From: Gammaproteobacteria bacterium
Lineage (GTDB): Bacteria > Pseudomonadota > Gammaproteobacteria > UBA4575
Length of the DNA: 64,000 bases
Assembly: GCA_011523795.1 (NCBI GenBank)
Contig: WTFY01000003.1
Span: 124,001-188,000, forward strand
Reading direction: 5' to 3'
Part shown: piece by piece, positions 1-64,000 of the stretch
Layout: each line of letters starts with the position of its first letter
How positions within the stretch are numbered: position 1 is the stretch's first letter
The notes under the pieces: model-generated
What the model saw: the letters and a program-made list of their open reading frames with translations, nothing else
Databases searched by the model: none
Told to the model about the DNA's origin: nothing
Made by a program: the position numbers and the translations under genes

Positions 1-273
1 TCGTGCCCATCTTGCAAGTTATGGGTTAAATGTAGCAATATCACCCGGTAGTCTTGTATATGCCTAGGCTCCAGATTATTTCGGCTTGTCCAGGCTAGCT
101 ATAACAGTACAGGCAGTTTCTAGTGTGCTCGACATGCTGTGAATATTCCGATAATTGAGGAAGGTTACTGGCAACCTGTTACAAATGAAACAGATATTTG
201 CTCCAGTTTTCCATCGTTCTGTATAGGTGTAAAATAATTTTGCTCAATAATTGTTCAAAAATTTAAATCATCC
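1..273. other. Upstream region with no assigned gene
   Basis: I see no convincing gene here. One forward frame is open from base 2 to a TAG ending at base 70 and could be the last ~22 codons of a gene that starts before the window, but the peptide is not one I recognise. The last 30 bases before the next gene are AT-rich and carry no clear Shine-Dalgarno site. Confidence 0.4.
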
Positions 274-1341
274 ATGTCTGTTTCACATGGACTCGAAAAC
301 AGTAGTGATCTAGCTTTTCAGGCGGAAGCCCTGCAAGGTGTTTCCAGAACTTTTGCCTTAACTATTCCGCAGCTACCTGATGCATTGCGTGATGTAGTAG
401 GTAATGCTTATTTGCTTTGCCGGATTGCAGACACAATCGAGGATGAACCCACCTTGTCGTTAGAGCAAAAGCAACTATTCTCGAGACAGTTTTTAAATGT
501 TATTGCAGGAAGTGAGAAAGCAGAGGCTTTTGCACATGATCTCAGCAAATTGCTGTCGCCATCGACTAATGAGAGTGAACATGACTTGATTGCAAACACG
601 GCCAAGGTTATTCGAGTTACCAAAGGCTTTAGCCCTTTCCAGCAAGATACATTGGAACGTTGTGTAAGAACTATGTCATGTGGAATGGAAGAGTTTCAAA
701 AAAGAGAAAATTCTTCAGAGGGGCTGGATGACCTACCTCATCTCGACCGATATTGCTATTTTGTAGCCGGAGTAGTTGGTGAAATGCTCACTGAGTTATT
801 TTGTGACTACTCTTCAAAAATTCATGAACGACGTGAAGAATTACTTAAGCTCTCTGTCTCCTTTGGTCAAGGGTTGCAAATGACTAATATCCTTAAAGAC
901 ATTTGGGACGACCTGAATCGCGGAGCTTGCTGGTTACCCAGGGATATTTTCCATGAGGCAGGCCATGAATTAAGTTCCCTAACAGAAGTTCATGGATCAT
1001 CAAACTTTACCAATGGCTTGTCAGAACTGATTGCTATTGCTCGCAACCATCTTGAAAACGCATTGCGGTTTATTCTGATAATCCCGACTCATGAAACTGG
1101 AATACGTTTGCACTGTTTATGGGCATTAGGAATGGCTGTACTGACCTTGCGAAAAGTTTATGCCAATCCTGCGTACAAAAGCGGCCAAGAAGTAAAAATT
1201 TCCAGGCGCAGTGTACGAGCTGTTATTTTAGTGACAAATACGCTAGTACGCTCTAACCTAGCCTTGAAACTGCTCTTTTGGGCGTTGACCTACAATCTTC
1301 CCCAAACCAGGAAAAACAACTTGGGCAGGAGAGGTACGTAA
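274..1341 (+). CDS. Squalene/phytoene synthase family protein (probable squalene synthase)
   Basis: This is a trans-isoprenyl diphosphate synthase of the squalene/phytoene synthase family, which joins two prenyl diphosphates head to head. Both metal-binding aspartate motifs are visible: DTIED at residues 53-57 and a DIWDD-type motif near residues 209-213 in the context NILKDIWDDL. The segment YCYFVAGVVGEMLTELF matches the conserved middle helix of squalene synthases. The 355-aa length and a hydrophobic C-terminal stretch (LKLLFWAL) fit a membrane-associated farnesyl diphosphate farnesyltransferase. No hopene cyclase or carotenoid gene lies nearby, so the end product is unknown. Phytoene synthase is the main alternative. 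Confidence 0.8.
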   Translation: MSVSHGLENSSDLAFQAEALQGVSRTFALTIPQLPDALRDVVGNAYLLCRIADTIEDEPTLSLEQKQLFSRQFLNVIAGSEKAEAFAHDLSKLLSPSTNESEHDLIANTAKVIRVTKGFSPFQQDTLERCVRTMSCGMEEFQKRENSSEGLDDLPHLDRYCYFVAGVVGEMLTELFCDYSSKIHERREELLKLSVSFGQGLQMTNILKDIWDDLNRGACWLPRDIFHEAGHELSSLTEVHGSSNFTNGLSELIAIARNHLENALRFILIIPTHETGIRLHCLWALGMAVLTLRKVYANPAYKSGQEVKISRRSVRAVILVTNTLVRSNLALKLLFWALTYNLPQTRKNNLGRRGT

Positions 1342-1647
1342 TTGCTTGCGTGATTTGGAATTGGAGTACCGCTCAATGATTAATTATAAACCATGAGTAT
1401 CGGCAGAACAGGCAAACGCATTGCTCAAACAGCATATATGCATGATTACACAGGACAGCAGTCTAGTTTACGGATAGGACATTGAAATCAATATAGGGTG
1501 ATGCCCAGAAGGCTTGACTACCAAAAATACTTGTCGTTTGTTGAATGTACTGTTGAAACCTATGTGAGAAGTACTCCTTTGAGAAGCTGTCAGCAAGTAA
1601 AGCTTAATGGTAGTATGTAAGATAGCTTATAACCAATTGGATCTTGG
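1342..1647. other. Intergenic region before ispH, nothing recognised
   Basis: About 306 bases without a supported gene. In many gammaproteobacteria an FKBP-type isomerase gene precedes ispH; I see no intact reading frame for one. No clear terminator or RNA was found. Confidence 0.4.
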
Positions 1648-2598
1648 ATGAGTAAAAAAACACTCCACATTATCTTAGCTCAGCCTCGTGGGTTTTGCGC
1701 AGGTGTTGATCGCGCCATTTCCATTACTGAAAAAGTACTGAAACTCTATAAAGACCCGGTTTACGTACGGCATGAAATTGTTCACAACAGGCGAGTAGTT
1801 GAAAAATTGAAGGCAAAAGGAGTGCAGTTTGTTGACGAGGTCGAGCAAATTCCCAGCAAATCGACGGTGGTGTTCAGTGCTCACGGAGTGTCTGAAAAAA
1901 TTGGGAAAGATGCATCTGTGCGTGGTTTGCGGACTATAGATGCTACTTGTCCATTAGTATCCAAGGTTCACAAGGAAGGCAAGCGTTATGCTACTGAAGG
2001 TTATGATGTCATATTGATTGGGCACGAAAATCATCCTGAGGTAGAAGGGACAATGGGCCAAATTCCAGGACCCGTATTTTTGGTCAGTACTGTGGAAGAT
2101 GTGTACGCCTTGGAAGTAAATAATCCAAAGAAAATTGCATACATCACCCAGACTACCCTGTCAGTTGACGATACTCGGGAAATAATCAACGCATTACAGA
2201 AGCGGTTCCCAAATATTATAGGTCCAGACACCAAGGATATTTGTTACGCGACTCAGAACCGACAAGCTGCAGTCAGGGCATTGGCAGAACAAGTCGACTT
2301 GATGTTAGTGGTAGGAGCACAGAACAGCTCCAATTCAAATCGATTATGTGAAGTCAGCAATGATAGTGGAACCCCCAGCTATCTGGTAGAAGATCCTGCG
2401 CAGATTGATTATGAATGGCTACATGCAGTTGGCTCAGTAGGAATTACTGCCGGAGCTTCAACACCTGAGGAGTTAGTACAAGAACTTATTGAAAAGTTGC
2501 GAGACTACGCTGATTTAGAGATTTCCACGCTAGATGGCGTTGAGGAAAATGTACGTTTTAGCCTTCCTGTTGAACTGCAGAATACTGCCAATGCCTGA
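1648..2598 (+). CDS. ispH: 4-hydroxy-3-methylbut-2-enyl diphosphate reductase IspH
   Basis: IspH (LytB) carries out the last step of the methylerythritol phosphate pathway, reducing HMBPP to IPP and DMAPP with a 4Fe-4S cluster. The three cluster cysteines are visible: PRGFCAGVDRAI (C17), DATCPLVSKVH (about C101) and DICYATQNRQAAV (about C199). The substrate motifs VRHEIVHN, SAHGVSE and GHENHPEVEGTMGQ are intact. Length 316 aa is normal. The gene is separated by more than 300 bp on each side and is probably its own unit. Its product feeds the prenyl chain used by the synthase upstream, although the two genes are not clearly co-transcribed. Confidence 0.97.
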   Translation: MSKKTLHIILAQPRGFCAGVDRAISITEKVLKLYKDPVYVRHEIVHNRRVVEKLKAKGVQFVDEVEQIPSKSTVVFSAHGVSEKIGKDASVRGLRTIDATCPLVSKVHKEGKRYATEGYDVILIGHENHPEVEGTMGQIPGPVFLVSTVEDVYALEVNNPKKIAYITQTTLSVDDTREIINALQKRFPNIIGPDTKDICYATQNRQAAVRALAEQVDLMLVVGAQNSSNSNRLCEVSNDSGTPSYLVEDPAQIDYEWLHAVGSVGITAGASTPEELVQELIEKLRDYADLEISTLDGVEENVRFSLPVELQNTANA

Positions 2599-3011
2599 GC
2601 ACAGAACTGCCGGCGTGACGGGTAACAACCTCACATTGCCTCGGTGAACATCGATAGGCTTTTTGAAACTGAATCACATTTAATATTTTCTTGGAAGCTG
2701 TCTAGAAATTTGGTTTAGATGGACTCAAAAGGCTGCCACATTTAATTCGGTATGCATGGGCATCTCTCCTATCCGAATTGAAGATTGATAGCAGTTCCCT
2801 GGTCATTCACCTCTAGTTAGCAATTTTCCCGTTCAGTTCTATCACCAGTTTACACTGGCATGAGTGATATCGATCCTTCAGGGCTCTAGTATGGATTTCC
2901 ATGTATTGTAATGAATCAGATAGCCCGAGGTGTGTCAGCTATCCTTAAGAAAACTAATTTAAGGCCCTACCTGTGATGGTGGGGGTATGTGTAAAGATAG
3001 TTTATAGGCTG
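2599..3011. other. Intergenic region between convergent ispH and aat
   Basis: About 413 bases between convergent genes. I see no gene, no strong hairpin with a T-run, and no repeat. Confidence 0.4.
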
Positions 3012-3740
3012 TCATGTGTTCCAGTTTGCTACATCTAAGGTTTTGTCTAACTTCCATTTGAAATTATTCTGTTCCATATTGCATAGCTCAGTCATGATTT
3101 TTATATAGTAGGATCTGGGTATTGTTTGTGCTCCGAGACTAGACAAATGCGCTGAAGGCAGTTGGCAGTCTACCAGAGGGAATCCCCATTGATGAAGATG
3201 GCTTATCATATAAGCAAGTGCAACTTTGGATGCATTTGTTTGAAAACTGAACATGGATTCACCGAAAAACATCTTCCCTATCAACACACCATAAACACCA
3301 CCAATTAGACGTTCTTGAAAGTCCCAAAGCTCTACCGAGTGGGCACAGTCATGTCGATGCAAAGATGTATATGCCTTTGTCATTTCATCTGTAATCCATG
3401 TGCCTCGTGCATAACTGCGCGGAGCTGCACATGCAGCAACGGTTTTTTTGAAATCGCCATCAAAAGTGACTGTCCATTTATGTCTGCGCAAGGTTTTTCT
3501 AAGGCTTGTAGAGATTTTGAATTTTTTTGTGAAAAGCACGCATCTGGGATTAGGAGACCACCATAAGATAGGCTGACCGTTTTCGTACCATGGAAAAATC
3601 CCTTTTCGGTATGCATTCAATAGTCTGGTTACACTTAGGTCACCTCCTGCCGCCAGTAAACCTTCAGGGTTTAGCAATGCATTTTCCACGTCTGGAAATG
3701 GTGCATTACTTTTTGATGGGTCTAGCCAGTAAACGTCCAT
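3012..3740 (-). CDS. aat: Leucyl/phenylalanyl-tRNA--protein transferase Aat
   Basis: Aat transfers leucine or phenylalanine from charged tRNA to proteins with N-terminal Arg or Lys, marking them for ClpAP (N-end rule). Family hallmarks are present: FPDVENAL, GLLAAGGDLS, YRKGIFPWYE and WWSPNPRC near the N-terminus, the central GGVYGVLIGKMFFGESMFS block, and HLHQWGFPLVDCQ. Length 242 aa is typical. It lies 5 bp downstream of the FemAB-like gene on the same strand, so the two are probably one operon, close to trxB and ftsK as in pseudomonads. Confidence 0.96.
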   Translation of the reverse strand: MDVYWLDPSKSNAPFPDVENALLNPEGLLAAGGDLSVTRLLNAYRKGIFPWYENGQPILWWSPNPRCVLFTKKFKISTSLRKTLRRHKWTVTFDGDFKKTVAACAAPRSYARGTWITDEMTKAYTSLHRHDCAHSVELWDFQERLIGGVYGVLIGKMFFGESMFSFQTNASKVALAYMISHLHQWGFPLVDCQLPSAHLSSLGAQTIPRSYYIKIMTELCNMEQNNFKWKLDKTLDVANWNT

Positions 3741-3745
3741 TTCTT

Positions 3746-4915
3746 TTATGGTTTTGTTTCTCGACTGTGGCGATAAGGCGATAAGGACATGAGTTGTTTA
3801 TACTCTTGTTGCATGAGCTGTGTTTCGTGCCTGCAGTAGTCTTGGATGGCATTTCTGAAACGCAGATCTGCAATCCAGTGCGCAGACCAGGTCTTTGTTG
3901 GCAAGAATCCCCGGCTGATCTTGTACTCTCCCTGAGCGCCTGGTTCGAATGTGCCCAGTCGATGCTCAATTGCGTATTCAATTCCTTGGTAATAACATAC
4001 CTCGTAATGTAGGCTGTTATACTTTTTTACACTTCCCCAGTATCTTCCATAAAGCGTACTGTCACTTTTGAAGTTTATTGCACAGGCTATGAGCTGGTTA
4101 CCGCTGTAGGCGAGGATGAGCAGGATACTTGAGCCAAGTGTAGTCCCTAGCTCTAAAAAGAATTCAAGGCTCAAAGTAGGTAGGCTACGTTTGCGGTAGA
4201 AAGTATCAACATAGAATGAGTGCACCTGTTGCCATAGTGAAGTATCCATTTCCGAGCCATGCAGACGCCGAATGTGGATGTTTTGTTCGTGGATGATTTG
4301 CCGTTCACGTCTTATCTTTTTTCTTTTTCGGGAAATCAGTCTTTCCAAAAAATGATCAAAACATTCGTAATTTTGATTGTGCCAGTGGTATTGGCATCCG
4401 AGCCGCATGATAAGGTTGCTTTGCAAATAAAGTTCACACTCATGCTCAGGAAAAAATAACCAATGCATGCCGGACATTTCCAGTCTTTTTGCTTCCTTGA
4501 CAATGGCACTGGTCATTGCTGCTGCTACGCAGTTTTTTTGCTCAGTACTGAATTTCGACACAATCAGCAGGCGGGCTCCTGTCACAGGTGTGTAAGGCAC
4601 TGCAGTAACAAGCTTAGGATAGTAATTCAGTGCTGAATTTTCGTATGCTGATGCCCAAGACCAGTCAAATACGAATTCTCCATAAGAGTTAGTTTTTATG
4701 TATATAGGACTGGCAGCTATGATCCGTTTACTTTCATCATGCACAATCAAGTGATGTGGATACCAGCCAAATTTTTCCCCTATACAATCATTACGTTCTA
4801 ATGCGACGAGAAACTCGTGTCGAAGAAAAGGGTTTTTATCTGGAAGCAGGTTATTCCAATCGTTATGATTGACTGCATCAAGTGAGCTGATAAAGCTGAA
4901 ATTATACAGGCTCAA
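3746..4915 (-). CDS. FemAB-like GNAT-fold protein (DUF482/PF04339 family)
   Basis: 389-aa protein of the 'peptidoglycan biosynthesis/recognition' FemAB-like family, with two GNAT-like folds. Seen: N-terminal NPFLRHEFLVALE, the EFVFDWSWASAYE block, YYPKLVTAVPYTPVTGARLL, a basic RKRKKIRRER stretch, and late YGRYWGSVKKYNSLHYEVCYYQGIEYAI-type sequence ending in FEPGAQGEYKISRGF. These are hallmark segments of this family. The biochemical role is not established; aminoacyl or acyl transfer is inferred from fold. It starts an operon with aat (5-bp gap) and sits 50 bp after trxB on the same strand. Confidence 0.85.
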   Translation of the reverse strand: MSLYNFSFISSLDAVNHNDWNNLLPDKNPFLRHEFLVALERNDCIGEKFGWYPHHLIVHDESKRIIAASPIYIKTNSYGEFVFDWSWASAYENSALNYYPKLVTAVPYTPVTGARLLIVSKFSTEQKNCVAAAMTSAIVKEAKRLEMSGMHWLFFPEHECELYLQSNLIMRLGCQYHWHNQNYECFDHFLERLISRKRKKIRRERQIIHEQNIHIRRLHGSEMDTSLWQQVHSFYVDTFYRKRSLPTLSLEFFLELGTTLGSSILLILAYSGNQLIACAINFKSDSTLYGRYWGSVKKYNSLHYEVCYYQGIEYAIEHRLGTFEPGAQGEYKISRGFLPTKTWSAHWIADLRFRNAIQDYCRHETQLMQQEYKQLMSLSPYRHSRETKP

Positions 4916-4966
4916 TTTTCGACTGGTGATGGGTTCTAGCCAACAAAATGATGGACAAGCTCGCAG

Positions 4967-5977
<1,011 letters not shown>

Positions 5978-6196
5978 TCAGCTATTTTACTATACTGAAT
6001 CTGTTGGACAGTAAAACTTGCCTAGGGAGATGGTGCCAGATTGTACATGGGAAAATCACCTATTGCTGTACAATATAAACCTGATCTGGAATTTTAAAAC
6101 GATTTTAAATAAGCGGGCATGCGGTGTAATCGTTTTACTATTCAAATATTTAAATAATATTTTTAAGTATTGATACTGGTAAATGGAGAAACTGTT

Positions 6197-8473
6197 TTGA
6201 GAAAACAGGCAAGATCAGATTCACAGCTTGTGCTGCCCAGAGGACTGCGCGAAAGTGTATTGCTGATACTGACCGCATTAGGGGCATATTTGATGCTTGC
6301 ACTTTTCACGTATGAACGTGCAGACCCCAGTTGGTTTCAGGCAGACAACGGTCAGGATGTAAGTAATCTGGGCGGTAAGGCTGGAGCTTGGTTTGCTGAT
6401 CTCTTTTTCTTTTTATTTGGTTATTTAGCCTATTTGGCCCCACTTATGGTGATTTACAGTGGCTGGTTACTATACAGTGGCGGGTCTAGTACGTTGAGTT
6501 ACCGAACAATTGGCTTGAGGTGGGCCGGGTTTCTGATCACCCTCGCGGCTGGATGCGGGATATCGACGTTACACTTCCATTCTGGTCCTCTGCAAGCTAC
6601 GGCGGGTGGCATCCTGGGTAGCTTGGTAGGCAGCAGCTTTCTCTCTGTCTTTAGCTTTGTAGGTGCAACATTGCTGCTGCTGGCGCTGTTCTTTGCTGGT
6701 ATTACCGTCTTTTCCCATTTTACGTGGCTATGGCTCGTTGATATTACTGGAAAGTACATCCTGTTATTGAGTGCTTGGTTATGGAAGCTGGTGAGTTTGC
6801 CAAAAGATAAGCACTTCAGCATGCGGGCAAAATCTGTGCGAAAGAAGAAGGTTAGGGAGAAGAATACCAAGATTGGGAAATCGACTCCGCGGGTTGAGCC
6901 TATCGTTGAAGCAATTGAGACAAGTAAGCGTGTCGAACAAGAACGTCAAATTTTACTGTTCGAGACTATTGAGACAGGTTTGCCTCCAACATCCATGCTG
7001 GACAGTGGAGTGGAAAGATCAGGGGGATACTCAAGTGATGCTCTAGAAGCAATGTCACGTCAGCTCGAGGTGAAGCTGTTGGATTTTGGCGTGGATGCTG
7101 AAGTAGTAGAGGTCCATCCTGGGCCTGTGGTTACTCGTTTTGAATTGCAACTTGCAGCAGGCATCAAAGTAAGCAAGGTTTCTAATTTGGCCAAGGATTT
7201 AGCACGTGCACTTTCAGTAGTCAGTGTCCGTATTGTTGAAGTTATTCCTGGAAAGTCACATGTAGGACTTGAGATTCCGAATGAACACAGGGAACTTGTA
7301 ATTCTGAGTGACATACTCCAGTCAGAAGTTTATGACATGTCCATGTCACCCCTCACCCTTGGGCTAGGTAAGGATATCAGTGGTCATCCTGTAGTGGTAG
7401 ATTTGGTAAAAATGCCACATTTACTGGTGGCTGGAACTACTGGTTCAGGGAAATCTGTTGCATTGAATGCAATGCTGTTAAGTATTTTATATAAGGCGAC
7501 ACCGCAGCAAGTGCGTCTCATTTTGATAGACCCTAAGATCCTTGAGTTCGCAGTATATGATGGAATTCCACATTTGCTTGCTCCGGTAGTGACTGATTTG
7601 CGTGAAGCATCTAATGCTTTAAGGTGGTGTGTAGCTGAAATGGAGCGTCGTTACAACTTGATGTCTGTGCTGGGTGTGCGCAGTATCAATGGTTTTAATA
7701 CAAAAGTGAAGCAAGCTATCGATCGGGGGGAACCTATACTGAATCCTTTGGCAAGCCAACAGTTGGATAATGAGTCGGGTGGAGCTGTGAATGCAGAACT
7801 TGAGCTATTGCCCAGTATAGTAATTATTGTCGACGAGCTTGCTGATATGATGATGGTGGTAGGCAAGAAAGTTGAAGAGCTCATTGCTAGAATTGCGCAA
7901 AAAGCTAGGGCTGCAGGAATTCATCTTGTATTGGCGACACAAAGGCCTTCGGTTGATGTAATCACAGGGCTGATCAAGGCGAACATACCTTCAAGAATTG
8001 CATTCCAAGTTTCATCCAAAATTGATTCACGTACTATCCTGGATCAGGCTGGAGCAGAACAGTTGCTGGGACATGGTGATATGCTCTACCTGCCACCAGG
8101 AACCTCTTTGCCAGAACGTATTCATGGTGCGTTTGTTTCAGATGAGGATGTACACAAGGTCGTAGCCTTTCTGAAACAAAAGGGGAGCCCTGCCTACTTG
8201 GACGAGGTAACTCAGGATTCTGAAGGAGGTAAGGGCACGATTCCAGGGTTGGAACCACTTGATAGTAGAGAGGACGAGCTTGATCCACTTTATGATGATG
8301 CCATCGCAATCGTTGTCGAATCTAGAAAGGCTTCTATCTCCTATTTACAAAGGAGGCTGAAGATAGGATACAACCGTGCTGCGCGTCTTATTGAAGAAAT
8401 GGAAAATAGTGGTATTGTCAGCGCGGTGTTGGCGAATGGCAGTCGTGAAGTGATTAGTCCTCCTCCTTCTTAA
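6197..8473 (+). CDS. ftsK: DNA translocase FtsK
   Basis: FtsK couples division to chromosome segregation by pumping DNA at the septum and activating XerCD at dif. The N-terminus has four hydrophobic helices (roughly residues 20-190), followed by a short charged linker ([11 protein letters not shown]), then the motor: alpha domain, Walker [16 protein letters not shown], Walker [13 protein letters not shown] and [16 protein letters not shown]. The C-terminal winged-helix gamma domain ([33 protein letters not shown]) is complete. I place the start at TTG 6197 because TGGAGA lies 7-8 bp upstream; an earlier in-frame TTG at 6170 has no such site. The linker is much shorter than in E. coli, as in Pseudomonas. 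Confidence 0.95.
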
Positions 8474-8541
8474 CTAAGTGCATAAATTGATATCAGGAAT
8501 TGCAATACTGTGATGCAAATTGACAAAAGTTTATTTGTCAC

Positions 8542-9192
8542 ATGGCTTGTCATCAAGAGACGCCTGTGAAATCTTGCAAGATTATCTTAGGCTGCGCTCT
8601 TCTCTTTTTTTCCACGACCTGCATTGGTAGTGAAGCGATTAACCGTCTTAACAAATTTCTCACGGAAATTGATTCGTTTCAGGCGAATTTTTCACAAACT
8701 GTTTGGGATGAAAACAATAAGCTAGTTCAGGAGTCGAAGGGAACTATAGCCCTGAACAGGCCTGGTGAATTCCGTTGGCAGTACGAGCAGCCACATGGAC
8801 AGCTGATTCTTGCAGATGGAGAGTTCTTGTGGGTGTATGATCCAGAGTTGGCACAAGCATATACCAGGCCAATTACTCAAGCATTAGGCAGTGTACCTAT
8901 CATGCTGCTTACAAATCCTCGTGAACTGCATGAGGATTTTAGGATTTTGGTAATGTCTGACAAACAGGAATTCAGTTGGTTGGAACTGATTCCGCTTATT
9001 CAAGATACTGAATTTAATCGGGTGCGGATAGGTTTAGATGAACTCGGTATTCGAAGAATGGAGCTATATGACAATTTTTCACAGAAAACTGCCATTGAAT
9101 TTACGCATATGATCGTTAATGTAAGGTTCCCCGAGGGGTATTTTAACTTTGAGGCTCCCAGTGGTGTAGATGTTGTCGGCTACTCTGAATAA
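8542..9192 (+). CDS. lolA: Outer-membrane lipoprotein carrier protein LolA
   Basis: Periplasmic chaperone that carries lipoproteins from LolCDE to LolB. There is a signal peptide with a hydrophobic core (IILGCALLFFST) and likely cleavage after the CIGS region. LolA hallmarks follow: DSFQANFSQTVWDE, SKGTIALNRPGEFRWQYEQP, ILADGEFLWVYDPELAQAYTRP and the C-terminal MELYDNFSQKTAIEF. Length 216 aa is typical. An in-frame GTG at 8566 would give a more usual short signal peptide, so the start is uncertain. It sits between ftsK and rarA, the common gammaproteobacterial order. Confidence 0.93.
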   Translation: MACHQETPVKSCKIILGCALLFFSTTCIGSEAINRLNKFLTEIDSFQANFSQTVWDENNKLVQESKGTIALNRPGEFRWQYEQPHGQLILADGEFLWVYDPELAQAYTRPITQALGSVPIMLLTNPRELHEDFRILVMSDKQEFSWLELIPLIQDTEFNRVRIGLDELGIRRMELYDNFSQKTAIEFTHMIVNVRFPEGYFNFEAPSGVDVVGYSE

Positions 9193-9297
9193 TCGCATGG
9201 GTTTCAATTAGAAGAATCAGGCCACGCTGTAATGTTCTGCTCATTCCATTCAACCAACCTGCATTCAAAATGAAACTCGTAAAACACGGACAACCCA

Positions 9298-10647
9298 ATG
9301 GCTTCAAGGCTACATGTTAATCCATCGTCAGATTTGTTTGAAAGCAAGGACACCTATCGCCCACTTGCTGACCGTATGCGGCCTACCACTCTGGAGAATT
9401 TTGTCGGTCAGGTGCATATATTAGCGTGTGGTAAGCCTCTTCGGCAGGCTATTGAGCAAGGCACGCTGCATTCCATGGTCTTCTGGGGGCCGCCTGGTAC
9501 GGGGAAGACAACATTAGCGCGCATAATTTCGGATAATTCTCAAGCCCAGTTTATTTCAATTTCAGCCGTGTTGGCTGGAGTCGGGGAAATCCGAAAGGCA
9601 ATAGAGCAGGCTAAGTACAATAGTCAGCACAATTCTTCATCAACAGTGTTGTTTGTCGATGAAGTTCATAGGTTTAACAAGGCTCAACAAGATGCTTTTT
9701 TGCCTCACATAGAAGATGGCACAATCTATTTCATCGGAGCTACCACAGAAAATCCCTCATTCGAGTTAAATAACGCGCTACTGTCACGCGCGCGTATTTA
9801 TGTACTGAAACGACTGACCGAAGAAGAGGTGTCACGATGTATTGATCGCGCATTGAGCGATGAAAAGTTTGGCTTGGGCAAGAAATGCTTAGAGATTGAA
9901 GATGAAGCCAGGCAAATACTTGCATCAGCTGCTGACGGGGATACCCGTAGGGCACTTAATTTTTTAGAAATCGCGGCGGATTGGCTAGGTGAGAACACAG
10001 GGGGAAATACCATTGATCGAGAGGTAGCCAAGGAAGTCACCTTACAGGGAACCAGATATTTTGACAAACGAGGTGAATACTTTTTCGATCAGATTTCCGC
10101 CTTGCATAAATCAGTACGAGGGTCTGATCCAGACGCATCACTATACTGGTTTTGCCGGATGATTGATGGGGGGTGTGATCCGCTGTACATAGCCCGTCGC
10201 GTGCTGCGCATAGCTGCTGAGGATATTGGAAATGCGGATCCCAGAGGCCTGCAAATTGCAGTAAATGCGTGGGACACCTATGAGCGCTTAGGCTCGCCCG
10301 AAGGCGAGTTGGCTATAGCACAAGCAATCGTGTATTTGGCTTGTGTACCGAAAAGCAACGCCGTATATCGTGCATATAATCTGGCTATGGGTGATGCAAA
10401 AACCCATGGGAGCTTGGAAGTACCGATGCATTTACGAAATGCACCTACGAAATTAATGAAAGACCTTGGTTATGGTAAGGGATACCGTTACGCTCACCAT
10501 GAACCGGACGCATTTGCCTGTGATGAATGCTATTTTCCTGAAATGCTAAAGGGGGCGCGTTACTATGATCCTGTGGAGCGTGGTTTGGAGATTAAAATTA
10601 AGGCTCATATGGATAATCTTCGTAAGAAAACCCAAAATCAAAGCTGA
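9298..10647 (+). CDS. rarA: Replication-associated recombination protein A (RarA/MgsA)
   Basis: AAA+ ATPase of the clamp-loader clade that acts at stalled forks with SSB. Seen: RPLADRMRPTTLENFVGQ at the N-terminus, Walker A GPPGTGKTTLARII, Walker B VLFVDEVHRFNKAQQDAFLPHIE, sensor 1 GATTENPSFELNNALLSRARI, and the C-terminal tetramerisation block with GGCDPLYIARRVLRIAAEDIG and AIVYLACVPKSNAVY. Length 449 aa is normal. The small gene at 10661 starts 13 bp downstream. Confidence 0.96.
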   Translation: MASRLHVNPSSDLFESKDTYRPLADRMRPTTLENFVGQVHILACGKPLRQAIEQGTLHSMVFWGPPGTGKTTLARIISDNSQAQFISISAVLAGVGEIRKAIEQAKYNSQHNSSSTVLFVDEVHRFNKAQQDAFLPHIEDGTIYFIGATTENPSFELNNALLSRARIYVLKRLTEEEVSRCIDRALSDEKFGLGKKCLEIEDEARQILASAADGDTRRALNFLEIAADWLGENTGGNTIDREVAKEVTLQGTRYFDKRGEYFFDQISALHKSVRGSDPDASLYWFCRMIDGGCDPLYIARRVLRIAAEDIGNADPRGLQIAVNAWDTYERLGSPEGELAIAQAIVYLACVPKSNAVYRAYNLAMGDAKTHGSLEVPMHLRNAPTKLMKDLGYGKGYRYAHHEPDAFACDECYFPEMLKGARYYDPVERGLEIKIKAHMDNLRKKTQNQS

Positions 10648-10660
10648 GTATAAATGAGGG

Positions 10661-10954
10661 ATGTCAGATATGGACCAACTAAAACTTTCAAAGGAGCTAA
10701 TAGAAAACATTCAACGGATACTTGTAGATGCTGATGAACGCGCTGTGAATCCTCTGATGGCAGGCCAATACCTGGCAGCAATATTGGGTTTTATCGTGGG
10801 CAACCATAATCTCCCTTCAGGAGAAAAAAATGAAATTATGAATGAGCTAGTCGCTTTCACGAAATACGTCTATGAAGATGTAATTCGGCAAAGAGAGAAT
10901 ACAATGCGCCCGCAAGGAGAGGCATTTGGAATTTGGAAGCCTGATGATCACTGA
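10661..10954 (+). CDS. Hypothetical protein, 97 aa
   Basis: Small soluble, mainly helical protein with no signal peptide or membrane segment. I do not recognise a family. It follows rarA by 13 bp on the same strand and is probably co-transcribed. A second in-frame ATG (codon 4) is also possible as start. The sequence is acidic overall and rich in Leu, Asn and Glu; it contains GQYLAAILGFIVGNHNLP as the only hydrophobic stretch. Confidence 0.6.
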   Translation: MSDMDQLKLSKELIENIQRILVDADERAVNPLMAGQYLAAILGFIVGNHNLPSGEKNEIMNELVAFTKYVYEDVIRQRENTMRPQGEAFGIWKPDDH

Positions 10955-11345
10955 CCAGTTTCTGCTTAGGCCTTCTGTCATCGTTATCGGTGCAAGATAG
11001 CGAAGAGTCAACTAGCAAATAGAACAAGTTGAACTAAACAAAGTACAAACTTGAATAAGTTTTGTATATTTTAGAGGCATTTGGGTAACATAATTTGACC
11101 AGGGCGCAACAGAAAATTTTAAATTTTGCCGACTGGCAAAGCCTTGCACTGATTTCTCAAACCCTCAGTATAGCTATTCCTCTTACGAAACACTTATCTC
11201 AGGAACCTGGGTTTTTTCCAAAACATAACGATGCGGGGAACGTACAGTTCGCCTATGCTAGTGAAAATTGAGTTCAGTAAAATCAATTGACACTTAATTT
11301 CAATCCTTGGTAACTGGCGTAAAAAATGCCTTGCCCTGAACTCCG
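10955..11345. other. Intergenic region between convergent genes, nothing recognised
   Basis: About 391 bases between the 97-aa gene and the end of glcF. No gene, tRNA or convincing terminator seen. This is the left edge of the glc operon insertion between rarA and crcB. Confidence 0.4.
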
Positions 11346-12542
11346 CTACACAAGCAACTCTATCCAGTGTTTGACGGGTATATCTGTTCCAGATTGGAGA
11401 TGCATAAGGCAGCCAATGTTAGCAGTGGCGATCATGTCTGGTTCAGCCTTTGTAAGGTCATGAATCTTGTTTGTAAGCAGTTGATGTGACAATTCAGTTT
11501 CTAATAAAGAATAACTGCCAGCTGAGCCACAGCACAGATGTCTGTTACTTACCGGGACAAACGTATAACCTGCTTTTTGAATGGTCGTTTCAACTGTGCT
11601 GGTAATCTGCTGGTTGTGCTGCAAGGTGCAAGGGTTGTGAAAGGCTATAGTGCGTTTGCGAAAGGCAGGCTTTATATGTAAGTCAGTGCATATCTCTGAC
11701 AAGTCTCTACAGTTTTTGGCGATAAATTCCGCACGTTGTGCATACTGAGGGTCAGGCCGCATAATCGCGCCGTACTTCTTTACGAAACTGCTGCATCCAC
11801 TCGATGTCACGATCAAAAATTCATGCTCGCTTTTTAGCCTCTGATACCAATCGTCAATGTTTTTGCGAATTGTCTTGTATGCACTTTCAATTTCTGTTAG
11901 GTGAAAAGCAAGAGCTCCACAGCAATCGCTTTCGGATTCGTCAAGCTGGATGTCTGCGTCTCCCAATACCTGTGCTGCAGCTGCATTGATCTGTGGAGCA
12001 GCTGAAAATTGAACGCACCCGCGGATAGTCAGCATCTTTCGTGAACCTGTAACGACTGCATTGGTTTTAATTGCTCCAGTGTCTTGAGGGATTTTTTTTG
12101 CGAGCTTTTCAGGTAGCAACGGTTTAAAGAATTGTGCTAAGGCAAAAATCAATGCGCTACTGCGAGGTTTTGAAAAAACACTGGCTATCGTATAGCGTTT
12201 GATCTTGTTGAGAATTGGGCGCCCCGAGCCATCACAGATATGCTTCCTGCCTATATCAAGTAAGTCACCATACCTGACATTTGATGGGCAGGTAGTTTCG
12301 CAGGACAGACAGGTTAAACATCTATCTAAATGTTTCCTTGCGGTACTTTTGTCGCATGAATTTTCAAAATAATTTTTGATCAGATAAATTCTTCCCCGCG
12401 GTCCATCAAGTTCATCACCAGTTAATTGGTAAGTTGGGCAGGTAGCATTGCAAAAACCACAGTGCACACATTTGCGAAGAATCTCGTCGAGCTGTTTTCC
12501 ATCCGCTGTTTGCAAAAGTTCAGCTGGTAATGACGTTCTCAT
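11346..12542 (-). CDS. glcF: Glycolate oxidase iron-sulfur subunit GlcF
   Basis: Electron-transfer subunit of the GlcDEF glycolate oxidase, which oxidises glycolate to glyoxylate. Two 4Fe-4S motifs occupy the N-terminus: CVHCGFCNATCP and CLTCLSCETTCP. Two cysteine-rich CCG domains follow, marked by CCGALAFHL and CCGSAGSYSLL. Length 398 aa is normal. It is the last gene of the operon, starting 5 bp after glcE. The protein probably docks on the inner face of the cytoplasmic membrane and passes electrons to quinone. Confidence 0.95.
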   Translation of the reverse strand: MRTSLPAELLQTADGKQLDEILRKCVHCGFCNATCPTYQLTGDELDGPRGRIYLIKNYFENSCDKSTARKHLDRCLTCLSCETTCPSNVRYGDLLDIGRKHICDGSGRPILNKIKRYTIASVFSKPRSSALIFALAQFFKPLLPEKLAKKIPQDTGAIKTNAVVTGSRKMLTIRGCVQFSAAPQINAAAAQVLGDADIQLDESESDCCGALAFHLTEIESAYKTIRKNIDDWYQRLKSEHEFLIVTSSGCSSFVKKYGAIMRPDPQYAQRAEFIAKNCRDLSEICTDLHIKPAFRKRTIAFHNPCTLQHNQQITSTVETTIQKAGYTFVPVSNRHLCCGSAGSYSLLETELSHQLLTNKIHDLTKAEPDMIATANIGCLMHLQSGTDIPVKHWIELLV

Positions 12543-12547
12543 TGAAT

Positions 12548-13606
12548 TTAGAAATCACAATAAATTTTGCCTGGGTTCAGTATGCCGTTCGGATCGAATG
12601 CTCGTTTGAGTCTTCGGTGAATTTCCAGCAAATGTGGTGACAATGGATGAAAGATATCTTCTGTTCCAGATCGCCTTCTAAAGAGGCATGCATGCCCCCC
12701 AGCCTGTTCAGTGATGCGGCGAATTTCTGAAGTTTCTGTCTCTGATGCATACCAGCGTAAAGCTCCATTCCACTCTAACAAAGAACTTCCAGAAATTTTG
12801 AGTGGTGTAGTGCTTGGTGGGACCTGAATTCTCCAAATTGGCTTATCTGTCATGAAAAAATCAGTCGCCTGTTCTTTGACATCTGACCAGAAGGCATGAC
12901 TCCGGTCAACCATATAGCCTCCTAAAATCTCAGCACATTTCTCAATTGTTGATCGTGAGCCTGCTAGGCGGATATATAGATTCTTGCTGTCATGAAAAGT
13001 GCCAGTTATCGGCATGGGTGTTCTTGCCCAGGAATTCATCTTTTGTATAGCCTCAGAAGTGTTCAGTGGAAATGCTAATGTTTGTTCTGACACTGGCTTC
13101 GGCAGCAGACGCAGCGTGACGGACATCAGTATTCCCAAAGTGCCTAGGGCTCCACACATCAGACGAGATACATCGTAACCGGCAACATTCTTCATTACCT
13201 TCCCGCCAAATTGCAGGTACTCGCCTTTTCCATTGATAATCTCAATCCCAAGAATACAGTCCCGTATGGCACCGGAACTCACTCGTCTTGGACCAGACAG
13301 TCCAGCTGCAACCATTCCTCCTACGGTTGCAGCAGCACCAAAATGGGGAGGTTCACACGGCAGTATCTGGTTTTCCTTTTCGATGACATGCTCGATTTCC
13401 TTCAAAGGTGTTCCGCTGCGAGCAGTGATATAAAGCTCGGAAGGCTCATACTCAACAATTCCAGTATGTCCTGAAAGGGATAGAGGAATGCCCTTGATAT
13501 TCCTTCCGTAGAAGTCTTTTGTGTTGCCAGCATGTATCTTTAGGGCACAACCTTTTTCGTACGCATCTTTGACTCTAGATGCTATAAGTTCCCTGATATC
13601 TGTCAT
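12548..13606 (-). CDS. glcE: Glycolate oxidase FAD-binding subunit GlcE
   Basis: Second FAD-binding subunit of glycolate oxidase. The PCMH-type FAD domain shows YITARSGTPLKEIE, ATVGGMVAAGLSGPRR, SSGAIRDCILGIEIINGKGE and GGKVMKNVAGYDVSRLMCGALGTLGI, all family marks. The C-terminus ends with FDPNGILNPGKIY. Length 352 aa is typical. It lies 13 bp after glcD and 5 bp before glcF, all on the minus strand. Confidence 0.94.
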   Translation of the reverse strand: MTDIRELIASRVKDAYEKGCALKIHAGNTKDFYGRNIKGIPLSLSGHTGIVEYEPSELYITARSGTPLKEIEHVIEKENQILPCEPPHFGAAATVGGMVAAGLSGPRRVSSGAIRDCILGIEIINGKGEYLQFGGKVMKNVAGYDVSRLMCGALGTLGILMSVTLRLLPKPVSEQTLAFPLNTSEAIQKMNSWARTPMPITGTFHDSKNLYIRLAGSRSTIEKCAEILGGYMVDRSHAFWSDVKEQATDFFMTDKPIWRIQVPPSTTPLKISGSSLLEWNGALRWYASETETSEIRRITEQAGGHACLFRRRSGTEDIFHPLSPHLLEIHRRLKRAFDPNGILNPGKIYCDF

Positions 13607-13619
13607 ACATACTCATGTG

Positions 13620-15086
13620 CTAAAAGCGTGGTAGGTCTGCGTGTGGCATCTCACCGCCATGTACATGCATAGCTCCAAACTCAGCACATCGATGAAGTGT
13701 AGGAATGGCCTTGCCAGGATTTAATAATTGGTACTCATCAAATGCTGATTTGATGGAATGAAATGTTTGTAATTCTGCGGAATTGAATTGCACGCACATC
13801 TGATCTAGCTTTTCTACTCCTACACCATGTTCACCAGTGATACTTCCACCCATCTTAACGCAGAGTTGGAGAATTTCACTGCCAAGCTGTTCAGCGGTTT
13901 CTAATTCACCTGCACGGTTTGCATCATAGAGGATTAGAGGGTGTAGATTTCCATCTCCTGCATGAAACACGTTTGCTACACTCATGCCATATTTTTTTGA
14001 CAGGAAATTGATTTCCTCCAGTACATTGGCCAAATGCTTGCGAGGAATGGTTCCATCCATACAATAGTAGTCTGGAGACAAGTTGCCCAGTGCCGGAAAA
14101 GCAGACTTGCGACCTTTCCAGAATTTTTCTTCTTCATCCTTGTTTTTTGCCAGGCGAATTTCTGTCGCGTGATGGCTGTCAAGTATTTTCTGAGTTTGTA
14201 GGACTTGGCTCTGGATATCCTCCTCAAAGCCATCCAGCTCACAAATCAAAATAGCCGCAGCATCTTTAGGGTAACCAAGGCTACAGTATTTCTCAGTTGC
14301 CATTACAGTAAAGCTGTCCATCATTTCAAGTCCTGCAGGGATGATCCCGCTTGAAATGATTGCAGCCACTGCATTACCAGCATCCTGTATCCTGTCAAAC
14401 GCTGCGAGCAAAACTTTTCGGCCGTCTGGTTCAGGCAGTAATCTGACTGTAGCCTGTAACACGACACCCAACATGCCCTCAGAACCATTCATCAGTGCAA
14501 GTAAATCAAAACCAGGCGAGTCAAAGTGCTTTCCTCCTAAGTCTATAATTTCTCCATCAATAGTCAAAATTTTCAGGGCCAAAATGTTATGAACAGTCAA
14601 GCCATATTTAAGGCAATGAATACCTCCTGAGTTTTCAGCTATATTGCCCCCGATTGTGCATGCAATTTGTGAGGAAGGATCAGGAGCATAGTAAAGTCCG
14701 AGAGGTTTTACGGCTTCGGAAATTGCTACATTAGTCACTCCCGGCTCTACAGTAGCGGTTCGGTTTTCTGGATCAATTTCCAGAATTCTGTTCAGTTTTG
14801 CCGTGTTTAGTAAAACTCCTTTAGCATGAGGTAGCGCACCTCCAGAAAGGCTTGTACCGGCTCCTCTGACAACTACGGGGAGTTGTAATTTCTTGCAGAT
14901 TTTGATAATTGCCTTGATTTGCTCTTGGGTTTCAGGCAGCAAAGCAATTCGCGGTATTTGCCTGTAAGCAGTAAGTGCATCACATTCGTAGACACTTAGT
15001 TGTTCTTTTTTTGCCAAAACTGAATCTTTTGGCAGAATTTGGCAAAATTGCTTTACCAAATTTGATAAGTTGTCTGGTGTCTTCAT
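13620..15086 (-). CDS. glcD: Glycolate oxidase catalytic subunit GlcD
   Basis: FAD-linked oxidase that removes hydride from glycolate. The FAD-binding domain has VVVRGAGTSLSGGALPHAKG, PGVTNVAISEAV, CTIGGNIAENSGG and NGSEGMLGVV. The cap domain ends with FHAGDGNLHPLILYD and the ITGEHGVGVEK motif. Length 488 aa is normal. First gene of glcDEF; its promoter lies in the 158-bp divergent gap with crcB. No glcC-type regulator is adjacent. Confidence 0.94.
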   Translation of the reverse strand: MKTPDNLSNLVKQFCQILPKDSVLAKKEQLSVYECDALTAYRQIPRIALLPETQEQIKAIIKICKKLQLPVVVRGAGTSLSGGALPHAKGVLLNTAKLNRILEIDPENRTATVEPGVTNVAISEAVKPLGLYYAPDPSSQIACTIGGNIAENSGGIHCLKYGLTVHNILALKILTIDGEIIDLGGKHFDSPGFDLLALMNGSEGMLGVVLQATVRLLPEPDGRKVLLAAFDRIQDAGNAVAAIISSGIIPAGLEMMDSFTVMATEKYCSLGYPKDAAAILICELDGFEEDIQSQVLQTQKILDSHHATEIRLAKNKDEEEKFWKGRKSAFPALGNLSPDYYCMDGTIPRKHLANVLEEINFLSKKYGMSVANVFHAGDGNLHPLILYDANRAGELETAEQLGSEILQLCVKMGGSITGEHGVGVEKLDQMCVQFNSAELQTFHSIKSAFDEYQLLNPGKAIPTLHRCAEFGAMHVHGGEMPHADLPRF

Positions 15087-15244
15087 ATAAGTTTGAATTT
15101 GCTTTTCAGGTGTAACCAGTGCTTGGGGAGCAAGGAATATACAGAATTGATCTTCATATTGATTTCAATATAATTGCGGTCACTCGCAACCCCTGATTCT
15201 GTCAATATACCATTGATCATCACTACTTGTCGTAAATCACAATC

Positions 15245-15646
15245 ATGGGAAAAGTATGGATAGGAAGCTCAGCACTGGCTCTACTTGGAATCGGTGCAGG
15301 AGGAGCTCTAGGTTCAATTCTCAGGTATCTGATACAGTCGCAGAGTGTTTATTGGTTGGGCGATGAATTCCCTTATGGCACTTTGATTGTAAATATAACT
15401 GGATCGTTTTTGATTGGCTTCCTTTTCGTTACGCTGTCAGACCGCTATTTCGTATCTGTAGAGGTCAGGCTCATGGTCATGGCTGGATTGCTTGGCGGGT
15501 TTACTACATTTTCTGCATTTTCACTTGAGACTCTGAAGTTAATGCAACAGGGCAGCTTATTGAGTGCTGTGAGCAATGTGTTTCTAAGCGTAGTCGCATG
15601 TATTGCAGCGTGTTATTTGGGTGTAGCTTTGGCACGTAACCTATGA
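15245..15646 (+). CDS. crcB: Fluoride channel CrcB/Fluc
   Basis: Small four-helix membrane protein that exports fluoride as a dual-topology dimer. The family motifs GGALGSILRYL, GTLIVNITGSFLIGFL and GLLGGFTTFSAFSLE are all present, including the FTTFSAFS phenylalanine box. Length 133 aa is normal. It precedes serS by 18 bp, as in pseudomonads. I looked for a fluoride riboswitch upstream and did not see its consensus. Confidence 0.95.
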   Translation: MGKVWIGSSALALLGIGAGGALGSILRYLIQSQSVYWLGDEFPYGTLIVNITGSFLIGFLFVTLSDRYFVSVEVRLMVMAGLLGGFTTFSAFSLETLKLMQQGSLLSAVSNVFLSVVACIAACYLGVALARNL

Positions 15647-15664
15647 TGACAGGATTATTGTGTC

Positions 15665-16945
15665 ATGCTTGATCCAAAGCTATTACGTACAAAACTTGAT
15701 GAAGTTGCGATGCAGCTAGGCCGTCGTGGTATCAAAATTGATAAGGACTGGTATCACTCCAAGGAACGACTACGTAAGCAATTGCAGGCTACAACAGAGA
15801 ACCAGCAAAATCAGCGAAACAAGCGTTCCAAATTGATTGCCCATGCCAAATCTTCAGGAAAAGACATTGCCGAGATGCTTGATGAAATGGCAAAAATCAC
15901 TGATGAGCTAAAGGTGAATCAGACCAAGCTAGAGGGTTTAAAGAGGGAAATTCATGCATGGAATTTGGAGTTGCCTAATATCCCCCATGACTCAGTTCCG
16001 GATGGGTCAACTGATTCAGATAATATTGAGATAAAAAAGTGGGGGACTATTCCGAAGTTTGATTTTGAAGTCCTGGATCATGTGAGCATAGGCGAGCGTT
16101 TAGGTGGCTTGGACTTTAAGCTGGCTGCCAAGGTTGCAGGCAGCCGGTTTGTCACTATGCACGGCCAAATTGCTAAACTCCACCGTGCTTTGATCCAGTT
16201 TATGTTGGATACGCATGTTTCCGAACACGGATACAAGGAGATATATGTTCCCTATATTGTCAATGATCAGAGCTTGATATGCACGGGACAGCTTCCAAAA
16301 TTTGGAGATGATCTTTTCAAACTAGATACTTCTGTTCAGCAATTCTTGATTCCCACAGCAGAAGTTCCTGTCACAAACCTATGGCGTGATTACATTGCCA
16401 ATGAAGAAGAATTGCCAGTGAAATTTGTCTGCCATACACCTTGTTTTCGGTCAGAAGCAGGATCTTACGGGAAAGATACACGCGGAATGATTCGCCAACA
16501 TCAATTTGAAAAGGTAGAACTCGTTCAGCTTGTGAAACCAGAAGCATCTTGGCGTGCATTGGAGTCATTGACAAATCATGCTGAGAAAATACTACAACTG
16601 TTAGAACTGCCATATCGTGTAGTGACATTATGCACTGGTGATCTGGGGTTTGCTTCTGCCAAGACTTATGACATTGAAGTATGGCTGCCAAGCAAGAATG
16701 CGTATTGTGAAATTTCCTCATGCAGTAATTTTCTCGATTTTCAAACCAGGAGACTAAAAGCTCGCTGGAAGAACAGTGTGACCGGAAACACCGAGTTTTT
16801 GCACACATTGAATGGTTCAGGGCTAGCAGCGGGTAGGACACTGGCAGCCATTTTAGAGAACTGCCAAGACCGATCTTCGGGTATTCGTATACCCAGCGTG
16901 TTGCAACCATATGTGAATGGGCTTGATGTAATTTCACCCGGCTAG
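15665..16945 (+). CDS. serS: Seryl-tRNA synthetase SerS
   Basis: Class II aminoacyl-tRNA synthetase charging tRNA-Ser. The N-terminal ~110 residues form the coiled-coil tRNA arm (rich in Lys, Glu, Gln). Motif 2 is seen as [26 protein letters not shown]-type sequence and motif 3 as [30 protein letters not shown] is also typical. Length 426 aa is normal. The MOSC gene follows 19 bp downstream. Confidence 0.97.
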
Positions 16946-16964
16946 ATGCCCCGGAGGTGGCGAT

Positions 16965-17450
16965 ATGCCTCAAAGCTCAAAGTTTAAAAAATATTTCCCC
17001 AGGCATGGGAAGATTGAGTGGATTGGTATCCGAGGTCCTTCAGATGAGCAAATTACGAGCGTGTGTTCTGCAGAGTTAGTACGTGACCTAGGAATAGTGG
17101 GGGACAAGGAGTGTTCGAACCCAGGCAGCAACAGGCAAGTAACCTTGGTACAACATGAGTACTTTGCTGTGATTGCATCATTTCTAGGAGGAAAAAGTGT
17201 TACCCCATATCATCTCAGGAGGAATATAGTTGTTTCTGGCTTGAATCTTGCGGTACTCAGTGGCTATAAAGTTGGAATTAATGAAGTAGTTATCCAGGTA
17301 ACAGGAAACTGTGCGCCTTGTGCAAAGCTTGAGCGGACACTTGGGTATGGAGGATATAATGCAGTCTGCAGTCATGGTGGTGTTACTGCTGTGGTGCTGA
17401 AAGGAGGGAAGATAGGCACTGGTGACGAGGTCGAGGTATTTGTCGACTGA
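16965..17450 (+). CDS. MOSC domain-containing protein
   Basis: 161-aa protein made almost entirely of a MOSC domain, a fold found in molybdenum-cofactor sulfurases and in proteins that handle Moco-bound sulfur or hydroxylamine-type compounds. Seen: IGIRGPSDEQ near the start, VGDKECSNPGSNRQVTLVQ, the RRNIVVSGLNL segment and the conserved cysteine block VTGNCAPCAKLERTLG with GGVTAVVLKGG. The likely reactive cysteine is in NCAPC. It is close behind serS; the context does not reveal a substrate. Confidence 0.85.
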   Translation: MPQSSKFKKYFPRHGKIEWIGIRGPSDEQITSVCSAELVRDLGIVGDKECSNPGSNRQVTLVQHEYFAVIASFLGGKSVTPYHLRRNIVVSGLNLAVLSGYKVGINEVVIQVTGNCAPCAKLERTLGYGGYNAVCSHGGVTAVVLKGGKIGTGDEVEVFVD

Positions 17451-17502
17451 AACCTCTTGATTGACCAATCCTGCAGTGCTCATGGCCAGAGTACCGTCAA
17501 AC

Positions 17503-17889
17503 CTAGCCTGTGTGCTTTGAGTGCAAATATGTCGCCATTACAAGGAACCATGAAACGATCAGAGTGATGCCACCAAGTGGAGTGACATTCCCGAACCATG
17601 CGATGCCTGTTAGGCTCATCATATAGAGGCTGCCACAGAAAAAGACCATTCCAGTCAGCATGACTGCAGCGGCTAATTCTAGCAGCTTGCTTCCATGGCG
17701 CTGATTGAGCATCATGCCAACTATGATCAGACTTAATGCGTGGTAAAGGTGATAGTCAATTGCAGTCTGGAAATTTAGGTACCTTGTTTCTTGCCAAGAA
17801 TTCTTCAGCGAATGAGTGGCATATGCAGCCAACAGAATCGCCAACGCAGCATTGCCGGATCCAAGCAAGATTGCTAGTCTGTGTATCAT
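17503..17889 (-). CDS. DUF423 membrane protein (YgdD-like)
   Basis: 128-aa inner-membrane protein with four predicted helices. It shows the DUF423 pattern: GSGNAALAILLAAYATHSLK, NFQTAIDYHLYHALSLIIVGM, FFCGSLYMMSLTG and VTPLGGITLIVSWFLV. The molecular function of the family is not established. It is convergent with the MOSC gene and divergent from yajQ. Confidence 0.88.
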   Translation of the reverse strand: MIHRLAILLGSGNAALAILLAAYATHSLKNSWQETRYLNFQTAIDYHLYHALSLIIVGMMLNQRHGSKLLELAAAVMLTGMVFFCGSLYMMSLTGIAWFGNVTPLGGITLIVSWFLVMATYLHSKHTG

Positions 17890-17940
17890 TATGCAGTCAC
17901 TATAATCTGAACTTTTTGCGGAATCAGGATAAGCATCGAA

Positions 17941-18423
17941 ATGCCTTCATTTGATGCAGTTTCAGAAGTTGATACTCATGAACTGGCCAATGCACTGGAT
18001 CAGGCCAACCGTGAAATTTCTAACCGATATGACCTGAAGGGGACTGATGCAAAAGTCATTCACGAGCACTTAACTATACGTATTGAAGCACAGTCTGAAT
18101 TCCATATCGACCAGATCTATGAAATTCTGATTCAGAAGATGTCTAAGCGGGGACTGGATATTAAATGTTTAGTACGTGAACGTGTTGAGGTTGCGAACTT
18201 GCGTGCGCGGCAGTCTCTAGCAATTCGTCAAGGCATAGACCAGGAGACTGCAAAAAAACTTGCCAAACTCGTCAGAGAGTCAAAACTCAAGGTCCAAGCC
18301 TCTATTCAGGGTGAAAAGTTACGTGTTGCCGGGAAGAAACGTGACGATCTCCAGAAGGTTATCGGCGTATTCAAAGAAGCTAAGCTAGATATTCCGCTGC
18401 AGTTTGAAAATTTTAGGGATTAA
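17941..18423 (+). CDS. YajQ family nucleotide-binding protein
   Basis: 160-aa cytoplasmic protein of the YajQ (DUF520) family; some members bind cyclic di-GMP. The whole length matches: MPSFDAVSEVDTHELANALDQ, NREISNRYDLKGTDAKV, an IDQIYEIL segment, and KLVRESKLKVQASIQGEKLRV with KRDDLQKVIGVFKEA. The start ATG is unambiguous by the conserved N-terminus. It is divergent from the DUF423 gene, with only about 50 bp between starts. Confidence 0.95.
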   Translation: MPSFDAVSEVDTHELANALDQANREISNRYDLKGTDAKVIHEHLTIRIEAQSEFHIDQIYEILIQKMSKRGLDIKCLVRERVEVANLRARQSLAIRQGIDQETAKKLAKLVRESKLKVQASIQGEKLRVAGKKRDDLQKVIGVFKEAKLDIPLQFENFRD

Positions 18424-18483
18424 TTGAATTGCATGGTAAGCAGGCATGTGCGAGATGCATATTGCCTTCATGTGCACTTAAGA

Positions 18484-18663
18484 TCAAATAAGCCAAATTA
18501 ATCCAATCACGAGTATTGACACCAGGCCGATGGGCAGCAAGAAGGCCAGCCAGTCATCAAGTTTGGCTTTCGGACTATTTTTCTGCCAGTACTTGACAGC
18601 AGGAAATATGAAGATGATCAGTCCAATGACCAGCGCGGCATATCCTAATTTTAGCCAGTCCAT
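18484..18663 (-). CDS. Small two-helix membrane protein, 59 aa
   Basis: Reading the minus strand from ATG at 18663 to TGA at 18484 gives 59 aa. It has two hydrophobic segments (LGYAALVIGLIIFIFPAV and LAFLLPIGLVSILVIGLIWLI) separated by a charged linker KYWQKNSPKAKLDDW. It lies 11 bp after the YccA-family gene on the same strand, so it is probably translated from the same message. Short proteins of this layout occur in other gammaproteobacteria, to my recollection; no function is known to me. Confidence 0.65.
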   Translation of the reverse strand: MDWLKLGYAALVIGLIIFIFPAVKYWQKNSPKAKLDDWLAFLLPIGLVSILVIGLIWLI

Positions 18664-18674
18664 TAGTCTTGAAT

Positions 18675-19373
18675 TTAGTCATTGCTAGCAAAGCCTAATA
18701 GATGCAATAAGGCAATAAAGATATTGTATATGCTCAAATAGATTGAAGTTGTAGCAATAATATAATTGGTCACACCACCATTGATTATCCGGCTCGTGTC
18801 AAACAGGATGAAGCCACTGAAAATAAGGATTACAGCAGCGTTGATTGCTAGCCAGAGACCAGGCATATTCAAAAATATACCAGCAAGGGAGGCGAGCAAT
18901 ACAACGATTAATCCTGCAAACAAAAAACCGCCCAGGAAACTGAAATCACGCTGTGTAATTAATGCATAGGCTGAGAGTCCCAAGAATATAATTGCAGTTC
19001 CACCCATGGAGGTTGCTATTACTTCTGATCCATATGCCATGTTTAAGTAATGGTTAAGTATGGGTCCCAGTCCAAAACCAAGTAAGCCAGTAAAAGCAAA
19101 TACCACTCCTATTCCTGCTGCAGAGTTGGCAGTTCGGGGCAGAACAAACCATACCAACAACAATGCTGCAACTGAGCAGGCTAAGCTAGTTCCGTGACCA
19201 ACATTGAGTATCGTGGATACCATAGCCATTAGAGCGCTGAAGATTAGTGTTGCTGATAAGAGTGCATACGTGTTGCGCAGAACTTTATTTGCTGACAATG
19301 CGCTGGCACGGGGTGCGCTTGATGCATGAAGTCTTGGGTTGTCCATGGCAGATTGCTCGCTTGAGTTAATCAA
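18675..19373 (-). CDS. Bax inhibitor-1/YccA family membrane protein
   Basis: 232-aa protein with seven hydrophobic segments. It matches the bacterial BI-1 family: VLRNTYALLSATLIFSALMA early, GLLGFGLGPILNHYL in the middle, ALITQRDFSFLGGFLFAGLIV, FSGFILFDTSRIINGG and the end YIIATTSIYLSIYNIFIALLHLLG. E. coli YccA modulates FtsH and some homologues conduct calcium; which applies here is unknown. The 59-aa gene lies immediately downstream. Confidence 0.92.
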   Translation of the reverse strand: MINSSEQSAMDNPRLHASSAPRASALSANKVLRNTYALLSATLIFSALMAMVSTILNVGHGTSLACSVAALLLVWFVLPRTANSAAGIGVVFAFTGLLGFGLGPILNHYLNMAYGSEVIATSMGGTAIIFLGLSAYALITQRDFSFLGGFLFAGLIVVLLASLAGIFLNMPGLWLAINAAVILIFSGFILFDTSRIINGGVTNYIIATTSIYLSIYNIFIALLHLLGFASND

Positions 19374-20115
19374 TTACTACTAACATAAAGGTATTTTAAA
19401 TAAATTCAAGTAGTCTTCATCAAATTTAGACAATGCTGTTAGTTGTCTCCACAGAAATTAGTCCAAATATTTGTGAACTGCCATGATTAGGCCTCTGTAG
19501 AGGGGGAGGGAGCATGGCACCCAAGCTTTATTTAATAGAGGGGGCGAACTGTGACATCGTCAAGGTGTACGAAAGCAGTTCATTGATATGCTGCTTATGT
19601 CGCAAGATAGGGATATTGTACGCGACACTCTATTATCGAAAAAAGGATTACGGTGAGCTAGTGCTGAACCAGGCAAAGAAATTCAAGCAGTTGCGATAAG
19701 AAAGAGAATATTACAGGAGCTGCAGTGGAGATGAGTTTGCTCGGATGTTAGCTGCAAGTCGGATAAGCAGCATTGCATCTGCTGCTAGTCCTGGAGTAGG
19801 CCTATTTTCAGTTGTACTCGAGTTTCATGTAATGCTCAGGCGGGAATTTGGTCCATGTAAGCTACTAGTGATCCGGCAGGTATATGATGCAGCGAATCAC
19901 CATCAACAGGTACTAGAATTCAAGGGAAAAGTAAAGGTATTGGATTTGTGATAGTGAACCGCCTGCATGTGAGAGGGGAGTTTCAAGTACTCACGGCGGC
20001 TGACGCATGTTTGCGAGTTGTAGTTACCCGTGCAAATCCATTGTGTGCCGAGAAGGCAGTGGAGGCCTAGAGCAAATTCGATATGGTGCTAGAAAGGGCT
20101 TAGTCTTTGTTCGTA
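19374..20115. other. Thinly coded region containing an IS3 relic
   Basis: Apart from the transposase orfA relic at 19514-19699 I find no gene that I can support. A short open frame at 19745-19951 has no homology I recognise and no ribosome-binding site. I saw no intact terminal inverted repeats that would define an insertion sequence. Confidence 0.4.
19514..19699 (+). pseudogene. IS3-family transposase OrfA remnant
   Basis: The last half of this 61-codon frame resembles OrfA of IS3-type elements (IS407-like group). The relic LCRKIGILYATLYYRKKDYG lines up with the usual helix-turn-helix pattern 'CRKHGIS-AT-Y-WK-KYGG', followed by a Lys/Leu-rich start of the leucine zipper (QAKKFKQL). The frame stops just where the zipper should continue, and no OrfB is found downstream, so this is a decayed fragment. 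Confidence 0.55.
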
Positions 20116-20469
20116 CTATTTTAATTTTTCTTTACAGGTATCTGTTACGGTTTTCCAACAGCAGTGATAAGTCCAGCCTGGACCGCCTGTATTTGATTCA
20201 TTGGCAAGAATTTGTTCATTCTTTTTAGGGTTAGCAGGCATTCCGCCATTACCTTCAAAGTTAAGTAGTTTGGCCTTGTCCAATACCGCGGACCTGCAAA
20301 GTGATATGCCTCGAACAACCCCCAAATATTGCTCTTCTCCTTCAGGCGTATAGAAATATACATTCATTTCTTCCTGTTCAAGCGTTCTTTGAAGGACTTC
20401 GCATCCGGTGATTGTAGTAGTTAACAGCAAAATTACTGCAGAATACTTTATTAAACTTGTTCGTAGCAT
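20116..20469 (-). CDS. Putative lipoprotein, 117 aa
   Basis: N-terminal signal peptide (AVILLLTTTITGC) ending in a lipobox with Cys at about residue 23, so lipidation and export are likely. The mature part has FYTPEGEEQYLGVVRGISLC and a C-terminal cluster with several cysteines (HCCWKTVTDTC). I do not recognise a family. It stands alone in a thinly coded area, and the downstream flank holds no clear terminator. Confidence 0.6.
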   Translation of the reverse strand: MLRTSLIKYSAVILLLTTTITGCEVLQRTLEQEEMNVYFYTPEGEEQYLGVVRGISLCRSAVLDKAKLLNFEGNGGMPANPKKNEQILANESNTGGPGWTYHCCWKTVTDTCKEKLK

Positions 20470-20782
20470 ACCAAACCCCTTGCCTTAGATTGTCATGTGT
20501 ACTGAGTATCTTACAGGTGGTAATTGCAAGAATTTGAAGGGCGAACCAATTTCAATATACATCTCACTTGAAGAAAAAAGCAAAAATCTGCTCTTTGATA
20601 GTCTTCGCCAAATTGAGCATGATTAAAATATATTTAATATCAAAAAATCATATCTTACAGTATTCGGAAGTGCATCAAAAATATCATAGTTTTATAAGAA
20701 TTTTAAATGAAATTTAAAACAGTTTTTATCAGGCATAAGTAAATTTTGTACTGAGGTTTCATTGGTTGGGGGGTATTTAAGC
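20470..20782. other. AT-rich divergent intergenic region
   Basis: About 313 bases, strongly AT-rich between 20620 and 20760. No gene was found. It probably holds promoters for the lipoprotein gene and the broken gene at 20783, but no single promoter can be fixed. Confidence 0.35.
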
Positions 20783-21065
20783 ATGTCAATCGACCGCTCA
20801 GAGATAAATTCAAAAATTTGTAAAGCATTTTTTAGTGAAGAGGAATTAAGTACGCCACTTGGTTTTTGCAAAAATTAGAGATGATGTGTGGAAGTTAATC
20901 CATAAACTGGAAGAGCGTGGCCATCAGGTATTTACGAAACAGTTTCCACCAGTATATTGCAAAATTGACAAGAATATTGACTGTACAGGCAGTGACTTTA
21001 ATGAGGCCGTTTGTAAGGCCGCATTAGCATTGATTGAACAATCAGAAGCCGAAGCCGATAAGTAG
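20783..21065 (+). pseudogene. Small gene interrupted by a single frameshift
   Basis: An ATG at 20783, preceded by a G-run, opens a frame that stops at 20876-20878. The other forward frame, open from about 20859 to TAG at 21065, continues sensibly with IRDDVWKLIHKLEERG and QFPPVYCKIDKN. Removing one T from the T5 run at 20863-20867 joins the two into one ~93-aa protein: SEEELSTPLG then FAKIRDDVWK. I do not recognise the family. It could be a true pseudogene, a phase-variable homopolymer, or a sequencing error. Confidence 0.5.
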
Positions 21066-22160
21066 CTTGGCAAAACTGCATTCATACGCTTGAGACGTCT
21101 CCACCACGCCACACGTCTCATCGTCATACTTCTTCATTACTACATGAGCTTCCATTAGGACCAGGTCTTCCGTGCTGACTTCGACTTTCAGTACCTTCAG
21201 GCATCCTCCGGCCACAGTCTAGAAAACCTGGTACATGAGTGTTAATTGCCGCCTTGGCATGCTTGTCCATACGGTTGATCAGATTTGACTCGTGACTGTT
21301 TGAACGCGCTACCATCTCCAATTCCTCGGCCATGACATTGGAAAAAGCATATTTCACAATGCCCGTTATCTTGTAGGCTGAGGATGTGTTAACAGTTATT
21401 CAGTCAGATTCGGCAATCCGACTGTGTTCTGTGGTTTTCCCGGTTGCATCCAGTATGACAAGTGAGGTATCAGGTCAAGTTGGAACTACTGAATAGAGAG
21501 TTGTTGTCCTTGGTGTAGCTGAATTCTGGTGTCAGTACTGTAGCCATTGAACTGGTCATTCTCAAGGCGTTGTGGATGAACTGCTAAATGGATTGAAAAT
21601 GCCATTATTCATTGAGTATCTAATAGACAAAAAATGATTTCAGAATCGGCAGATGTTTGCATTGGCCTTAGACAATTTTGCCAGGGAAAACTGCATAAGG
21701 AGCATGTACATGTCTATCCCGTCACGCAGGTGTGAATAAAGTTAGTAATGTAAACAATATCAGGCGTAAACAGAAAGTTTCACAGCATGTTGCTTTCAGC
21801 ATCGGGGCAATATTTTGCAGCATCACATAGGGTAAATTTCGGTATTAACCTTAATGTGTGTGTTGTTGTAATGCGGGACAGGATATCAATTGCAAGTGAA
21901 TCTAATTTGAACGTTTGTGTGTATCGGTTCGATTGCCACAGAAACTACAATTTAATTGATAAAAGCATAAGTAATAATGATGGGGACTGACCCAATAGTA
22001 ATGGAAAATATATCCATAATAGAATAGACTGTCCAAAACAGTGCTAGTCCAAATTGAATGTATCAACCAAGGGCAAGCACAGACTAAAAAGCTAATGAGT
22101 AGTTGCTAGCCGCAGCTAGCTAACTAGCAAAATGCCAACCATTGCACGGGAGGAGGCATT
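21066..22160. other. Long region without a supported gene
   Basis: About 1.1 kb. A minus-strand frame at 21124-21357 and a forward frame at 21787-21990 are open, but neither has a recognisable domain or good ribosome-binding site. The part after 21790 becomes AT-rich and probably carries the promoter of the symporter gene, whose strong site GGGAGGAGG is at 22148-22156. Confidence 0.4.
22102..22124. promoter_or_regulatory. Inverted repeat upstream of the symporter gene
   Basis: GTTGCTAGC and GCTAGCTAAC face each other across a CGCA loop, with one bulged base. It lies about 37 bp before the symporter ATG and just upstream of its ribosome-binding site. It could be an operator or an mRNA leader hairpin. 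There is no T-run, so a terminator is unlikely. Confidence 0.35.
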
Positions 22161-23654
22161 ATGGATAAGTCGGTCTTAGTTGCATCTGAGGGTTTGACTG
22201 CCGGTCTGGGATTTTCCTTGATGATTGGGTTTGGTCTGTTATTCCTCATACTCGCATTTATAATCAAACACGGCCTTATCAAATCGACGCATGATTTCAT
22301 CATATCAAACCGAAAGGTTGGTCTTGGCTTCGGGGTAGGAGCAGTCATCTCGGTTTGGACATGGGCCATGGCAGTTATGATGAGTTCTGCGATGACTTAT
22401 CAATGGGGGCTATCTGGACTTTTCTGGTTCGTAGTGCCAAATGGTTTCGCAATTATGGCTATGGTGCCGTTGGCCAGGATTCTGAGAAGAAAAATGCCAG
22501 AAGGCTACACTATCAGCCAATTTGCTCACACTAGATTCGGCGGGTCGAAAGCTGCATCTATAGTTGTCACAATTGCGATGATTTTCGGAATTCTTCTGGA
22601 AACTCTCATCAATATAAAAGGTACATCTGTTGTGATGTCAACAGTGTTCCCCATAGATTGGCAAACAGTTGTGATCTTGACGGTAGTAGTTGTTATGACC
22701 TATGTCTTCTTTGGAGGGTTATGGACTAGTGTGATGACAGGGACTTTCAATACTTGGATGATTACTACACCCGCAGCTATTGTAGTTGTAGCTGTCTATG
22801 CCCATATAAGTGGTGGTGCAACTGCTGTATTTGAAGCTGTAAGAGCTGCAGACCCCACCAATTTATCAGTATTTGAAGCTGATGCAGCAGCTGGCTTTGG
22901 GATTACTCTGGCATTCGGCTTGCTTGCAGCAGTCGTGGCAGATCAGACCTTTTGGCAGAAAGTGTGGGCCGTACGTAAAGAACAAGTTACAAGGACATTC
23001 TTGTGGGGCGGAGCGCTCTTCTATCCGATCCCAATATGTTTGGGTATGCTAGGGCTTGCTGGCCTAGCATTCGGCCTGACTCCTGAAGAGCTGGGAGGAG
23101 ATATAGTTGCAGTTGGACCGTATATGGTGTCGCATATTGGTTTGCCCCTGATTCTAATTCTGACCTATGTACTGGTGATATTAGCAGCGTGCTATTCGAC
23201 AATTGATGGAGCAGCGTCTGCATTGTCTTCCATTATTGCGATAGATATCGTTAAACGGTTTGCAACAGGCACGCGTGAGAAAACCTTGTTCTATATCACA
23301 AGATTCGGAATGATCTTGGGTGGTGTGATCTCGGGTATTATTGTGCTATCAGGAGTTGATTTCACTACGCTGGTTCTAACAACCTATGCATTGAAAACAT
23401 CAATACTCTTGCCACTAATACTTGCGATTGTTTGGAGAAGAACCAATACCGCTGGTTTTGTTCTAGGAATAGTTTTAGCGATTGTGATTGGTATGCCGCT
23501 TCGACATTTGTATGGAGAGATGGTAGGTACATTTTCAATATTGGCTATCAGTGCAGGAATCGTAGTGATTGCAGGATTGTTTAGCCGAGAAGAATTTGAT
23601 ATGGACAAGTTGCTAGAAGCTCACAAAGATGAACTCGCACATAAGGCAACATGA
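22161..23654 (+). CDS. Sodium:solute symporter (SSS family, Dur3-like)
   Basis: 497-aa inner-membrane transporter with about 13 hydrophobic helices. The N-terminal part (FIISNRKVGLGFGVGAVISVWTW, TYQWGLSGLFWFVVPNGFAI, RRKMPEGYTISQFAHTRFGG) follows the SSS pattern and most resembles the Dur3 urea/polyamine branch. Later segments include ADQTFWQKVWAVRKEQ and ACYSTIDGAASALSSI, also typical of that branch. The start has a strong site GGGAGGAGG five bases upstream. A small three-helix gene follows 43 bp downstream and two flavin monooxygenases come next, suggesting uptake of an organic nitrogen or sulfur compound (inference). Confidence 0.88.
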   Translation: MDKSVLVASEGLTAGLGFSLMIGFGLLFLILAFIIKHGLIKSTHDFIISNRKVGLGFGVGAVISVWTWAMAVMMSSAMTYQWGLSGLFWFVVPNGFAIMAMVPLARILRRKMPEGYTISQFAHTRFGGSKAASIVVTIAMIFGILLETLINIKGTSVVMSTVFPIDWQTVVILTVVVVMTYVFFGGLWTSVMTGTFNTWMITTPAAIVVVAVYAHISGGATAVFEAVRAADPTNLSVFEADAAAGFGITLAFGLLAAVVADQTFWQKVWAVRKEQVTRTFLWGGALFYPIPICLGMLGLAGLAFGLTPEELGGDIVAVGPYMVSHIGLPLILILTYVLVILAACYSTIDGAASALSSIIAIDIVKRFATGTREKTLFYITRFGMILGGVISGIIVLSGVDFTTLVLTTYALKTSILLPLILAIVWRRTNTAGFVLGIVLAIVIGMPLRHLYGEMVGTFSILAISAGIVVIAGLFSREEFDMDKLLEAHKDELAHKAT

Positions 23655-23697
23655 TTTTTCAACTATATTCGCTTGGAAATCAAATGAGAGGTGAACT

Positions 23698-24009
23698 ATG
23701 TCAGGGTTATTTATATTTTTCTTAATAATTGGAGCGGTTGCTACAATCCTATATGCAGCGGGATACGCTACGGGAATTAAGCAATCTTTTACTGACGTTG
23801 AAGAAGACAAGGAAATCACGGAGTATAAGGACAGTGCTTACACAGTGACTATTGCGCTCGCAGTTATCGCATCGGCAGTGATTATCGCTTTGGTAGGCGT
23901 CAACCCGATATTCGTCTACGCAGGGCCGATTTTGGCGGTTGTGACAACCTTTATGGTAGGTTTTGCGTTCTTTTATGAGCGCATGATGCGAGCATCGGGA
24001 AATTACTAA
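23698..24009 (+). CDS. Small three-helix membrane protein next to the symporter
   Basis: 103 aa with three hydrophobic segments (residues ~3-25, ~45-68 and ~71-94). An acidic loop DVEEDKEITEYKD separates the first two. A good site GAGAGGTG precedes the ATG. It lies between the symporter gene and a strong terminator at 24036-24071, so the pair forms a closed transcription unit. I do not recognise the family; a symporter accessory subunit is an inference from position. Confidence 0.7.
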   Translation: MSGLFIFFLIIGAVATILYAAGYATGIKQSFTDVEEDKEITEYKDSAYTVTIALAVIASAVIIALVGVNPIFVYAGPILAVVTTFMVGFAFFYERMMRASGNY

Positions 24010-24035
24010 ACCTTCTACTTCTATTTTTCTTATTA

Positions 24036-24071
24036 GGGGCACACAGGTAAACCTGCTTGTGTGCCCCTTTA
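24036..24071 (+). terminator. Rho-independent terminator after the symporter pair
   Basis: GGGGCACACA and TGTGTGCCCC form a 10-bp stem around a 12-base loop, followed directly by TTTAATTTT. It closes the symporter unit 26 bp after the small membrane gene. Confidence 0.85.
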
Positions 24072-24104
24072 ATTTTAAGATTCATTTTTACTTTTGTGAC
24101 TGGC

Positions 24105-24144
24105 AGTGAGTATCAAAGCATGAAAGTGAGTATCAAAGCATGAA
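24105..24144 (+). repeat. 20-bp perfect tandem duplication spanning a start codon
   Basis: The unit AGTGAGTATCAAAGCATGAA occurs twice head to tail, with no mismatch. Each copy carries an ATG. The first ATG (24120) opens a seven-codon frame MKVSIKA whose TGA (24141-24143) overlaps the second ATG (24140), the real start of the monooxygenase. The result is an ATGA-coupled mini-frame. Confidence 0.9.
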
Positions 24145-25168
24145 AGTAGGTATTTGGGCGCCTGTGTACGGGGGGTGGTTACGTATAAAAAATCACCAAT
24201 ACCGACCATCTTTTGCAGTTTGTAATGAAATTGCTAGTCGTGCTGAAACTAACTGTTATGACTACATCTATGTCTCTGAAAATTACTTGAATGTTGTTTA
24301 CGGGCCAAGTCAGGAAGTTGCTGATGCATGGGCATATGCTGCAGCCCTTGCAGCAAATACTTCAAAGATAAGCATTGTGGTTGCCACAAAACCAGGATTT
24401 CACTCCCCATTACCTTTGGCCAGGATGGCGCACGGCATTAACCATATAAGTAATAATAGGCTGTCTATCAACATAGTCTGTGGATGGTGGAAGAAGGAAT
24501 TTACTCAATGTGGAGTTAAGTATTTGGATCATCAGGGGCGCTACCAGCGTGCAACAGAATTCACACAGTGCCTCAAGCAGTTATGGACCGGAGAAAACAC
24601 TTCTTTTAGCGGAAAATATTTCTTACTGCAGGATGCCCTGATAGCAATGGAAGACTTAGAAGAGGGTAGAATTCCAATATGGATCAGTGGTCAATCGACA
24701 GATGCTCAAAGGCTTGTGGCCCAATACGGAGATGTATTTTTTATTGATAGCATGCCTGATGAGAAGTTAGAACAAACCATTCAGCAAATAAGAGATCTAG
24801 AAAGCAAATATAGAAACAAAGTCAAGATTGCAATGAGTGTATTTGTTATCTTGGATAAGACAAAAGAACAGGCCGAGCGCAGGTACATGAAAATACTTTC
24901 TGGTAGACAGCAGGACTTAATAGAAAACTTTAAACGAATTATGGCCGAGTCAGGAGCTACGATGTGGAAGGGGCTGACTGATGAGCAAATGGTTGATTCA
25001 AATTGCGGATTTGATGCAAGCCTGATTGGGGACCGTGCCACTATATTGAATCGTTTAAAGTTGCTGCAGGGCTATGGAGTAGACATTTTATTATGTCAGT
25101 TTGAAAACATGCTGGATGATACTGAAAAATTTGGTAAAACAGTTTTGCCTCAATTACGTGCAGCATAA
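24140..25168 (+). CDS. LLM-class flavin-dependent monooxygenase (SsuD/RutA-like)
   Basis: 342-aa TIM-barrel enzyme of the bacterial luciferase-like superfamily, which uses FMNH2 and O2. The N-terminus KVGIWAPVYGGWL and the segment WISGQSTDAQRLVAQYGDVFF resemble pyrimidine monooxygenase RutA. KISIVVATKPGFHSP, NRLSINIVCGWW and DHQGRYQRATEFTQ resemble alkanesulfonate monooxygenase SsuD. It cannot be placed in either subfamily by eye. No flavin reductase gene is adjacent. Start chosen at 24140; it sits in the second copy of a tandem repeat. A second LLM enzyme follows 99 bp downstream. Confidence 0.85.
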   Translation: MKVGIWAPVYGGWLRIKNHQYRPSFAVCNEIASRAETNCYDYIYVSENYLNVVYGPSQEVADAWAYAAALAANTSKISIVVATKPGFHSPLPLARMAHGINHISNNRLSINIVCGWWKKEFTQCGVKYLDHQGRYQRATEFTQCLKQLWTGENTSFSGKYFLLQDALIAMEDLEEGRIPIWISGQSTDAQRLVAQYGDVFFIDSMPDEKLEQTIQQIRDLESKYRNKVKIAMSVFVILDKTKEQAERRYMKILSGRQQDLIENFKRIMAESGATMWKGLTDEQMVDSNCGFDASLIGDRATILNRLKLLQGYGVDILLCQFENMLDDTEKFGKTVLPQLRAA

Positions 25169-25267
25169 AAAGTAGCAACTGACAATGCCTATAAAGTATA
25201 AGCACAAGGTTTCAAAAGTTTTTTGATTCAAGTGCACACTAAACTTTAGGAGAGGAGAAGCTAAATC

Positions 25268-26755
25268 ATGACCACAAAAAGTAAGACGAAAACAAAGCAA
25301 AAAAATAATAAATGGACAATGAAAAACTTACCTCAGGGAGAAGACGCAAAGAAAGTTGCACGTGAATTTGCCAGAGAACTACTTGATATCCAAAAAGCTA
25401 ATCCAGTTGTAACACCTAAATCGCATAAGAAGAAAAAAAGGAAGCAAGCACACCTGCTAGGTTTTATCCAACACGGATTAAATAGTCATGCAACTGGCAT
25501 GTGGCGAAACCATCGAGACAAGCGTGGATGGAAGTTTTCTGAGCCTGAGTACTGGGTTCATATGGCAAGAACCATGGAGCGCGGTAAGTTTGATGCGATG
25601 TTTATCGCGGATGAGCTAGCACCATACAATAATTATAAGCAAAGCTCTGATGACACTGTACGCTATGCTGTGCAGTGCCCAGTTCATGAGCCGGCAACTA
25701 TCGTGCCAATTATAGGTCATGCAACCACGCACCTGGGCGTTGGAGTAACTTTGTCAACTGCATTTGTGCACCCCTATGCGATGTGCCGTCATTTATCAAG
25801 TTTAGACCACCTTACCAAAGGGCGAGTTGCCTGGAATATAGTAAGTTCGTATTCCAAGAGTGAATGGGACGCCTATGGAGCAGAAATGTCTGACCGTTCT
25901 TTAAGGTATGAAAGAATGGAAGAGTATATGGATCTCTGCTATCAGCTTTGGGATTCTTGGGAGGAAGATTCTATCGTTGCTGATCGTGCATCTGGGGTAT
26001 TTGCAGATCCTGAAAAAGTTCGTGAAATCAATTTCGATGGACGCTTTTTCAAATGTAGAGGTAGGCATTTTTGCTATCGGTCTCCACAAGTGTCTCCAGT
26101 TTTATGGCAAGCTGGCTCTTCTCCTCGCGGTAGGGACTTTGCTGCAAAACATGCAGAAGCGATCTTCGCAGTCCACCCAAATGTAGAGCGCATGGCTGAA
26201 TATAGGGATGACTTGAATGAGCGCTGCTATACAAAATTCAATCGCGAGCCTAATAGTGTGAAACGAATCTATGGATTGCAGACGATAGTTGCTCCAACGC
26301 GTGCTGAGGCTGAAGAAAAATATGAGAGGATAATGTCTCACATTCCATTGGAGGGAGCGCTTGCTTGGATTTCAGGACATTTTGGGCCGGATTTTTCGAC
26401 CTATGAGTTAGATGATGTTGTACAAAACATTGAAATTCCGGGTATTCAAGGTTTATTTGAGTCCATCATTTATGCCAAGGGAGGAGGGCCTGTCACCGTA
26501 AAAGAAGCAGCCTTGATCTATGCACAGGGCATGGGAATGCCACGTGCTATCGGAAGTCCTGCAGATGTTGTCGATCAGATGGAGGTGTTCATGGATGCAG
26601 GGGCAGATGGGTTTATGCTTGTTGCTACATACACTCCTGGTTGCTTTGAAGATTTTGCTGATTTGATTACACCTGAAATGCAGAGAAGAGGCTTATTGCG
26701 GACCGAGTATCGAGGTAAAACATTAAGGGAGAACCTGCTTGATGACGGAGATTAA
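25268..26755 (+). CDS. LLM flavin monooxygenase, NtaA/SnaA/DszA type, with Lys-rich N-terminal tail
   Basis: 495-aa member of the nitrilotriacetate/desulfurization/dimethylsulfide monooxygenase branch. Core motifs: WVHMARTMERGKFDAMFIAD, HLGVGVTLSTAFVHPYAMCRHLSSLDHLTKGRVAWNIVSS-type block, RYERMEEYMDLCYQLWDSWEEDS, FFKCRGRHFCYRSPQVSPVLWQAGSSPRGRDFAAKHAEAIF-type block and GFMLVATYTPGCFEDFADLI. The first ~62 residues are extra: lysine clusters KTKTKQKNNK and KSHKKKKRKQ flank a short helix. A strong site AGGAGAGGAG precedes the ATG. It likely oxidises a small sulfur- or nitrogen-containing organic compound; the flavin reductase must be encoded elsewhere. Confidence 0.87.
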   Translation: MTTKSKTKTKQKNNKWTMKNLPQGEDAKKVAREFARELLDIQKANPVVTPKSHKKKKRKQAHLLGFIQHGLNSHATGMWRNHRDKRGWKFSEPEYWVHMARTMERGKFDAMFIADELAPYNNYKQSSDDTVRYAVQCPVHEPATIVPIIGHATTHLGVGVTLSTAFVHPYAMCRHLSSLDHLTKGRVAWNIVSSYSKSEWDAYGAEMSDRSLRYERMEEYMDLCYQLWDSWEEDSIVADRASGVFADPEKVREINFDGRFFKCRGRHFCYRSPQVSPVLWQAGSSPRGRDFAAKHAEAIFAVHPNVERMAEYRDDLNERCYTKFNREPNSVKRIYGLQTIVAPTRAEAEEKYERIMSHIPLEGALAWISGHFGPDFSTYELDDVVQNIEIPGIQGLFESIIYAKGGGPVTVKEAALIYAQGMGMPRAIGSPADVVDQMEVFMDAGADGFMLVATYTPGCFEDFADLITPEMQRRGLLRTEYRGKTLRENLLDDGD

Positions 26756-26840
26756 GCGATTGCCACACCACGCTTGCAAATTTAGTTTGGTTAGCTAGGG
26801 CTGGATTAAATTTAGCGTATTTCTGCAAAATATATACGCA

Positions 26841-27170
26841 GTGGTGCAGGTTACTAGCACGCTACAAACTGCCTTTAAACGAATGAAGCTTAGCTTTGTC
26901 TTGCTCATGTTTATGTTTGTAGCGATTTACATCTATGCTGATAGATACCAGTTTACTGGTGAACATAACAGCTGGCTCGCTGTAATCATCAGCGTTAGTA
27001 TTGCCCTTAGTCTTATTTATTTATTTTATATGGTTTACCTCGTAAACCTCCTTAACAAAAATCCATTACCTTGGGTGATTCTGACTGTTGCCTTTGGGCC
27101 GCTAGGATTACTAATTTCGTATATCATAATTTCTGCAAGTGTTATGAAGATTGAGAAAGAAAGTAGCTAG
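26841..27170 (+). CDS. Small membrane protein, 109 aa
   Basis: Three hydrophobic helices with a short charged tail (KIEKESS). The open frame begins at a GTG pair (26841/26844); an ATG at 26883 (MKLSFVLLMF) is an equally possible start. I do not recognise a family. It lies 85 bp after the second monooxygenase on the same strand, so it may be in the same transcript. Confidence 0.5.
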   Translation: MVQVTSTLQTAFKRMKLSFVLLMFMFVAIYIYADRYQFTGEHNSWLAVIISVSIALSLIYLFYMVYLVNLLNKNPLPWVILTVAFGPLGLLISYIIISASVMKIEKESS

Positions 27171-27194
27171 AATCAGCCACAAAAATCTATGTTT

Positions 27195-27650
27195 TTATTT
27201 GAAACTAGAATAATCTAGAATGCCTACTTGGGCGATTAGTTTCCATTGCTTCATTCTTACTGTTGTATAAATCTTGCAAGTCCGGCCAACCCAGTGCAAT
27301 TCGTCACCTGTTCTGGACTCCCATAAAGTATCAACATCCACTACTGCAAATGCACCGTCTTCTTCACTTGAAATCACAATGTTTTCTATAGTGCGGGAAT
27401 TATGTACCAAATTATATTTTTCAAAAAATTTTTCGAAATACTTGTACCAGCGCTGGTAATTGAATTTTCCCCAAGGTAATACCCACTCTATCGGGTCATG
27501 AGCATTTGCGTTTGGCGGCCAAGGCCAAACCATGTCAGGATGGACAATGTTCAAGAAGAGATCAATATCTTGAGTGTCAAATGCGCGCGTTTCTCTGTTT
27601 ACAATTTCTGTAACTTCTTTCCTAGCATCCATGGTTTGAGTGTTAGGCAT
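27195..27650 (-). CDS. NTF2/SnoaL-like protein, 151 aa
   Basis: Soluble cone-shaped NTF2-fold protein, to judge from the pattern: an N-terminal helix EVTEIVNRETRAFDTQDIDLFLNIVHPDMVWPW, a central helix WYKYFEKFFEKYN, and strands FAVVDVDTLWES and TCKIYTTVRMKQWKLIAQVGILD. Such proteins include isomerases, hydratases and non-enzymatic binding domains, so the activity cannot be stated. It is convergent with the membrane gene at 26841. A long inverted repeat sits 58 bp upstream of its start. Confidence 0.65.
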   Translation of the reverse strand: MPNTQTMDARKEVTEIVNRETRAFDTQDIDLFLNIVHPDMVWPWPPNANAHDPIEWVLPWGKFNYQRWYKYFEKFFEKYNLVHNSRTIENIVISSEEDGAFAVVDVDTLWESRTGDELHWVGRTCKIYTTVRMKQWKLIAQVGILDYSSFK

Positions 27651-27707
27651 GATGCAGCTCAGCGTAGTAGTTTCACGTTAGACTGGGTTATTATTTAACA
27701 ATAGAAC

Positions 27708-27740
27708 GCTTCCAAATGGCATGTTATTCCATTTGGAAGC
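27708..27740. promoter_or_regulatory. 12-bp perfect inverted repeat upstream of the NTF2-like gene
   Basis: GCTTCCAAATGG and CCATTTGGAAGC are perfectly complementary across a 9-base loop. It lies between the NTF2-like gene start (27650) and the end of the 31-aa gene (27833), both on the minus strand. It could be an intrinsic terminator for the 31-aa gene, but there is no clear T-run on either side; an operator is the alternative. Confidence 0.5.
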
Positions 27741-27808
27741 TACCCCTTTAATTTAAGAGAAATAAAGGAGCTTAGAATACAAGGTACTTTGGCAATCAGC
27801 GATCAATT

Positions 27809-27831
27809 ACCGGGCATACATAGTGCCCGGT
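27809..27831 (-). terminator. Possible terminator hairpin after the 31-aa gene
   Basis: ACCGGGCA and TGCCCGGT form an 8-bp GC-rich stem around a 7-base loop, beginning 2 bases after the stop codon of the small minus-strand gene. The sequence after the stem on that strand is AATTGATC, without a real T-run, so termination is plausible but not certain. Confidence 0.45.
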
Positions 27832-27832
27832 T

Positions 27833-27928
27833 TCAATTATCTTTTTTCTTGTCTTTCGCTAGTACCATGATAATAAAGTAGACAGCTACAAATATAGCAA
27901 AAATTAAAATTCCAACACCATCAGGCAT
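27833..27928 (-). CDS. Single-helix small membrane protein, 31 aa
   Basis: Minus-strand ATG at 27928 to TGA at 27833. The peptide has one hydrophobic helix (GVGILIFAIFVAVYFIIMVLA) followed by a basic tail KDKKKDN, which suggests an N-out, C-in inner-membrane orientation. A strong site TTGGAGGG lies nine bases before the ATG and a GC-rich hairpin follows the stop codon. This complete gene-like layout supports a real microprotein. Family and function are unknown to me; such single-helix proteins often stabilise larger membrane complexes. Confidence 0.6.
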   Translation of the reverse strand: MPDGVGILIFAIFVAVYFIIMVLAKDKKKDN

Positions 27929-28423
27929 AGCTGGTTGCCCTCCAAGTTAGTTGATGCATTTTATTGATAATTATATACCAAGTAATGCATCATTTTTAAA
28001 ATTTCTACACATTTTTATTGTCAATCCAAGTGGTTGCTTTATAGAGTCAGCAAAGTCTGCAAGATTAAGTCCAGGAGTGAAGGCTGGGTGACATGCAAGT
28101 GTGATTTGGTATAGAGAATTCTGCTTTGGCAAGATAATTTGAGCGCCATATCTACGGGTATAGATCTTGGAAAATTTGCTAAATGAATTTCAGGATGATG
28201 CGCACTTGGCATTCCTTTTCGGGTTTAAAGCTTCTATGTTGAATTGGCCATGAATTACGCTCGCTTCAAATCGTAGCCGGTGAGTTGAATCCAAGCAGGT
28301 AATATTTAAACTATAAATTTGTGGGTACATGATCTGCTGCTGTTGAATTCAGCACTGTACTGCTAAAATTTCAGAGAGAAATTTATCCTAATCACTCTTT
28401 ACAAAACGAAATCTGGAAAAGAA
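27929..28423. other. AT-rich intergenic region, nothing recognised
   Basis: About 495 bases with no gene or RNA I can support. Promoters for the 31-aa gene (minus) and the 113-aa gene (plus) must lie here. Confidence 0.35.
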
Positions 28424-28765
28424 TTGAATTTACAAGCGTCGACAGTAGTTTTTACTCTTTTGGCTACCTTTGCATGGATCATCATTGCATACCCGTATTA
28501 CGTGAAAAACAGGGATTGGTGGATTAGTAGTATGTTTGTTTCTGATACTTCTCTAATAAAACTGGTTGCCTATGTTGCTCTACTAGGGTCAGCCTACGCG
28601 TCTGTGAAATTAGGTGCATGGTGGGACTCTATAATTGTAATAGTTTTAGGATTACTTCTCGCCTTGATTTTGACTGGGGTTCTTCGATCTTTTGTACAGT
28701 ATGTTGCTGTGATTGGTCTTGTCGTTTGTTGGGTAGCAGGTGCATATCTACTGTTTCATGTTTAG
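28424..28765 (+). CDS. Membrane protein, 113 aa
   Basis: Four hydrophobic helices fill most of the sequence: VVFTLLATFAWIIIAYPYYV, LIKLVAYVALLGSAYASV, SIIVIVLGLLLALILTGVL and YVAVIGLVVCWVAGAYLLF. The start is a TTG at 28424 preceded by a weak GGAAAAG site; no better start exists upstream. I do not recognise the family. Confidence 0.55.
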   Translation: MNLQASTVVFTLLATFAWIIIAYPYYVKNRDWWISSMFVSDTSLIKLVAYVALLGSAYASVKLGAWWDSIIVIVLGLLLALILTGVLRSFVQYVAVIGLVVCWVAGAYLLFHV

Positions 28766-29039
28766 GCATGCGATTACATATACATTTAGAATGATCAGGT
28801 AAAGTACTGATCTTTCAAACAATGTCTGCAGTGGTTTCTGAAACAGAATTTACAGGATACGAGAAAGCCAATTGCTGTCTTTTGCTGAATAGTTAGCTTC
28901 GATAGAAGCAAGCTCTAACGGCTTCATGAGTGTAGGTGGTATAGAAGCCTGGTTTGATGTACATAAGACTGATGCCAATATTATGCGGGAACTGATGGTA
29001 CACAGCCTAAAATGTCTCCATTAAGTGACCAGTTATTTG

Positions 29040-29124
29040 CGGAGAGGGAGGGATTCGAACCCCCGGACCCTTTCGAGTCAACGGTTTTCAAGACCGCCGC
29101 ATTCGACCACTCTGCCACCTCTCC
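29040..29124 (-). tRNA. tRNA-Ser (UGA)
   Basis: Reading the minus strand gives acceptor GGAGAGG paired with CCTCTCC, a D arm GCAGAGTGGTCGAATGC, an anticodon stem CGGTC/ACCG-type with loop TTGAAAA (anticodon TGA), a long class II variable arm (GACTCGAAAGGGTC) and the T loop GGGTTCGAATCCC. The long arm identifies serine. The discriminator is G (29040); the CCA end is not encoded. Confidence 0.95.
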
Positions 29125-29425
29125 GATTCGGCGGATTAGAATACACGAATCATTTAAATGTGCCATCTTTTACATATCCAATAAAAAATGGGTGACTTGC
29201 ACTAGTATAAGATATTATTATGCAGGAAGTGAGAAACTTAATTGGGAGGATATGCTAATTAGCTAATTTACAGCTTCAATCTTAATGAATAAATGTTGAA
29301 TAAATTTTTCCATTAGTAAAGCACTTAGCAACTGGCATGAATAGCTTGATCTGGAAATGAATAATCATTCTTATTTAGGCCTACTGAAGTTAGGAGCACA
29401 ATCTAATCGATAGGAGGAGTAAATT
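29125..29425. other. Intergenic region between tRNA-Ser and the DUF1097 gene
   Basis: About 301 AT-rich bases. It should contain the tRNA promoter (minus) and the DUF1097 promoter (plus), but I cannot fix either. The ribosome-binding site AGGAGGAG of the next gene is at its end. Confidence 0.35.
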
Positions 29426-29944
29426 ATGTCGAATCTTGTTGCATTATCAATCAGCATAGGCGTGTTAGGCGGTATAGCGACAGCATTATGTTTAGGTCCA
29501 TTATCAGGTATTGTCGTGATTTGGATTGTATTTATAAGCTGGGCATGCTTTTTTGCTATAGGTGGTGATGGAAAGGCATTACAAAACACAATCGTATGCA
29601 ATATTGCAGGCGCCTTGATAGCATGGATAGGATTACTAATATTTTTAGGTATTCCATTAGCAGAGACGCTTACAGTGCCTATTTGGGCTGGAATAGTTGT
29701 GGCTGTGACTGTGCTGATTATGTGCTTGCTAGCTCACGTTGAAGTGTTTTCTTCAATACCTGCGAGTGTCTTCGGTTACGCAAGTGTTGCAGCTTATGCA
29801 TTGCAAACGGAGGGTGCATTGACTATGGGGGCGCTCACTGGCGGTTCAAACAATGCAATTATTGTTGTCGTGATTTCAGCTGTTATTGGAGCCATCCTTG
29901 GCATGATTTCCGGAAAAATTGGCGCAGCATTAACTTCAAATTAA
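29426..29944 (+). CDS. DUF1097-like membrane protein
   Basis: 172-aa, very hydrophobic protein with five or six helices. The layout resembles DUF1097 (E. coli YcdZ): a first helix SISIGVLGGIATALCLGPLSG, a WACFFAIGG segment, and a late glycine-rich region GALTGGSNNAIIVVVISAVIGAILGMISG. The ATG has a strong AGGAGGAG site and a terminator follows, so it forms a one-gene unit. Function is not known. Confidence 0.65.
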   Translation: MSNLVALSISIGVLGGIATALCLGPLSGIVVIWIVFISWACFFAIGGDGKALQNTIVCNIAGALIAWIGLLIFLGIPLAETLTVPIWAGIVVAVTVLIMCLLAHVEVFSSIPASVFGYASVAAYALQTEGALTMGALTGGSNNAIIVVVISAVIGAILGMISGKIGAALTSN

Positions 29945-29980
29945 CTGACAGGTATAACTATATAGAAGTTCTAATATTTC

Positions 29981-30013
29981 AGAGCGCCTAGCAGAAAACT
30001 AGGCGTTCTTTTT
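29981..30013 (+). terminator. Rho-independent terminator after the DUF1097 gene
   Basis: AGAGCGCCTAG and CTAGGCGTTCT form an 11-bp stem (one G-T pair) around CAGAAAA, followed by a T-run. It is 37 bp after the stop codon. Confidence 0.88.
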
Positions 30014-30140
30014 ATCTGAGTTTAACAATAAGAAATTCGATAGGTAACTTGCTTTTAAAAATAACTATCCGGTTATTTGCATAGCCTAGTTCCTGGTCTG
30101 CTTTGAGTCTCGAATTATTTCTATAAAATACAGAGGGAAC

Positions 30141-30323
30141 TCAGTCGAAAAAATAATTGACGGCCATGGTAACCCAGCCTCCTACCCACAAAGTTCCAAA
30201 CAGGATAAAACCAAAGCTTGCTAGACTAAAACCATGTTTTTTAATTTCAACTGTTTCTAAATGAATTAGACCGATCCCCAGAATTGAAAATATTACAGAA
30301 ATTATGCCTAAAACAAGTTGCAA
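30141..30323 (-). CDS. Small two-helix membrane protein, 60 aa
   Basis: Two hydrophobic segments (LVLGIISVIFSILGIGLI and FSLASFGFILFGTLWVGGWVTMAV) around a charged loop ETVEIKKHG. The start is a TTG at 30323 with an AGG-containing site about ten bases upstream. No family recognised. Confidence 0.5.
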   Translation of the reverse strand: MQLVLGIISVIFSILGIGLIHLETVEIKKHGFSLASFGFILFGTLWVGGWVTMAVNYFFD

Positions 30324-30555
30324 GGTAGATTTACCTGGGAATGTTCAATGTGAGACGTTTGCTGTATGGGTGCAACATGTTCTTCGTGGTCACATAAGGC
30401 TAATGATGGACGAGTGTGTGAAACTATATAGTTAGCGAGTTGGGTTAGCTTTATTATTATTGCATTATTTTAGTTATCTAGATTACTATTTCTGTTATGG
30501 GCCAGTCTTAATGCTGTAATTAGGTATCTAGGATGGCTGAAAATCATAATTAAGC

Positions 30556-30611
30556 AGGGTATCTTGTAAGAAGATATCACCCTATTATAAAAATCGGTAT
30601 TACCGTTTTAT
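30556..30611 (+). promoter_or_regulatory. Two adjacent hairpins in the leader of the DUF4242 gene
   Basis: First hairpin 30556-30583: AGGGT-ATCTT pairs with AAGAT-(ATC bulge)-ACCCT. Second, 30587-30611: ATAAAAATCGGTA facing TACCGTTTTAT with a bulge. They abut the ribosome-binding site TGGAGGAGG. They may be an mRNA leader structure or overlapping operators; no known riboswitch consensus was recognised. Confidence 0.3.
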
Positions 30612-30625
30612 GGAGGAGGTTCAAT

Positions 30626-30889
30626 ATGCCAGTGTATGCAGTTCAAAGAAGACTGCCTGGGATTACGATGGATAACTTGGCGAATGCTCAGAAAGCAGCT
30701 ATTGATACCAGTAATAAAATTGCTGCAGAAGGCACACCTGTTAAGTATATTCGAAGCAATTTCTATCCAGGAGATTCGCGATGTACGTGTTTGTTTGAGG
30801 CAGACTGTGCGGAGACAGTTGAAAAAGTGAATAAAGAAGCTTCGCTTCCATTCGATAAAGTGGAAGAAGTAATGGATTTAAATCCATAG
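30626..30889 (+). CDS. DUF4242 domain-containing protein
   Basis: 87-aa ferredoxin-like-fold protein of the DUF4242 family (PF14026), some members of which bind nickel. Seen: MPVYAVQRRLPGITMDNLANAQKAA at the start, VKYIRSNFYPGDSRCTCLFEAD in the middle and VEKVNKEASLPFDKVEEV at the end. This three-part layout is the family signature. It has a strong site GGAGGAGG and two possible leader hairpins. Function is not known. Confidence 0.78.
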   Translation: MPVYAVQRRLPGITMDNLANAQKAAIDTSNKIAAEGTPVKYIRSNFYPGDSRCTCLFEADCAETVEKVNKEASLPFDKVEEVMDLNP

Positions 30890-31208
30890 GCTAACTGTCA
30901 GGCTTTTAAAACCTGATACATCAGTAGCAGTCATTAGCTATGAGCAGTGACCTGGGCGAGTTGTCTGTCTATAGACGTTTTTCCAGGTAGTCTTCTGTCT
31001 TGGTCTACAATTTCTGGGATTTTTAAAATTGTGCTGCTTTTCATATGTACATCAGCTTATGCTGCCTGACTGCACTCTAAGTATTTATTTAAAATAAAAA
31101 ATAATTTAGAGAAGATTGTCTCAATCAAGCGCATAAATTGGGACAATATTGGCTATGTATGGTAGGTAATTTTTTAGTGACTAATGCGGTGTGTAGACTA
31201 GCAAGCTG
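30890..31208. other. Intergenic region, nothing recognised
   Basis: About 319 bases. A short imperfect hairpin (TCAGG...CCTGA, 30898-30916) follows the DUF4242 stop codon but lacks a T-run. No gene seen. Confidence 0.35.
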
Positions 31209-31412
31209 ATGATTGGCAATCGTAAAAGCATCTGGTTTGTAGTCAGTGCAGTTTTAGTATTCATATTGTTGGTTGCAGCAGTTTTTGTTTTAGTTCAGTC
31301 AGGCACGGTTAGCGTACAATTAGGCTTGTTGATGCTGATCTGTTTATTGGGACTCTACGTGAGCTTTGGAATTCTGATTGCAATATATCAGCTTGTGAGC
31401 AAACTGGAATAG
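31209..31412 (+). CDS. Small two-helix membrane protein, 67 aa
   Basis: Two hydrophobic helices (IWFVVSAVLVFILLVAAVFVLV and LGLLMLICLLGLYVSFGILIAI) with short basic N-terminus and charged C-terminus. The layout resembles LapA-type small proteins, but I cannot confirm this by eye. It is the third gene upstream of the LMW phosphatase. Confidence 0.5.
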   Translation: MIGNRKSIWFVVSAVLVFILLVAAVFVLVQSGTVSVQLGLLMLICLLGLYVSFGILIAIYQLVSKLE

Positions 31413-31514
31413 ATTCTCAAATTGTCAAAAATTCTAATACTTCTTAATCAAGCTATAATTGAATTTATTCATCTAGCTATTTGATTTTACAAAGTTTAAT
31501 CACAAGTAAACCTA

Positions 31515-32852
31515 ATGTACGACCTCTTAATTACAAACTGTAATATTGTCAATAATCATGATATTTCTGAAAAAGATGTCTTGATTAAGGGAAAAAGGAT
31601 CAAGCAAGTCGGAAGGGACTTGCTACATCAGCAGGCTAAACGAGTAATTGATGCTGAAGGCAAGCTCTTGATTCCTGGGATGATTGATGACCAAGTTCAT
31701 TTTCGTGAACCTGGTCTGACCCATAAGGGGGACATAGCTACTGAATCACTTGCAGCAATTGCGGGCGGTATAACTAGCTTTATGGACATGCCAAATGTAA
31801 GCCCGCCCACTTTAACTGTCGAATTATTACAGAAAAAATACCAAGCAGCACTGCAACGAGCACGGGCAAATTATGCGTTCTACATGGGTACGAGCAACAA
31901 CAATTTGGAGGAAATTAAACGAATACCCAAAAATCTTGCCTGCGGAGTCAAGGTATTCATGGGAGCTTCCACCGGTAACTTGCTGGTAGACAGTCAAGAT
32001 GCTCTAGAAGGTATTTTCAGGTATGCCCCTGTTCCAGTTATAACGCATTGTGAGGATACCCCTATAATCAAACGAAATCTTCAAAAATATATGGACGAAT
32101 ATGGAGACGATATTCCCATAGAATTTCATCCAGCAATTCGGTCAGAAGAAGCTTGCTACTCATCTACCCAGAAAGCCGTCAATTTGGCAAGAAAGTATGA
32201 AACGCAGCTACATGTCTTACATATTTCAACTGCTAGAGAACTGGAACTGTTTTCACGAGGTGATATAACAAAAAAGTCCATTACTTCAGAGGCATGTGTA
32301 CATCACCTATTTTTTAATGCTGCAGATTATGCTGTTCATGGAGCACTTATAAAATGCAATCCAGCCATTAAATCGGCTAGTGACCAGAAAGGGCTTTTAC
32401 GTGGTGTCATGGAAGATCGAATTGATGTGATCGCTACTGATCATGCCCCACATGCAATTTATGAAAAGTCTAAAAACTATCTCGATTCTCCGGCCGGGAT
32501 ACCTCTCGTGCAGCATGCCTTGCTGAGCCTGCTGGAACATTACCATGATGGCGTGCTGAGCTTAGAGAAGATTGTTGAGAAAACCAGCCACAATGTAGCT
32601 AGAAGATTTTCAATTCTGGACCGTGGATTTGTTGAAGAAGATTATATTGCAGACCTGGTTTTGATAGATACCTGCAAATCATTCAAGGTTACAGAGGACA
32701 ACATACTATACAAATGCAAGTGGTCACCTTTCAATGGCTATACATTCCGCTCAACTATCGACACGACCATTCTGAATGGTCAAATTGTCTATGAAAGCGG
32801 TCAATTTTCTGAAACCCCCTACTATGGCGAGCCACTAGTATTTTCCCGTTGA
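31515..32852 (+). CDS. Dihydroorotase (class I type, QxH variant found in Bacteroidetes)
   Basis: Amidohydrolase-superfamily enzyme; canonical members interconvert carbamoyl-aspartate and dihydroorotate in pyrimidine synthesis. Seen: MIDDQVHFREPGLTHKGD at about residues 56-73, GVKVFMGASTGN with the candidate carboxylated Lys147, THCED (H179), LHVLHIST (H237) and IATDHAPH. The first metal-ligand histidine of the usual HxH is glutamine (Q60-V-H62). I recall the same DDQVHFREPG sequence in Bacteroidetes dihydroorotases, so this is probably a natural variant and possibly acquired by transfer. A hydantoinase-like role is the alternative. Confidence 0.82.
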   Translation: MYDLLITNCNIVNNHDISEKDVLIKGKRIKQVGRDLLHQQAKRVIDAEGKLLIPGMIDDQVHFREPGLTHKGDIATESLAAIAGGITSFMDMPNVSPPTLTVELLQKKYQAALQRARANYAFYMGTSNNNLEEIKRIPKNLACGVKVFMGASTGNLLVDSQDALEGIFRYAPVPVITHCEDTPIIKRNLQKYMDEYGDDIPIEFHPAIRSEEACYSSTQKAVNLARKYETQLHVLHISTARELELFSRGDITKKSITSEACVHHLFFNAADYAVHGALIKCNPAIKSASDQKGLLRGVMEDRIDVIATDHAPHAIYEKSKNYLDSPAGIPLVQHALLSLLEHYHDGVLSLEKIVEKTSHNVARRFSILDRGFVEEDYIADLVLIDTCKSFKVTEDNILYKCKWSPFNGYTFRSTIDTTILNGQIVYESGQFSETPYYGEPLVFSR

Positions 32853-32867
32853 GTGACCCTCTATTAA

Positions 32868-33101
32868 ATGCAGCGTTTGATTAAAATTCACCTGGTATTT
32901 CTTGGTGTATCATTAATCATTGCATTTCTACTTGTGCCTGCAGATATGCTGTATCTGAACAAGGTTCAGAGTGGAGAGGTAAAAGCATATTATCTAAGTG
33001 CAAAAAATCTTGAATTTTCGGATGCATGGAAAATTGCTTTTACGTGGTTCTTAGGGCTTACATGCGGAAGGCTGATACTTAAGGCCTTGTTCCGAAAATA
33101 G
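32868..33101 (+). CDS. Small two-helix membrane protein, 77 aa
   Basis: Two hydrophobic helices (IKIHLVFLGVSLIIAFLLV and IAFTWFLGLTCGRLIL) joined by a hydrophilic stretch. It lies 15 bp after the dihydroorotase and 21 bp before the phosphatase, so it is probably co-transcribed with both. No family recognised. Confidence 0.55.
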   Translation: MQRLIKIHLVFLGVSLIIAFLLVPADMLYLNKVQSGEVKAYYLSAKNLEFSDAWKIAFTWFLGLTCGRLILKALFRK

Positions 33102-33122
33102 TACTTCCATTGCAGGTGTATT

Positions 33123-33653
33123 TTGGGACTCAACCGGAATCAAGAGAAAATCACAAAAGTTTGCGTGCTATTTGTCTGTACAGGCAATATTTGCCGGTCT
33201 CCTACAGCACATGGGGTTTTTAGCAAACTTGTTCAAGACCAGTCTTTGCAACACTTTATTGAAGTCGATTCGGCTGGCACTCACGCATACCACACAGGCG
33301 AGCGGCCTGACCCAAGAGCCACGGCTGCAGCTGCTAAACGAGGTTATGATTTAAAACATTTGAGAGCTAGAAAAATTGATGTTTCCGACTTTGCAAAATA
33401 TGAATACATTCTGGCGATGGATAATCAAAACTTGAAAGATCTGTTAAAAGCCTGCATGAACAGTGAGCAATGTAGAATTCAGCTGTTCATGGATTTTACT
33501 CGGACCCAAAAGCAAATCGAAGTGCCTGATCCTTATTACGGCACTCAGAAAGGATTCGAAGTTGTACTCGATCTAATTGAGGATGCTTGCAGTGGTCTTC
33601 TTGAATATATTTGCAAGCATCACGCGCTTGCATCAACTGCAAGGGTTTCATAG
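33123..33653 (+). CDS. Low-molecular-weight protein-tyrosine phosphatase
   Basis: 176-aa cytoplasmic phosphatase. The active-site P-loop CX5R is CTGNICRS within VLFVCTGNICRSPTAHGVF; the general-acid loop is VPDPYYG. VDSAGTHAYHTGERPDPRA is also typical. Start taken as TTG 33123, with AGGTG five bases upstream; the conserved core begins only ~13 residues later, so a later start is possible. Substrates are unknown. Confidence 0.93.
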   Translation: MGLNRNQEKITKVCVLFVCTGNICRSPTAHGVFSKLVQDQSLQHFIEVDSAGTHAYHTGERPDPRATAAAAKRGYDLKHLRARKIDVSDFAKYEYILAMDNQNLKDLLKACMNSEQCRIQLFMDFTRTQKQIEVPDPYYGTQKGFEVVLDLIEDACSGLLEYICKHHALASTARVS

Positions 33654-33698
33654 GCTGTGGGCACTAATTTTGACAGAGAAATTCTTCCACTATACTTC

Positions 33699-35642
33699 TC
33701 ATTTGTTAGGCGAAGAGTCATCTGTCTCAGTAGCACTTTCTAGAGTTGCACTCTGGCTGGTCTTGTTACGACCCTGAGTATCGGGCTTACTTTCGTGCTG
33801 TTTCTTGATGAAGTTACTTTTGCGCCTGTTAGCGCCACGGGAGCGATTACGTGAACTTCTTCTTTTCTGCACACCGGCTTGACGGTTTGCGTTACTTCTA
33901 TTGTTGCTTGAGTCTGCTTTAGGCTTGGCATTTCCAGCCGCTTGTGGTGAATTATTATCATCACTTGCGAACCAAGACAGAATATTTGTCCAAATGCTTT
34001 GCTTTTGGACATTTTGAGAAGCTTCAGATTGTGGAAAAGGTGTCTGTATTATGGAATGTATGGACTTTACTGCAGGCTGTTCAGTCACAGGCGCCTGTCT
34101 GGTCAAATTAATACTGGGTTCCTCATGGGAGATATGCTCATAACTTGATTTATCGGCCGTGTTCCTGCTTTGATCACGGATTCTTTCCACAGAATAGTGC
34201 GGTGTTTCCAGATTGGGATCTGGAACTATCACTAGTTGTACGGCATGGCGCGATTCTATCTCACTGATGCCATGACGCTTTTCGTTGAGTAGAAAACTTG
34301 TTACCTCAACAGGGAGTTTAGCGATGACCTTGCTGGTTTTTTCTTTCATTGCCTCTTCTTCAATGAGGCGAAGAACGGCCAGGGCAAGTGACTCTATGCT
34401 TCTAATCGTACCGTGACCAGTACAGCGAGGGCATACAATCTGGCTTGACTCCTCCAGTGAAGGGCGCAATCTCTGCCTGGACATCTCAAGTAGGCCGAAT
34501 TGAGATATACGGCTAAGCTGTACACGTGCACGGTCTATTTTAAGCGCCTCATGCAAACACTTCTCGACTTCACGCCGGTTTTTGTCTGACAACATGTCAA
34601 TGAAATCAATGATGATCAAACCACCCAGGTCGCGTAACCGAAGTTGTCTTGCAACCTCATCTGCTGCTTCGAGGTTAGTATTGAATGCAGTTTCCTCAAT
34701 ATCACCTCCTTTAGTTGCTTTTGCAGAGTTGATATCAATACAAATCATAGCTTCTGTATGATCGATGACCATAGAACCGCCAGAAGGTAACAAAACTTCA
34801 CGTTCAAATGCCGACTCGATCTGAGATTCGATCTGGTACCGGTTGAATAGCGGGACATGATCCTCATAATATTTCAGTTTTCTGAGGTTATGTGGCATGA
34901 CCTGTTCAATGAACTTCTTTGCATCATTAAATACGTCCAGATCATCAATTATAATTTCGCTGATGTCATTTCTTAGGTGGTCACGAAGTGCACGAATGAT
35001 GACGTTACTTTCTTGATAAATTAAAAATGGTTTACTTTTTGAGTCAGCGGCAGAATTAATCGCCGAGTAAACTTGCTGAAGATAGTCTAAATCCCATTGA
35101 AGCTCTTCAGAGGAGTGTCCGACACCTGCTGTGCGCACTATCACACCCATTCCTTTCGGGAATTTGAGTTGTGAAAGTATGCCTCGAATTTCATCGCGGT
35201 CATCGCCCTCAATACGGCGAGACACTCCACTTGCACGTGGGTTATTTGGCATGAGCACCAGGTAGCGACCAGCTAAACTGATATAAGTTGTGAGTGCAGC
35301 GCCTTTGTTGCCGCGTTCTTCACGCTCAACCTGTACTACAATTTCCTGTCCTTCAGAGATCAGGTTTCTGATGGGGACACGGTCGCTGTTGCCGTTTGAG
35401 GAGTTTTTCAGGAAGTCACGAGCAATTTCCTTGAACGGGAGGAACCCATGTCTTTCAGCACTGTAATTGACGAATGCTGCCTCAAGACTTGGCTGGACCC
35501 GGGTAATTACTCCTTTGTAAATGTTGCCTTTCTTCTGGCTTCGAGAGGGTAGTTCGATATCTAGATCGTATAACTTTTGTCCATCGACCATACCGACTCG
35601 CAATTCTTCTTGCTGTGTTGCGTTGATTAAAATTCTTTTCAT
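33699..35642 (-). CDS. rne: Ribonuclease E (short form)
   Basis: Endoribonuclease for mRNA decay and rRNA/tRNA processing. N-terminus [20 protein letters not shown], the S1 domain ([22 protein letters not shown]), the 5' sensor and DNase I-like domain with [19 protein letters not shown] and the zinc-link CPRCTGHG are all present. At 647 aa it is far shorter than E. coli RNase E (1061 aa). The tail is basic and low-complexity ([15 protein letters not shown]), with one amphipathic segment [10 protein letters not shown] that may bind membrane. RNase G is unlikely because of this tail and the gene order beside rluC. Confidence 0.93.
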
Positions 35643-36002
35643 ACTTAACTCTGTCTAAAGTCCATTTTCCTTGAGATCTAGGAATATACCTCTCCATAAT
35701 TGATCCAAAATAGCATATATAAACTGACCCTATAGTGTCCGAGGAGAGGGACCTAAGGAAGAAATGGAATGTGAAACTTGTAAAACTATTCATTTTTGCA
35801 CTGAGGCAGTCTAACTGTAATTCCAAAAGTATCTTAAGTTGACCGTCAGGTGCTGTAGTTGCTTTCATAGCACTTTGGGAACTCAACAGGCTATGAAGCT
35901 AAATTCAAAGAGTGATAGGCAAATGTGCTCTGCGCTGTTGATACTATACTGGACAATGTTACGTAACTATTATGAAATTAACAAGATGCTCAGTAGAAGC
36001 AC

Positions 36003-36986
36003 TTGCACTTTTTGAAACCCAGAAAAGCCATACATGAGTTGAGTACAAGTTCTCTTTCGAATATTAACGAACTCACATATGTAGTTGAGTCTGACGGGTA
36101 TGGTCAAAGAATTGACAATTTTCTGTTTTCCAGGCTAAAGGGAGTGCCAAAGAGCCATGTGTATAGACTTTTGCGTACAGGGAAGATAAAGGTAAATGGT
36201 GAGCGCGTAAAGCAAACCCACCGGCTTAAGAAACAAGACAAGGTTTTGGTTCCTGCGCTTCGCCTGGCTACGAAGAAAACAGCTGTAATAGCAGATAACC
36301 TTGTAAAACTCATCCAATCTTCAATTTTGTATGAAGATGAGTCAATCATTGCGATCAATAAGCCTTCAGGAATGGCAGTGCATCCGGGTTCCAGAGTTTC
36401 ATTTGGAGTAATTGAGGTTTTACGCGCTGCACGTCCACATGCAACATTTCTTGAATTGGTACATAGGCTTGATCGAGGAACGAGCGGGTGCTTGCTTGTA
36501 GCAAAAAACAGGAATATTTTAAGTGAAGTGCATGAATTGCTTAGAACCCGAAGCGTGGAAAAGGAGTATTTGGCACTTGTAAGAGGGCAGTGGAAGCATA
36601 ATGATGAGACAATATATAAACCTTTGAAGATAAAGCATGACAAGCCAGGAAATCTCGTCGAACCTGATCAGGCTAGCCAGCTCAGGACTGCAGTAACAAG
36701 TTTTTCACTACAAAAAGTATTTTCAGAACATTCCTTGATTAGGGCCAGAATCAGTACTGGTAGAACGCATCAGATTCGCATTCATGCCGCTCAAATGGGT
36801 CATCCTGTCGCTGGTGACAGGAAATACGGAGACTTCGCATTCAATAGAGCGTGTAGAAAAAATGGACTTAGTCGAATGTTCCTACATGCTACCAGGGTTG
36901 CATTTGAGTGTCGAAGCAATGGTGTGAAATATGCTATAACTGCACCCATGGACGAGGAATTAAAAAGATATCTAAATAAAATATAG
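36003..36986 (+). CDS. rluC: Ribosomal large subunit pseudouridine synthase RluC
   Basis: RluA-family enzyme expected to make pseudouridines at 955, 2504 and 2580 of 23S rRNA (E. coli numbering). The N-terminal S4 domain (RIDNFLFSRLKGVPKSHVYRLLRTGKIKVNGERV-type) is followed by the catalytic motif HRLDRGTSG and ARISTGRTHQIRIHAA with GHPVAGDRKYG. It is divergent from rne, as is usual. The start is uncertain: a TTG at 36003 gives the longest frame, but several in-frame TTG codons follow before the conserved region. Confidence 0.92.
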   Translation: MHFLKPRKAIHELSTSSLSNINELTYVVESDGYGQRIDNFLFSRLKGVPKSHVYRLLRTGKIKVNGERVKQTHRLKKQDKVLVPALRLATKKTAVIADNLVKLIQSSILYEDESIIAINKPSGMAVHPGSRVSFGVIEVLRAARPHATFLELVHRLDRGTSGCLLVAKNRNILSEVHELLRTRSVEKEYLALVRGQWKHNDETIYKPLKIKHDKPGNLVEPDQASQLRTAVTSFSLQKVFSEHSLIRARISTGRTHQIRIHAAQMGHPVAGDRKYGDFAFNRACRKNGLSRMFLHATRVAFECRSNGVKYAITAPMDEELKRYLNKI

Positions 36987-37045
36987 AATATCAGTAGGTT
37001 ATGAAATATTCATCGAATACTTATAAGACTTTATAGAAGCTTGGT

Positions 37046-38029
37046 ATGGAACCCGAAATCAATTTAGGTGTGCCTTCGAGTAAGAAGCATAATGTGCGGG
37101 ATGCGGCATCCTGGGAAAGGGAAGTTATCACAAATCTTGCTAATGCAGGTCTTAAAGAGCAAAAGCGGGCACGTCGTTGGGGAATCTTTTTTAAACTACT
37201 TGGGTTTGCATATGTTGGTATATTTTTGATCGGTATGATGGATTGGAATTTTTCTAATATGTTTGCGGGAGGCAGACATACTGCATTGGTTGAATTAACA
37301 GGCATCATTGCTGACGGTGAAAATGCAAGTGCAGATAATGTCGTTTCAGGCTTACGCGCAGCATTTGAGAATGAAAGATCGGCTGCGGTGATATTGAGGA
37401 TTAATAGCCCCGGTGGCAGCCCTGTACATGCTAACTATATCAATCATGAGATTTCACGCCTTCGTGGTCTTTATCCAGAAAAACCGCTGTATGCGGTGGT
37501 TGCCGATATTTGTGCCTCTGGTGGAGTGTATGCCGCAGTTGCTGCAGACAAGATATATGCTGATAAAGCGAGTATTGTAGGTTCAATTGGTGTTCGTAAG
37601 GATGGTTTTGGATTTGTAGATGCAATGGATAAGCTTGGTATCGAACGCAGGGTTATGACTGCGGGAGAGCATAAAGGCTTTATGGACCCCTTTTCACCTC
37701 AGGACGAATTGGAGAAGGATCACATGCAGATGCTTCTAGATGAGATTCACCAGCAGTTTATCGACGCTGTGATTGAGGGTAGAGGTGATCGACTAGCAAG
37801 TGATGCAAAGATTTTCAGTGGGTTGGTATGGACAGGTGCTCAGGCACTTGAACTTGGGCTGGTTGATGGATTTGGGAGTGCAAGCTATGTTGCGCGTGAA
37901 GTTGTGGGGGTAGAAGAGATTCATGATTATACTTACAGGGAAGACGTCCTGCAGAAATTTGCTAGAAAGCTGGGAAGTACTTTTTTTGCTCCAATTCGAG
38001 AAACATTTTTTCATCCTGTAGTTCGGTAA
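37046..38029 (+). CDS. S49 family signal-peptide peptidase (SppA/SohB-like, short form)
   Basis: 327-aa single-domain S49 serine protease anchored by one helix (FKLLGFAYVGIFLIGMMDW, residues ~50-68). Seen: INSPGGSPVHA, the nucleophile region VADICASGGVYAAVAADKI, and KASIVGSIGVRKDGF with the likely catalytic lysine. These proteases degrade cleaved signal peptides in the membrane. It sits between rluC and yceD; in pseudomonads a HAD phosphatase and maf also lie here, and both are absent. Confidence 0.92.
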   Translation: MEPEINLGVPSSKKHNVRDAASWEREVITNLANAGLKEQKRARRWGIFFKLLGFAYVGIFLIGMMDWNFSNMFAGGRHTALVELTGIIADGENASADNVVSGLRAAFENERSAAVILRINSPGGSPVHANYINHEISRLRGLYPEKPLYAVVADICASGGVYAAVAADKIYADKASIVGSIGVRKDGFGFVDAMDKLGIERRVMTAGEHKGFMDPFSPQDELEKDHMQMLLDEIHQQFIDAVIEGRGDRLASDAKIFSGLVWTGAQALELGLVDGFGSASYVAREVVGVEEIHDYTYREDVLQKFARKLGSTFFAPIRETFFHPVVR

Positions 38030-38061
38030 ATAAGTGCCAAGAATGTACATGATTTAGTAAA

Positions 38062-38580
38062 ATGCTTGATGACAAGAATCAAGGTCTACCAGCTAGGTTC
38101 GATCCTCAAGTTTTAGCAGAATGTAACCTTGCCTTGACTGGCCAGGTTTCCGTTGCTGCTATGTCGCGTTTAAAACATGCAGCAGTTTCAATACGATCTG
38201 ATGCTGAGATAGACCTAAATTTTTCTAGAGGGAGTGTTGGACATTGCAAGGTTGATGGGGAAATAATATGCACTGTAGGCTTGCGCTGCGACAGGTGCCT
38301 TGATGAGCTTGAAGTTTGTCTAAGACCGATTGTAAAGCTAATTCTAATACAGGATCATGCGGCGAATTTGGGACAAACTGAGAGTTACGATCTATACGAA
38401 TATTCAGGTAAAAATATTAAGCTGACTGAGTTTGTAGAAGATGAGCTGTTATTGGCTTTTCCTCTTGCCCCAAAACACAAAGAAATTTCCTTATGTAACC
38501 AAGATGTGGTAGCGTGGCTCGCCACTTGCTGCAGACCTGAAGACAATACAAGGAATCCTTTTGCTAAATTGAGATACTAG
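38062..38580 (+). CDS. yceD: YceD family protein (DUF177), 23S rRNA accumulation protein
   Basis: 172-aa cytoplasmic protein of the DUF177 family, linked with 23S rRNA accumulation in E. coli. The family motif is visible as [18 protein letters not shown], and the order yceD-rpmF-plsX is diagnostic. The C-terminal half holds acidic stretches ([19 protein letters not shown]). It is followed closely by rpmF. Confidence 0.9.
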
Positions 38581-38597
38581 ACTTGCTTGGAGAAGCC

Positions 38598-38795
38598 ATG
38601 GCAGTACAAAAAAACAGGAAGACACGCTCTAAAAGAGACATGCGTAGGGCACATGACGCGCTCACTACTGCTACGCTGTCAATTGATCACACTACCGGTG
38701 AAACTCATTTACGCCATCATGTGACCCCGGATGGATACTATCGGGGAAGGCAGATAGTTTTCAAGCCTGAGGAGTTTGAGGATGATGAAGAGTAG
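38598..38795 (+). CDS. rpmF: 50S ribosomal protein L32
   Basis: 65-aa ribosomal protein. The sequence begins [21 protein letters not shown] and continues [16 protein letters not shown], the classic L32 pattern without the zinc cysteines. The start is placed at ATG 38598, where GGAGAAG lies just upstream and the conserved N-terminus begins. The protein has an extra acidic C-terminal tail (PEEFEDDEE) compared with the 57-aa E. coli protein. Confidence 0.97.
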
Positions 38796-38891
38796 CCATC
38801 TATTAAATGCCTTTTAAGCAAGTATATTTGTCTTGCCATAGATGCGTATCTGTTTGATCTGCCATAGGCTTTGCTGAGTCAACGGTAGAAA

Positions 38892-39917
38892 GTGTCCAAC
38901 TACACTGTTTCACTGGATGCGATGGGCGGTGATTTTGGCGTGCCCGTAATAGTCAAGGCGGCAGTGGAGTATTTGGAAAATAATAATGACACTTCCTTGA
39001 TCTTGGTAGGGAATCGGGAGCTAATTGAATCTGAGCTAGGCAAAATCAATTCACATTCTAATGCCAGGCTGAAAATCTACCATGCCAGCCAGTGCATTGA
39101 GATGAACGAATCTCCCTCGCGTGCATTACGCACAAAAAAAGATTCATCTATGCGTGTAGCAATTAACCTTGTTAAGGAAGGAATAGCTGATGCGTGTGTT
39201 AGTGCGGGAAATACAGGTGCATTAATGGCTACTGCTCGTTATGTGCTGAAGACTTTGTCTGGTATTGACCGGCCTGCAATTATTAGCACGATTCCATCAA
39301 TTTTTGGCCATACTTATATGTTGGATTTAGGTGCTAACATAGGCTGCAGCAGTGAGCATTTGTTGCAGTTTGCAGTTATGGGAGCAGTTTTAGCGTCCGC
39401 CATGGACGATATAAACAATCCAAAAGTGGGTCTACTTAACATTGGAGAAGAGGAAATCAAGGGTAATGAGCAAGTGAAAAAAGCAAATGAAATGCTGCGC
39501 CAGAGTGGGCTGAATTATATTGGATACGTAGAGGGGGGTGACGTATATTGCAGGGATGTCAATGTGGTTGTGTGTGATGGATTTGTCGGCAATGTCTCAC
39601 TAAAAGCCAGTGAAGGCGTGGCAAAAACAATCTCGCATTACATCAAGCTGGAATTTGACCGCAATTTATTTACTCGTTTTTGTGGCTTGCTCGCTCTCCC
39701 TGTGTTGAAATCATTCAGTCAGAGAATTGATCCAAGATGTTATAATGGAGCGAGCTTGTTAGGCCTTCGTGGCGTGGTGATTAAAAGCCATGGAAGCGCT
39801 GATGCCTACTCCTTTCAGCATGCAATTGATATTGCACGCGTCGAAGCAGTAAAGCAGGTACCCGAACTAATTGACAGCCGAATCGCAGCGTATTTGGAAA
39901 ACAGCAGCACACAATGA
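38892..39917 (+). CDS. plsX: Phosphate acyltransferase PlsX
   Basis: Makes acyl-phosphate from acyl-ACP for phospholipid synthesis with PlsY. Seen: [19 protein letters not shown] at the N-terminus, [24 protein letters not shown]-type substrate loop, [16 protein letters not shown], and [20 protein letters not shown] with [18 protein letters not shown]. Start is GTG 38892. The stop overlaps the fabH start by four bases (ATGA), so the two are translationally coupled. Confidence 0.97.
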
Positions 39918-40882
39918 CTTATTCAAGGATAACTGGTACCGGTAGCTATTTGCCAGAGAAATTGCTCACGAACAAGGACTTGGAGAAAATCGTAGATACA
40001 ACTGACACTTGGATACGGGAAAGGACAGGCATCAAGGAACGCCATATTGCGGCAGATACAGAAACTACCAGTGATCTTGCTTTCCATGCATCTCGTAAAG
40101 CGATTGAAATGGCAGGTATTTCAAGTTCTGAAATTGACATGGTAATTCTGGCAACTACTACCGCAGATAAAATTTTTCCTGGAACAGCCTGCTTGTTGCA
40201 AAAACAGCTTGATGTTCATGGGTGTCCGGCTTTTGATGTGCAGGCAGTATGTACAGGGTTCGTATATGCCTTGAGTATTGCTGATAAGTTTATTCGTGCA
40301 GGCGAGACTCGGCGTGTTCTGGTAGTAGGCTCAGAAACTTTATCACGTATTCTGGACTGGAATGATCGAAGTACTTGCGTTCTGTTTGGAGATGGAGCTG
40401 GCGCAGTAGTACTAGAAGCAGACTCAGAGCCTGGAATCATGTCAACACATTTGCATGCTGACGGGAGCTATGAAGACCTCTTACATGTACCGCATGGTAT
40501 ATCAATAGGCTATGAGCAGCTCAAAGCAGGAGAAGCTTATGTCTATATGGAAGGTAATGCTGTGTTCAAAATGGCTGTAAATAAACTTGGACAGTTAGTT
40601 GATGAGGCATTGACGGCTAACGGGATCAGCAAGAGTGATATAGACTGGCTGGTTCCTCACCAGGCAAACAGCCGTATCATTGAAGCAACTGCACGGAAAC
40701 TGAGAATGTCGATGGAGCGTGTAATCGTTACTGTTGCCGAGCATGGAAACACATCCGCAGCATCCATTCCTTTAGCGCTAGATATTGCGGTACGTGATGG
40801 CAGAATAAAAAGAGGTGAAACATTAATGCTAGAAGCATTTGGCAGTGGATTCACGTGGGGTTCTGTTCTCCTCAAATTCTGA
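39914..40882 (+). CDS. fabH: Beta-ketoacyl-ACP synthase III FabH
   Basis: Starts fatty-acid synthesis by condensing acetyl-CoA with malonyl-ACP. The catalytic triad is visible: Cys in [13 protein letters not shown], His in [12 protein letters not shown] and Asn in [14 protein letters not shown]. The N-terminus [13 protein letters not shown] and [14 protein letters not shown] are typical. Length 322 aa is normal. Coupled to plsX by a 4-bp overlap. Confidence 0.97.
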
Positions 40883-40905
40883 CAACCTGGCTCAGAATTG
40901 TATAG

Positions 40906-41556
40906 GTGACTGTGACAAGTTCATCGACTTTCAGTGCAGACTGTACGAAATGTTCCCGTATCGTAAGTCATTTGGCATACCAGAAAAAAAGATTTTCTAC
41001 CTATTACTGTAAACCTGTCCCTGCATTTGGCGACTCAGATGCACGGCTGCTGATTGTAGGATTAGCACCTGGACTGCACGGTGCGAATGCAACAGGAAGA
41101 CCTTTTACCGGCGATTATGCAGGAGTACTGCTGTACCAAATGCTTTTTCAGTTCGGATTTGCCACGCAACCTGTTTCTACTAGTAATAATGACACCTTGC
41201 AGCTAAAAAACTGTCGTATTACCAATGCTGTCAAATGTTTGCCACCTGCAAACAAGCCAACGGCTGAAGAAGTCAAGAATTGTAATTCTTATTTGTATAA
41301 TGAGCTCTGTCAGCTAAATTCTGAAAGCGTGGTTCTTGCATTAGGCAAGATTGCCCATGATGCAGTCTTGACTGCGTTTGGGCTCAGTCGTCGCAAATAC
41401 CCATTTACTCACGGAGGTAGGTATAAATTGAACTCTTGTTTGTACCTATTGGATAGTTATCACTGTAGCCGCTATAACGTACAAACTAAACGGCTAACTC
41501 AAGAGCAATTTCAAGCCGTTTTCGAAGAAGTAGTTTCTATACTTAATAGGAATTAA
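40906..41556 (+). CDS. Uracil-DNA glycosylase, family 5-like (UdgB type)
   Basis: 216-aa base-excision repair enzyme. Motif A is GLAPGLHGANATGRPFTGD, close to the family 5 pattern, and the C-terminal motif is DSYHCSRYNVQTKRLT. Four cysteines for an iron-sulfur cluster are probable: CTKC near the N-terminus with later cysteines YYC and VKC. Family 4 enzymes are the alternative, but HCSRYN plus the alanine-proline motif A favours family 5. Start is GTG 40906. It lies 21 bp before uvrC, a natural DNA-repair pairing. Confidence 0.85.
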   Translation: MTVTSSSTFSADCTKCSRIVSHLAYQKKRFSTYYCKPVPAFGDSDARLLIVGLAPGLHGANATGRPFTGDYAGVLLYQMLFQFGFATQPVSTSNNDTLQLKNCRITNAVKCLPPANKPTAEEVKNCNSYLYNELCQLNSESVVLALGKIAHDAVLTAFGLSRRKYPFTHGGRYKLNSCLYLLDSYHCSRYNVQTKRLTQEQFQAVFEEVVSILNRN

Positions 41557-41577
41557 TTCAAAAAACTGTAGCGTACA

Positions 41578-43398
41578 ATGAGCCCATCCAACCATAGGCG
41601 GTTAGTACAGACTCTAGCTGCCAGACCTGGTGTCTATCGTATGCTCGATTCAAATGGAGAACTACTGTATGTAGGCAAGGCTAAAAATTTAAAAAAAAGA
41701 GTAGCTGCGTATTTTTCAAAAAGCCAGCAAAGCTTAAGGATAAGCAAGATGCTTGCACAGACTGAGCAAATTGAGACAACGGTTACCAACACCGAATCTG
41801 AAGCATTACTGCTGGAGAACAACCTCATCAAGCGACACCGCCCACGCTACAACATCCTGTTAAAAGACGACAAAAGCTACCCCTATATTTTTATTTCTAC
41901 TAGTCATGCATTCCCTCAAATAGCGTTTTACCGCGGCAGTCATGCGAAAACGGGAAAGTATTTTGGTCCTTATGCGAGTGCTGGAGCAGCCAGAGAGGCA
42001 TTAAGTATCCTACAAAAAGTTTTCAAAGTTCGGCAATGCGATGATTATTTTTTTAATCACCGTGACAGGCCATGTCTTCAATACCAGATTGATCGTTGTA
42101 GTGCGCCTTGTGTAGGACTAATCGATTCAGACAGCTATTGTAAAGAAGTCTTGGCGGCAGTTGAGTTTCTTAATGGCAACAGTGATTTTTTAATAGCCAG
42201 CTATGTCAAGGAAATGGATCATGCTTCTACTGATCTTGATTACGAAAAAGCAGCACAATACCGTGACAAGATTGAGTTATTGCGTGCTGTCTCTGAGCAG
42301 CAATACGTAAGTTCACAAAAAGGTGATGTCGATATAGTCGCCGTAGCATTAGAAGGCCAAGTTGCTTGCGTGCAGATATTCAATATTCGTGCAGGCGTAA
42401 ATCTAGGTAATAAATGTTTCTTTCCGAAGCTTCCTGGAGTAATGAGAGAAGAAGAAGTCATTGCTGCGTTTATTGGCCAGTATTATCTCACTCATAGTGT
42501 CCCGGAAGAAATCTTTGTGAGTCACCGCCCATCTGATACAAAAGTATTGCAAGAAGTACTTAGCAATAAATTGGAAAAATCTGTCTCAATAGTATGCTCA
42601 CCACGCAGTAAAAGAGCCCGGTGGCTAGACATTGCCAAGAAAAATGCTGCTGCGGGCTTACATGGGAAGATGGCTTCAAAAGCGGGATTTATGCAACGCT
42701 TTGAGGCCATTCAAGAAGAGCTAGGCCTTGATTGTATACCCGTGCGAATAGAATGTTTCGATGTAAGCCATATAAGCGGCGAGGCTACCGTAGCTTCGTG
42801 CATAGTGTTTGAACAAGAAGGGCCAGTAAAATCTGATTACCGCTGTTTCCATATTCGAGGCACCAAATCTTGCGATGACTATGCAGCCATGCATCAAGCC
42901 CTAATTAGGCATTATACAAGGCTTAAACAAGTTGATGGAAAGTTGCCTGATATCCTCTTGATTGATGGGGGCAAGGGCCAAGTTGGTGAAGCATCAGCTG
43001 TATTAAATGAATTACAGGTAGAAAATGTCATCATAATCGGTGTGACTAAAGTTGCAGGCAGACGAACAGGTGGCGAGTCACTCATATTCGCCGATACGGG
43101 AAAAGTTGTACATCTTCCCGAAAATTCACTTGCACTTCACTTGATTCAGCAGATCAGGAATGAGGCACACCGATTTGCGATTACAGGGCACAGGAAACGC
43201 CGTGCAAGAAATAAAACCACTTCACCATTAGAGCATATTGCCGGCGTGGGACCTAAGCGAAGACAAAATTTGCTGAAGCACTTTGGTGGCATGCGAGGTA
43301 TTTATCGGGCTGGAGTAGAAGAACTTGCAAAAGTACCAGGAATTAGCCTTAGCCTTGCAGAAGCGGTGTACCAGAAAGTACATGAGTCTTCGAACTAA
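41578..43398 (+). CDS. uvrC: UvrABC excinuclease subunit C
   Basis: Makes both incisions in nucleotide excision repair. The N-terminal GIY-YIG nuclease shows PGVYRMLDSNGELLYVGKAKNLKKRV. The UVR motif is DLDYEKAAQYRDKIELL, the RNase H-like nuclease shows ECFDVSHISGEATVASCIVF and LLIDGGKGQVGEA, and the C-terminal HhH pair is IAGVGPKRRQNLLKHFGG with VPGISLSLAEAVY. Length 606 aa is normal. It precedes pgsA by 6 bp. Confidence 0.97.
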   Translation: MSPSNHRRLVQTLAARPGVYRMLDSNGELLYVGKAKNLKKRVAAYFSKSQQSLRISKMLAQTEQIETTVTNTESEALLLENNLIKRHRPRYNILLKDDKSYPYIFISTSHAFPQIAFYRGSHAKTGKYFGPYASAGAAREALSILQKVFKVRQCDDYFFNHRDRPCLQYQIDRCSAPCVGLIDSDSYCKEVLAAVEFLNGNSDFLIASYVKEMDHASTDLDYEKAAQYRDKIELLRAVSEQQYVSSQKGDVDIVAVALEGQVACVQIFNIRAGVNLGNKCFFPKLPGVMREEEVIAAFIGQYYLTHSVPEEIFVSHRPSDTKVLQEVLSNKLEKSVSIVCSPRSKRARWLDIAKKNAAAGLHGKMASKAGFMQRFEAIQEELGLDCIPVRIECFDVSHISGEATVASCIVFEQEGPVKSDYRCFHIRGTKSCDDYAAMHQALIRHYTRLKQVDGKLPDILLIDGGKGQVGEASAVLNELQVENVIIIGVTKVAGRRTGGESLIFADTGKVVHLPENSLALHLIQQIRNEAHRFAITGHRKRRARNKTTSPLEHIAGVGPKRRQNLLKHFGGMRGIYRAGVEELAKVPGISLSLAEAVYQKVHESSN

Positions 43399-43404
43399 AT
43401 CTAA

Positions 43405-43962
43405 ATGTTAAGCAGCATCCCAAACTCGCTAACATGCTTGAGGATATTAATAATTCCAGTATTGGTGTTTGTTTATTATTTTCCGCTGGGTCATTGGGGT
43501 ATGCCGCTCGCAGCTGTGCTCTTTGGGCTCGCTTCATTGACCGATTGGCTCGATGGGTATCTCGCACGCCGGTTAAACCAAGTTTCTAAATTAGGAGCTT
43601 TTTTGGATCCAATAGCTGACAAACTTATAGTAATTACGGTACTAGTTGTGATTGTTAACACTCATGGACAATTGAATATACTGATTCCAGCATTGGTCAT
43701 TATCGCCAGGGAAATTGTAGTATCAGGTTTGCGGGAATGGATGTCTGAACTTGGCCGCAGGGAGTCGGTTGCAGTTTCTGTAATGGGCAAGTTTAAAACT
43801 GCGGTACAAATGATTGCATTGTTTATGATGCTCTATTATTACCCGGCGTTCGGTATCCCTGTATTTGAGACCGGAGTGTGGCTGCTGTACTTGGCTGCAA
43901 GCCTTACACTTTGGTCGATGATGATCTACATTTTTCGTGCTATCAAATCGAATGTTGATTAA
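43405..43962 (+). CDS. pgsA: CDP-diacylglycerol--glycerol-3-phosphate 3-phosphatidyltransferase
   Basis: Membrane enzyme that makes phosphatidylglycerol phosphate. The CDP-alcohol phosphotransferase motif DG-x2-AR-x8-G-x3-D-x3-D is complete in DWLDGYLARRLNQVSKLGAF followed by LDPIADK. N-terminus SIPNSLTCLRILIIPVLVFVYY is typical. Length 185 aa is normal. The uvrC-pgsA-tRNA-Gly order is the one seen in E. coli. Confidence 0.96.
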   Translation: MLSSIPNSLTCLRILIIPVLVFVYYFPLGHWGMPLAAVLFGLASLTDWLDGYLARRLNQVSKLGAFLDPIADKLIVITVLVVIVNTHGQLNILIPALVIIAREIVVSGLREWMSELGRRESVAVSVMGKFKTAVQMIALFMMLYYYPAFGIPVFETGVWLLYLAASLTLWSMMIYIFRAIKSNVD

Positions 43963-44023
43963 AACGTGAACAGTGACATCTATTGACTCTTGTTTGTTGA
44001 TTGATAAACTGGCAAGTGATGTT

Positions 44024-44099
44024 GCGGGAATAGCTCAGTTGGTAGAGCGCAACCTTGCCAAGGTTGAGGTCGCGAGTTCGAGCCTCGTTTCCCGCTCCA
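44024..44099 (+). tRNA. tRNA-Gly (GCC)
   Basis: Acceptor GCGGGAA pairs with TTCCCGC; D arm GCTCAGTTGGTAGAGC; anticodon stem CAACC/GGTTG with loop TTGCCAA (anticodon GCC); T arm with TTCGAGC. The 3' CCA is encoded (44097-44099), giving 76 bases. It follows pgsA, the same place as glyW in E. coli. A short weak hairpin AAGATT-GCCG-AATCTT follows. Confidence 0.97.
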
Positions 44100-44342
44100 T
44101 AAGATTGCCGAATCTTTCAGCAGACCTATCCACAACTAATTCAATTCCGGTTTAAGGTACTGTTACCAAGTGAACTGGAATGAAGGCTTCATGCGAGACG
44201 TGTATATGGTACATGTAGCTTCTTTAGGCTAAAATTTTTTCAGGCTAGTGCTGCCAAACAGGCAAGTTATTAGCCTGGATTCAGCACATTCATTCTACTT
44301 GTAACGTCATTGAGAACAGGCTGGTATTTGCACTTATTCTGC

Positions 44343-45014
44343 ATGAACACCGTGGAAAGTTTTGATCTTATTATATTTGATTGTGACGGTGTTCTTGTCG
44401 ACAGTGAAAGAATCACTGCCGAAGTGTTTGGAAATGTACTTTTTGAGGAGTGTGGCTTGTCAATGACCATACCTGACTTATTGAGAACGTTTTTGGGCAA
44501 GTCTTCTAAAGAGTCTTTGGAAATCATTGAAGGCTTGACAGGGCGCAAGCCACCTTCAACTCTAGAAGCACGCTACCAAGGCGAAATTATCTCTGCCTTA
44601 AAGCAATCAGTGACCGCAGTGTGTGGTATCAAACAGGCCTTGGCGGAAATCACTATCCCATACTGCGTTGCATCTGATGGATCACACGAGAAAATGCGTA
44701 CTACTTTGAACAAAGCAGGTTTGCTGAAGTTATTTGAAGGGAAGCTTTATAGTGCCTCTGATGTACAACGCAGAAAACCTTTTCCCGATATCTATCTCCA
44801 TGCAGCTCATGAGATGGGTCGTGTAGCACCTCATAGATGTCTGGTAATTGAAGATAGCCCCGTGGGTGTAAAAGGAGGGGTTGCTGCAGGAATGATTGTA
44901 TTCGGATATGCGGAATTCATAAAGGATGACTGGTTAGCAGAAGCTGGTGCCCATCACGTCTTCAAGGAAATGTCAGCCTTGCCTGGAGAGATTACGGCTT
45001 ATCTACGGAATTAG
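44343..45014 (+). CDS. HAD-IA family phosphatase (phosphoglucomutase/GPH-like)
   Basis: 223-aa haloacid-dehalogenase hydrolase. Motif I is FDCDGVLVDSERITAEV, motif II VASDGSHEKM, motif III KPFPDIYLHAA, motif IV VIEDSPVGVKGGVAAGM. The DGVLVDSE form is that of the beta-phosphoglucomutase / sugar phosphatase subgroup; the exact substrate cannot be read. The start is placed at ATG 44343, immediately before the conserved strand; an upstream in-frame TTG at 44310 adds 11 residues without support. Confidence 0.88.
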   Translation: MNTVESFDLIIFDCDGVLVDSERITAEVFGNVLFEECGLSMTIPDLLRTFLGKSSKESLEIIEGLTGRKPPSTLEARYQGEIISALKQSVTAVCGIKQALAEITIPYCVASDGSHEKMRTTLNKAGLLKLFEGKLYSASDVQRRKPFPDIYLHAAHEMGRVAPHRCLVIEDSPVGVKGGVAAGMIVFGYAEFIKDDWLAEAGAHHVFKEMSALPGEITAYLRN

Positions 45015-45060
45015 CCAAGTTTTCAAGCGCTTTCATACCTATGCGGCCAAAGGAAAATAC

Positions 45061-46920
45061 TTACTTTAGCCAAAGTATCTGCTTGAAATCGTCTGGTCCA
45101 ACAGGTTCTTCTGCAACAATTTTTAGTTCAGGCCTTAGACTTCGGAGTAAACCCTGTATGGATCTTTGACCTTGATTGCCAGCATGAAGTCTAGTTATGG
45201 TGATTGGTATAACAGCCACCTGATTTTTTGCAAGTACCTCTTCAAAACTCGGGTCGGCAAAGCAATGTTGATATTTTTTAAAGTTTTCATTTTCTTGGAA
45301 TATACCTATAGCGTTGCCATTAACAATTTCCGAAATGATTAGTTGATTCGATTCTTCCATCGACTCCAATTTTCCTTCTAAATGAATAAAAATTGCATTT
45401 GCTCCCTTTAGCAAAAAAAGTGATGCCTGGGAAGTGAAAGCTTTAGCCTGTACAACAACCCGAATTGGGCGCCTGATACAGTTACTGAGTATAAGCGGTC
45501 CGATTATGCTTGCATGCTTAAAAATGACAATTAATGAGCCTTGCTCAGGTATGTTTTCTAAACCGATTTTTTCCACACGGTAAACTAGACGGGTCAAGAC
45601 CCATGCGATAAATCGTATAGGGAATTCGGGAGCCTTTAAGAATAGGAAAAATGCGAAAATGGCATTAAGCAAAGCTACTGTAAGAAATAGTTGGGGGATG
45701 TCCAGACCGATGTTTAGAAGTGATATCGCATAAACGGATGCAGCGACTATAGCTATTGCATTTAGAATATTATTCCCAGCAATTACGCGTGAGCGTCTAT
45801 TTGGATTGGTGCGTGCTTGGATCAGTGCATATAAGGGGACGATGTAGATGCCTCCAAAAGTCCCTATTAGTAATAAATCGATACATAAACGCCAGTTAGA
45901 CTTTATCTGAATAAACTCAAATAGACTTAGCAGTTCTTTGGATGTGTGTACCGTAGTTGCAAAATAGGCGTCAATACCAAACAGGGTCAGGCCTATTGCG
46001 CCCATAGGTACAAGTCCCAACTCTATGGTTCGGTTAGAGAGTCTCTCGCAAAGGAGAGAACCGGTGCCTATGCCAATACAGAACAATGTAAGAAACAATG
46101 TGACAACTTCCACATCTGCCCCCAAGGCAAGGTGTGTGAAGTTAGGCAACTGGGTGATGTAAGTTGCTCCTAAAAACCAAAACCATGAAACTCCTAGTAT
46201 GGAACTGAAAACAACTTTGTTTTCTCTTAATGAAATCACATTTCTGTATGTTTCAGAGATCGGGTTCCAGCGGATTTTGAGCAAGGAATTTACAGTAGTA
46301 GTGCGGGGGATGCCTAATGAACTTAAATAACCCAAAACAGCTAAACTGATCACTGCACATGACACAATTGCACCTGTTTCAGATGAAATTCCAGCCAAAA
46401 TACCGCCAAATATTGTGCCCAGCAATATTGCCATAAACGTTCCGGATTCGACTAACGCGTTACCACCTATCAATTCATCATTTCTCAGATGTTCCGGGAT
46501 GATCGAATACTTGATCGGGCCGAAGAATGAAGACTGTGAGCCCATAAAGAACAGTGCCAGCAGTAATAAGGGAATGCTGTTGAGATAAAACCCTATTGCT
46601 GCAAACAGCATAATGCAGATTTCACCTATCTTGATTTTCTTGATAAGGCTGGCTTTTTCAAACCGGTCTGCAATCTGGCCAGCAGTAGCTGAGAAAAGGA
46701 AAAACGGCAATATGAAGAGAATGGCCGCAAAATTGATGATGTTGTTTGATTCGCCAGACCCTGAGTAAATGCTTTGGTAAGCAATAAGAATGATTAACGC
46801 ATTCTTAAAAACATTGTCATTGAAAGCGCCGAAAAACTGCGTAAGAAAAAATGGGCCAAAGCGCTTTTCCCTTAGCAGGCTAAGCTGGTTTTTTGTTTTC
46901 AAGTTGTGATCAGCAGGCAA
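45061..46920 (-). CDS. MFS (LplT-like) transporter fused to a degenerate PlsC-type acyltransferase domain
   Basis: 619-aa fusion. Residues ~15-430 form a 12-helix MFS unit like the lysophospholipid flippase LplT (FFLTQFFGAFNDNVFKNALIIL, NDELIGGNALVESGTF). Residues ~440-619 align with the PlsC acyltransferase of Aas-type fusions, but the catalytic motifs are changed: HX4D reads HASIIG (H469 kept, Asp replaced by G474), and the FPEGT-type motif reads FQENEN (541-546). The acyltransferase half is thus probably inactive or altered. The AMP-ligase part of Aas is absent. Predicted role: lysophospholipid or lipid transport across the inner membrane. Convergent with the HAD gene. Confidence 0.82.
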   Translation of the reverse strand: MPADHNLKTKNQLSLLREKRFGPFFLTQFFGAFNDNVFKNALIILIAYQSIYSGSGESNNIINFAAILFILPFFLFSATAGQIADRFEKASLIKKIKIGEICIMLFAAIGFYLNSIPLLLLALFFMGSQSSFFGPIKYSIIPEHLRNDELIGGNALVESGTFMAILLGTIFGGILAGISSETGAIVSCAVISLAVLGYLSSLGIPRTTTVNSLLKIRWNPISETYRNVISLRENKVVFSSILGVSWFWFLGATYITQLPNFTHLALGADVEVVTLFLTLFCIGIGTGSLLCERLSNRTIELGLVPMGAIGLTLFGIDAYFATTVHTSKELLSLFEFIQIKSNWRLCIDLLLIGTFGGIYIVPLYALIQARTNPNRRSRVIAGNNILNAIAIVAASVYAISLLNIGLDIPQLFLTVALLNAIFAFFLFLKAPEFPIRFIAWVLTRLVYRVEKIGLENIPEQGSLIVIFKHASIIGPLILSNCIRRPIRVVVQAKAFTSQASLFLLKGANAIFIHLEGKLESMEESNQLIISEIVNGNAIGIFQENENFKKYQHCFADPSFEEVLAKNQVAVIPITITRLHAGNQGQRSIQGLLRSLRPELKIVAEEPVGPDDFKQILWLK

Positions 46921-47232
46921 GGCAGCTTAATTGCAGTTTGAGCAGACTAGTGACTCTGAATTTCTATGGTCTCAATACTCACCGCAGAATACTCCATGAT
47001 GAGTCTGTTAGGTATGGCCCGCTGGCCAAGCACTGCATCTTCGGTCTGACATATCTAAAAGTATTGAATATTCCACGTTCTATGCTGGTCTGGCATGTTT
47101 TGCTACTGAATTAGGGGAGAGTAATGGCTCTTTAATTGTTAGCAAGGCAATCTTTGGCTATCACTGAATATTGCACATGCGCTGTTTTCAAGCCTGCATG
47201 CAAAGGTTTGTTGCTGGTTAATCCAAGCAAGT
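46921..47232. other. Intergenic region, nothing recognised
   Basis: About 312 bases between the MFS-acyltransferase gene and the ferredoxin terminator. No gene I can support; a frame at 46893-47114 lacks a domain and a ribosome site. Confidence 0.35.
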
Positions 47233-47263
47233 AAAAGGAGGGTAGCTGTGCGTGTTCAGCTAC
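47233..47263 (-). terminator. Terminator after the ferredoxin gene
   Basis: On the minus strand GTAGCTG and CAGCTAC form a 7-bp stem around an 8-base loop, then CCTCCTTTTAC. It begins 9 bases after the stop codon of the ferredoxin gene. The complement of this tail looks like a perfect ribosome-binding site on the plus strand, which explains a false start there. Confidence 0.5.
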
Positions 47264-47271
47264 TGGCTTTC

Positions 47272-47604
47272 CTATTTGTAATCTGGGTTAATTGCTGTTT
47301 GGTCGAAATCAACCTCTATTTCCACATCTGTTTTAAGCCTAGACTGGCAAGCGAGGATGTAATTATCCTTAAGCATGTCTGCATCAAGTGTATAAGCAAA
47401 GTCAGTCAACTCCTTTACTTTTCCACTTATCAGCTTTGCACGGCAGGTACCGCACGAACCTACTTTGCAGTCACATGGCCAATCTATTCCAGCATTTTTT
47501 GCAGCCTGCAAAAGGTTTATACCACCCTTAACATCAAATGTTTGCCCTGTATTGTTTATCGTTGCTTTGAAATCCTTACTTTTTTTCCCACCTAATCCAA
47601 ACAT
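47272..47604 (-). CDS. 2Fe-2S ferredoxin
   Basis: 110-aa plant-type ferredoxin-fold protein. The cluster ligands are in CKVGSCGTC (C-x4-C-x2-C) with the fourth Cys in ILACQSR near the C-terminus; an extra cysteine (PCDC) precedes the first. The start is set at ATG 47604, with AGGAG seven bases upstream, and not at an in-frame ATG ten codons earlier. Partner enzyme unknown; the adjacent genes are a dps relic and DUF2182. Confidence 0.88.
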   Translation of the reverse strand: MFGLGGKKSKDFKATINNTGQTFDVKGGINLLQAAKNAGIDWPCDCKVGSCGTCRAKLISGKVKELTDFAYTLDADMLKDNYILACQSRLKTDVEIEVDFDQTAINPDYK

Positions 47605-47710
47605 AGCGTTATCTCCTTTGTGTGTTAGCTTCATGGAAGCTCGGCTTCTTTAGAAAAATTTCCATTACCATGCTTGCACTATACATCCACAATTACCGGA
47701 AGATGCAGAT

Positions 47711-48203
47711 TTATTGCAGCAGGTTACTGAGCATCCATGCGTTTTTTTCATGTACCTGCAGCGCTTTGTCAGCAAATCGGCAGTTGGTTCATCGTTTGGC
47801 TGTTCGCATATTGGAAAAACTGCACGAGCTGTTCGAATGACAGCCCCTTGTCCAGGAACTAGCTGTCGAATCAGATCTTTCAGCATTTGATTCACCGGTT
47901 TCTTTCATCAATCAGAGCCAGTCCAGCAAACGCGTCATAGGGCCCTGGTGCAAATATACCAAGAGCTCGAGTTTTCTCAGTAATTTCGTCTGCCGCCAGT
48001 GCAAGCAGTCTGCTTAGTCCTGCTGCAAATTCATTTCGATTCTGGTTTGAGATTACGATATCTATTTGAAGCTGACCTGTCAGTACAGCTGACATGGCCT
48101 GCCCCTTACATTCTTGATTCGTTACTGTGGGATGTACTTTAGGCAGATTGAAAACAGGGTTCATCAGAAAAAAGTCATTGCAACAATCGATTCTGCGCAT
48201 CAC
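47711..48203 (-). pseudogene. dps pseudogene with two frameshifts
   Basis: Three fragments of a Dps/ferritin-like DNA-protection protein lie in order in different minus-strand frames. Fragment 1 has NEFAAGLSRLLALAADEITE and KTRALGIFAPGPYDAFAG. A frameshift near 47893-47905 leads to fragment 2, LKDLIRQLVPGQGAVIRTAR and FPICEQPNDEPTADLLTK. A second near 47758-47770 leads to the true C-terminus LQVHEKNAWMLSNLLQ and TAA at 47711. The N-terminal ferroxidase region is badly eroded (NDFFLMNPVFNL where HNFHWNVTGPMFN is usual). The gene is dead. Confidence 0.8.
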
Positions 48204-48265
48204 AGAGCGCCAGCACCAGGGATGGTTAACGGGTCACGAGATTGAGTTCTTTTGTGCAAGGCAAG

Positions 48266-49069
48266 CTACCAGGGATAAAGCTGTAGCCAATAGATTCCCC
48301 ATACTATAAGCCCGGATCCAGTTATCCATCGTGTGACAGTAGCGGGTAACGGCAAGATCTTTTCAAGTAGCACAAAGATTGTGATCAAGATAACCCAGAG
48401 CATGTTCATGACACCTACTGAATACAAGATAACCATGAGAGCCCAACAACAGCCGCAACAGAATATTCCATGATGAAATCCCATCTGGAGCGCCCCCCAG
48501 TTTCCATCCTTCCAAGCGGCCATGATAAACCCGAGTGGTGAACGGCATTGGTGTAGACAGGCATCTTTCATTGGTGTCCATTGGTAAATACCAGCAAGAA
48601 TCAGGATTGCACCACTCATCAAGTAGCTGGTGCTGTTCATCATCGGATTAAGCAGGCCACGTTCATGCAGTGGCCACTGGATGGTGCTGGCAAGCAGACT
48701 GAATAAACCCCAAGCTGTCAAGTAGCCGATCAGAAACGTGAAAGTTTTGGCGTACGGTTGACCTTTGAGCTTTTTCTGTCTGTTTACCGCTGCAAACATC
48801 ATGACCATGGGTACGGCAGTTGGTGTCATCATGGCGATCATCATCGTAAACCACATGATGAAAAGCATAAAGAAATCCCAAGCCGTCCAGGCACGCATAC
48901 CGCTCCTGGGAGGCATCCACATGTCGACCAAGTGCATGTTTTCCATTGCCCAAGCCATATAGATCAAATATAGCCAGCCTACTAAGGAGACTAGAGCCAG
49001 TCCCAGAAAAATAATTACTTTATCCTGTGAAGAAAGAAAACTTGAAATTGGATTTTGTGCATTCATCAA
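48266..49069 (-). CDS. DUF2182 membrane protein, Cys/Met/His-rich
   Basis: 267-aa protein with about six to seven helices, of the DUF2182 family annotated as a predicted metal-binding integral membrane protein. Metal-type residues cluster: FTMMIAMMTPTAVPMVMMF (residues ~75-92), CLHQC (171-175) and HHGIFCCGCC (199-208). These soft-ligand clusters suggest copper or a similar metal, but that is inference. It is divergent from the DUF1326 gene, with which this family often occurs. Confidence 0.85.
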   Translation of the reverse strand: MMNAQNPISSFLSSQDKVIIFLGLALVSLVGWLYLIYMAWAMENMHLVDMWMPPRSGMRAWTAWDFFMLFIMWFTMMIAMMTPTAVPMVMMFAAVNRQKKLKGQPYAKTFTFLIGYLTAWGLFSLLASTIQWPLHERGLLNPMMNSTSYLMSGAILILAGIYQWTPMKDACLHQCRSPLGFIMAAWKDGNWGALQMGFHHGIFCCGCCWALMVILYSVGVMNMLWVILITIFVLLEKILPLPATVTRWITGSGLIVWGIYWLQLYPW

Positions 49070-49302
49070 GGGATAAATTAAGCCGATAGATGGTCAGTTA
49101 ATCTGAGTATAAAGGGTGAGTAGTTTTCTGAAAAGGATTGCCAAATCTTTACAATATATAAAAGGTTTTTGTATGCAGCTTGAATGTGATTCGGCTTGGT
49201 ACACTGATGTTTAATCAATATTCTTTTTGAGCTATAGTTACCATATAGGTATACTGACAACAGTGATAAATTGAATATTTACCCATCTTGTGGAGGTGCT
49301 TA

Positions 49303-49908
49303 ATGGCTATTACTGATTGGAGTGTTCAAGGCAGCTATTTCGAGTCTTGTACCTGCGAGAATTTGTGCCCTTGCATATTACTCAAAAACCCTACCGAAGG
49401 TTATTGCAAGGCTATTGTTGGATGGCACATTGAGAAAGGCCACTGCGGTGATGTAAATCTAGATGGCGTCAAGGTAGGAGTATGGCTGCATGCACCTGGT
49501 CACCTTACAGAAGGTAACTGGAGACTTGCGCTGTATGTAGATGAACAGGCCAGTGATGCACAGTTTGATGCGATTTGCGCGCTGTGGAGCGGAGAAGGTG
49601 GTGGACACCTAAGCGTAATCGCAAGCCTGGTAGGTGAGGTAATGAGTGCGAAAAAGGCAAAAATCACATATGAAAGCACAGATTCGAAGAAGCACCTCGT
49701 AATCGAGGGCGTTGGAGAAAATGAGATGTATCCCATGGAGGGTGAGGATGGAAAGCCCGTGATCGTGTCCAATCATCCTCTTGCCGTTGCACCTGGCAAC
49801 CCTGTGGTAGTTCATGAATCAAAAAATGCTACCTACAGCGATAACAGTATTGAGTGGAGCGCATCTGGTAAAGCTGGGCTGGCGTCTCCATTCCAGTACG
49901 GTCCATAG
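49303..49908 (+). CDS. DUF1326 protein with N-terminal CTC/CPC motif
   Basis: 201-aa soluble protein of the DUF1326 family. The N-terminus carries YFESCTCENLCPC (C16, C18, C22, C24), the family signature, and further cysteines at GYCKAIVGW and GHCGD. No signal peptide is seen, so it is probably cytoplasmic. The start is ATG 49303 with TGGAGGTG upstream. It is divergent from DUF2182 and is followed by a very strong terminator. A metal- or sulfur-related role shared with DUF2182 is inferred from the cysteines. Confidence 0.88.
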   Translation: MAITDWSVQGSYFESCTCENLCPCILLKNPTEGYCKAIVGWHIEKGHCGDVNLDGVKVGVWLHAPGHLTEGNWRLALYVDEQASDAQFDAICALWSGEGGGHLSVIASLVGEVMSAKKAKITYESTDSKKHLVIEGVGENEMYPMEGEDGKPVIVSNHPLAVAPGNPVVVHESKNATYSDNSIEWSASGKAGLASPFQYGP

Positions 49909-49927
49909 TAAGAACATCCTTGTAATC

Positions 49928-49965
49928 ATAAAGTGCTCCCCGACTTGCATCGGGGAGCACTTTAT
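49928..49965. terminator. Very strong terminator between DUF1326 and DUF2892 genes
   Basis: A perfect 16-bp stem (ATAAAGTGCTCCCCGA / TCGGGGAGCACTTTAT) with loop CTTGCA. The A/T ends on both flanks could serve as tails in both directions, so it may end both the plus-strand DUF1326 gene and the minus-strand DUF2892 gene. Confidence 0.9.
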
Positions 49966-50021
49966 AAGGCAATTTTTTGTTGGCGTATTCCTTGAGGGCT
50001 TTAGGAATACTTGCAGTAAGT

Positions 50022-50210
50022 TCAGGTATAAGTTGAAAGCTTAAAGGGCATGTAGACTGGGCATGACCCAGCAACACCAGTAAGGACTGGAATTACTCCT
50101 AGCAGGCCATACCACCATCCTCCGCCTAACGCAAATGCAAGACCGATAAACAGCAGTCCGATTAGGATTCGGAGCATACGTTCAGTATCACCCATATTTG
50201 TAATCATCAT
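50022..50210 (-). CDS. DUF2892 (YgaP-like) membrane protein
   Basis: 62-aa protein with two short hydrophobic helices. N-terminus NMGDTERMLRILIGLLFIGLAF and the end GVIPVLTGVAGSCPVYMPF are the DUF2892 pattern, found alone or fused to rhodanese in YgaP. The single Cys in GSCPVY is conserved in the family. A GAGGTG site precedes a double ATG at the start. A role in sulfur or metal handling is suggested only by the neighbourhood. Confidence 0.85.
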   Translation of the reverse strand: MMITNMGDTERMLRILIGLLFIGLAFALGGGWWYGLLGVIPVLTGVAGSCPVYMPFKLSTYT

Positions 50211-50421
50211 TCATCACCTCATAATTTTTTCACATGACAACCACGCCAAGAAAAGTGGGCTTAGTTGTCTCACTGCAAGTATATCGTACAAATGATATTG
50301 CCAGAAAGTCATGTGCTCATTGAATACCGGGTATAATCAGTCACCGGGGCAATTATTCTCCTATCTTATGACAGTTGATCCCTGGAATAAAGATATCTGA
50401 AATTTGGAATCTGGTCGATCT

Positions 50422-50832
50422 ATGTATCGTTTGGTTATTAGCTATACTTTACTTGCTTTGTCAGCATTTCCTTCAGTTTTTGCAGATGAACAAGAGTTAC
50501 CCCAAACACTAGAAGCGCTGGAGGGATATGAGGCTGAGAACCTGGTTGACGAGCATGCTGCCAGCGGTCATGTGACGCCAAGAACTGTTATGGAACAGTT
50601 CAATCTGCACATAGAGCATAAACGAATAGATTGCATCAAGGCCATTGGGCATGAGAAGTTCTGTGGCTGCATCAGCGAGAATATGCCTGCAGAACAAGGA
50701 TTTGCCAACTACGTAGTTGCTGTCTCGAAAACAAAAGAAGAGTTGAACTATAACGGTCTTAGTGATTACTACAAGCATTCAATAGATCTTGCCCGCTCTG
50801 CACGTGACCTGTGTGTCAGTGAAACCATGTGA
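50422..50832 (+). CDS. Periplasmic hypothetical protein, 136 aa
   Basis: Clear signal peptide (VISYTLLALSAFPSVFA) with cleavage before DEQEL. The mature part is helical and has three or four cysteines, including DCIKAIGHEKFCGCISENM and a C-terminal RDLCVSE. I do not recognise the family. Start placed at ATG 50422, which gives a standard signal peptide. The M23 peptidase follows on the same strand. Confidence 0.65.
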   Translation: MYRLVISYTLLALSAFPSVFADEQELPQTLEALEGYEAENLVDEHAASGHVTPRTVMEQFNLHIEHKRIDCIKAIGHEKFCGCISENMPAEQGFANYVVAVSKTKEELNYNGLSDYYKHSIDLARSARDLCVSETM

Positions 50833-50899
50833 CATGTGGGTTATGCTTGTAAAGAGAAAATATTTCATTGGTCATGCAATTATAAAATATCCTTCTTAA

Positions 50900-51763
50900 G
50901 TGACTTTTCAGCGTTTTACACTTTCTGAATTCTTTTCATATGCAATTTTGGTCAAGGTCGGATTTTCGCTCTGCCTATTGCTTGCATCCTTGCCTGCAAG
51001 CTCTCATCAGGATGGCTTGTCAATCACGGGTAATCTGGTGCAGGGGGGGCTAGTATTCGGTCAGGCATCATCTGGATCAAAAGTCAAAATCAATGGCCGC
51101 AGCGTGCGGGTATCCAGTACTGGAGAATTTATCGTAGGGTTTGGCCGTGACTATCCTTCCAAAGCAGTTCTGATGGTCGTTGCTGGTGACGGTTCAGTAA
51201 AAACCCATGTCTTTAATGTCGAACCAAGAACTTATGATATTCAGCGCATAGATGGTTTACCCGACAGTCTTATCAATCCGGGGCCTGATGTTTTAGATAG
51301 AATACGCAAGGAGAGTGCAGAAATTGCACTTGCACGAAGTGCCGATGAAGATCGTATGGATTTCAAGTCTGGATTTGTATGGCCTGTAAGAGGTCAAATT
51401 TCAGGTGTTTACGGAAGTCAAAGAATTCTTAATGGCTTTCCAAAACAGCCACATTTTGGAATTGATATTGCTGCACCTTTAGGAACTACTGTAGTAGCTC
51501 CAGCCTCTGGTGTAGTTACCTATTCAGAGGATATGTATTATTCCGGTCATACGCTGGTGATAGACCATGGTTACAACCTGTCATCATCATTTTTGCATCT
51601 GCACAGGGTACTCGTGAATGTTGGGGACAGGGTCAAGCAGGGTGAGCCTATTGCACAGGTAGGTGCGACAGGCCGTTCAACTGGACCGCACCTGGATTGG
51701 CGCATGAATTGGCATCAACAGCGAATCGACCCGGGACTGCTTCTAGGCCTGAAGGCGCATTGA
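50900..51763 (+). CDS. M23 (LytM-type) peptidase, exported
   Basis: 287-aa protein with a signal peptide (VGFSLCLLLASLPASSHQ) and a C-terminal LytM domain. Zinc ligands are visible: PHFGIDIAAPLG (H..D), FLHLHRV (HxH) and GPHLDWRM. The N-terminal domain has beta-type repeats. Such enzymes cut peptidoglycan cross-links or act as activators of amidases. All key residues are present, so it is probably active. Start GTG 50900; no strong ribosome site. Confidence 0.9.
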   Translation: MTFQRFTLSEFFSYAILVKVGFSLCLLLASLPASSHQDGLSITGNLVQGGLVFGQASSGSKVKINGRSVRVSSTGEFIVGFGRDYPSKAVLMVVAGDGSVKTHVFNVEPRTYDIQRIDGLPDSLINPGPDVLDRIRKESAEIALARSADEDRMDFKSGFVWPVRGQISGVYGSQRILNGFPKQPHFGIDIAAPLGTTVVAPASGVVTYSEDMYYSGHTLVIDHGYNLSSSFLHLHRVLVNVGDRVKQGEPIAQVGATGRSTGPHLDWRMNWHQQRIDPGLLLGLKAH

Positions 51764-51806
51764 ACGGAGTACATCAGTTGACTACTGCAGCACAGTGAAA
51801 TTGAAT

Positions 51807-53003
51807 TCAGAGGCTCTGGTAATAATCCATAAGAATCTTTGCGACTTCAGGTCTTGCAAATTCTTTGGGTAAAGCTTCACCTGCTGCCAGCATTGCGCGA
51901 ACTTTCGTTCCAGATAATATTACAAAATCTTCCTTTTTGTGGTCCGGCGCATCGCGCATCATCACGATTTTGTTCAGAATCTTAGAGTATGCCGTATGAT
52001 CAGCTTCGAATATATTTATATCTAGTGTGCCAGGTGGAATTTCTTCTTTAAATATTTTCTGTGAGTCAAAAGCTCCGTAATAATCACCCACACCGGCATG
52101 GTCACGCCCGACAATGAAATGCGTGCATCCGCAATTTTGGCGAAACACCGCATGCAATACCGCTTCACGAGGACCGGCATACAGCATGTCAAACCCATAG
52201 CCAGTGATCATCACGCTGTTAGGGGGAAAATAAAGCTCTACCATCTTGCGAATTGCATCGTCTCTTACAGGTGCTGGAATATCACCAGGCTTCAGCTTTC
52301 CAAGCAGCATATGTATGAGTATGCCGTCAGCACCCGTACTGTGCTGGGCCATTTTGCATAGCTCTTCATGTGCGCGGTGCATCGGATTTCTTGTCTGGAA
52401 ACCGACAACCGTTTGCCATCCGCGCCTGGATATTTCATTTCGGATCTCTACGGCGGTACGGAACGTGCCTGGAAATTCGTCTTGAAAGTAGCTGTAGCCC
52501 AAAGCTTGTATCGGACCGGAAATGACGATGTTCCCTAGTGATGAAAAAGTTGATACTCCCGGGTGCTTTGGGTCAGTGGTACGATAAATATTTTGGATAA
52601 TGGATGAAACCTGTTCCTTGCTGAGTTCTTCAACAGCTTCGACTTTCTGTATTGCGATGACTGGATGACCGCTTACATTCGGGTCTTTCAGTGCGATGCT
52701 TGTACCTGACTTGATCATCGATGCGTCGTGAACCAGATTTAAAATTGGCACTGGCCAGAAAAGTCCTGAACTGGTGTGCATGGATTCTGCTACAGAAATT
52801 GCATCTTTGACATTCATAAATCCTGATAAGGGAGTAAAATACCCCGCTCCCAACATCACGACATTGCATGCAGCGGCAGAATTCAAAAGCACATTAGGCA
52901 GATGATTTGCTTCCTCTTTAAGCTGAAGGCGATGCGATTCATCGAAAACATACAAAGGTGTTAATTCGTCTGATCCATGAGCGCTGATCATTGTTTCTCC
53001 CAA
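51807..53003 (-). CDS. sat: Sulfate adenylyltransferase (ATP sulfurylase, single-subunit Sat)
   Basis: 398-aa homo-oligomeric ATP sulfurylase. Family motifs: FQTRNPMHRAHEELCK (with HRAHE), the GRDHAGVGDYYGAFD block, and LSGTKVRAMLAAGEALP. It converts sulfate and ATP to APS, or APS back to ATP in sulfur oxidisers. The CysD/CysN form used for assimilation in E. coli is unrelated. No aprAB, cysC or cysH is in the window, so direction of flux is open. It is 168 bp after the GlcG-like gene on the same strand. Confidence 0.95.
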   Translation of the reverse strand: MGETMISAHGSDELTPLYVFDESHRLQLKEEANHLPNVLLNSAAACNVVMLGAGYFTPLSGFMNVKDAISVAESMHTSSGLFWPVPILNLVHDASMIKSGTSIALKDPNVSGHPVIAIQKVEAVEELSKEQVSSIIQNIYRTTDPKHPGVSTFSSLGNIVISGPIQALGYSYFQDEFPGTFRTAVEIRNEISRRGWQTVVGFQTRNPMHRAHEELCKMAQHSTGADGILIHMLLGKLKPGDIPAPVRDDAIRKMVELYFPPNSVMITGYGFDMLYAGPREAVLHAVFRQNCGCTHFIVGRDHAGVGDYYGAFDSQKIFKEEIPPGTLDINIFEADHTAYSKILNKIVMMRDAPDHKKEDFVILSGTKVRAMLAAGEALPKEFARPEVAKILMDYYQSL

Positions 53004-53142
53004 GATGAACTGTTAAAACATGTGAAGTATATTAGTTGAATTACGTGTCTGCTCAGCCAAGTATTTCATAACGGAACTGCCAAGCTTTCTACCTGAATGT
53101 GCTAATGAGGGTATTAGTTCACTTTTTATTGATAATCCGACA

Positions 53143-53176
53143 GCTGGGATGGCAACCCAGGAGAGCCATCCTCAGC
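53143..53176 (-). terminator. Possible hairpin at the end of the GlcG-like gene
   Basis: On the minus strand GCTGAGGATGGC faces GCCATCCCAGC with one mismatch. It overlaps the stop codon of the GlcG-like gene. No T-run follows, so it is a weak terminator call. Confidence 0.35.
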
Positions 53177-53609
53177 TTTTCTCTATGGAAGCATGGAATC
53201 CAGCAGCCTTGATGCCGGCAATTGCGCAATGTTCATCTTGTTCTGAAAGATCTCCTGACACACCTACAGCACCGATAGTTGAGCCAGCTTGATTCTGCAC
53301 TAGAACTCCTCCTGCTACAGGCATCAGTTTCTGATCTGCAATATTGATTAGGGCATTCATGAACATAGGTCTCGACTGACTCATTTCAAACAAGGCGCTA
53401 GAAGATACACCCATGCCAATTGCACCCCATGCCTTGGCCAAGGCTATTTGCGGGCGCATGAAGCTCGCACCATCGGCTCGTGAAATTGCCTTGATATGAC
53501 CTCCGGAATCAAGCACAACAACTGTCAGCGGTGCTAATCCGCGTGATTGCCCCTCGTGGCAAGCTGCTTCAATGATTGTATTGGCATCTTTCAAAGTAAG
53601 CTCAGTCAT
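53172..53609 (-). CDS. GlcG/HbpS family protein (heme-binding-type fold)
   Basis: 145-aa protein of the GlcG/HbpS (DUF336) family. Seen: LTLKDANTIIEAACHEGQSRGLAPLTVVVLDSGGHIKAI-type N-terminus, RADGASFMRPQIALAKAWGAIGMG, and PVAGGVLVQNQAGSTIGAVGVSGDLSEQDEHCAIAGIKAAG-type C-terminus. Homologues bind heme or act with glycolate oxidase, but here the glc operon is 40 kb away. No signal peptide seen. Confidence 0.88.
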   Translation of the reverse strand: MTELTLKDANTIIEAACHEGQSRGLAPLTVVVLDSGGHIKAISRADGASFMRPQIALAKAWGAIGMGVSSSALFEMSQSRPMFMNALINIADQKLMPVAGGVLVQNQAGSTIGAVGVSGDLSEQDEHCAIAGIKAAGFHASIEKS

Positions 53610-53677
53610 GGAGGTTTCCTTCCTGTAATTTTTGGTAAGACTGTGAATCTTAGTAACGCTGGAGTGTACAGGACCCT

Positions 53678-53998
53678 TTACTCCGTCTTGTCAAGAATCT
53701 CCATGATTTCATCAATATAATCCAGCAGGGCACAGGCCAGCATGTCATCTTGCTTTTTTTCACCAATTTCCAGCAGTACCTGGAGAGAATTCATGATGTT
53801 CTGCACATCCAGTTTCGTACGGTTTAGATGCTTTTGAATGCTCGCTATATGAATTTCTGCAGCTGCCCGATCCCGCTCAGAATCTAGGATTGTCGGGAAA
53901 TGGGCTTCAATTTGGTGGATTAATTTCTTGAGGGCAGCTTTCTTGTCTTCAGGTGAGTAGCTATTGCTGTAGGCTTGTTCCAGTGTGGGTAGCTTCAT
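53678..53998 (-). CDS. Hypothetical helical protein, 106 aa
   Basis: All-helical, charged, with heptad-like leucine spacing (QIEAHFPTILDSERDRAAAE, LDVQNIMNSLQVLLEIGEKK). No signal peptide or membrane segment. It begins inside the end of msrB (4-bp ATGA overlap), so it is translationally coupled to it. No family recognised. Confidence 0.65.
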   Translation of the reverse strand: MKLPTLEQAYSNSYSPEDKKAALKKLIHQIEAHFPTILDSERDRAAAEIHIASIQKHLNRTKLDVQNIMNSLQVLLEIGEKKQDDMLACALLDYIDEIMEILDKTE

Positions 53999-54630
53999 GT
54001 TGCTGAAATGCAGTCTTGTTCTGGTTGATGTGTTTCAGGTCCGCATGGCGACCTGAATTCCAAGGCTACGCCGTTATTACACCAGCGCTGACCGGTTGGC
54101 AATGGACCATCCATGATCAGGTGTCCCTGATGTCCCCCGCATTGAGCGCATGAGTAGGCCGTACTTGGCAGTATGGTTCGAAAATCTGTATAAACTTCTA
54201 GGTGGCCTTTGATGTGGTCTTTAAAGCTAGGCCAGCCTGTCTTGCTATCATACTTCATTTCCGAAGTGAATAACTCGAGTTTGCAGCCTGCACAAAGATA
54301 GTTTCCTGGTTCAAAAAGCTTGACGTATCGACTGGAATAACGAGGTTCAGTAGCAGCATCTCTCAAAACTGCATACTGGCTTGGTGTCAGATTGACACGC
54401 CAGAACTCATCGTCATAGTCCCATTTTTTGATATAGTCAGCAGCACTGATATCGAGCTTGTTGTGACCAGACTTGAGTTGCAAAGCAGTGAACAGAGTCA
54501 GTCCTGCGGTTACGCTGAAAATGAATGTTCTTCTGTTCAAATCATTAACCCACTTGGCTATAGGTTTATTGTTCACTGGCACAGGAAGCACAATATTTTC
54601 TGACGAAGTGAAGTCCCTGTATAGTAACAA
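53995..54630 (-). CDS. msrB: Peptide-methionine (R)-S-oxide reductase MsrB, probably exported
   Basis: Reduces the R-sulfoxide of methionine. Zinc pairs CAGC and CAQC are present, with GWPSF and GGHQGHLIMDGPLPTGQRWCNNGVALEF-type core holding the catalytic Cys in RWCNNG. The N-terminus contains LNRRTFIFSVTAGLTLFTAL, a twin-arginine type signal, so the protein may be exported folded. The annotated start leaves 32 residues before the RR; a TTG at 54540 (just before NRRTF) would make a normal Tat signal. Coupled to the next gene by ATGA. Confidence 0.87.
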   Translation of the reverse strand: MLLYRDFTSSENIVLPVPVNNKPIAKWVNDLNRRTFIFSVTAGLTLFTALQLKSGHNKLDISAADYIKKWDYDDEFWRVNLTPSQYAVLRDAATEPRYSSRYVKLFEPGNYLCAGCKLELFTSEMKYDSKTGWPSFKDHIKGHLEVYTDFRTILPSTAYSCAQCGGHQGHLIMDGPLPTGQRWCNNGVALEFRSPCGPETHQPEQDCISAT

Positions 54631-54797
54631 TTTTATAATACAATCCCGGGTATTGCTGTTTCGATTGATCTGAAACTTGATCTGCTTCGAGAGAAGCCCT
54701 GAATAAAGGAGTCAGGGTGCCGGATAAATGCTGAAATTGATGCGTATGATAGATATACAGTTCTAATAATTACTATATAATACAATATATTGAGTAT

Positions 54798-55106
54798 ATG
54801 GATTCAAGTAATCTATCAGAAGTTATGAAGCAGGAGTTTAATCTCCTGAGCCGCAGATTGACGCATATCACAGTGATAACAGTGTGTTTGCTTGCATTGA
54901 TATTCTGGATGGCGGGAGTGGAGGTGCAGGGAAATGTGGCAAGCATTGTCGGTATCGTATTTATTGGTTTGGCCGCATTTACATTAAAAATTCCTCATAT
55001 TACATACCGTTTCATGCAGAACAAGTACAGAAACGAACCTGACAAGCTGTCTGTACTTGGAACTAGCTGGGAGGAATTCAAGGCTTTTGCGATGCGCCGA
55101 AAATAG
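54798..55106 (+). CDS. Small membrane protein, 102 aa
   Basis: Two hydrophobic helices (ITVITVCLLALIFWMAGV and ASIVGIVFIGLAAFTL) between charged cytoplasmic ends (KYRNEPDKLSVL). No family recognised. It lies 45 bp before cbiX on the same strand. Confidence 0.55.
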   Translation: MDSSNLSEVMKQEFNLLSRRLTHITVITVCLLALIFWMAGVEVQGNVASIVGIVFIGLAAFTLKIPHITYRFMQNKYRNEPDKLSVLGTSWEEFKAFAMRRK

Positions 55107-55151
55107 GGGTTTACTTTCTGTTTTTGTCTAGTGATGTATTGATATCAGGCC

Positions 55152-55559
55152 ATGGATGCACTATTGCTTGTAGCGCATGGGAGCAAGATAATCTGTTCCA
55201 ACGAGGAAATCAAAAAGCTCACGAGAAAGTTGGCACAAGATTCAAGGGGCTTGTTTGATATCGTTGAGTGTGCATTCCTTGAGTTTGCTAAACCTTCAAT
55301 TTTAGAAGGAGCATCTATCTGTGCTTTGAAAGGAGCAAAAGAGATTACTCTACTGCCGTATCTGCTTTCATCTGGCCGGCATTTGGCCAAGGATATTCCT
55401 GCTGAACTGGAAAAGATTCGGAAAAATTACCCTCAGGTACGGCTGAAAATAACACCCTACTTGGGTGCCGCTGAGGAGATCAGTGAAGTATTGATAAAGC
55501 TATGCAAGCAAGCATCTGATGCAGGCTGTCATACTCGCGCTCATGTCAATTCGAAATAG
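55152..55559 (+). CDS. cbiX: Sirohydrochlorin chelatase CbiX (short form)
   Basis: 135-aa chelatase of the CbiX/SirB type. Both metal-binding histidines are in place: LLLVAHGSK near the N-terminus and LLSSGRHLAKDIP. GAKEITLLPYLL is typical. The short form inserts Co or Fe into sirohydrochlorin or a related tetrapyrrole; which one cannot be read. No cobalamin or siroheme gene lies adjacent. Confidence 0.88.
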   Translation: MDALLLVAHGSKIICSNEEIKKLTRKLAQDSRGLFDIVECAFLEFAKPSILEGASICALKGAKEITLLPYLLSSGRHLAKDIPAELEKIRKNYPQVRLKITPYLGAAEEISEVLIKLCKQASDAGCHTRAHVNSK

Positions 55560-55567
55560 GAATATCC

Positions 55568-56287
55568 TTACGGGCAAACAGCTTTCATGTCCTCTTTTGA
55601 AACTGCCGTATAGGGGGAATTTCTTATCTTGTCATGGATTTTCATGCGGTAGCGGACAAATTGGTCAACCTCTGTGAAATGCATGAACGGGTTGCCCTCA
55701 AGTTCTTCTGCCAGGGTTGAGGTGGTTTTTTCAGCGTAGTGGTGCCCGGGATGAATTACGATTGAGTCGGGAAGTTCGTCTCGAAAGCGTTGAAGTGTTG
55801 CATGCATCTGTTCCGGGTCGCCACCTCTTAAGTCGCAACGCCCACATCCAAATACAAACAATGTATCTCCCGTGATGAGATCACTGCCAACCTTGTAGCA
55901 GGCCGAACCGGGGGTATGGCCAGGTGTATGCAGTACTTCCACTTCTGTTTGCCCAATCCTGATGCGGTCTCCACCATGGTGTAGGCAAGGTCGGACTAAA
56001 CTGGCACCCCAGAACGAGGCCTCATTCTTCAAAAGGTGAACTTTAGTATCATACTCGCCCAAAATCCCGTCTACGCCATTGATATGATCATGATGGCTGT
56101 GTGTCAGCAGGATGTCGGTGATGGTTATCTCCAGCTGCCTGGCTCGGTTGATGATAGCCTGCACATCCCAAGCCGGATCAATGACTGCTGCAGTTTTGGT
56201 TGAATGGTCTATGAGCAGATAAATGAAATTTTCCATAGGCCCCAGCTGCATTGCGTCTATGGAATATCCTGAAAGTTGATTCTGCAT
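55568..56287 (-). CDS. MBL-fold hydrolase (glyoxalase II-like)
   Basis: 239-aa metallo-beta-lactamase fold protein. Metal ligands: THSHHDHING, the GHTPGSA histidine, GDTLF aspartate, and HPGHHYAEKT. FGCGRCDLRGG is the loop typical of glyoxalase II-like and persulfide dioxygenase-like relatives. Substrate cannot be set; hydroxyacylglutathione hydrolase-like thioesterase is the first choice. Convergent with cbiX. Confidence 0.88.
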   Translation of the reverse strand: MQNQLSGYSIDAMQLGPMENFIYLLIDHSTKTAAVIDPAWDVQAIINRARQLEITITDILLTHSHHDHINGVDGILGEYDTKVHLLKNEASFWGASLVRPCLHHGGDRIRIGQTEVEVLHTPGHTPGSACYKVGSDLITGDTLFVFGCGRCDLRGGDPEQMHATLQRFRDELPDSIVIHPGHHYAEKTTSTLAEELEGNPFMHFTEVDQFVRYRMKIHDKIRNSPYTAVSKEDMKAVCP

Positions 56288-56381
56288 GACTATGGTATTT
56301 TCTGTTTTCAGTCTGTACGGAAATATTCATATAGGGTATAGAATGTGAAGAGGCATCACAATGGCTTAGCCAGAAAATGAT

Positions 56382-56930
56382 ATGGATACACTTCCAGATT
56401 ATATTGACTATAAATTGCGCGTGTTGTCGATTGGACTAAATCCTTCGTCAGTTTCAGTAGCGAAGGGCTACTACTTTGCTAACCCTCGTAACAGGTTTTG
56501 GAAAGCTTTCAATGCCAGTGGGCTGATTCCTGAAGAGTCAGTTCCTTGTGAAAGTTCCCTAGAGAAAATCTTCGTGCAATATAAAATAGGGTTTACGGAT
56601 CTGGTCAAAAGGCATACTTCAACAGGAAAATATTTGAGAGCAGCAGATTACAAAACCTGGGTGCCAGTACTGAAGATGAAGATTGAAAAATTTGCTCCTG
56701 GTATTTGTTGGTTCCATGGAAAAGTTGCAATGCAGAATTATTTAAAGTATTCCGGGCATACCAGTGAAGTGGCGGGGTGGGGCAGGCAACCTTTCCAGGT
56801 TTCATCTTCTGCAGTATTTGTAACGCCCAACCCAAGCCCTGCAAACGCAGTATTCACACTGGAGGAAATAACAGAATGGTACAAAAAGCTTGCTACCGAT
56901 GCGAATAATCAATTTCCTTTGAAACCCTAA
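56382..56930 (+). CDS. mug: G/U mismatch-specific DNA glycosylase Mug
   Basis: 182-aa single-domain glycosylase. Motif SIGLNPSSVSVAKGYYFANP is followed by RNRFWKAFNASGL, and the second motif is VTPNPSPANA. Mug removes uracil or ethenocytosine opposite G. It is an alternative repair route to the family-5-like enzyme at 40906. Length is somewhat longer than E. coli Mug (168 aa). Confidence 0.9.
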   Translation: MDTLPDYIDYKLRVLSIGLNPSSVSVAKGYYFANPRNRFWKAFNASGLIPEESVPCESSLEKIFVQYKIGFTDLVKRHTSTGKYLRAADYKTWVPVLKMKIEKFAPGICWFHGKVAMQNYLKYSGHTSEVAGWGRQPFQVSSSAVFVTPNPSPANAVFTLEEITEWYKKLATDANNQFPLKP

Positions 56931-57256
56931 TTCTGCACCATGCGCGCGGGATCATCTGACCAGTATGTACCCGCAACGGCACCGATGTATGCTTTGCAGA
57001 AAACCGGTGCCAGTACAGCCTGTCGTGATCTCGTGTCGGTAATGCTGTATGAGACGTGATTACAACACACAGGAATCTCAGCCTATATGCTCTGCGTGAG
57101 GTGAGCTTAAGAAGCAGGCTTGAGTTGCATCGAATGCTGTATTTGCTGTAATGAGAAGAGTTCAATGCTCAAGTGGACATGGGTAACTGAAATATTGCAT
57201 GGCTGGCTATGCCGGTTTACTGGTGGCTATGCCAGGCTTCAGAAAAGAGTTGTTTA
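56931..57256. other. Intergenic region, nothing recognised
   Basis: About 326 bases between mug and dsbB. A GGCACCG / CGGTGCC pair (56978-57011) has a 20-base loop and no T-run. The dsbB start is at 57257 and not at an earlier ATG (57209). Confidence 0.35.
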
Positions 57257-57769
57257 ATGATCGGTCATCGCGCGCTGAATTGCCTGGGCTTGTTTGCCTG
57301 TATGGCTTCACTGTTATTTGCAATTTTCTATCTAGAGAAAACGTTACACCTAGACCCGTGCCCGCTGTGCATCTTGGACCGGATAGTGCTTGCGGGAATG
57401 GGTATCATTTTCTTTCTTTCCATGATGCATGACTCAAAATCAATTTTCTCGAAGATCTACTCATTACTTGTCGTTACACTGAGCTTGACAGGAATCGGAC
57501 TGGCTTCTAGACATGTCTGGTTACAGAACCTACCAGCTGATAGAGTCCCGGAGTGTGGGCCAGATTTATACTTTATGCTTGAGACACTGCCTTTTTTCGA
57601 TGTAGTCAAAAGGGTGTTTACGGGTTCGGGTTCATGTGCGCAAGTAGACTGGACGTTTGCTGGGCTTTCAATTCCATGGCAGACGCTGATACTGTTCACT
57701 TGTTTGTTGCTGTTATCATCCTTACTGGTCACCAAGGCATGGAGGCCACGCTCGGCAGGTTGTGAATAG
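57257..57769 (+). CDS. dsbB: Disulfide bond formation protein DsbB
   Basis: Inner-membrane quinone-dependent oxidase that recharges DsbA. Four helices; periplasmic pairs PCPLC (CxxC) and PECGPDL...GSGSCAQVDW. The start is set at ATG 57257, giving about 170 aa with AAAGAG upstream; an earlier ATG at 57209 would add 16 poorly supported residues. DsbA is not in the window. Confidence 0.93.
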   Translation: MIGHRALNCLGLFACMASLLFAIFYLEKTLHLDPCPLCILDRIVLAGMGIIFFLSMMHDSKSIFSKIYSLLVVTLSLTGIGLASRHVWLQNLPADRVPECGPDLYFMLETLPFFDVVKRVFTGSGSCAQVDWTFAGLSIPWQTLILFTCLLLLSSLLVTKAWRPRSAGCE

Positions 57770-57869
57770 TTCTTTTCTTTTGCAGATTAATCAGGTATAG
57801 AGCGTTGTACATTTTGAGCATGAGAGGCACCAGGCTAGCGCAGCCCTGCTAATAGGGAAAAGAAAAAGC

Positions 57870-59024
57870 ATGGACACCGCAAAAGACGTACACACCAATT
57901 CCAGCTGGACCCCGCCTGCAACCCGTTTTGTAGAATTACATGGCGATTATGGCACTACTGACTTTATTATGCGCCGCGGCGGCAGCTTGCCGAAGGTGGT
58001 AATAGCCTATGAGTCTTGGGGCAGGCTTTCACAAATGCGCGATAATGCAGTTCTTGTATTTACAGGGCTGTCTCCTACAGCACATGCTTGTTCCTCTCTG
58101 GAGGATCCTGCACCTGGCTGGTGGGAATACATGATTGGCCCGGGCAAGCCAATCGACACGAATCAGTTTTATGTTGTTTGCGTAAATTCACTGGGAAGCT
58201 GCTTCGGTTCAACAGGTCCGTACTCAATAAATCCCGCCACTGGCCAACGGTATGCAATAGACTTTCCCGATCTTACTATTGAGGATATAGCCAAGGCTGG
58301 CCATCACGCCATGCAGGAGCTAGGGATTGACCACCTTTGCGCTGTTGTCGGCTCATCCATGGGTGGCATGTCATCTCTGGCTTATGCATTGCAGTACCCG
58401 GACGAAGTGGATTACCTCGTAACAATTTCCTCTGCCTGCCGGTCATTGCCGCTTGCGATAGCAATGCGCTCCATACAGCGGGAAATTGTGAGGTGTGACC
58501 CGGACTGGAGAGAGGGGCGCTATGATTCGGAAAAAGAACCCAAGAGGGGCATGACGCTGGCGCGCAAGATTGGGCTGATTACCTATCGGGCAGGAGAAGA
58601 ATGGAATCAGCGTTTCAATCGTGCGCGTGCTGGAATGGAATACAAAGACAGGGACAAGTTTGGGATCGAGTTCGAGGTTGAATCTTACTTGGATTACAAT
58701 GCCAACAAGTTTGTGGATTCATTCGATGCAAACAGCTATCTCTATCTATCTCGTGCAATGGACTGGTTTGATGTTGCAGAGCATGGTGGTTCTGTCAATG
58801 CCGGACTCGCCAAGATCCATTCAAAGAAAACCCTTATTATCGGAGTAGAAACAGATATTCTGTTTCCCATAAAACAGCAGGAAGATATCTTTTTTGGAAT
58901 TCAGAAAGCAGGACGCAGTGTAGAGTTTGTCCGCCTGCCTTCAATCAAGGGGCATGACTCGTTTTTGGTGGATGAAGAAAACTTTGCCCCGGTTGTGCAG
59001 AAATTCTTTTCAGAAATCGGCTAG
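57870..59024 (+). CDS. metX: Homoserine O-acyltransferase MetX
   Basis: 384-aa alpha/beta hydrolase that activates homoserine for methionine synthesis. Nucleophile GSSMGGM, acidic ETDILFPI and histidine KGHDSFLVDEE are present. The NSLGSCFGSTGPYSINPATG block is typical. In many gammaproteobacteria MetX uses succinyl-CoA, which motifs alone do not settle. The usual partner metW is not adjacent: gltA follows convergently at once. Confidence 0.93.
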   Translation: MDTAKDVHTNSSWTPPATRFVELHGDYGTTDFIMRRGGSLPKVVIAYESWGRLSQMRDNAVLVFTGLSPTAHACSSLEDPAPGWWEYMIGPGKPIDTNQFYVVCVNSLGSCFGSTGPYSINPATGQRYAIDFPDLTIEDIAKAGHHAMQELGIDHLCAVVGSSMGGMSSLAYALQYPDEVDYLVTISSACRSLPLAIAMRSIQREIVRCDPDWREGRYDSEKEPKRGMTLARKIGLITYRAGEEWNQRFNRARAGMEYKDRDKFGIEFEVESYLDYNANKFVDSFDANSYLYLSRAMDWFDVAEHGGSVNAGLAKIHSKKTLIIGVETDILFPIKQQEDIFFGIQKAGRSVEFVRLPSIKGHDSFLVDEENFAPVVQKFFSEIG

Positions 59025-60329
59025 CTACCGCTGGTCTATATGCACGTAATCGCGTTGGTCAGCTCCGGTATATAACTGGCGCGGCCGTCCAATTCTAGCA
59101 TAGGGGTCACTCATGTGTTCCTTCCAGTGTGAAATCCAGCCTACCGTGCGAGCCAATGCAAATATCACCGTAAACATGTTTAGTGGGATGCCCATTGCCC
59201 GCAAGATGATTCCGGAATAGAAATCGACATTTGGATACAGCTTGCGCGCCACAAAGTATTCATCTTCCAATGCAATGCGTTCAAGCTCCATTGCAGTATC
59301 GAGGAGCTGCTGATGAGGATTGTTTTCTCCCAGTTCAGCGAGTAACTGATGGCAAACCTCGCGAATAATCTTGGCACGCGGGTCGTAATTCTTGTACACG
59401 CGATGGCCAAACCCCATCAAGCGAAATTTTGAGTCCTTGTCTTTCGCACGTTCAATGTAGTAGCTGACACTCTGCCCTGAACGTACGATGTCTTCGAGCA
59501 TGTTGATCACGGCTTCATTTGCTCCACCATGGGCCGGACCCCAAAGCGAGCTAATGCCTGCAGACAAGGCTGCATAGGGGTTTGCCCCCGAACTGCCGGC
59601 CAGTCTCACTGTAGACGTGGAGGCATTCTGTTCGTGGTCAGCATGCAAAATGAGTATCAGGTCCATTGCGCGCACAAAAGCTGGGCTGGGCTGGTAATCC
59701 ATGGTTGGCAAGCCAAACATCATGTACAGGAAGTTTGATACATAATCGAGATTGTTGTCCGGGTATACAAATGGCTGCCCCACGGTGTACTTGTAGACCC
59801 ATGCAGCCATGGTTGGAACTTTAGCGATAAGCCGGTTTGCTGCACTCTCTCTGGAATCTGCATCGTGAACATCTATCTGGTCGTGATAGAACGCGGACAT
59901 CGCACCTACCGTAGCGACCATCATTGCCATGGGATGTGAATTGTTATGAAACCCCAGGTAAAACCGACGCATTTTTTCATCCAGCAAGGTATGCATCTTC
60001 AGCCGGCTCTCGAACGCATCGAAGGTTTGTCTATCGGGAAGCTCACCGTGTAAGAGCAGGTAGCATACTTCTAGAAAGGTACTGCTTTCTGCAAGCTGCT
60101 CAATGGGATAACCTCGGTAGCGAAGCAATCCCAAGTCCCCGTCGATAAAAGTAATTTTGCTTTCACAGCTCGCTGTGGACACATAGCCCGGATCATAGGT
60201 GAAGTAGCCGAGTTCCTTGTACAAGGTCCCAATGTCAATGGTGCTGGGTCCATTTGTTCCATCCAGTACAGGTAGGTTGACCTTTTTCCCTGTCGCATTA
60301 TCTGTCACTGTGACGGTTCGATCTGCCAT
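59025..60329 (-). CDS. gltA: Citrate synthase (type I, hexameric)
   Basis: Condenses acetyl-CoA and oxaloacetate. Catalytic histidines in [15 protein letters not shown] and [20 protein letters not shown] and [13 protein letters not shown] are typical, and [21 protein letters not shown] ends the protein. Start placed at ATG 60329 because AGGAG lies about nine bases upstream; a TTG at 60338 lies nine bases earlier. Length 434 aa is normal. It abuts metX tail to tail with no gap. Confidence 0.96.
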
Positions 60330-60489
60330 GTAAATCAACTCCTGAGTTTGTACAAGTCATTTCCCATCAGGCTGACTAGCAGGCATGGTGTGCCAACCCT
60401 GCTTTTGCAGGCAATTGTTCTCTGCCTGTTGATACTAATTCAGATTATCTCTGATCAGCCTAACGCATTGTTTTCTAAATGGATTGCTT

Positions 60490-60515
60490 AAAGGCGCTGC
60501 TCTCAGATCAGCGCC
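60490..60515 (-). terminator. Terminator after the mobA-mobB operon
   Basis: On the minus strand GGCGCTG and CAGCGCC form a 7-bp stem around a 9-base loop followed by TTTAAG. It lies about 32 bp beyond the mobB stop codon. Confidence 0.5.
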
Positions 60516-60546
60516 AGGCTGCTCTTATAAGTACTGATTATAACAT

Positions 60547-61101
60547 TTATAATTTGTAGTGGAGTTTATTTCCGCTGTGGAGGCGCTGTTCGATAAACTT
60601 GGCAATCTGGCCTGTATCATCCAGGTCTAGTACAGGCAGGGTAATTTGAATTTGCATGGGTTCGTCGGTTGCAATGGCAATTACGCAAGGGTCATCGACA
60701 GCAAGAAGGGGTTTACCCAAGGCGGGCCTGTGTATCTCAATCTTTGGTATCGGTGCCGCTTTAAAGCCTTCAACCATCACAAAATCAATAGGCTCTGGAT
60801 TTATTCGCATCAACGCCTCATGCAGTGACAGTTCTGTCTTTTCTGAAGTATTTTCATGGATAAGTGCCCAGCGTTTCCGAGACGAGATTAAGATTTGCTG
60901 GGCACCTGCTTTTCTGATCCTGTAGCTGTCCTTTTCCGGGTAATCAATATCAAATGAGTGATGTGCATGTTTGATGACTGCCACATTCAGGCCACGTGCG
61001 TTGAATAACGGTATAAGCTTCTCAAGCAAAGTGGTCTTGCCTGAGCCGCTGTATGCACACAACCCCATGACTGGAAATTCATATTGTTGATTATGGTCCA
61101 T
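60547..61101 (-). CDS. mobB: Molybdopterin-guanine dinucleotide biosynthesis adapter MobB
   Basis: P-loop GTPase-like protein that aids MobA. Walker A is GLCAYSGSGKTTLLEKL; HAHHSFDIDYPEKDSYRIRKAGA-type and FVMVEGFKAAPIPKIEIHR motifs follow. Start set at ATG 61101, nine bases after the mobA stop; a TTG at 61113 overlaps mobA. About 184 aa. With mobA it forms a Moco nucleotide-attachment operon. Confidence 0.9.
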   Translation of the reverse strand: MDHNQQYEFPVMGLCAYSGSGKTTLLEKLIPLFNARGLNVAVIKHAHHSFDIDYPEKDSYRIRKAGAQQILISSRKRWALIHENTSEKTELSLHEALMRINPEPIDFVMVEGFKAAPIPKIEIHRPALGKPLLAVDDPCVIAIATDEPMQIQITLPVLDLDDTGQIAKFIEQRLHSGNKLHYKL

Positions 61102-61109
61102 GCCAGTAT

Positions 61110-61703
61110 TCAAATTTTTAAGTGTGCTGAAACCTCAGCCAGGTCACTTTGCCGGTTGACATTTAAAAAACAATTCTTTGTTTTACTGAAATCAGCCTGT
61201 ACGAGTGCATGCTTCTCATACCAGTTTTCAATTTTACGGCCGCCATCTGCAAGATATGTTCGCAGGCTTTCTTGTAGTCGGCAGTTGATCAGTGCATACA
61301 CAGATTGCATTCTGTCCCCATCGTGGGCCACACAGATTTCAGCATGCTGACGACTGAGTTCCGAATACAAACGTTCTACGATGTTTCCTGGAAGCATGGG
61401 GCCGTCACATGGGCAGGTGAAGACAAATTCGGTCGATGCATGTTTCATTGCAGTGGCCATCCCTGCAAGAGGGCCCTGAAATCCGTCCAAATCATCTGCG
61501 ATTACCTGATGACCGAATTTTCCGTATGTTTTTTTGTTTCGGTTGGCATTGACAAAAATCTTTGAAACCTGTGGCTGTAGAGCATTCATCACAAGGACAA
61601 TCATCGGGTAACCATTGATTTGGACCAGTCCCTTATCCAGCCCCCCCATGCGGGTTGCCTTGCCCCCGGCCAGTATTACGCCTGTAACTTTATCTTTATG
61701 CAT
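61110..61703 (-). CDS. mobA: Molybdenum cofactor guanylyltransferase MobA
   Basis: Adds GMP to Mo-molybdopterin to make MGD for DMSO-reductase-type enzymes. N-terminus VTGVILAGGKATRMGGLDKGLV with the GGxxxRMG nucleotide loop; DDLDGFQGPLAGMATAM and CPCDGPMLPGN follow. The MOSC protein and the MoeB/ThiF homologue in this window may also relate to Moco. It is divergent from the DUF1244 gene. Confidence 0.94.
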   Translation of the reverse strand: MHKDKVTGVILAGGKATRMGGLDKGLVQINGYPMIVLVMNALQPQVSKIFVNANRNKKTYGKFGHQVIADDLDGFQGPLAGMATAMKHASTEFVFTCPCDGPMLPGNIVERLYSELSRQHAEICVAHDGDRMQSVYALINCRLQESLRTYLADGGRKIENWYEKHALVQADFSKTKNCFLNVNRQSDLAEVSAHLKI

Positions 61704-61882
61704 AATAGTAGCCGGTTGTTGTGAAATACTAGGTATGCTTGCAGCAGTCAGGGTGTGAACATAAGCGTTTTACAGGCAGCTGGCGTGATTTACGCCCGGG
61801 TAATGCTGTAAGCGCCACTGGTCCAGATTCTAGTATAGCAAGCTTGGTTGTCTGTTATAGTCAAACAAGGAGGAAAGTAAAC

Positions 61883-62200
61883 ATGAGTGAGCCGATCAAC
61901 GATCTGGACCGACTTGAAATTGAAGCCGCTGTATTCAGAAAGCTATTGGAGCATTTGCGTGCCAAATCCGATGTGCAAAATATTGACCTGATGAACCTTG
62001 CCGATTTTTGCCGAAACTGTCTTTCAAAGTGGTACGTTGCTGCTGCAGAGGACAGGGGGATTGAAATAGAGTATGAACGTGCCAGGGAAGTTGTTTACGG
62101 GATGCCTTATACGGAATGGAAAGCCAGGTTCCAGAAAGAAGCCACTCCTGAACAGCTCAAGGCATTTGCTGAAAGCAGCAAGCGCCGAGAGAATGAGTGA
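61883..62200 (+). CDS. DUF1244 family protein
   Basis: 105-aa soluble protein. The family core VFRKLLEHLRAKSDVQNIDLMNLADFCRNCLSKWY-type segment is intact, including FCRNCLSKWY and REVVYGMPYTEWKA. The start is ATG 61883 with the excellent site AAGGAGG; an upstream extension has no support. The function of the family is not established. It is 24 bp before the MoeB/ThiF gene. Confidence 0.92.
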   Translation: MSEPINDLDRLEIEAAVFRKLLEHLRAKSDVQNIDLMNLADFCRNCLSKWYVAAAEDRGIEIEYERAREVVYGMPYTEWKARFQKEATPEQLKAFAESSKRRENE

Positions 62201-62224
62201 ATGAACAAATATTCGATGAACTGA

Positions 62225-63007
62225 ATGAGCAGAACAGTTGAAAAAACAGAGTTAAGCGATCAGGACTTATTGCGTTACAGCAGGCAGATTATGCTTCCTC
62301 AGATTGACCTGTCCGGCCAGCAGAAACTCCTTGCATCTCGTGTTGTGTTGTTTGGTGTTGGCGGATTAGGTTCCACAGTAGCCATGTATCTGGTGACCAG
62401 CGGCGTTGGGAGAATTACCTTGGTAGATCCGGACAGGGTCGATTTATCCAACCTGCAAAGACAGGTGGTATTCCTCAGTGACGATATAGGATGTGAGAAA
62501 GTGAGTGCTGCCAGGCAGAGACTGACAGCCATGAATCAGCAGGTAGAAGTACGCACCATCAATTCAGTGCTGTCTGGAGCCCGACTCAGACAAGTGGCTT
62601 CAGAAGCAGACCTTGTGGTTGATGCAACTGATAACTTCAGTGCCCGGTATGCGATCAATCGTGCATGCGTTGAAACCCACACTCCACTGATAGTAGGCGC
62701 GGCAATCCGGTTTGAAGGCCAAGTTACGGTATTCACGATGAAATCTCAAAGCGCTTGCTACGGATGCCTGTATCCTGATCAGGGAGACTTGGAAGAAAGT
62801 TGTGCTCAAACCGGTATTCTAGGCTCCGTGGCAGGACTGGTTGGATGTCTTCAGGCAACAGAAGCCATCAAGCTTTTGCTGAATCATGGCAAGATCCTTT
62901 CTAATAAAATTTTGCTCATCGACGCGTTAAACATGGAATGGCACAGTGTCAGGATAAACAGGGATCCCAAGTGTGCCGTGTGTGCTAACTCGAAAGGCCA
63001 TGCTTGA
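62225..63007 (+). CDS. MoeB/ThiF-type adenylyltransferase
   Basis: 260-aa E1-like enzyme that adenylates the C-terminus of a sulfur-carrier protein (MoaD or ThiS). Nucleotide motif VVLFGVGGLGSTVAMYL, the LVDPDRVDLSNLQRQV block, catalytic-type AACYGCLYP with zinc pair CYGC and CAVC near the C-terminus. No rhodanese domain. MoeB is favoured because mobA/mobB are nearby, but ThiF cannot be excluded. Confidence 0.88.
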   Translation: MSRTVEKTELSDQDLLRYSRQIMLPQIDLSGQQKLLASRVVLFGVGGLGSTVAMYLVTSGVGRITLVDPDRVDLSNLQRQVVFLSDDIGCEKVSAARQRLTAMNQQVEVRTINSVLSGARLRQVASEADLVVDATDNFSARYAINRACVETHTPLIVGAAIRFEGQVTVFTMKSQSACYGCLYPDQGDLEESCAQTGILGSVAGLVGCLQATEAIKLLLNHGKILSNKILLIDALNMEWHSVRINRDPKCAVCANSKGHA

Positions 63008-63077
63008 CTGCAGGGCTGCTCTGCATTCCCGTATACAGGTCCTCTGCACTTTCTGAATTATGTAGAGAACATCGTTA

Positions 63078-63434
63078 ATGACCGATCAATGCCTTGAAGA
63101 ACTCAAACTAAGGTTGAGGAAGTTTGCACAGGTAAGGGACTGGGAGCAATTCCACAGTCCAAAAAACCTTTCCATGGCATTGTCTGTAGAAGTTGCTGAA
63201 CTGGTCGAACATTTTCAGTGGCTTACTGAAGAGCAGAGTGTCCGGCTTGATTCACAAGAATATGAGGAAGTGGCGTTTGAAATGGCGGATATATTTATCT
63301 TTCTGCTCCGTTTGTCAGACCAGATGGACATTAATTTGATGGAAGTTGCACGGAGAAAAATAGAGCTGAACGAGCAACGCTACCCGGTCGACAAGGTGAA
63401 AGGGAGTTCGAGAAAATATGACAAATACGAATAG
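63078..63434 (+). CDS. MazG-like nucleotide pyrophosphohydrolase
   Basis: 118-aa all-helical protein of the MazG/RS21-C6 (dCTPase-like) group. Metal-binding EEVAFEMADIFIFLLRLSD (ExxED-like EExx...E..D) and the N-terminal RDWEQFHSPKNLSMALSVEVAEL segment are typical. It probably hydrolyses non-canonical or surplus dNTPs. Length suggests a single-domain form. Confidence 0.9.
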   Translation: MTDQCLEELKLRLRKFAQVRDWEQFHSPKNLSMALSVEVAELVEHFQWLTEEQSVRLDSQEYEEVAFEMADIFIFLLRLSDQMDINLMEVARRKIELNEQRYPVDKVKGSSRKYDKYE

Positions 63435-63501
63435 TATCAAGCTGCTTTGATTTTCCGGTTCAGCTGGCCTTCCATCTGCATCCACGACAAATGAGGTAAT
63501 T

Positions 63502-64000
63502 GTGAACGAACCTTTGCAATCTTTGATCATTCGAGAGAGTAAGGTTACTCTCTTGGGCACTTCGCATGTGTCTCGTTCCAGTGCGGATGCCGTCAGGGAA
63601 ATGCTACGTTCCGGAATGTTTGATGTGGTCTGTGTTGAACTCTGTCAAAGCCGGTATAACGCAATTATGAACCCGGATTCGCTTGCTGAGATGGATTTGT
63701 TTGCTGTATTCCGCCAGAGAAAAGCAAGTATGGTTACTGCCCACCTGGCTTTGGGTGCATACCAGCAAAGGATGGCTGAACAACTGGGTGTAGAGCCTGG
63801 CGTAGATATGAAAACCGCGATTGAAGAGGCATCTGAATCAGGGCTGCAGTTGGTACTGATTGACCGTGAAATCGGGATAACGCTCAGACGGGCTTACCGG
63901 AATACGTCTTTTTGGAAGCGCATCTCGCTCGTGGCGGGGTTGTTCGCAAGTGTACTTTCACGTGAAAGCGTATCTGAGAAGGAGATAGAGAAGCTGAAGA
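63502..64000 (+). CDS. TraB family protein (partial, 3' end beyond window)
   Basis: GTG start at 63502 with a GAGG site upstream; the frame stays open to the end of the window (166 codons). The segment VTLLGTSHVSRSSADAVREM followed by FDVVCVELCQSRYNAIM is the TraB/GumN-type core (GTxHxS ... ExC/D-x2-R). The catalytic glutamate/histidine pair is present. Related bacterial and archaeal proteins are putative metalloproteases or membrane proteins; the C-terminal membrane part lies outside the window. Confidence 0.8.
   Translation, partial: MNEPLQSLIIRESKVTLLGTSHVSRSSADAVREMLRSGMFDVVCVELCQSRYNAIMNPDSLAEMDLFAVFRQRKASMVTAHLALGAYQQRMAEQLGVEPGVDMKTAIEEASESGLQLVLIDREIGITLRRAYRNTSFWKRISLVAGLFASVLSRESVSEKEIEKLK

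Follow-up and report, generated by a model that had tools for sequence, protein, structure and literature searches.

A probable scavenging operon that joins a DUR3-like symporter to LLM-family flavin monooxygenases

Gene sets that combine a transporter with a two-component monooxygenase are a known kind, and the module described here adds to that kind. In the ssuEADCB alkanesulfonate operon, a transporter, an LLM monooxygenase and an FMN reductase are clustered; however, the transporter there is of the ABC type whereas the module has an SSS symporter, and the sulfonate-binding residues of SsuD are not kept in the first monooxygenase of the module, LLM1. The sfn/msu dimethylsulfone genes of pseudomonads (SfnG, MsuC, MsuD and MsuE) also encode FMNH2-dependent monooxygenases with a separate reductase, and SfnG is the nearest characterized relative of LLM1 in both sequence and structure. 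By contrast with that system, LLM1 scores far under the SfnG cut-off and falls outside the SfnG clade, and the module has neither MsuC nor MsuD but carries a symporter, a small protein and a second monooxygenase, LLM2. RutA, from the rut pyrimidine operon (RutA, RutF), is likewise related to LLM1, and Rhizobiales clusters have a reductase of the RutF/FerA/HpaC type, but the module contains no further rut genes and LLM1 is far below the RutA cut-off. LLM2 passes the model of the NtaA/DmoA family (LadA, DmoA, DszA/BdsA, HcbA1, CmoJ) but forms a separate, fully supported clade. The DUR3 urea symporters are the sole solved SSS transporters matched by the symporter of the module; they differ in length (~700–770 aa, against 497 aa here), and the module symporter, unlike them, is accompanied by a conserved three-helix partner gene and by oxygenases. 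Two published accounts bear on the chemistry considered below: in Acinetobacter, dimethyl sulfide is taken to sulfite by a chain of two-component monooxygenases, with one reductase feeding all of them (PMC13352529), and dimethylsulfone transporters are described as uncharacterized in the MsuD paper (PMC8234197).

Gene content, arrangement and spread of the module

The window, a stretch of 64,000 nucleotides, comes from a gammaproteobacterial genome of 2.07 Mb in 22 contigs. The four open reading frames that the initial annotation had placed across 22161–26755 are all present there and belong to the families it named (Table 1). Between the window and a sister genome, codon position 3 differs in ~50% of codons and position 2 in 1–12%, indicating that all four genes are under purifying selection.

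Table 1. Features of the module in the window
Feature	Coordinates	Strand	Evidence
SSS-family symporter, 497 aa, DUR3-like, module core	22161..23654	+	Pfam SSF 5e-14
103-aa three-hydrophobic-helix protein, putative symporter accessory subunit	23698..24009	+	three hydrophobic segments
Intrinsic-terminator-like hairpin, small gene/LLM1 gap	24035..24068	+	15-bp stem, T-rich tail
LLM1, FMNH2-dependent monooxygenase, SfnG/SsuD/RutA group, 342 aa, variable	24140..25168	+	Bac_luciferase 2.7e-49
LLM2, NtaA/DmoA-family FMN-dependent monooxygenase, 495 aa, core enzyme	25268..26755	+	Bac_luciferase 2.3e-40

LLM2 is present at an identity of at least 86% in 3 of 19 genomes of the window's own family, and in all three the four genes are present and their order is identical; a close relative with the same cluster is the gammaproteobacterial MAG APA_bin_104. 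Scanning genome contigs with LLM2 recovered five further close relatives (65–75%), in Hansschlegelia, Bradyrhizobium (three) and a Verrucomicrobiota MAG, and the symporter adjoins LLM2 in each of these five non-sister genomes. A search with the symporter alone recovered ten further genomes, six from the 297 searched in the Bradyrhizobium family and four from the 397 searched in the Hansschlegelia order; LLM2 adjoins the symporter in 10/10. In samples of the window's class (369), its phylum (398) and the phylum of the Verrucomicrobiota MAG (289), the only matches were the starting genomes. The symporter is 98% identical in G002 and 90% in G014, and 49–75% identical in the Rhizobiales and the Verrucomicrobiota MAG, where LLM2 always adjoins it. 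Co-occurrence of the symporter, 103-aa gene and enzymes in other genomes, as expected of the module that the initial annotation had proposed, was found in both search directions, with LLM1 present in 15 of 19 clusters.

Across the 19 genomes (Gammaproteobacteria, Rhizobiales and one Verrucomicrobiota MAG), the symporter, small gene and LLM2 are clustered without exception, the small gene always lying behind the symporter (identities of 23–89%), and a LysR regulator is found in 12/19. The search profiles behind these counts were built partly from the same clusters, but plain BLAST shows most of the linkage. Gene order is not fixed: LLM1 comes first in Bradyrhizobium and third in Hansschlegelia. 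Such variation speaks for selection that keeps the genes together and against a frozen neighborhood. The core therefore consists of the symporter, small gene and LLM2, and LLM1 is the most variable, dispensable part; the uptake-and-oxidation module stands as a co-inherited unit, but the two unlike LLM enzymes do not stand as its core.

The module is rare, centered on Rhizobiales and patchy elsewhere, and horizontal transfer most likely accounts for its spread. One Pararhizobium qamdonense plasmid bears the symporter, the small gene and two tandem copies of LLM2; among plasmid records this was the one protein-level case, with no close DNA match to the module. The Verrucomicrobiota copy sits on an 8.3-kb MAG contig for which misbinning is not indicated. 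We rejected contamination as its source, since its G+C content of 0.52 fits its own contig and comparison with the closest copy, in G174, gave no near match at the DNA level.

The terminator reported by the initial annotation behind the 103-aa gene was confirmed as a terminator-like hairpin, within a gap of 130 bp that separates the small gene from LLM1. No such hairpin was seen in the equivalent gap of two related genomes (L026 and L027), and it is therefore not part of a conserved design. Gene-to-gene gaps are between -4 and 74 bases throughout in two Rhizobiales clusters, and LLM1 and LLM2 overlap by 4 bp in G622.

Upstream of the symporter lie 1.7 kb free of long open reading frames (20470–22160), of which the last 38 bases alone resemble the sister genome. 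A riboswitch scan found none in the window, and 20470–22160 matched no Rfam family. We rejected riboswitch control of the symporter, along the lines of the thiamin idea for the DUR31 type (PMC5997356), since the window has no riboswitch and, across the 12 related loci scanned, the only riboswitches were of the cobalamin type and lay away from the module. Genes for a 109-aa membrane protein (26841–27170), a SnoaL-like protein (27195–27650) and a 117-aa lipoprotein-like protein (20116–20469) lie close to the module in each of the three family members, with their order and orientation shuffled, and are not near it in Rhizobiales. A SCO4226-like gene (PF14026) is found in the window (30626–30889) and at L031 (1601–1861), L032 (7124–7384) and L033 (9061–9321); it lies no more than ~4 kb from the module in the window, G002 and G014, and no more than ~230 bp behind a DmoA-like LLM gene in three same-family relatives. 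A link between this small protein and LLM loci is possible.

Relationships of the transporter pair and the monooxygenases

The symporter scored 52.4 bits against Pfam SSF (PF00474; gathering score 22.8), which places it in the SSS family. When it was compared by sequence with solved SSS transporters, DUR3 chains were the sole PDB matches at E < 0.001 (best 2.2e-21); the label "Dur3-like" in the initial annotation is apt in that DUR3 is the only solved family matched. The three-helix protein may be an accessory subunit of the symporter. Twelve small proteins from the clusters gave no convincing Pfam family, and we therefore rejected a known small partner of SSS transporters as its identity. The small gene of G014 (L027, 7975–8283) has an in-frame TAA near its start, with the remainder of the cluster intact; possible readings are a damaged copy, a sequencing error or an internal restart.

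LLM1 passes no NCBIfam family model. Its best score, far under the cut-off, is with SfnG (TIGR04021; 218.7 bits, cut-off 382.95), followed by SsuD (128 bits) and RutA (TIGR03612; 127.2 bits, cut-off 498.3). Consistent with these scores, a predicted model of LLM1 (mean pLDDT 76) is nearest to SfnG structures, including the dimethylsulfone complex (Z 35.0, rmsd 2.8, 318 aligned residues), and matches RutA and SsuD at Z ~32. The initial description of LLM1 as SsuD/RutA-like thus holds insofar as it is related to both, but its closest relative is SfnG. In a tree with few references, LLM1 sequences fall in three groups, all outside SfnG, SsuD and RutA; the SfnG rows form a 100/99 clade without LLM1, and the branches of RutA and two outgroup rows are long. 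We also compared the sites that bind sulfonate in SsuD (numbered as in E. coli SsuD without Met1). R226, H228 and R297 are replaced by S, F and N in the LLM1 of the window, and all twelve LLM1 sequences have S/N, F/Y/L and N there, the SfnG residues being N, F and N, as read from a multiple alignment at ~25% identity. Because the three SsuD residues are missing in all twelve sequences, an alkanesulfonate is an unlikely substrate for LLM1; these positions would fit an uncharged one.

LLM2 scored 464.5 bits against the NtaA/DmoA family model TIGR03860 (cut-off 279.7), so the affiliation first proposed for it is right at the family level. It has an N-terminal extension of ~55 residues that the alphaproteobacterial orthologs lack. 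In a tree that left out NtaA, EmoA and RcaE, 17 LLM2 orthologs form a clade with 100/100 support and a stem of 0.96, and LadA, DmoA, DszA/BdsA, HcbA1 and CmoJ all lie outside it. As the idea of a new module supposed, both LLM1 and LLM2 are outside the well-known reference clades included in the trees. LadA is the best PDB sequence match of LLM2, and the predicted LLM2 model (mean pLDDT 77) matches BdsA, RcaE, HcbA1, CmoJ, LadA and DmoA about equally (Z 36.6–38.6).

Several Bacilli loci (L042, L044, L045 and L048–L054; Salinicoccus, Oceanobacillus and others) have an LLM gene ~43% identical to LLM2 with an SSS symporter directly behind it. This symporter is ~22% identical to that of the window, and on that ground we rejected these loci as members of the module and treated them as a different system. 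In them an LLM monooxygenase and an SSS symporter have been brought together a second time, apparently independently.

Supply of reduced flavin

A flavin reductase is encoded in 12 of 19 orthologous clusters and is missing from the window and six others. The remark in the initial annotation that the cluster has no flavin reductase is accordingly correct for the window and incorrect for the system, the absence being a trait of the window's lineage. The cluster reductases belong to PF01613 (RutF/FerA/HpaC type) or PF03358 (MsuE-like), and in G655 (L100) ribB lies behind the reductase in the cluster, which fits a high demand for flavin. The window's genome encodes, on another contig, a PF03358 (MsuE-like) reductase beside SfnG and a PF01613 (HpaC/FerA-type) reductase a few kb from it; these could feed electrons to the enzymes of the window.

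LLM genes occupy three loci in the window's genome, and the type of transporter differs from one locus to the next. At one (L028, contig C17), SfnG and the MsuE-like reductase are near a Peripla_BP_6 binding protein and ribBA; at another (L029, contig C18), a third LLM of the NtaA/DmoA family lies beside a MetX-like hydrolase and a branched-chain-type ABC transporter.

Proposed function and competing explanations

We consider it probable that the four genes make up an operon, spread horizontally and apparently undescribed, that scavenges one small organic compound through symporter uptake and oxygenation by LLM2 and LLM1. The DUR3-like symporter and the three-helix protein would import a small, uncharged polar compound by means of an ion gradient; LLM2, followed by LLM1 where present, would oxygenate and split the compound, and the FMNH2 would come from a reductase that is operon-encoded in most relatives and would be supplied from elsewhere in the window's genome. 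Family knowledge and gene linkage suggest these roles in import and FMNH2-dependent oxygenation. A DUR3-like carrier, together with an LLM1 that lacks the Arg/His/Arg of SsuD and has SfnG-like residues, points to a small uncharged substrate. The clusters share no other dedicated enzyme, so the products probably pass straight into general metabolism, for instance as sulfite or methanesulfinate plus an aldehyde, or as ammonium plus a simple acid. Against this explanation, SfnG and an MsuE-like reductase are already encoded elsewhere in the window's genome (L028), which would make another pathway for one and the same compound redundant, and in the window the terminator-like hairpin lies between the transporter genes and the two enzyme genes.

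Hints from flanking genes are mixed, with single loci pointing both ways, and this too weighs against the proposed function. In G174 (L097), genes for an SsuA-like binding protein and for an SsuD-like enzyme precede the module, which we counted as a sulfur hint, and urea-type ABC transporter genes are near it as well; beta-alanine catabolism genes are near the module at L100, and carboxyltransferase and deaminase genes at L099. No flanking gene other than LysR and the flavin reductase recurs across clusters, and we therefore rejected shared flanking genes as a guide to the substrate. Our first guess, held at rather less than an even chance, is an organosulfur compound of the sulfone or sulfoxide type; an organonitrogen compound is a more tentative one, a sulfone-type compound seeming somewhat likelier, and other kinds of compound take up the remaining probability.

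If the compound contains nitrogen, the operon would import an amide, ureide, pyrimidine-like compound or N-heterocycle and open it in the manner of RutA, releasing ammonium. This is possible but clearly less probable than scavenging as such: urea is the cargo of DUR3 transporters, RutA is among the relatives of LLM1 (127 bits; Z 32), and beta-alanine, deaminase and urea-ABC genes lie beside single clusters, but LLM1 reaches 127 of the 498 bits of the RutA cut-off, lies outside RutA in the tree and is closer to SfnG, and the clusters share neither rut nor urease genes. A doubtful but more specific proposal is that the DUR3-like symporter and its partner are a dedicated importer for a small neutral organosulfur compound (e.g. 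dimethylsulfone), with LLM2 and LLM1 as an undescribed cleavage route. It is improbable that the operon serves to attack an alkane or organic acid for carbon and energy, with LLM2 acting like LadA, its top PDB sequence match; the LLM2 clade is separate, on a long stem, and outside LadA, its fold is about as close to BdsA, RcaE, HcbA1, CmoJ and DmoA as to LadA, the clusters share no downstream genes for carbon degradation, and alkanes require no symporter. Most improbable is that two independent gene pairs are mere neighbors in the window's genome, as the hairpin and the 130-bp gap between the small gene and LLM1 might suggest. That explanation is already contradicted by linkage: the genes are clustered in 19/19 genomes, in differing orders and across classes, and LLM1 and LLM2 overlap in G622.

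We found no description of the gene set in open-licence full texts, in agreement with the initial annotation, which had called the module possibly undescribed. The scavenging operon that we favor would add an apparently undescribed, horizontally spread system comprising two enzyme clades of no known substrate and a type of transporter that had not been connected with such enzymes before. If the organosulfur-importer proposal is true, it would fill the dimethylsulfone transport step, which is described as lacking a characterized transporter (PMC8234197). Cultured carriers (Hansschlegelia beijingensis, Bradyrhizobium aeschynomenes and Pararhizobium qamdonense) make the question of the substrate testable, and an answer would name the function of two groups of genes whose sole labels at present are "LLM class flavin-dependent oxidoreductase" and "sodium:solute symporter".
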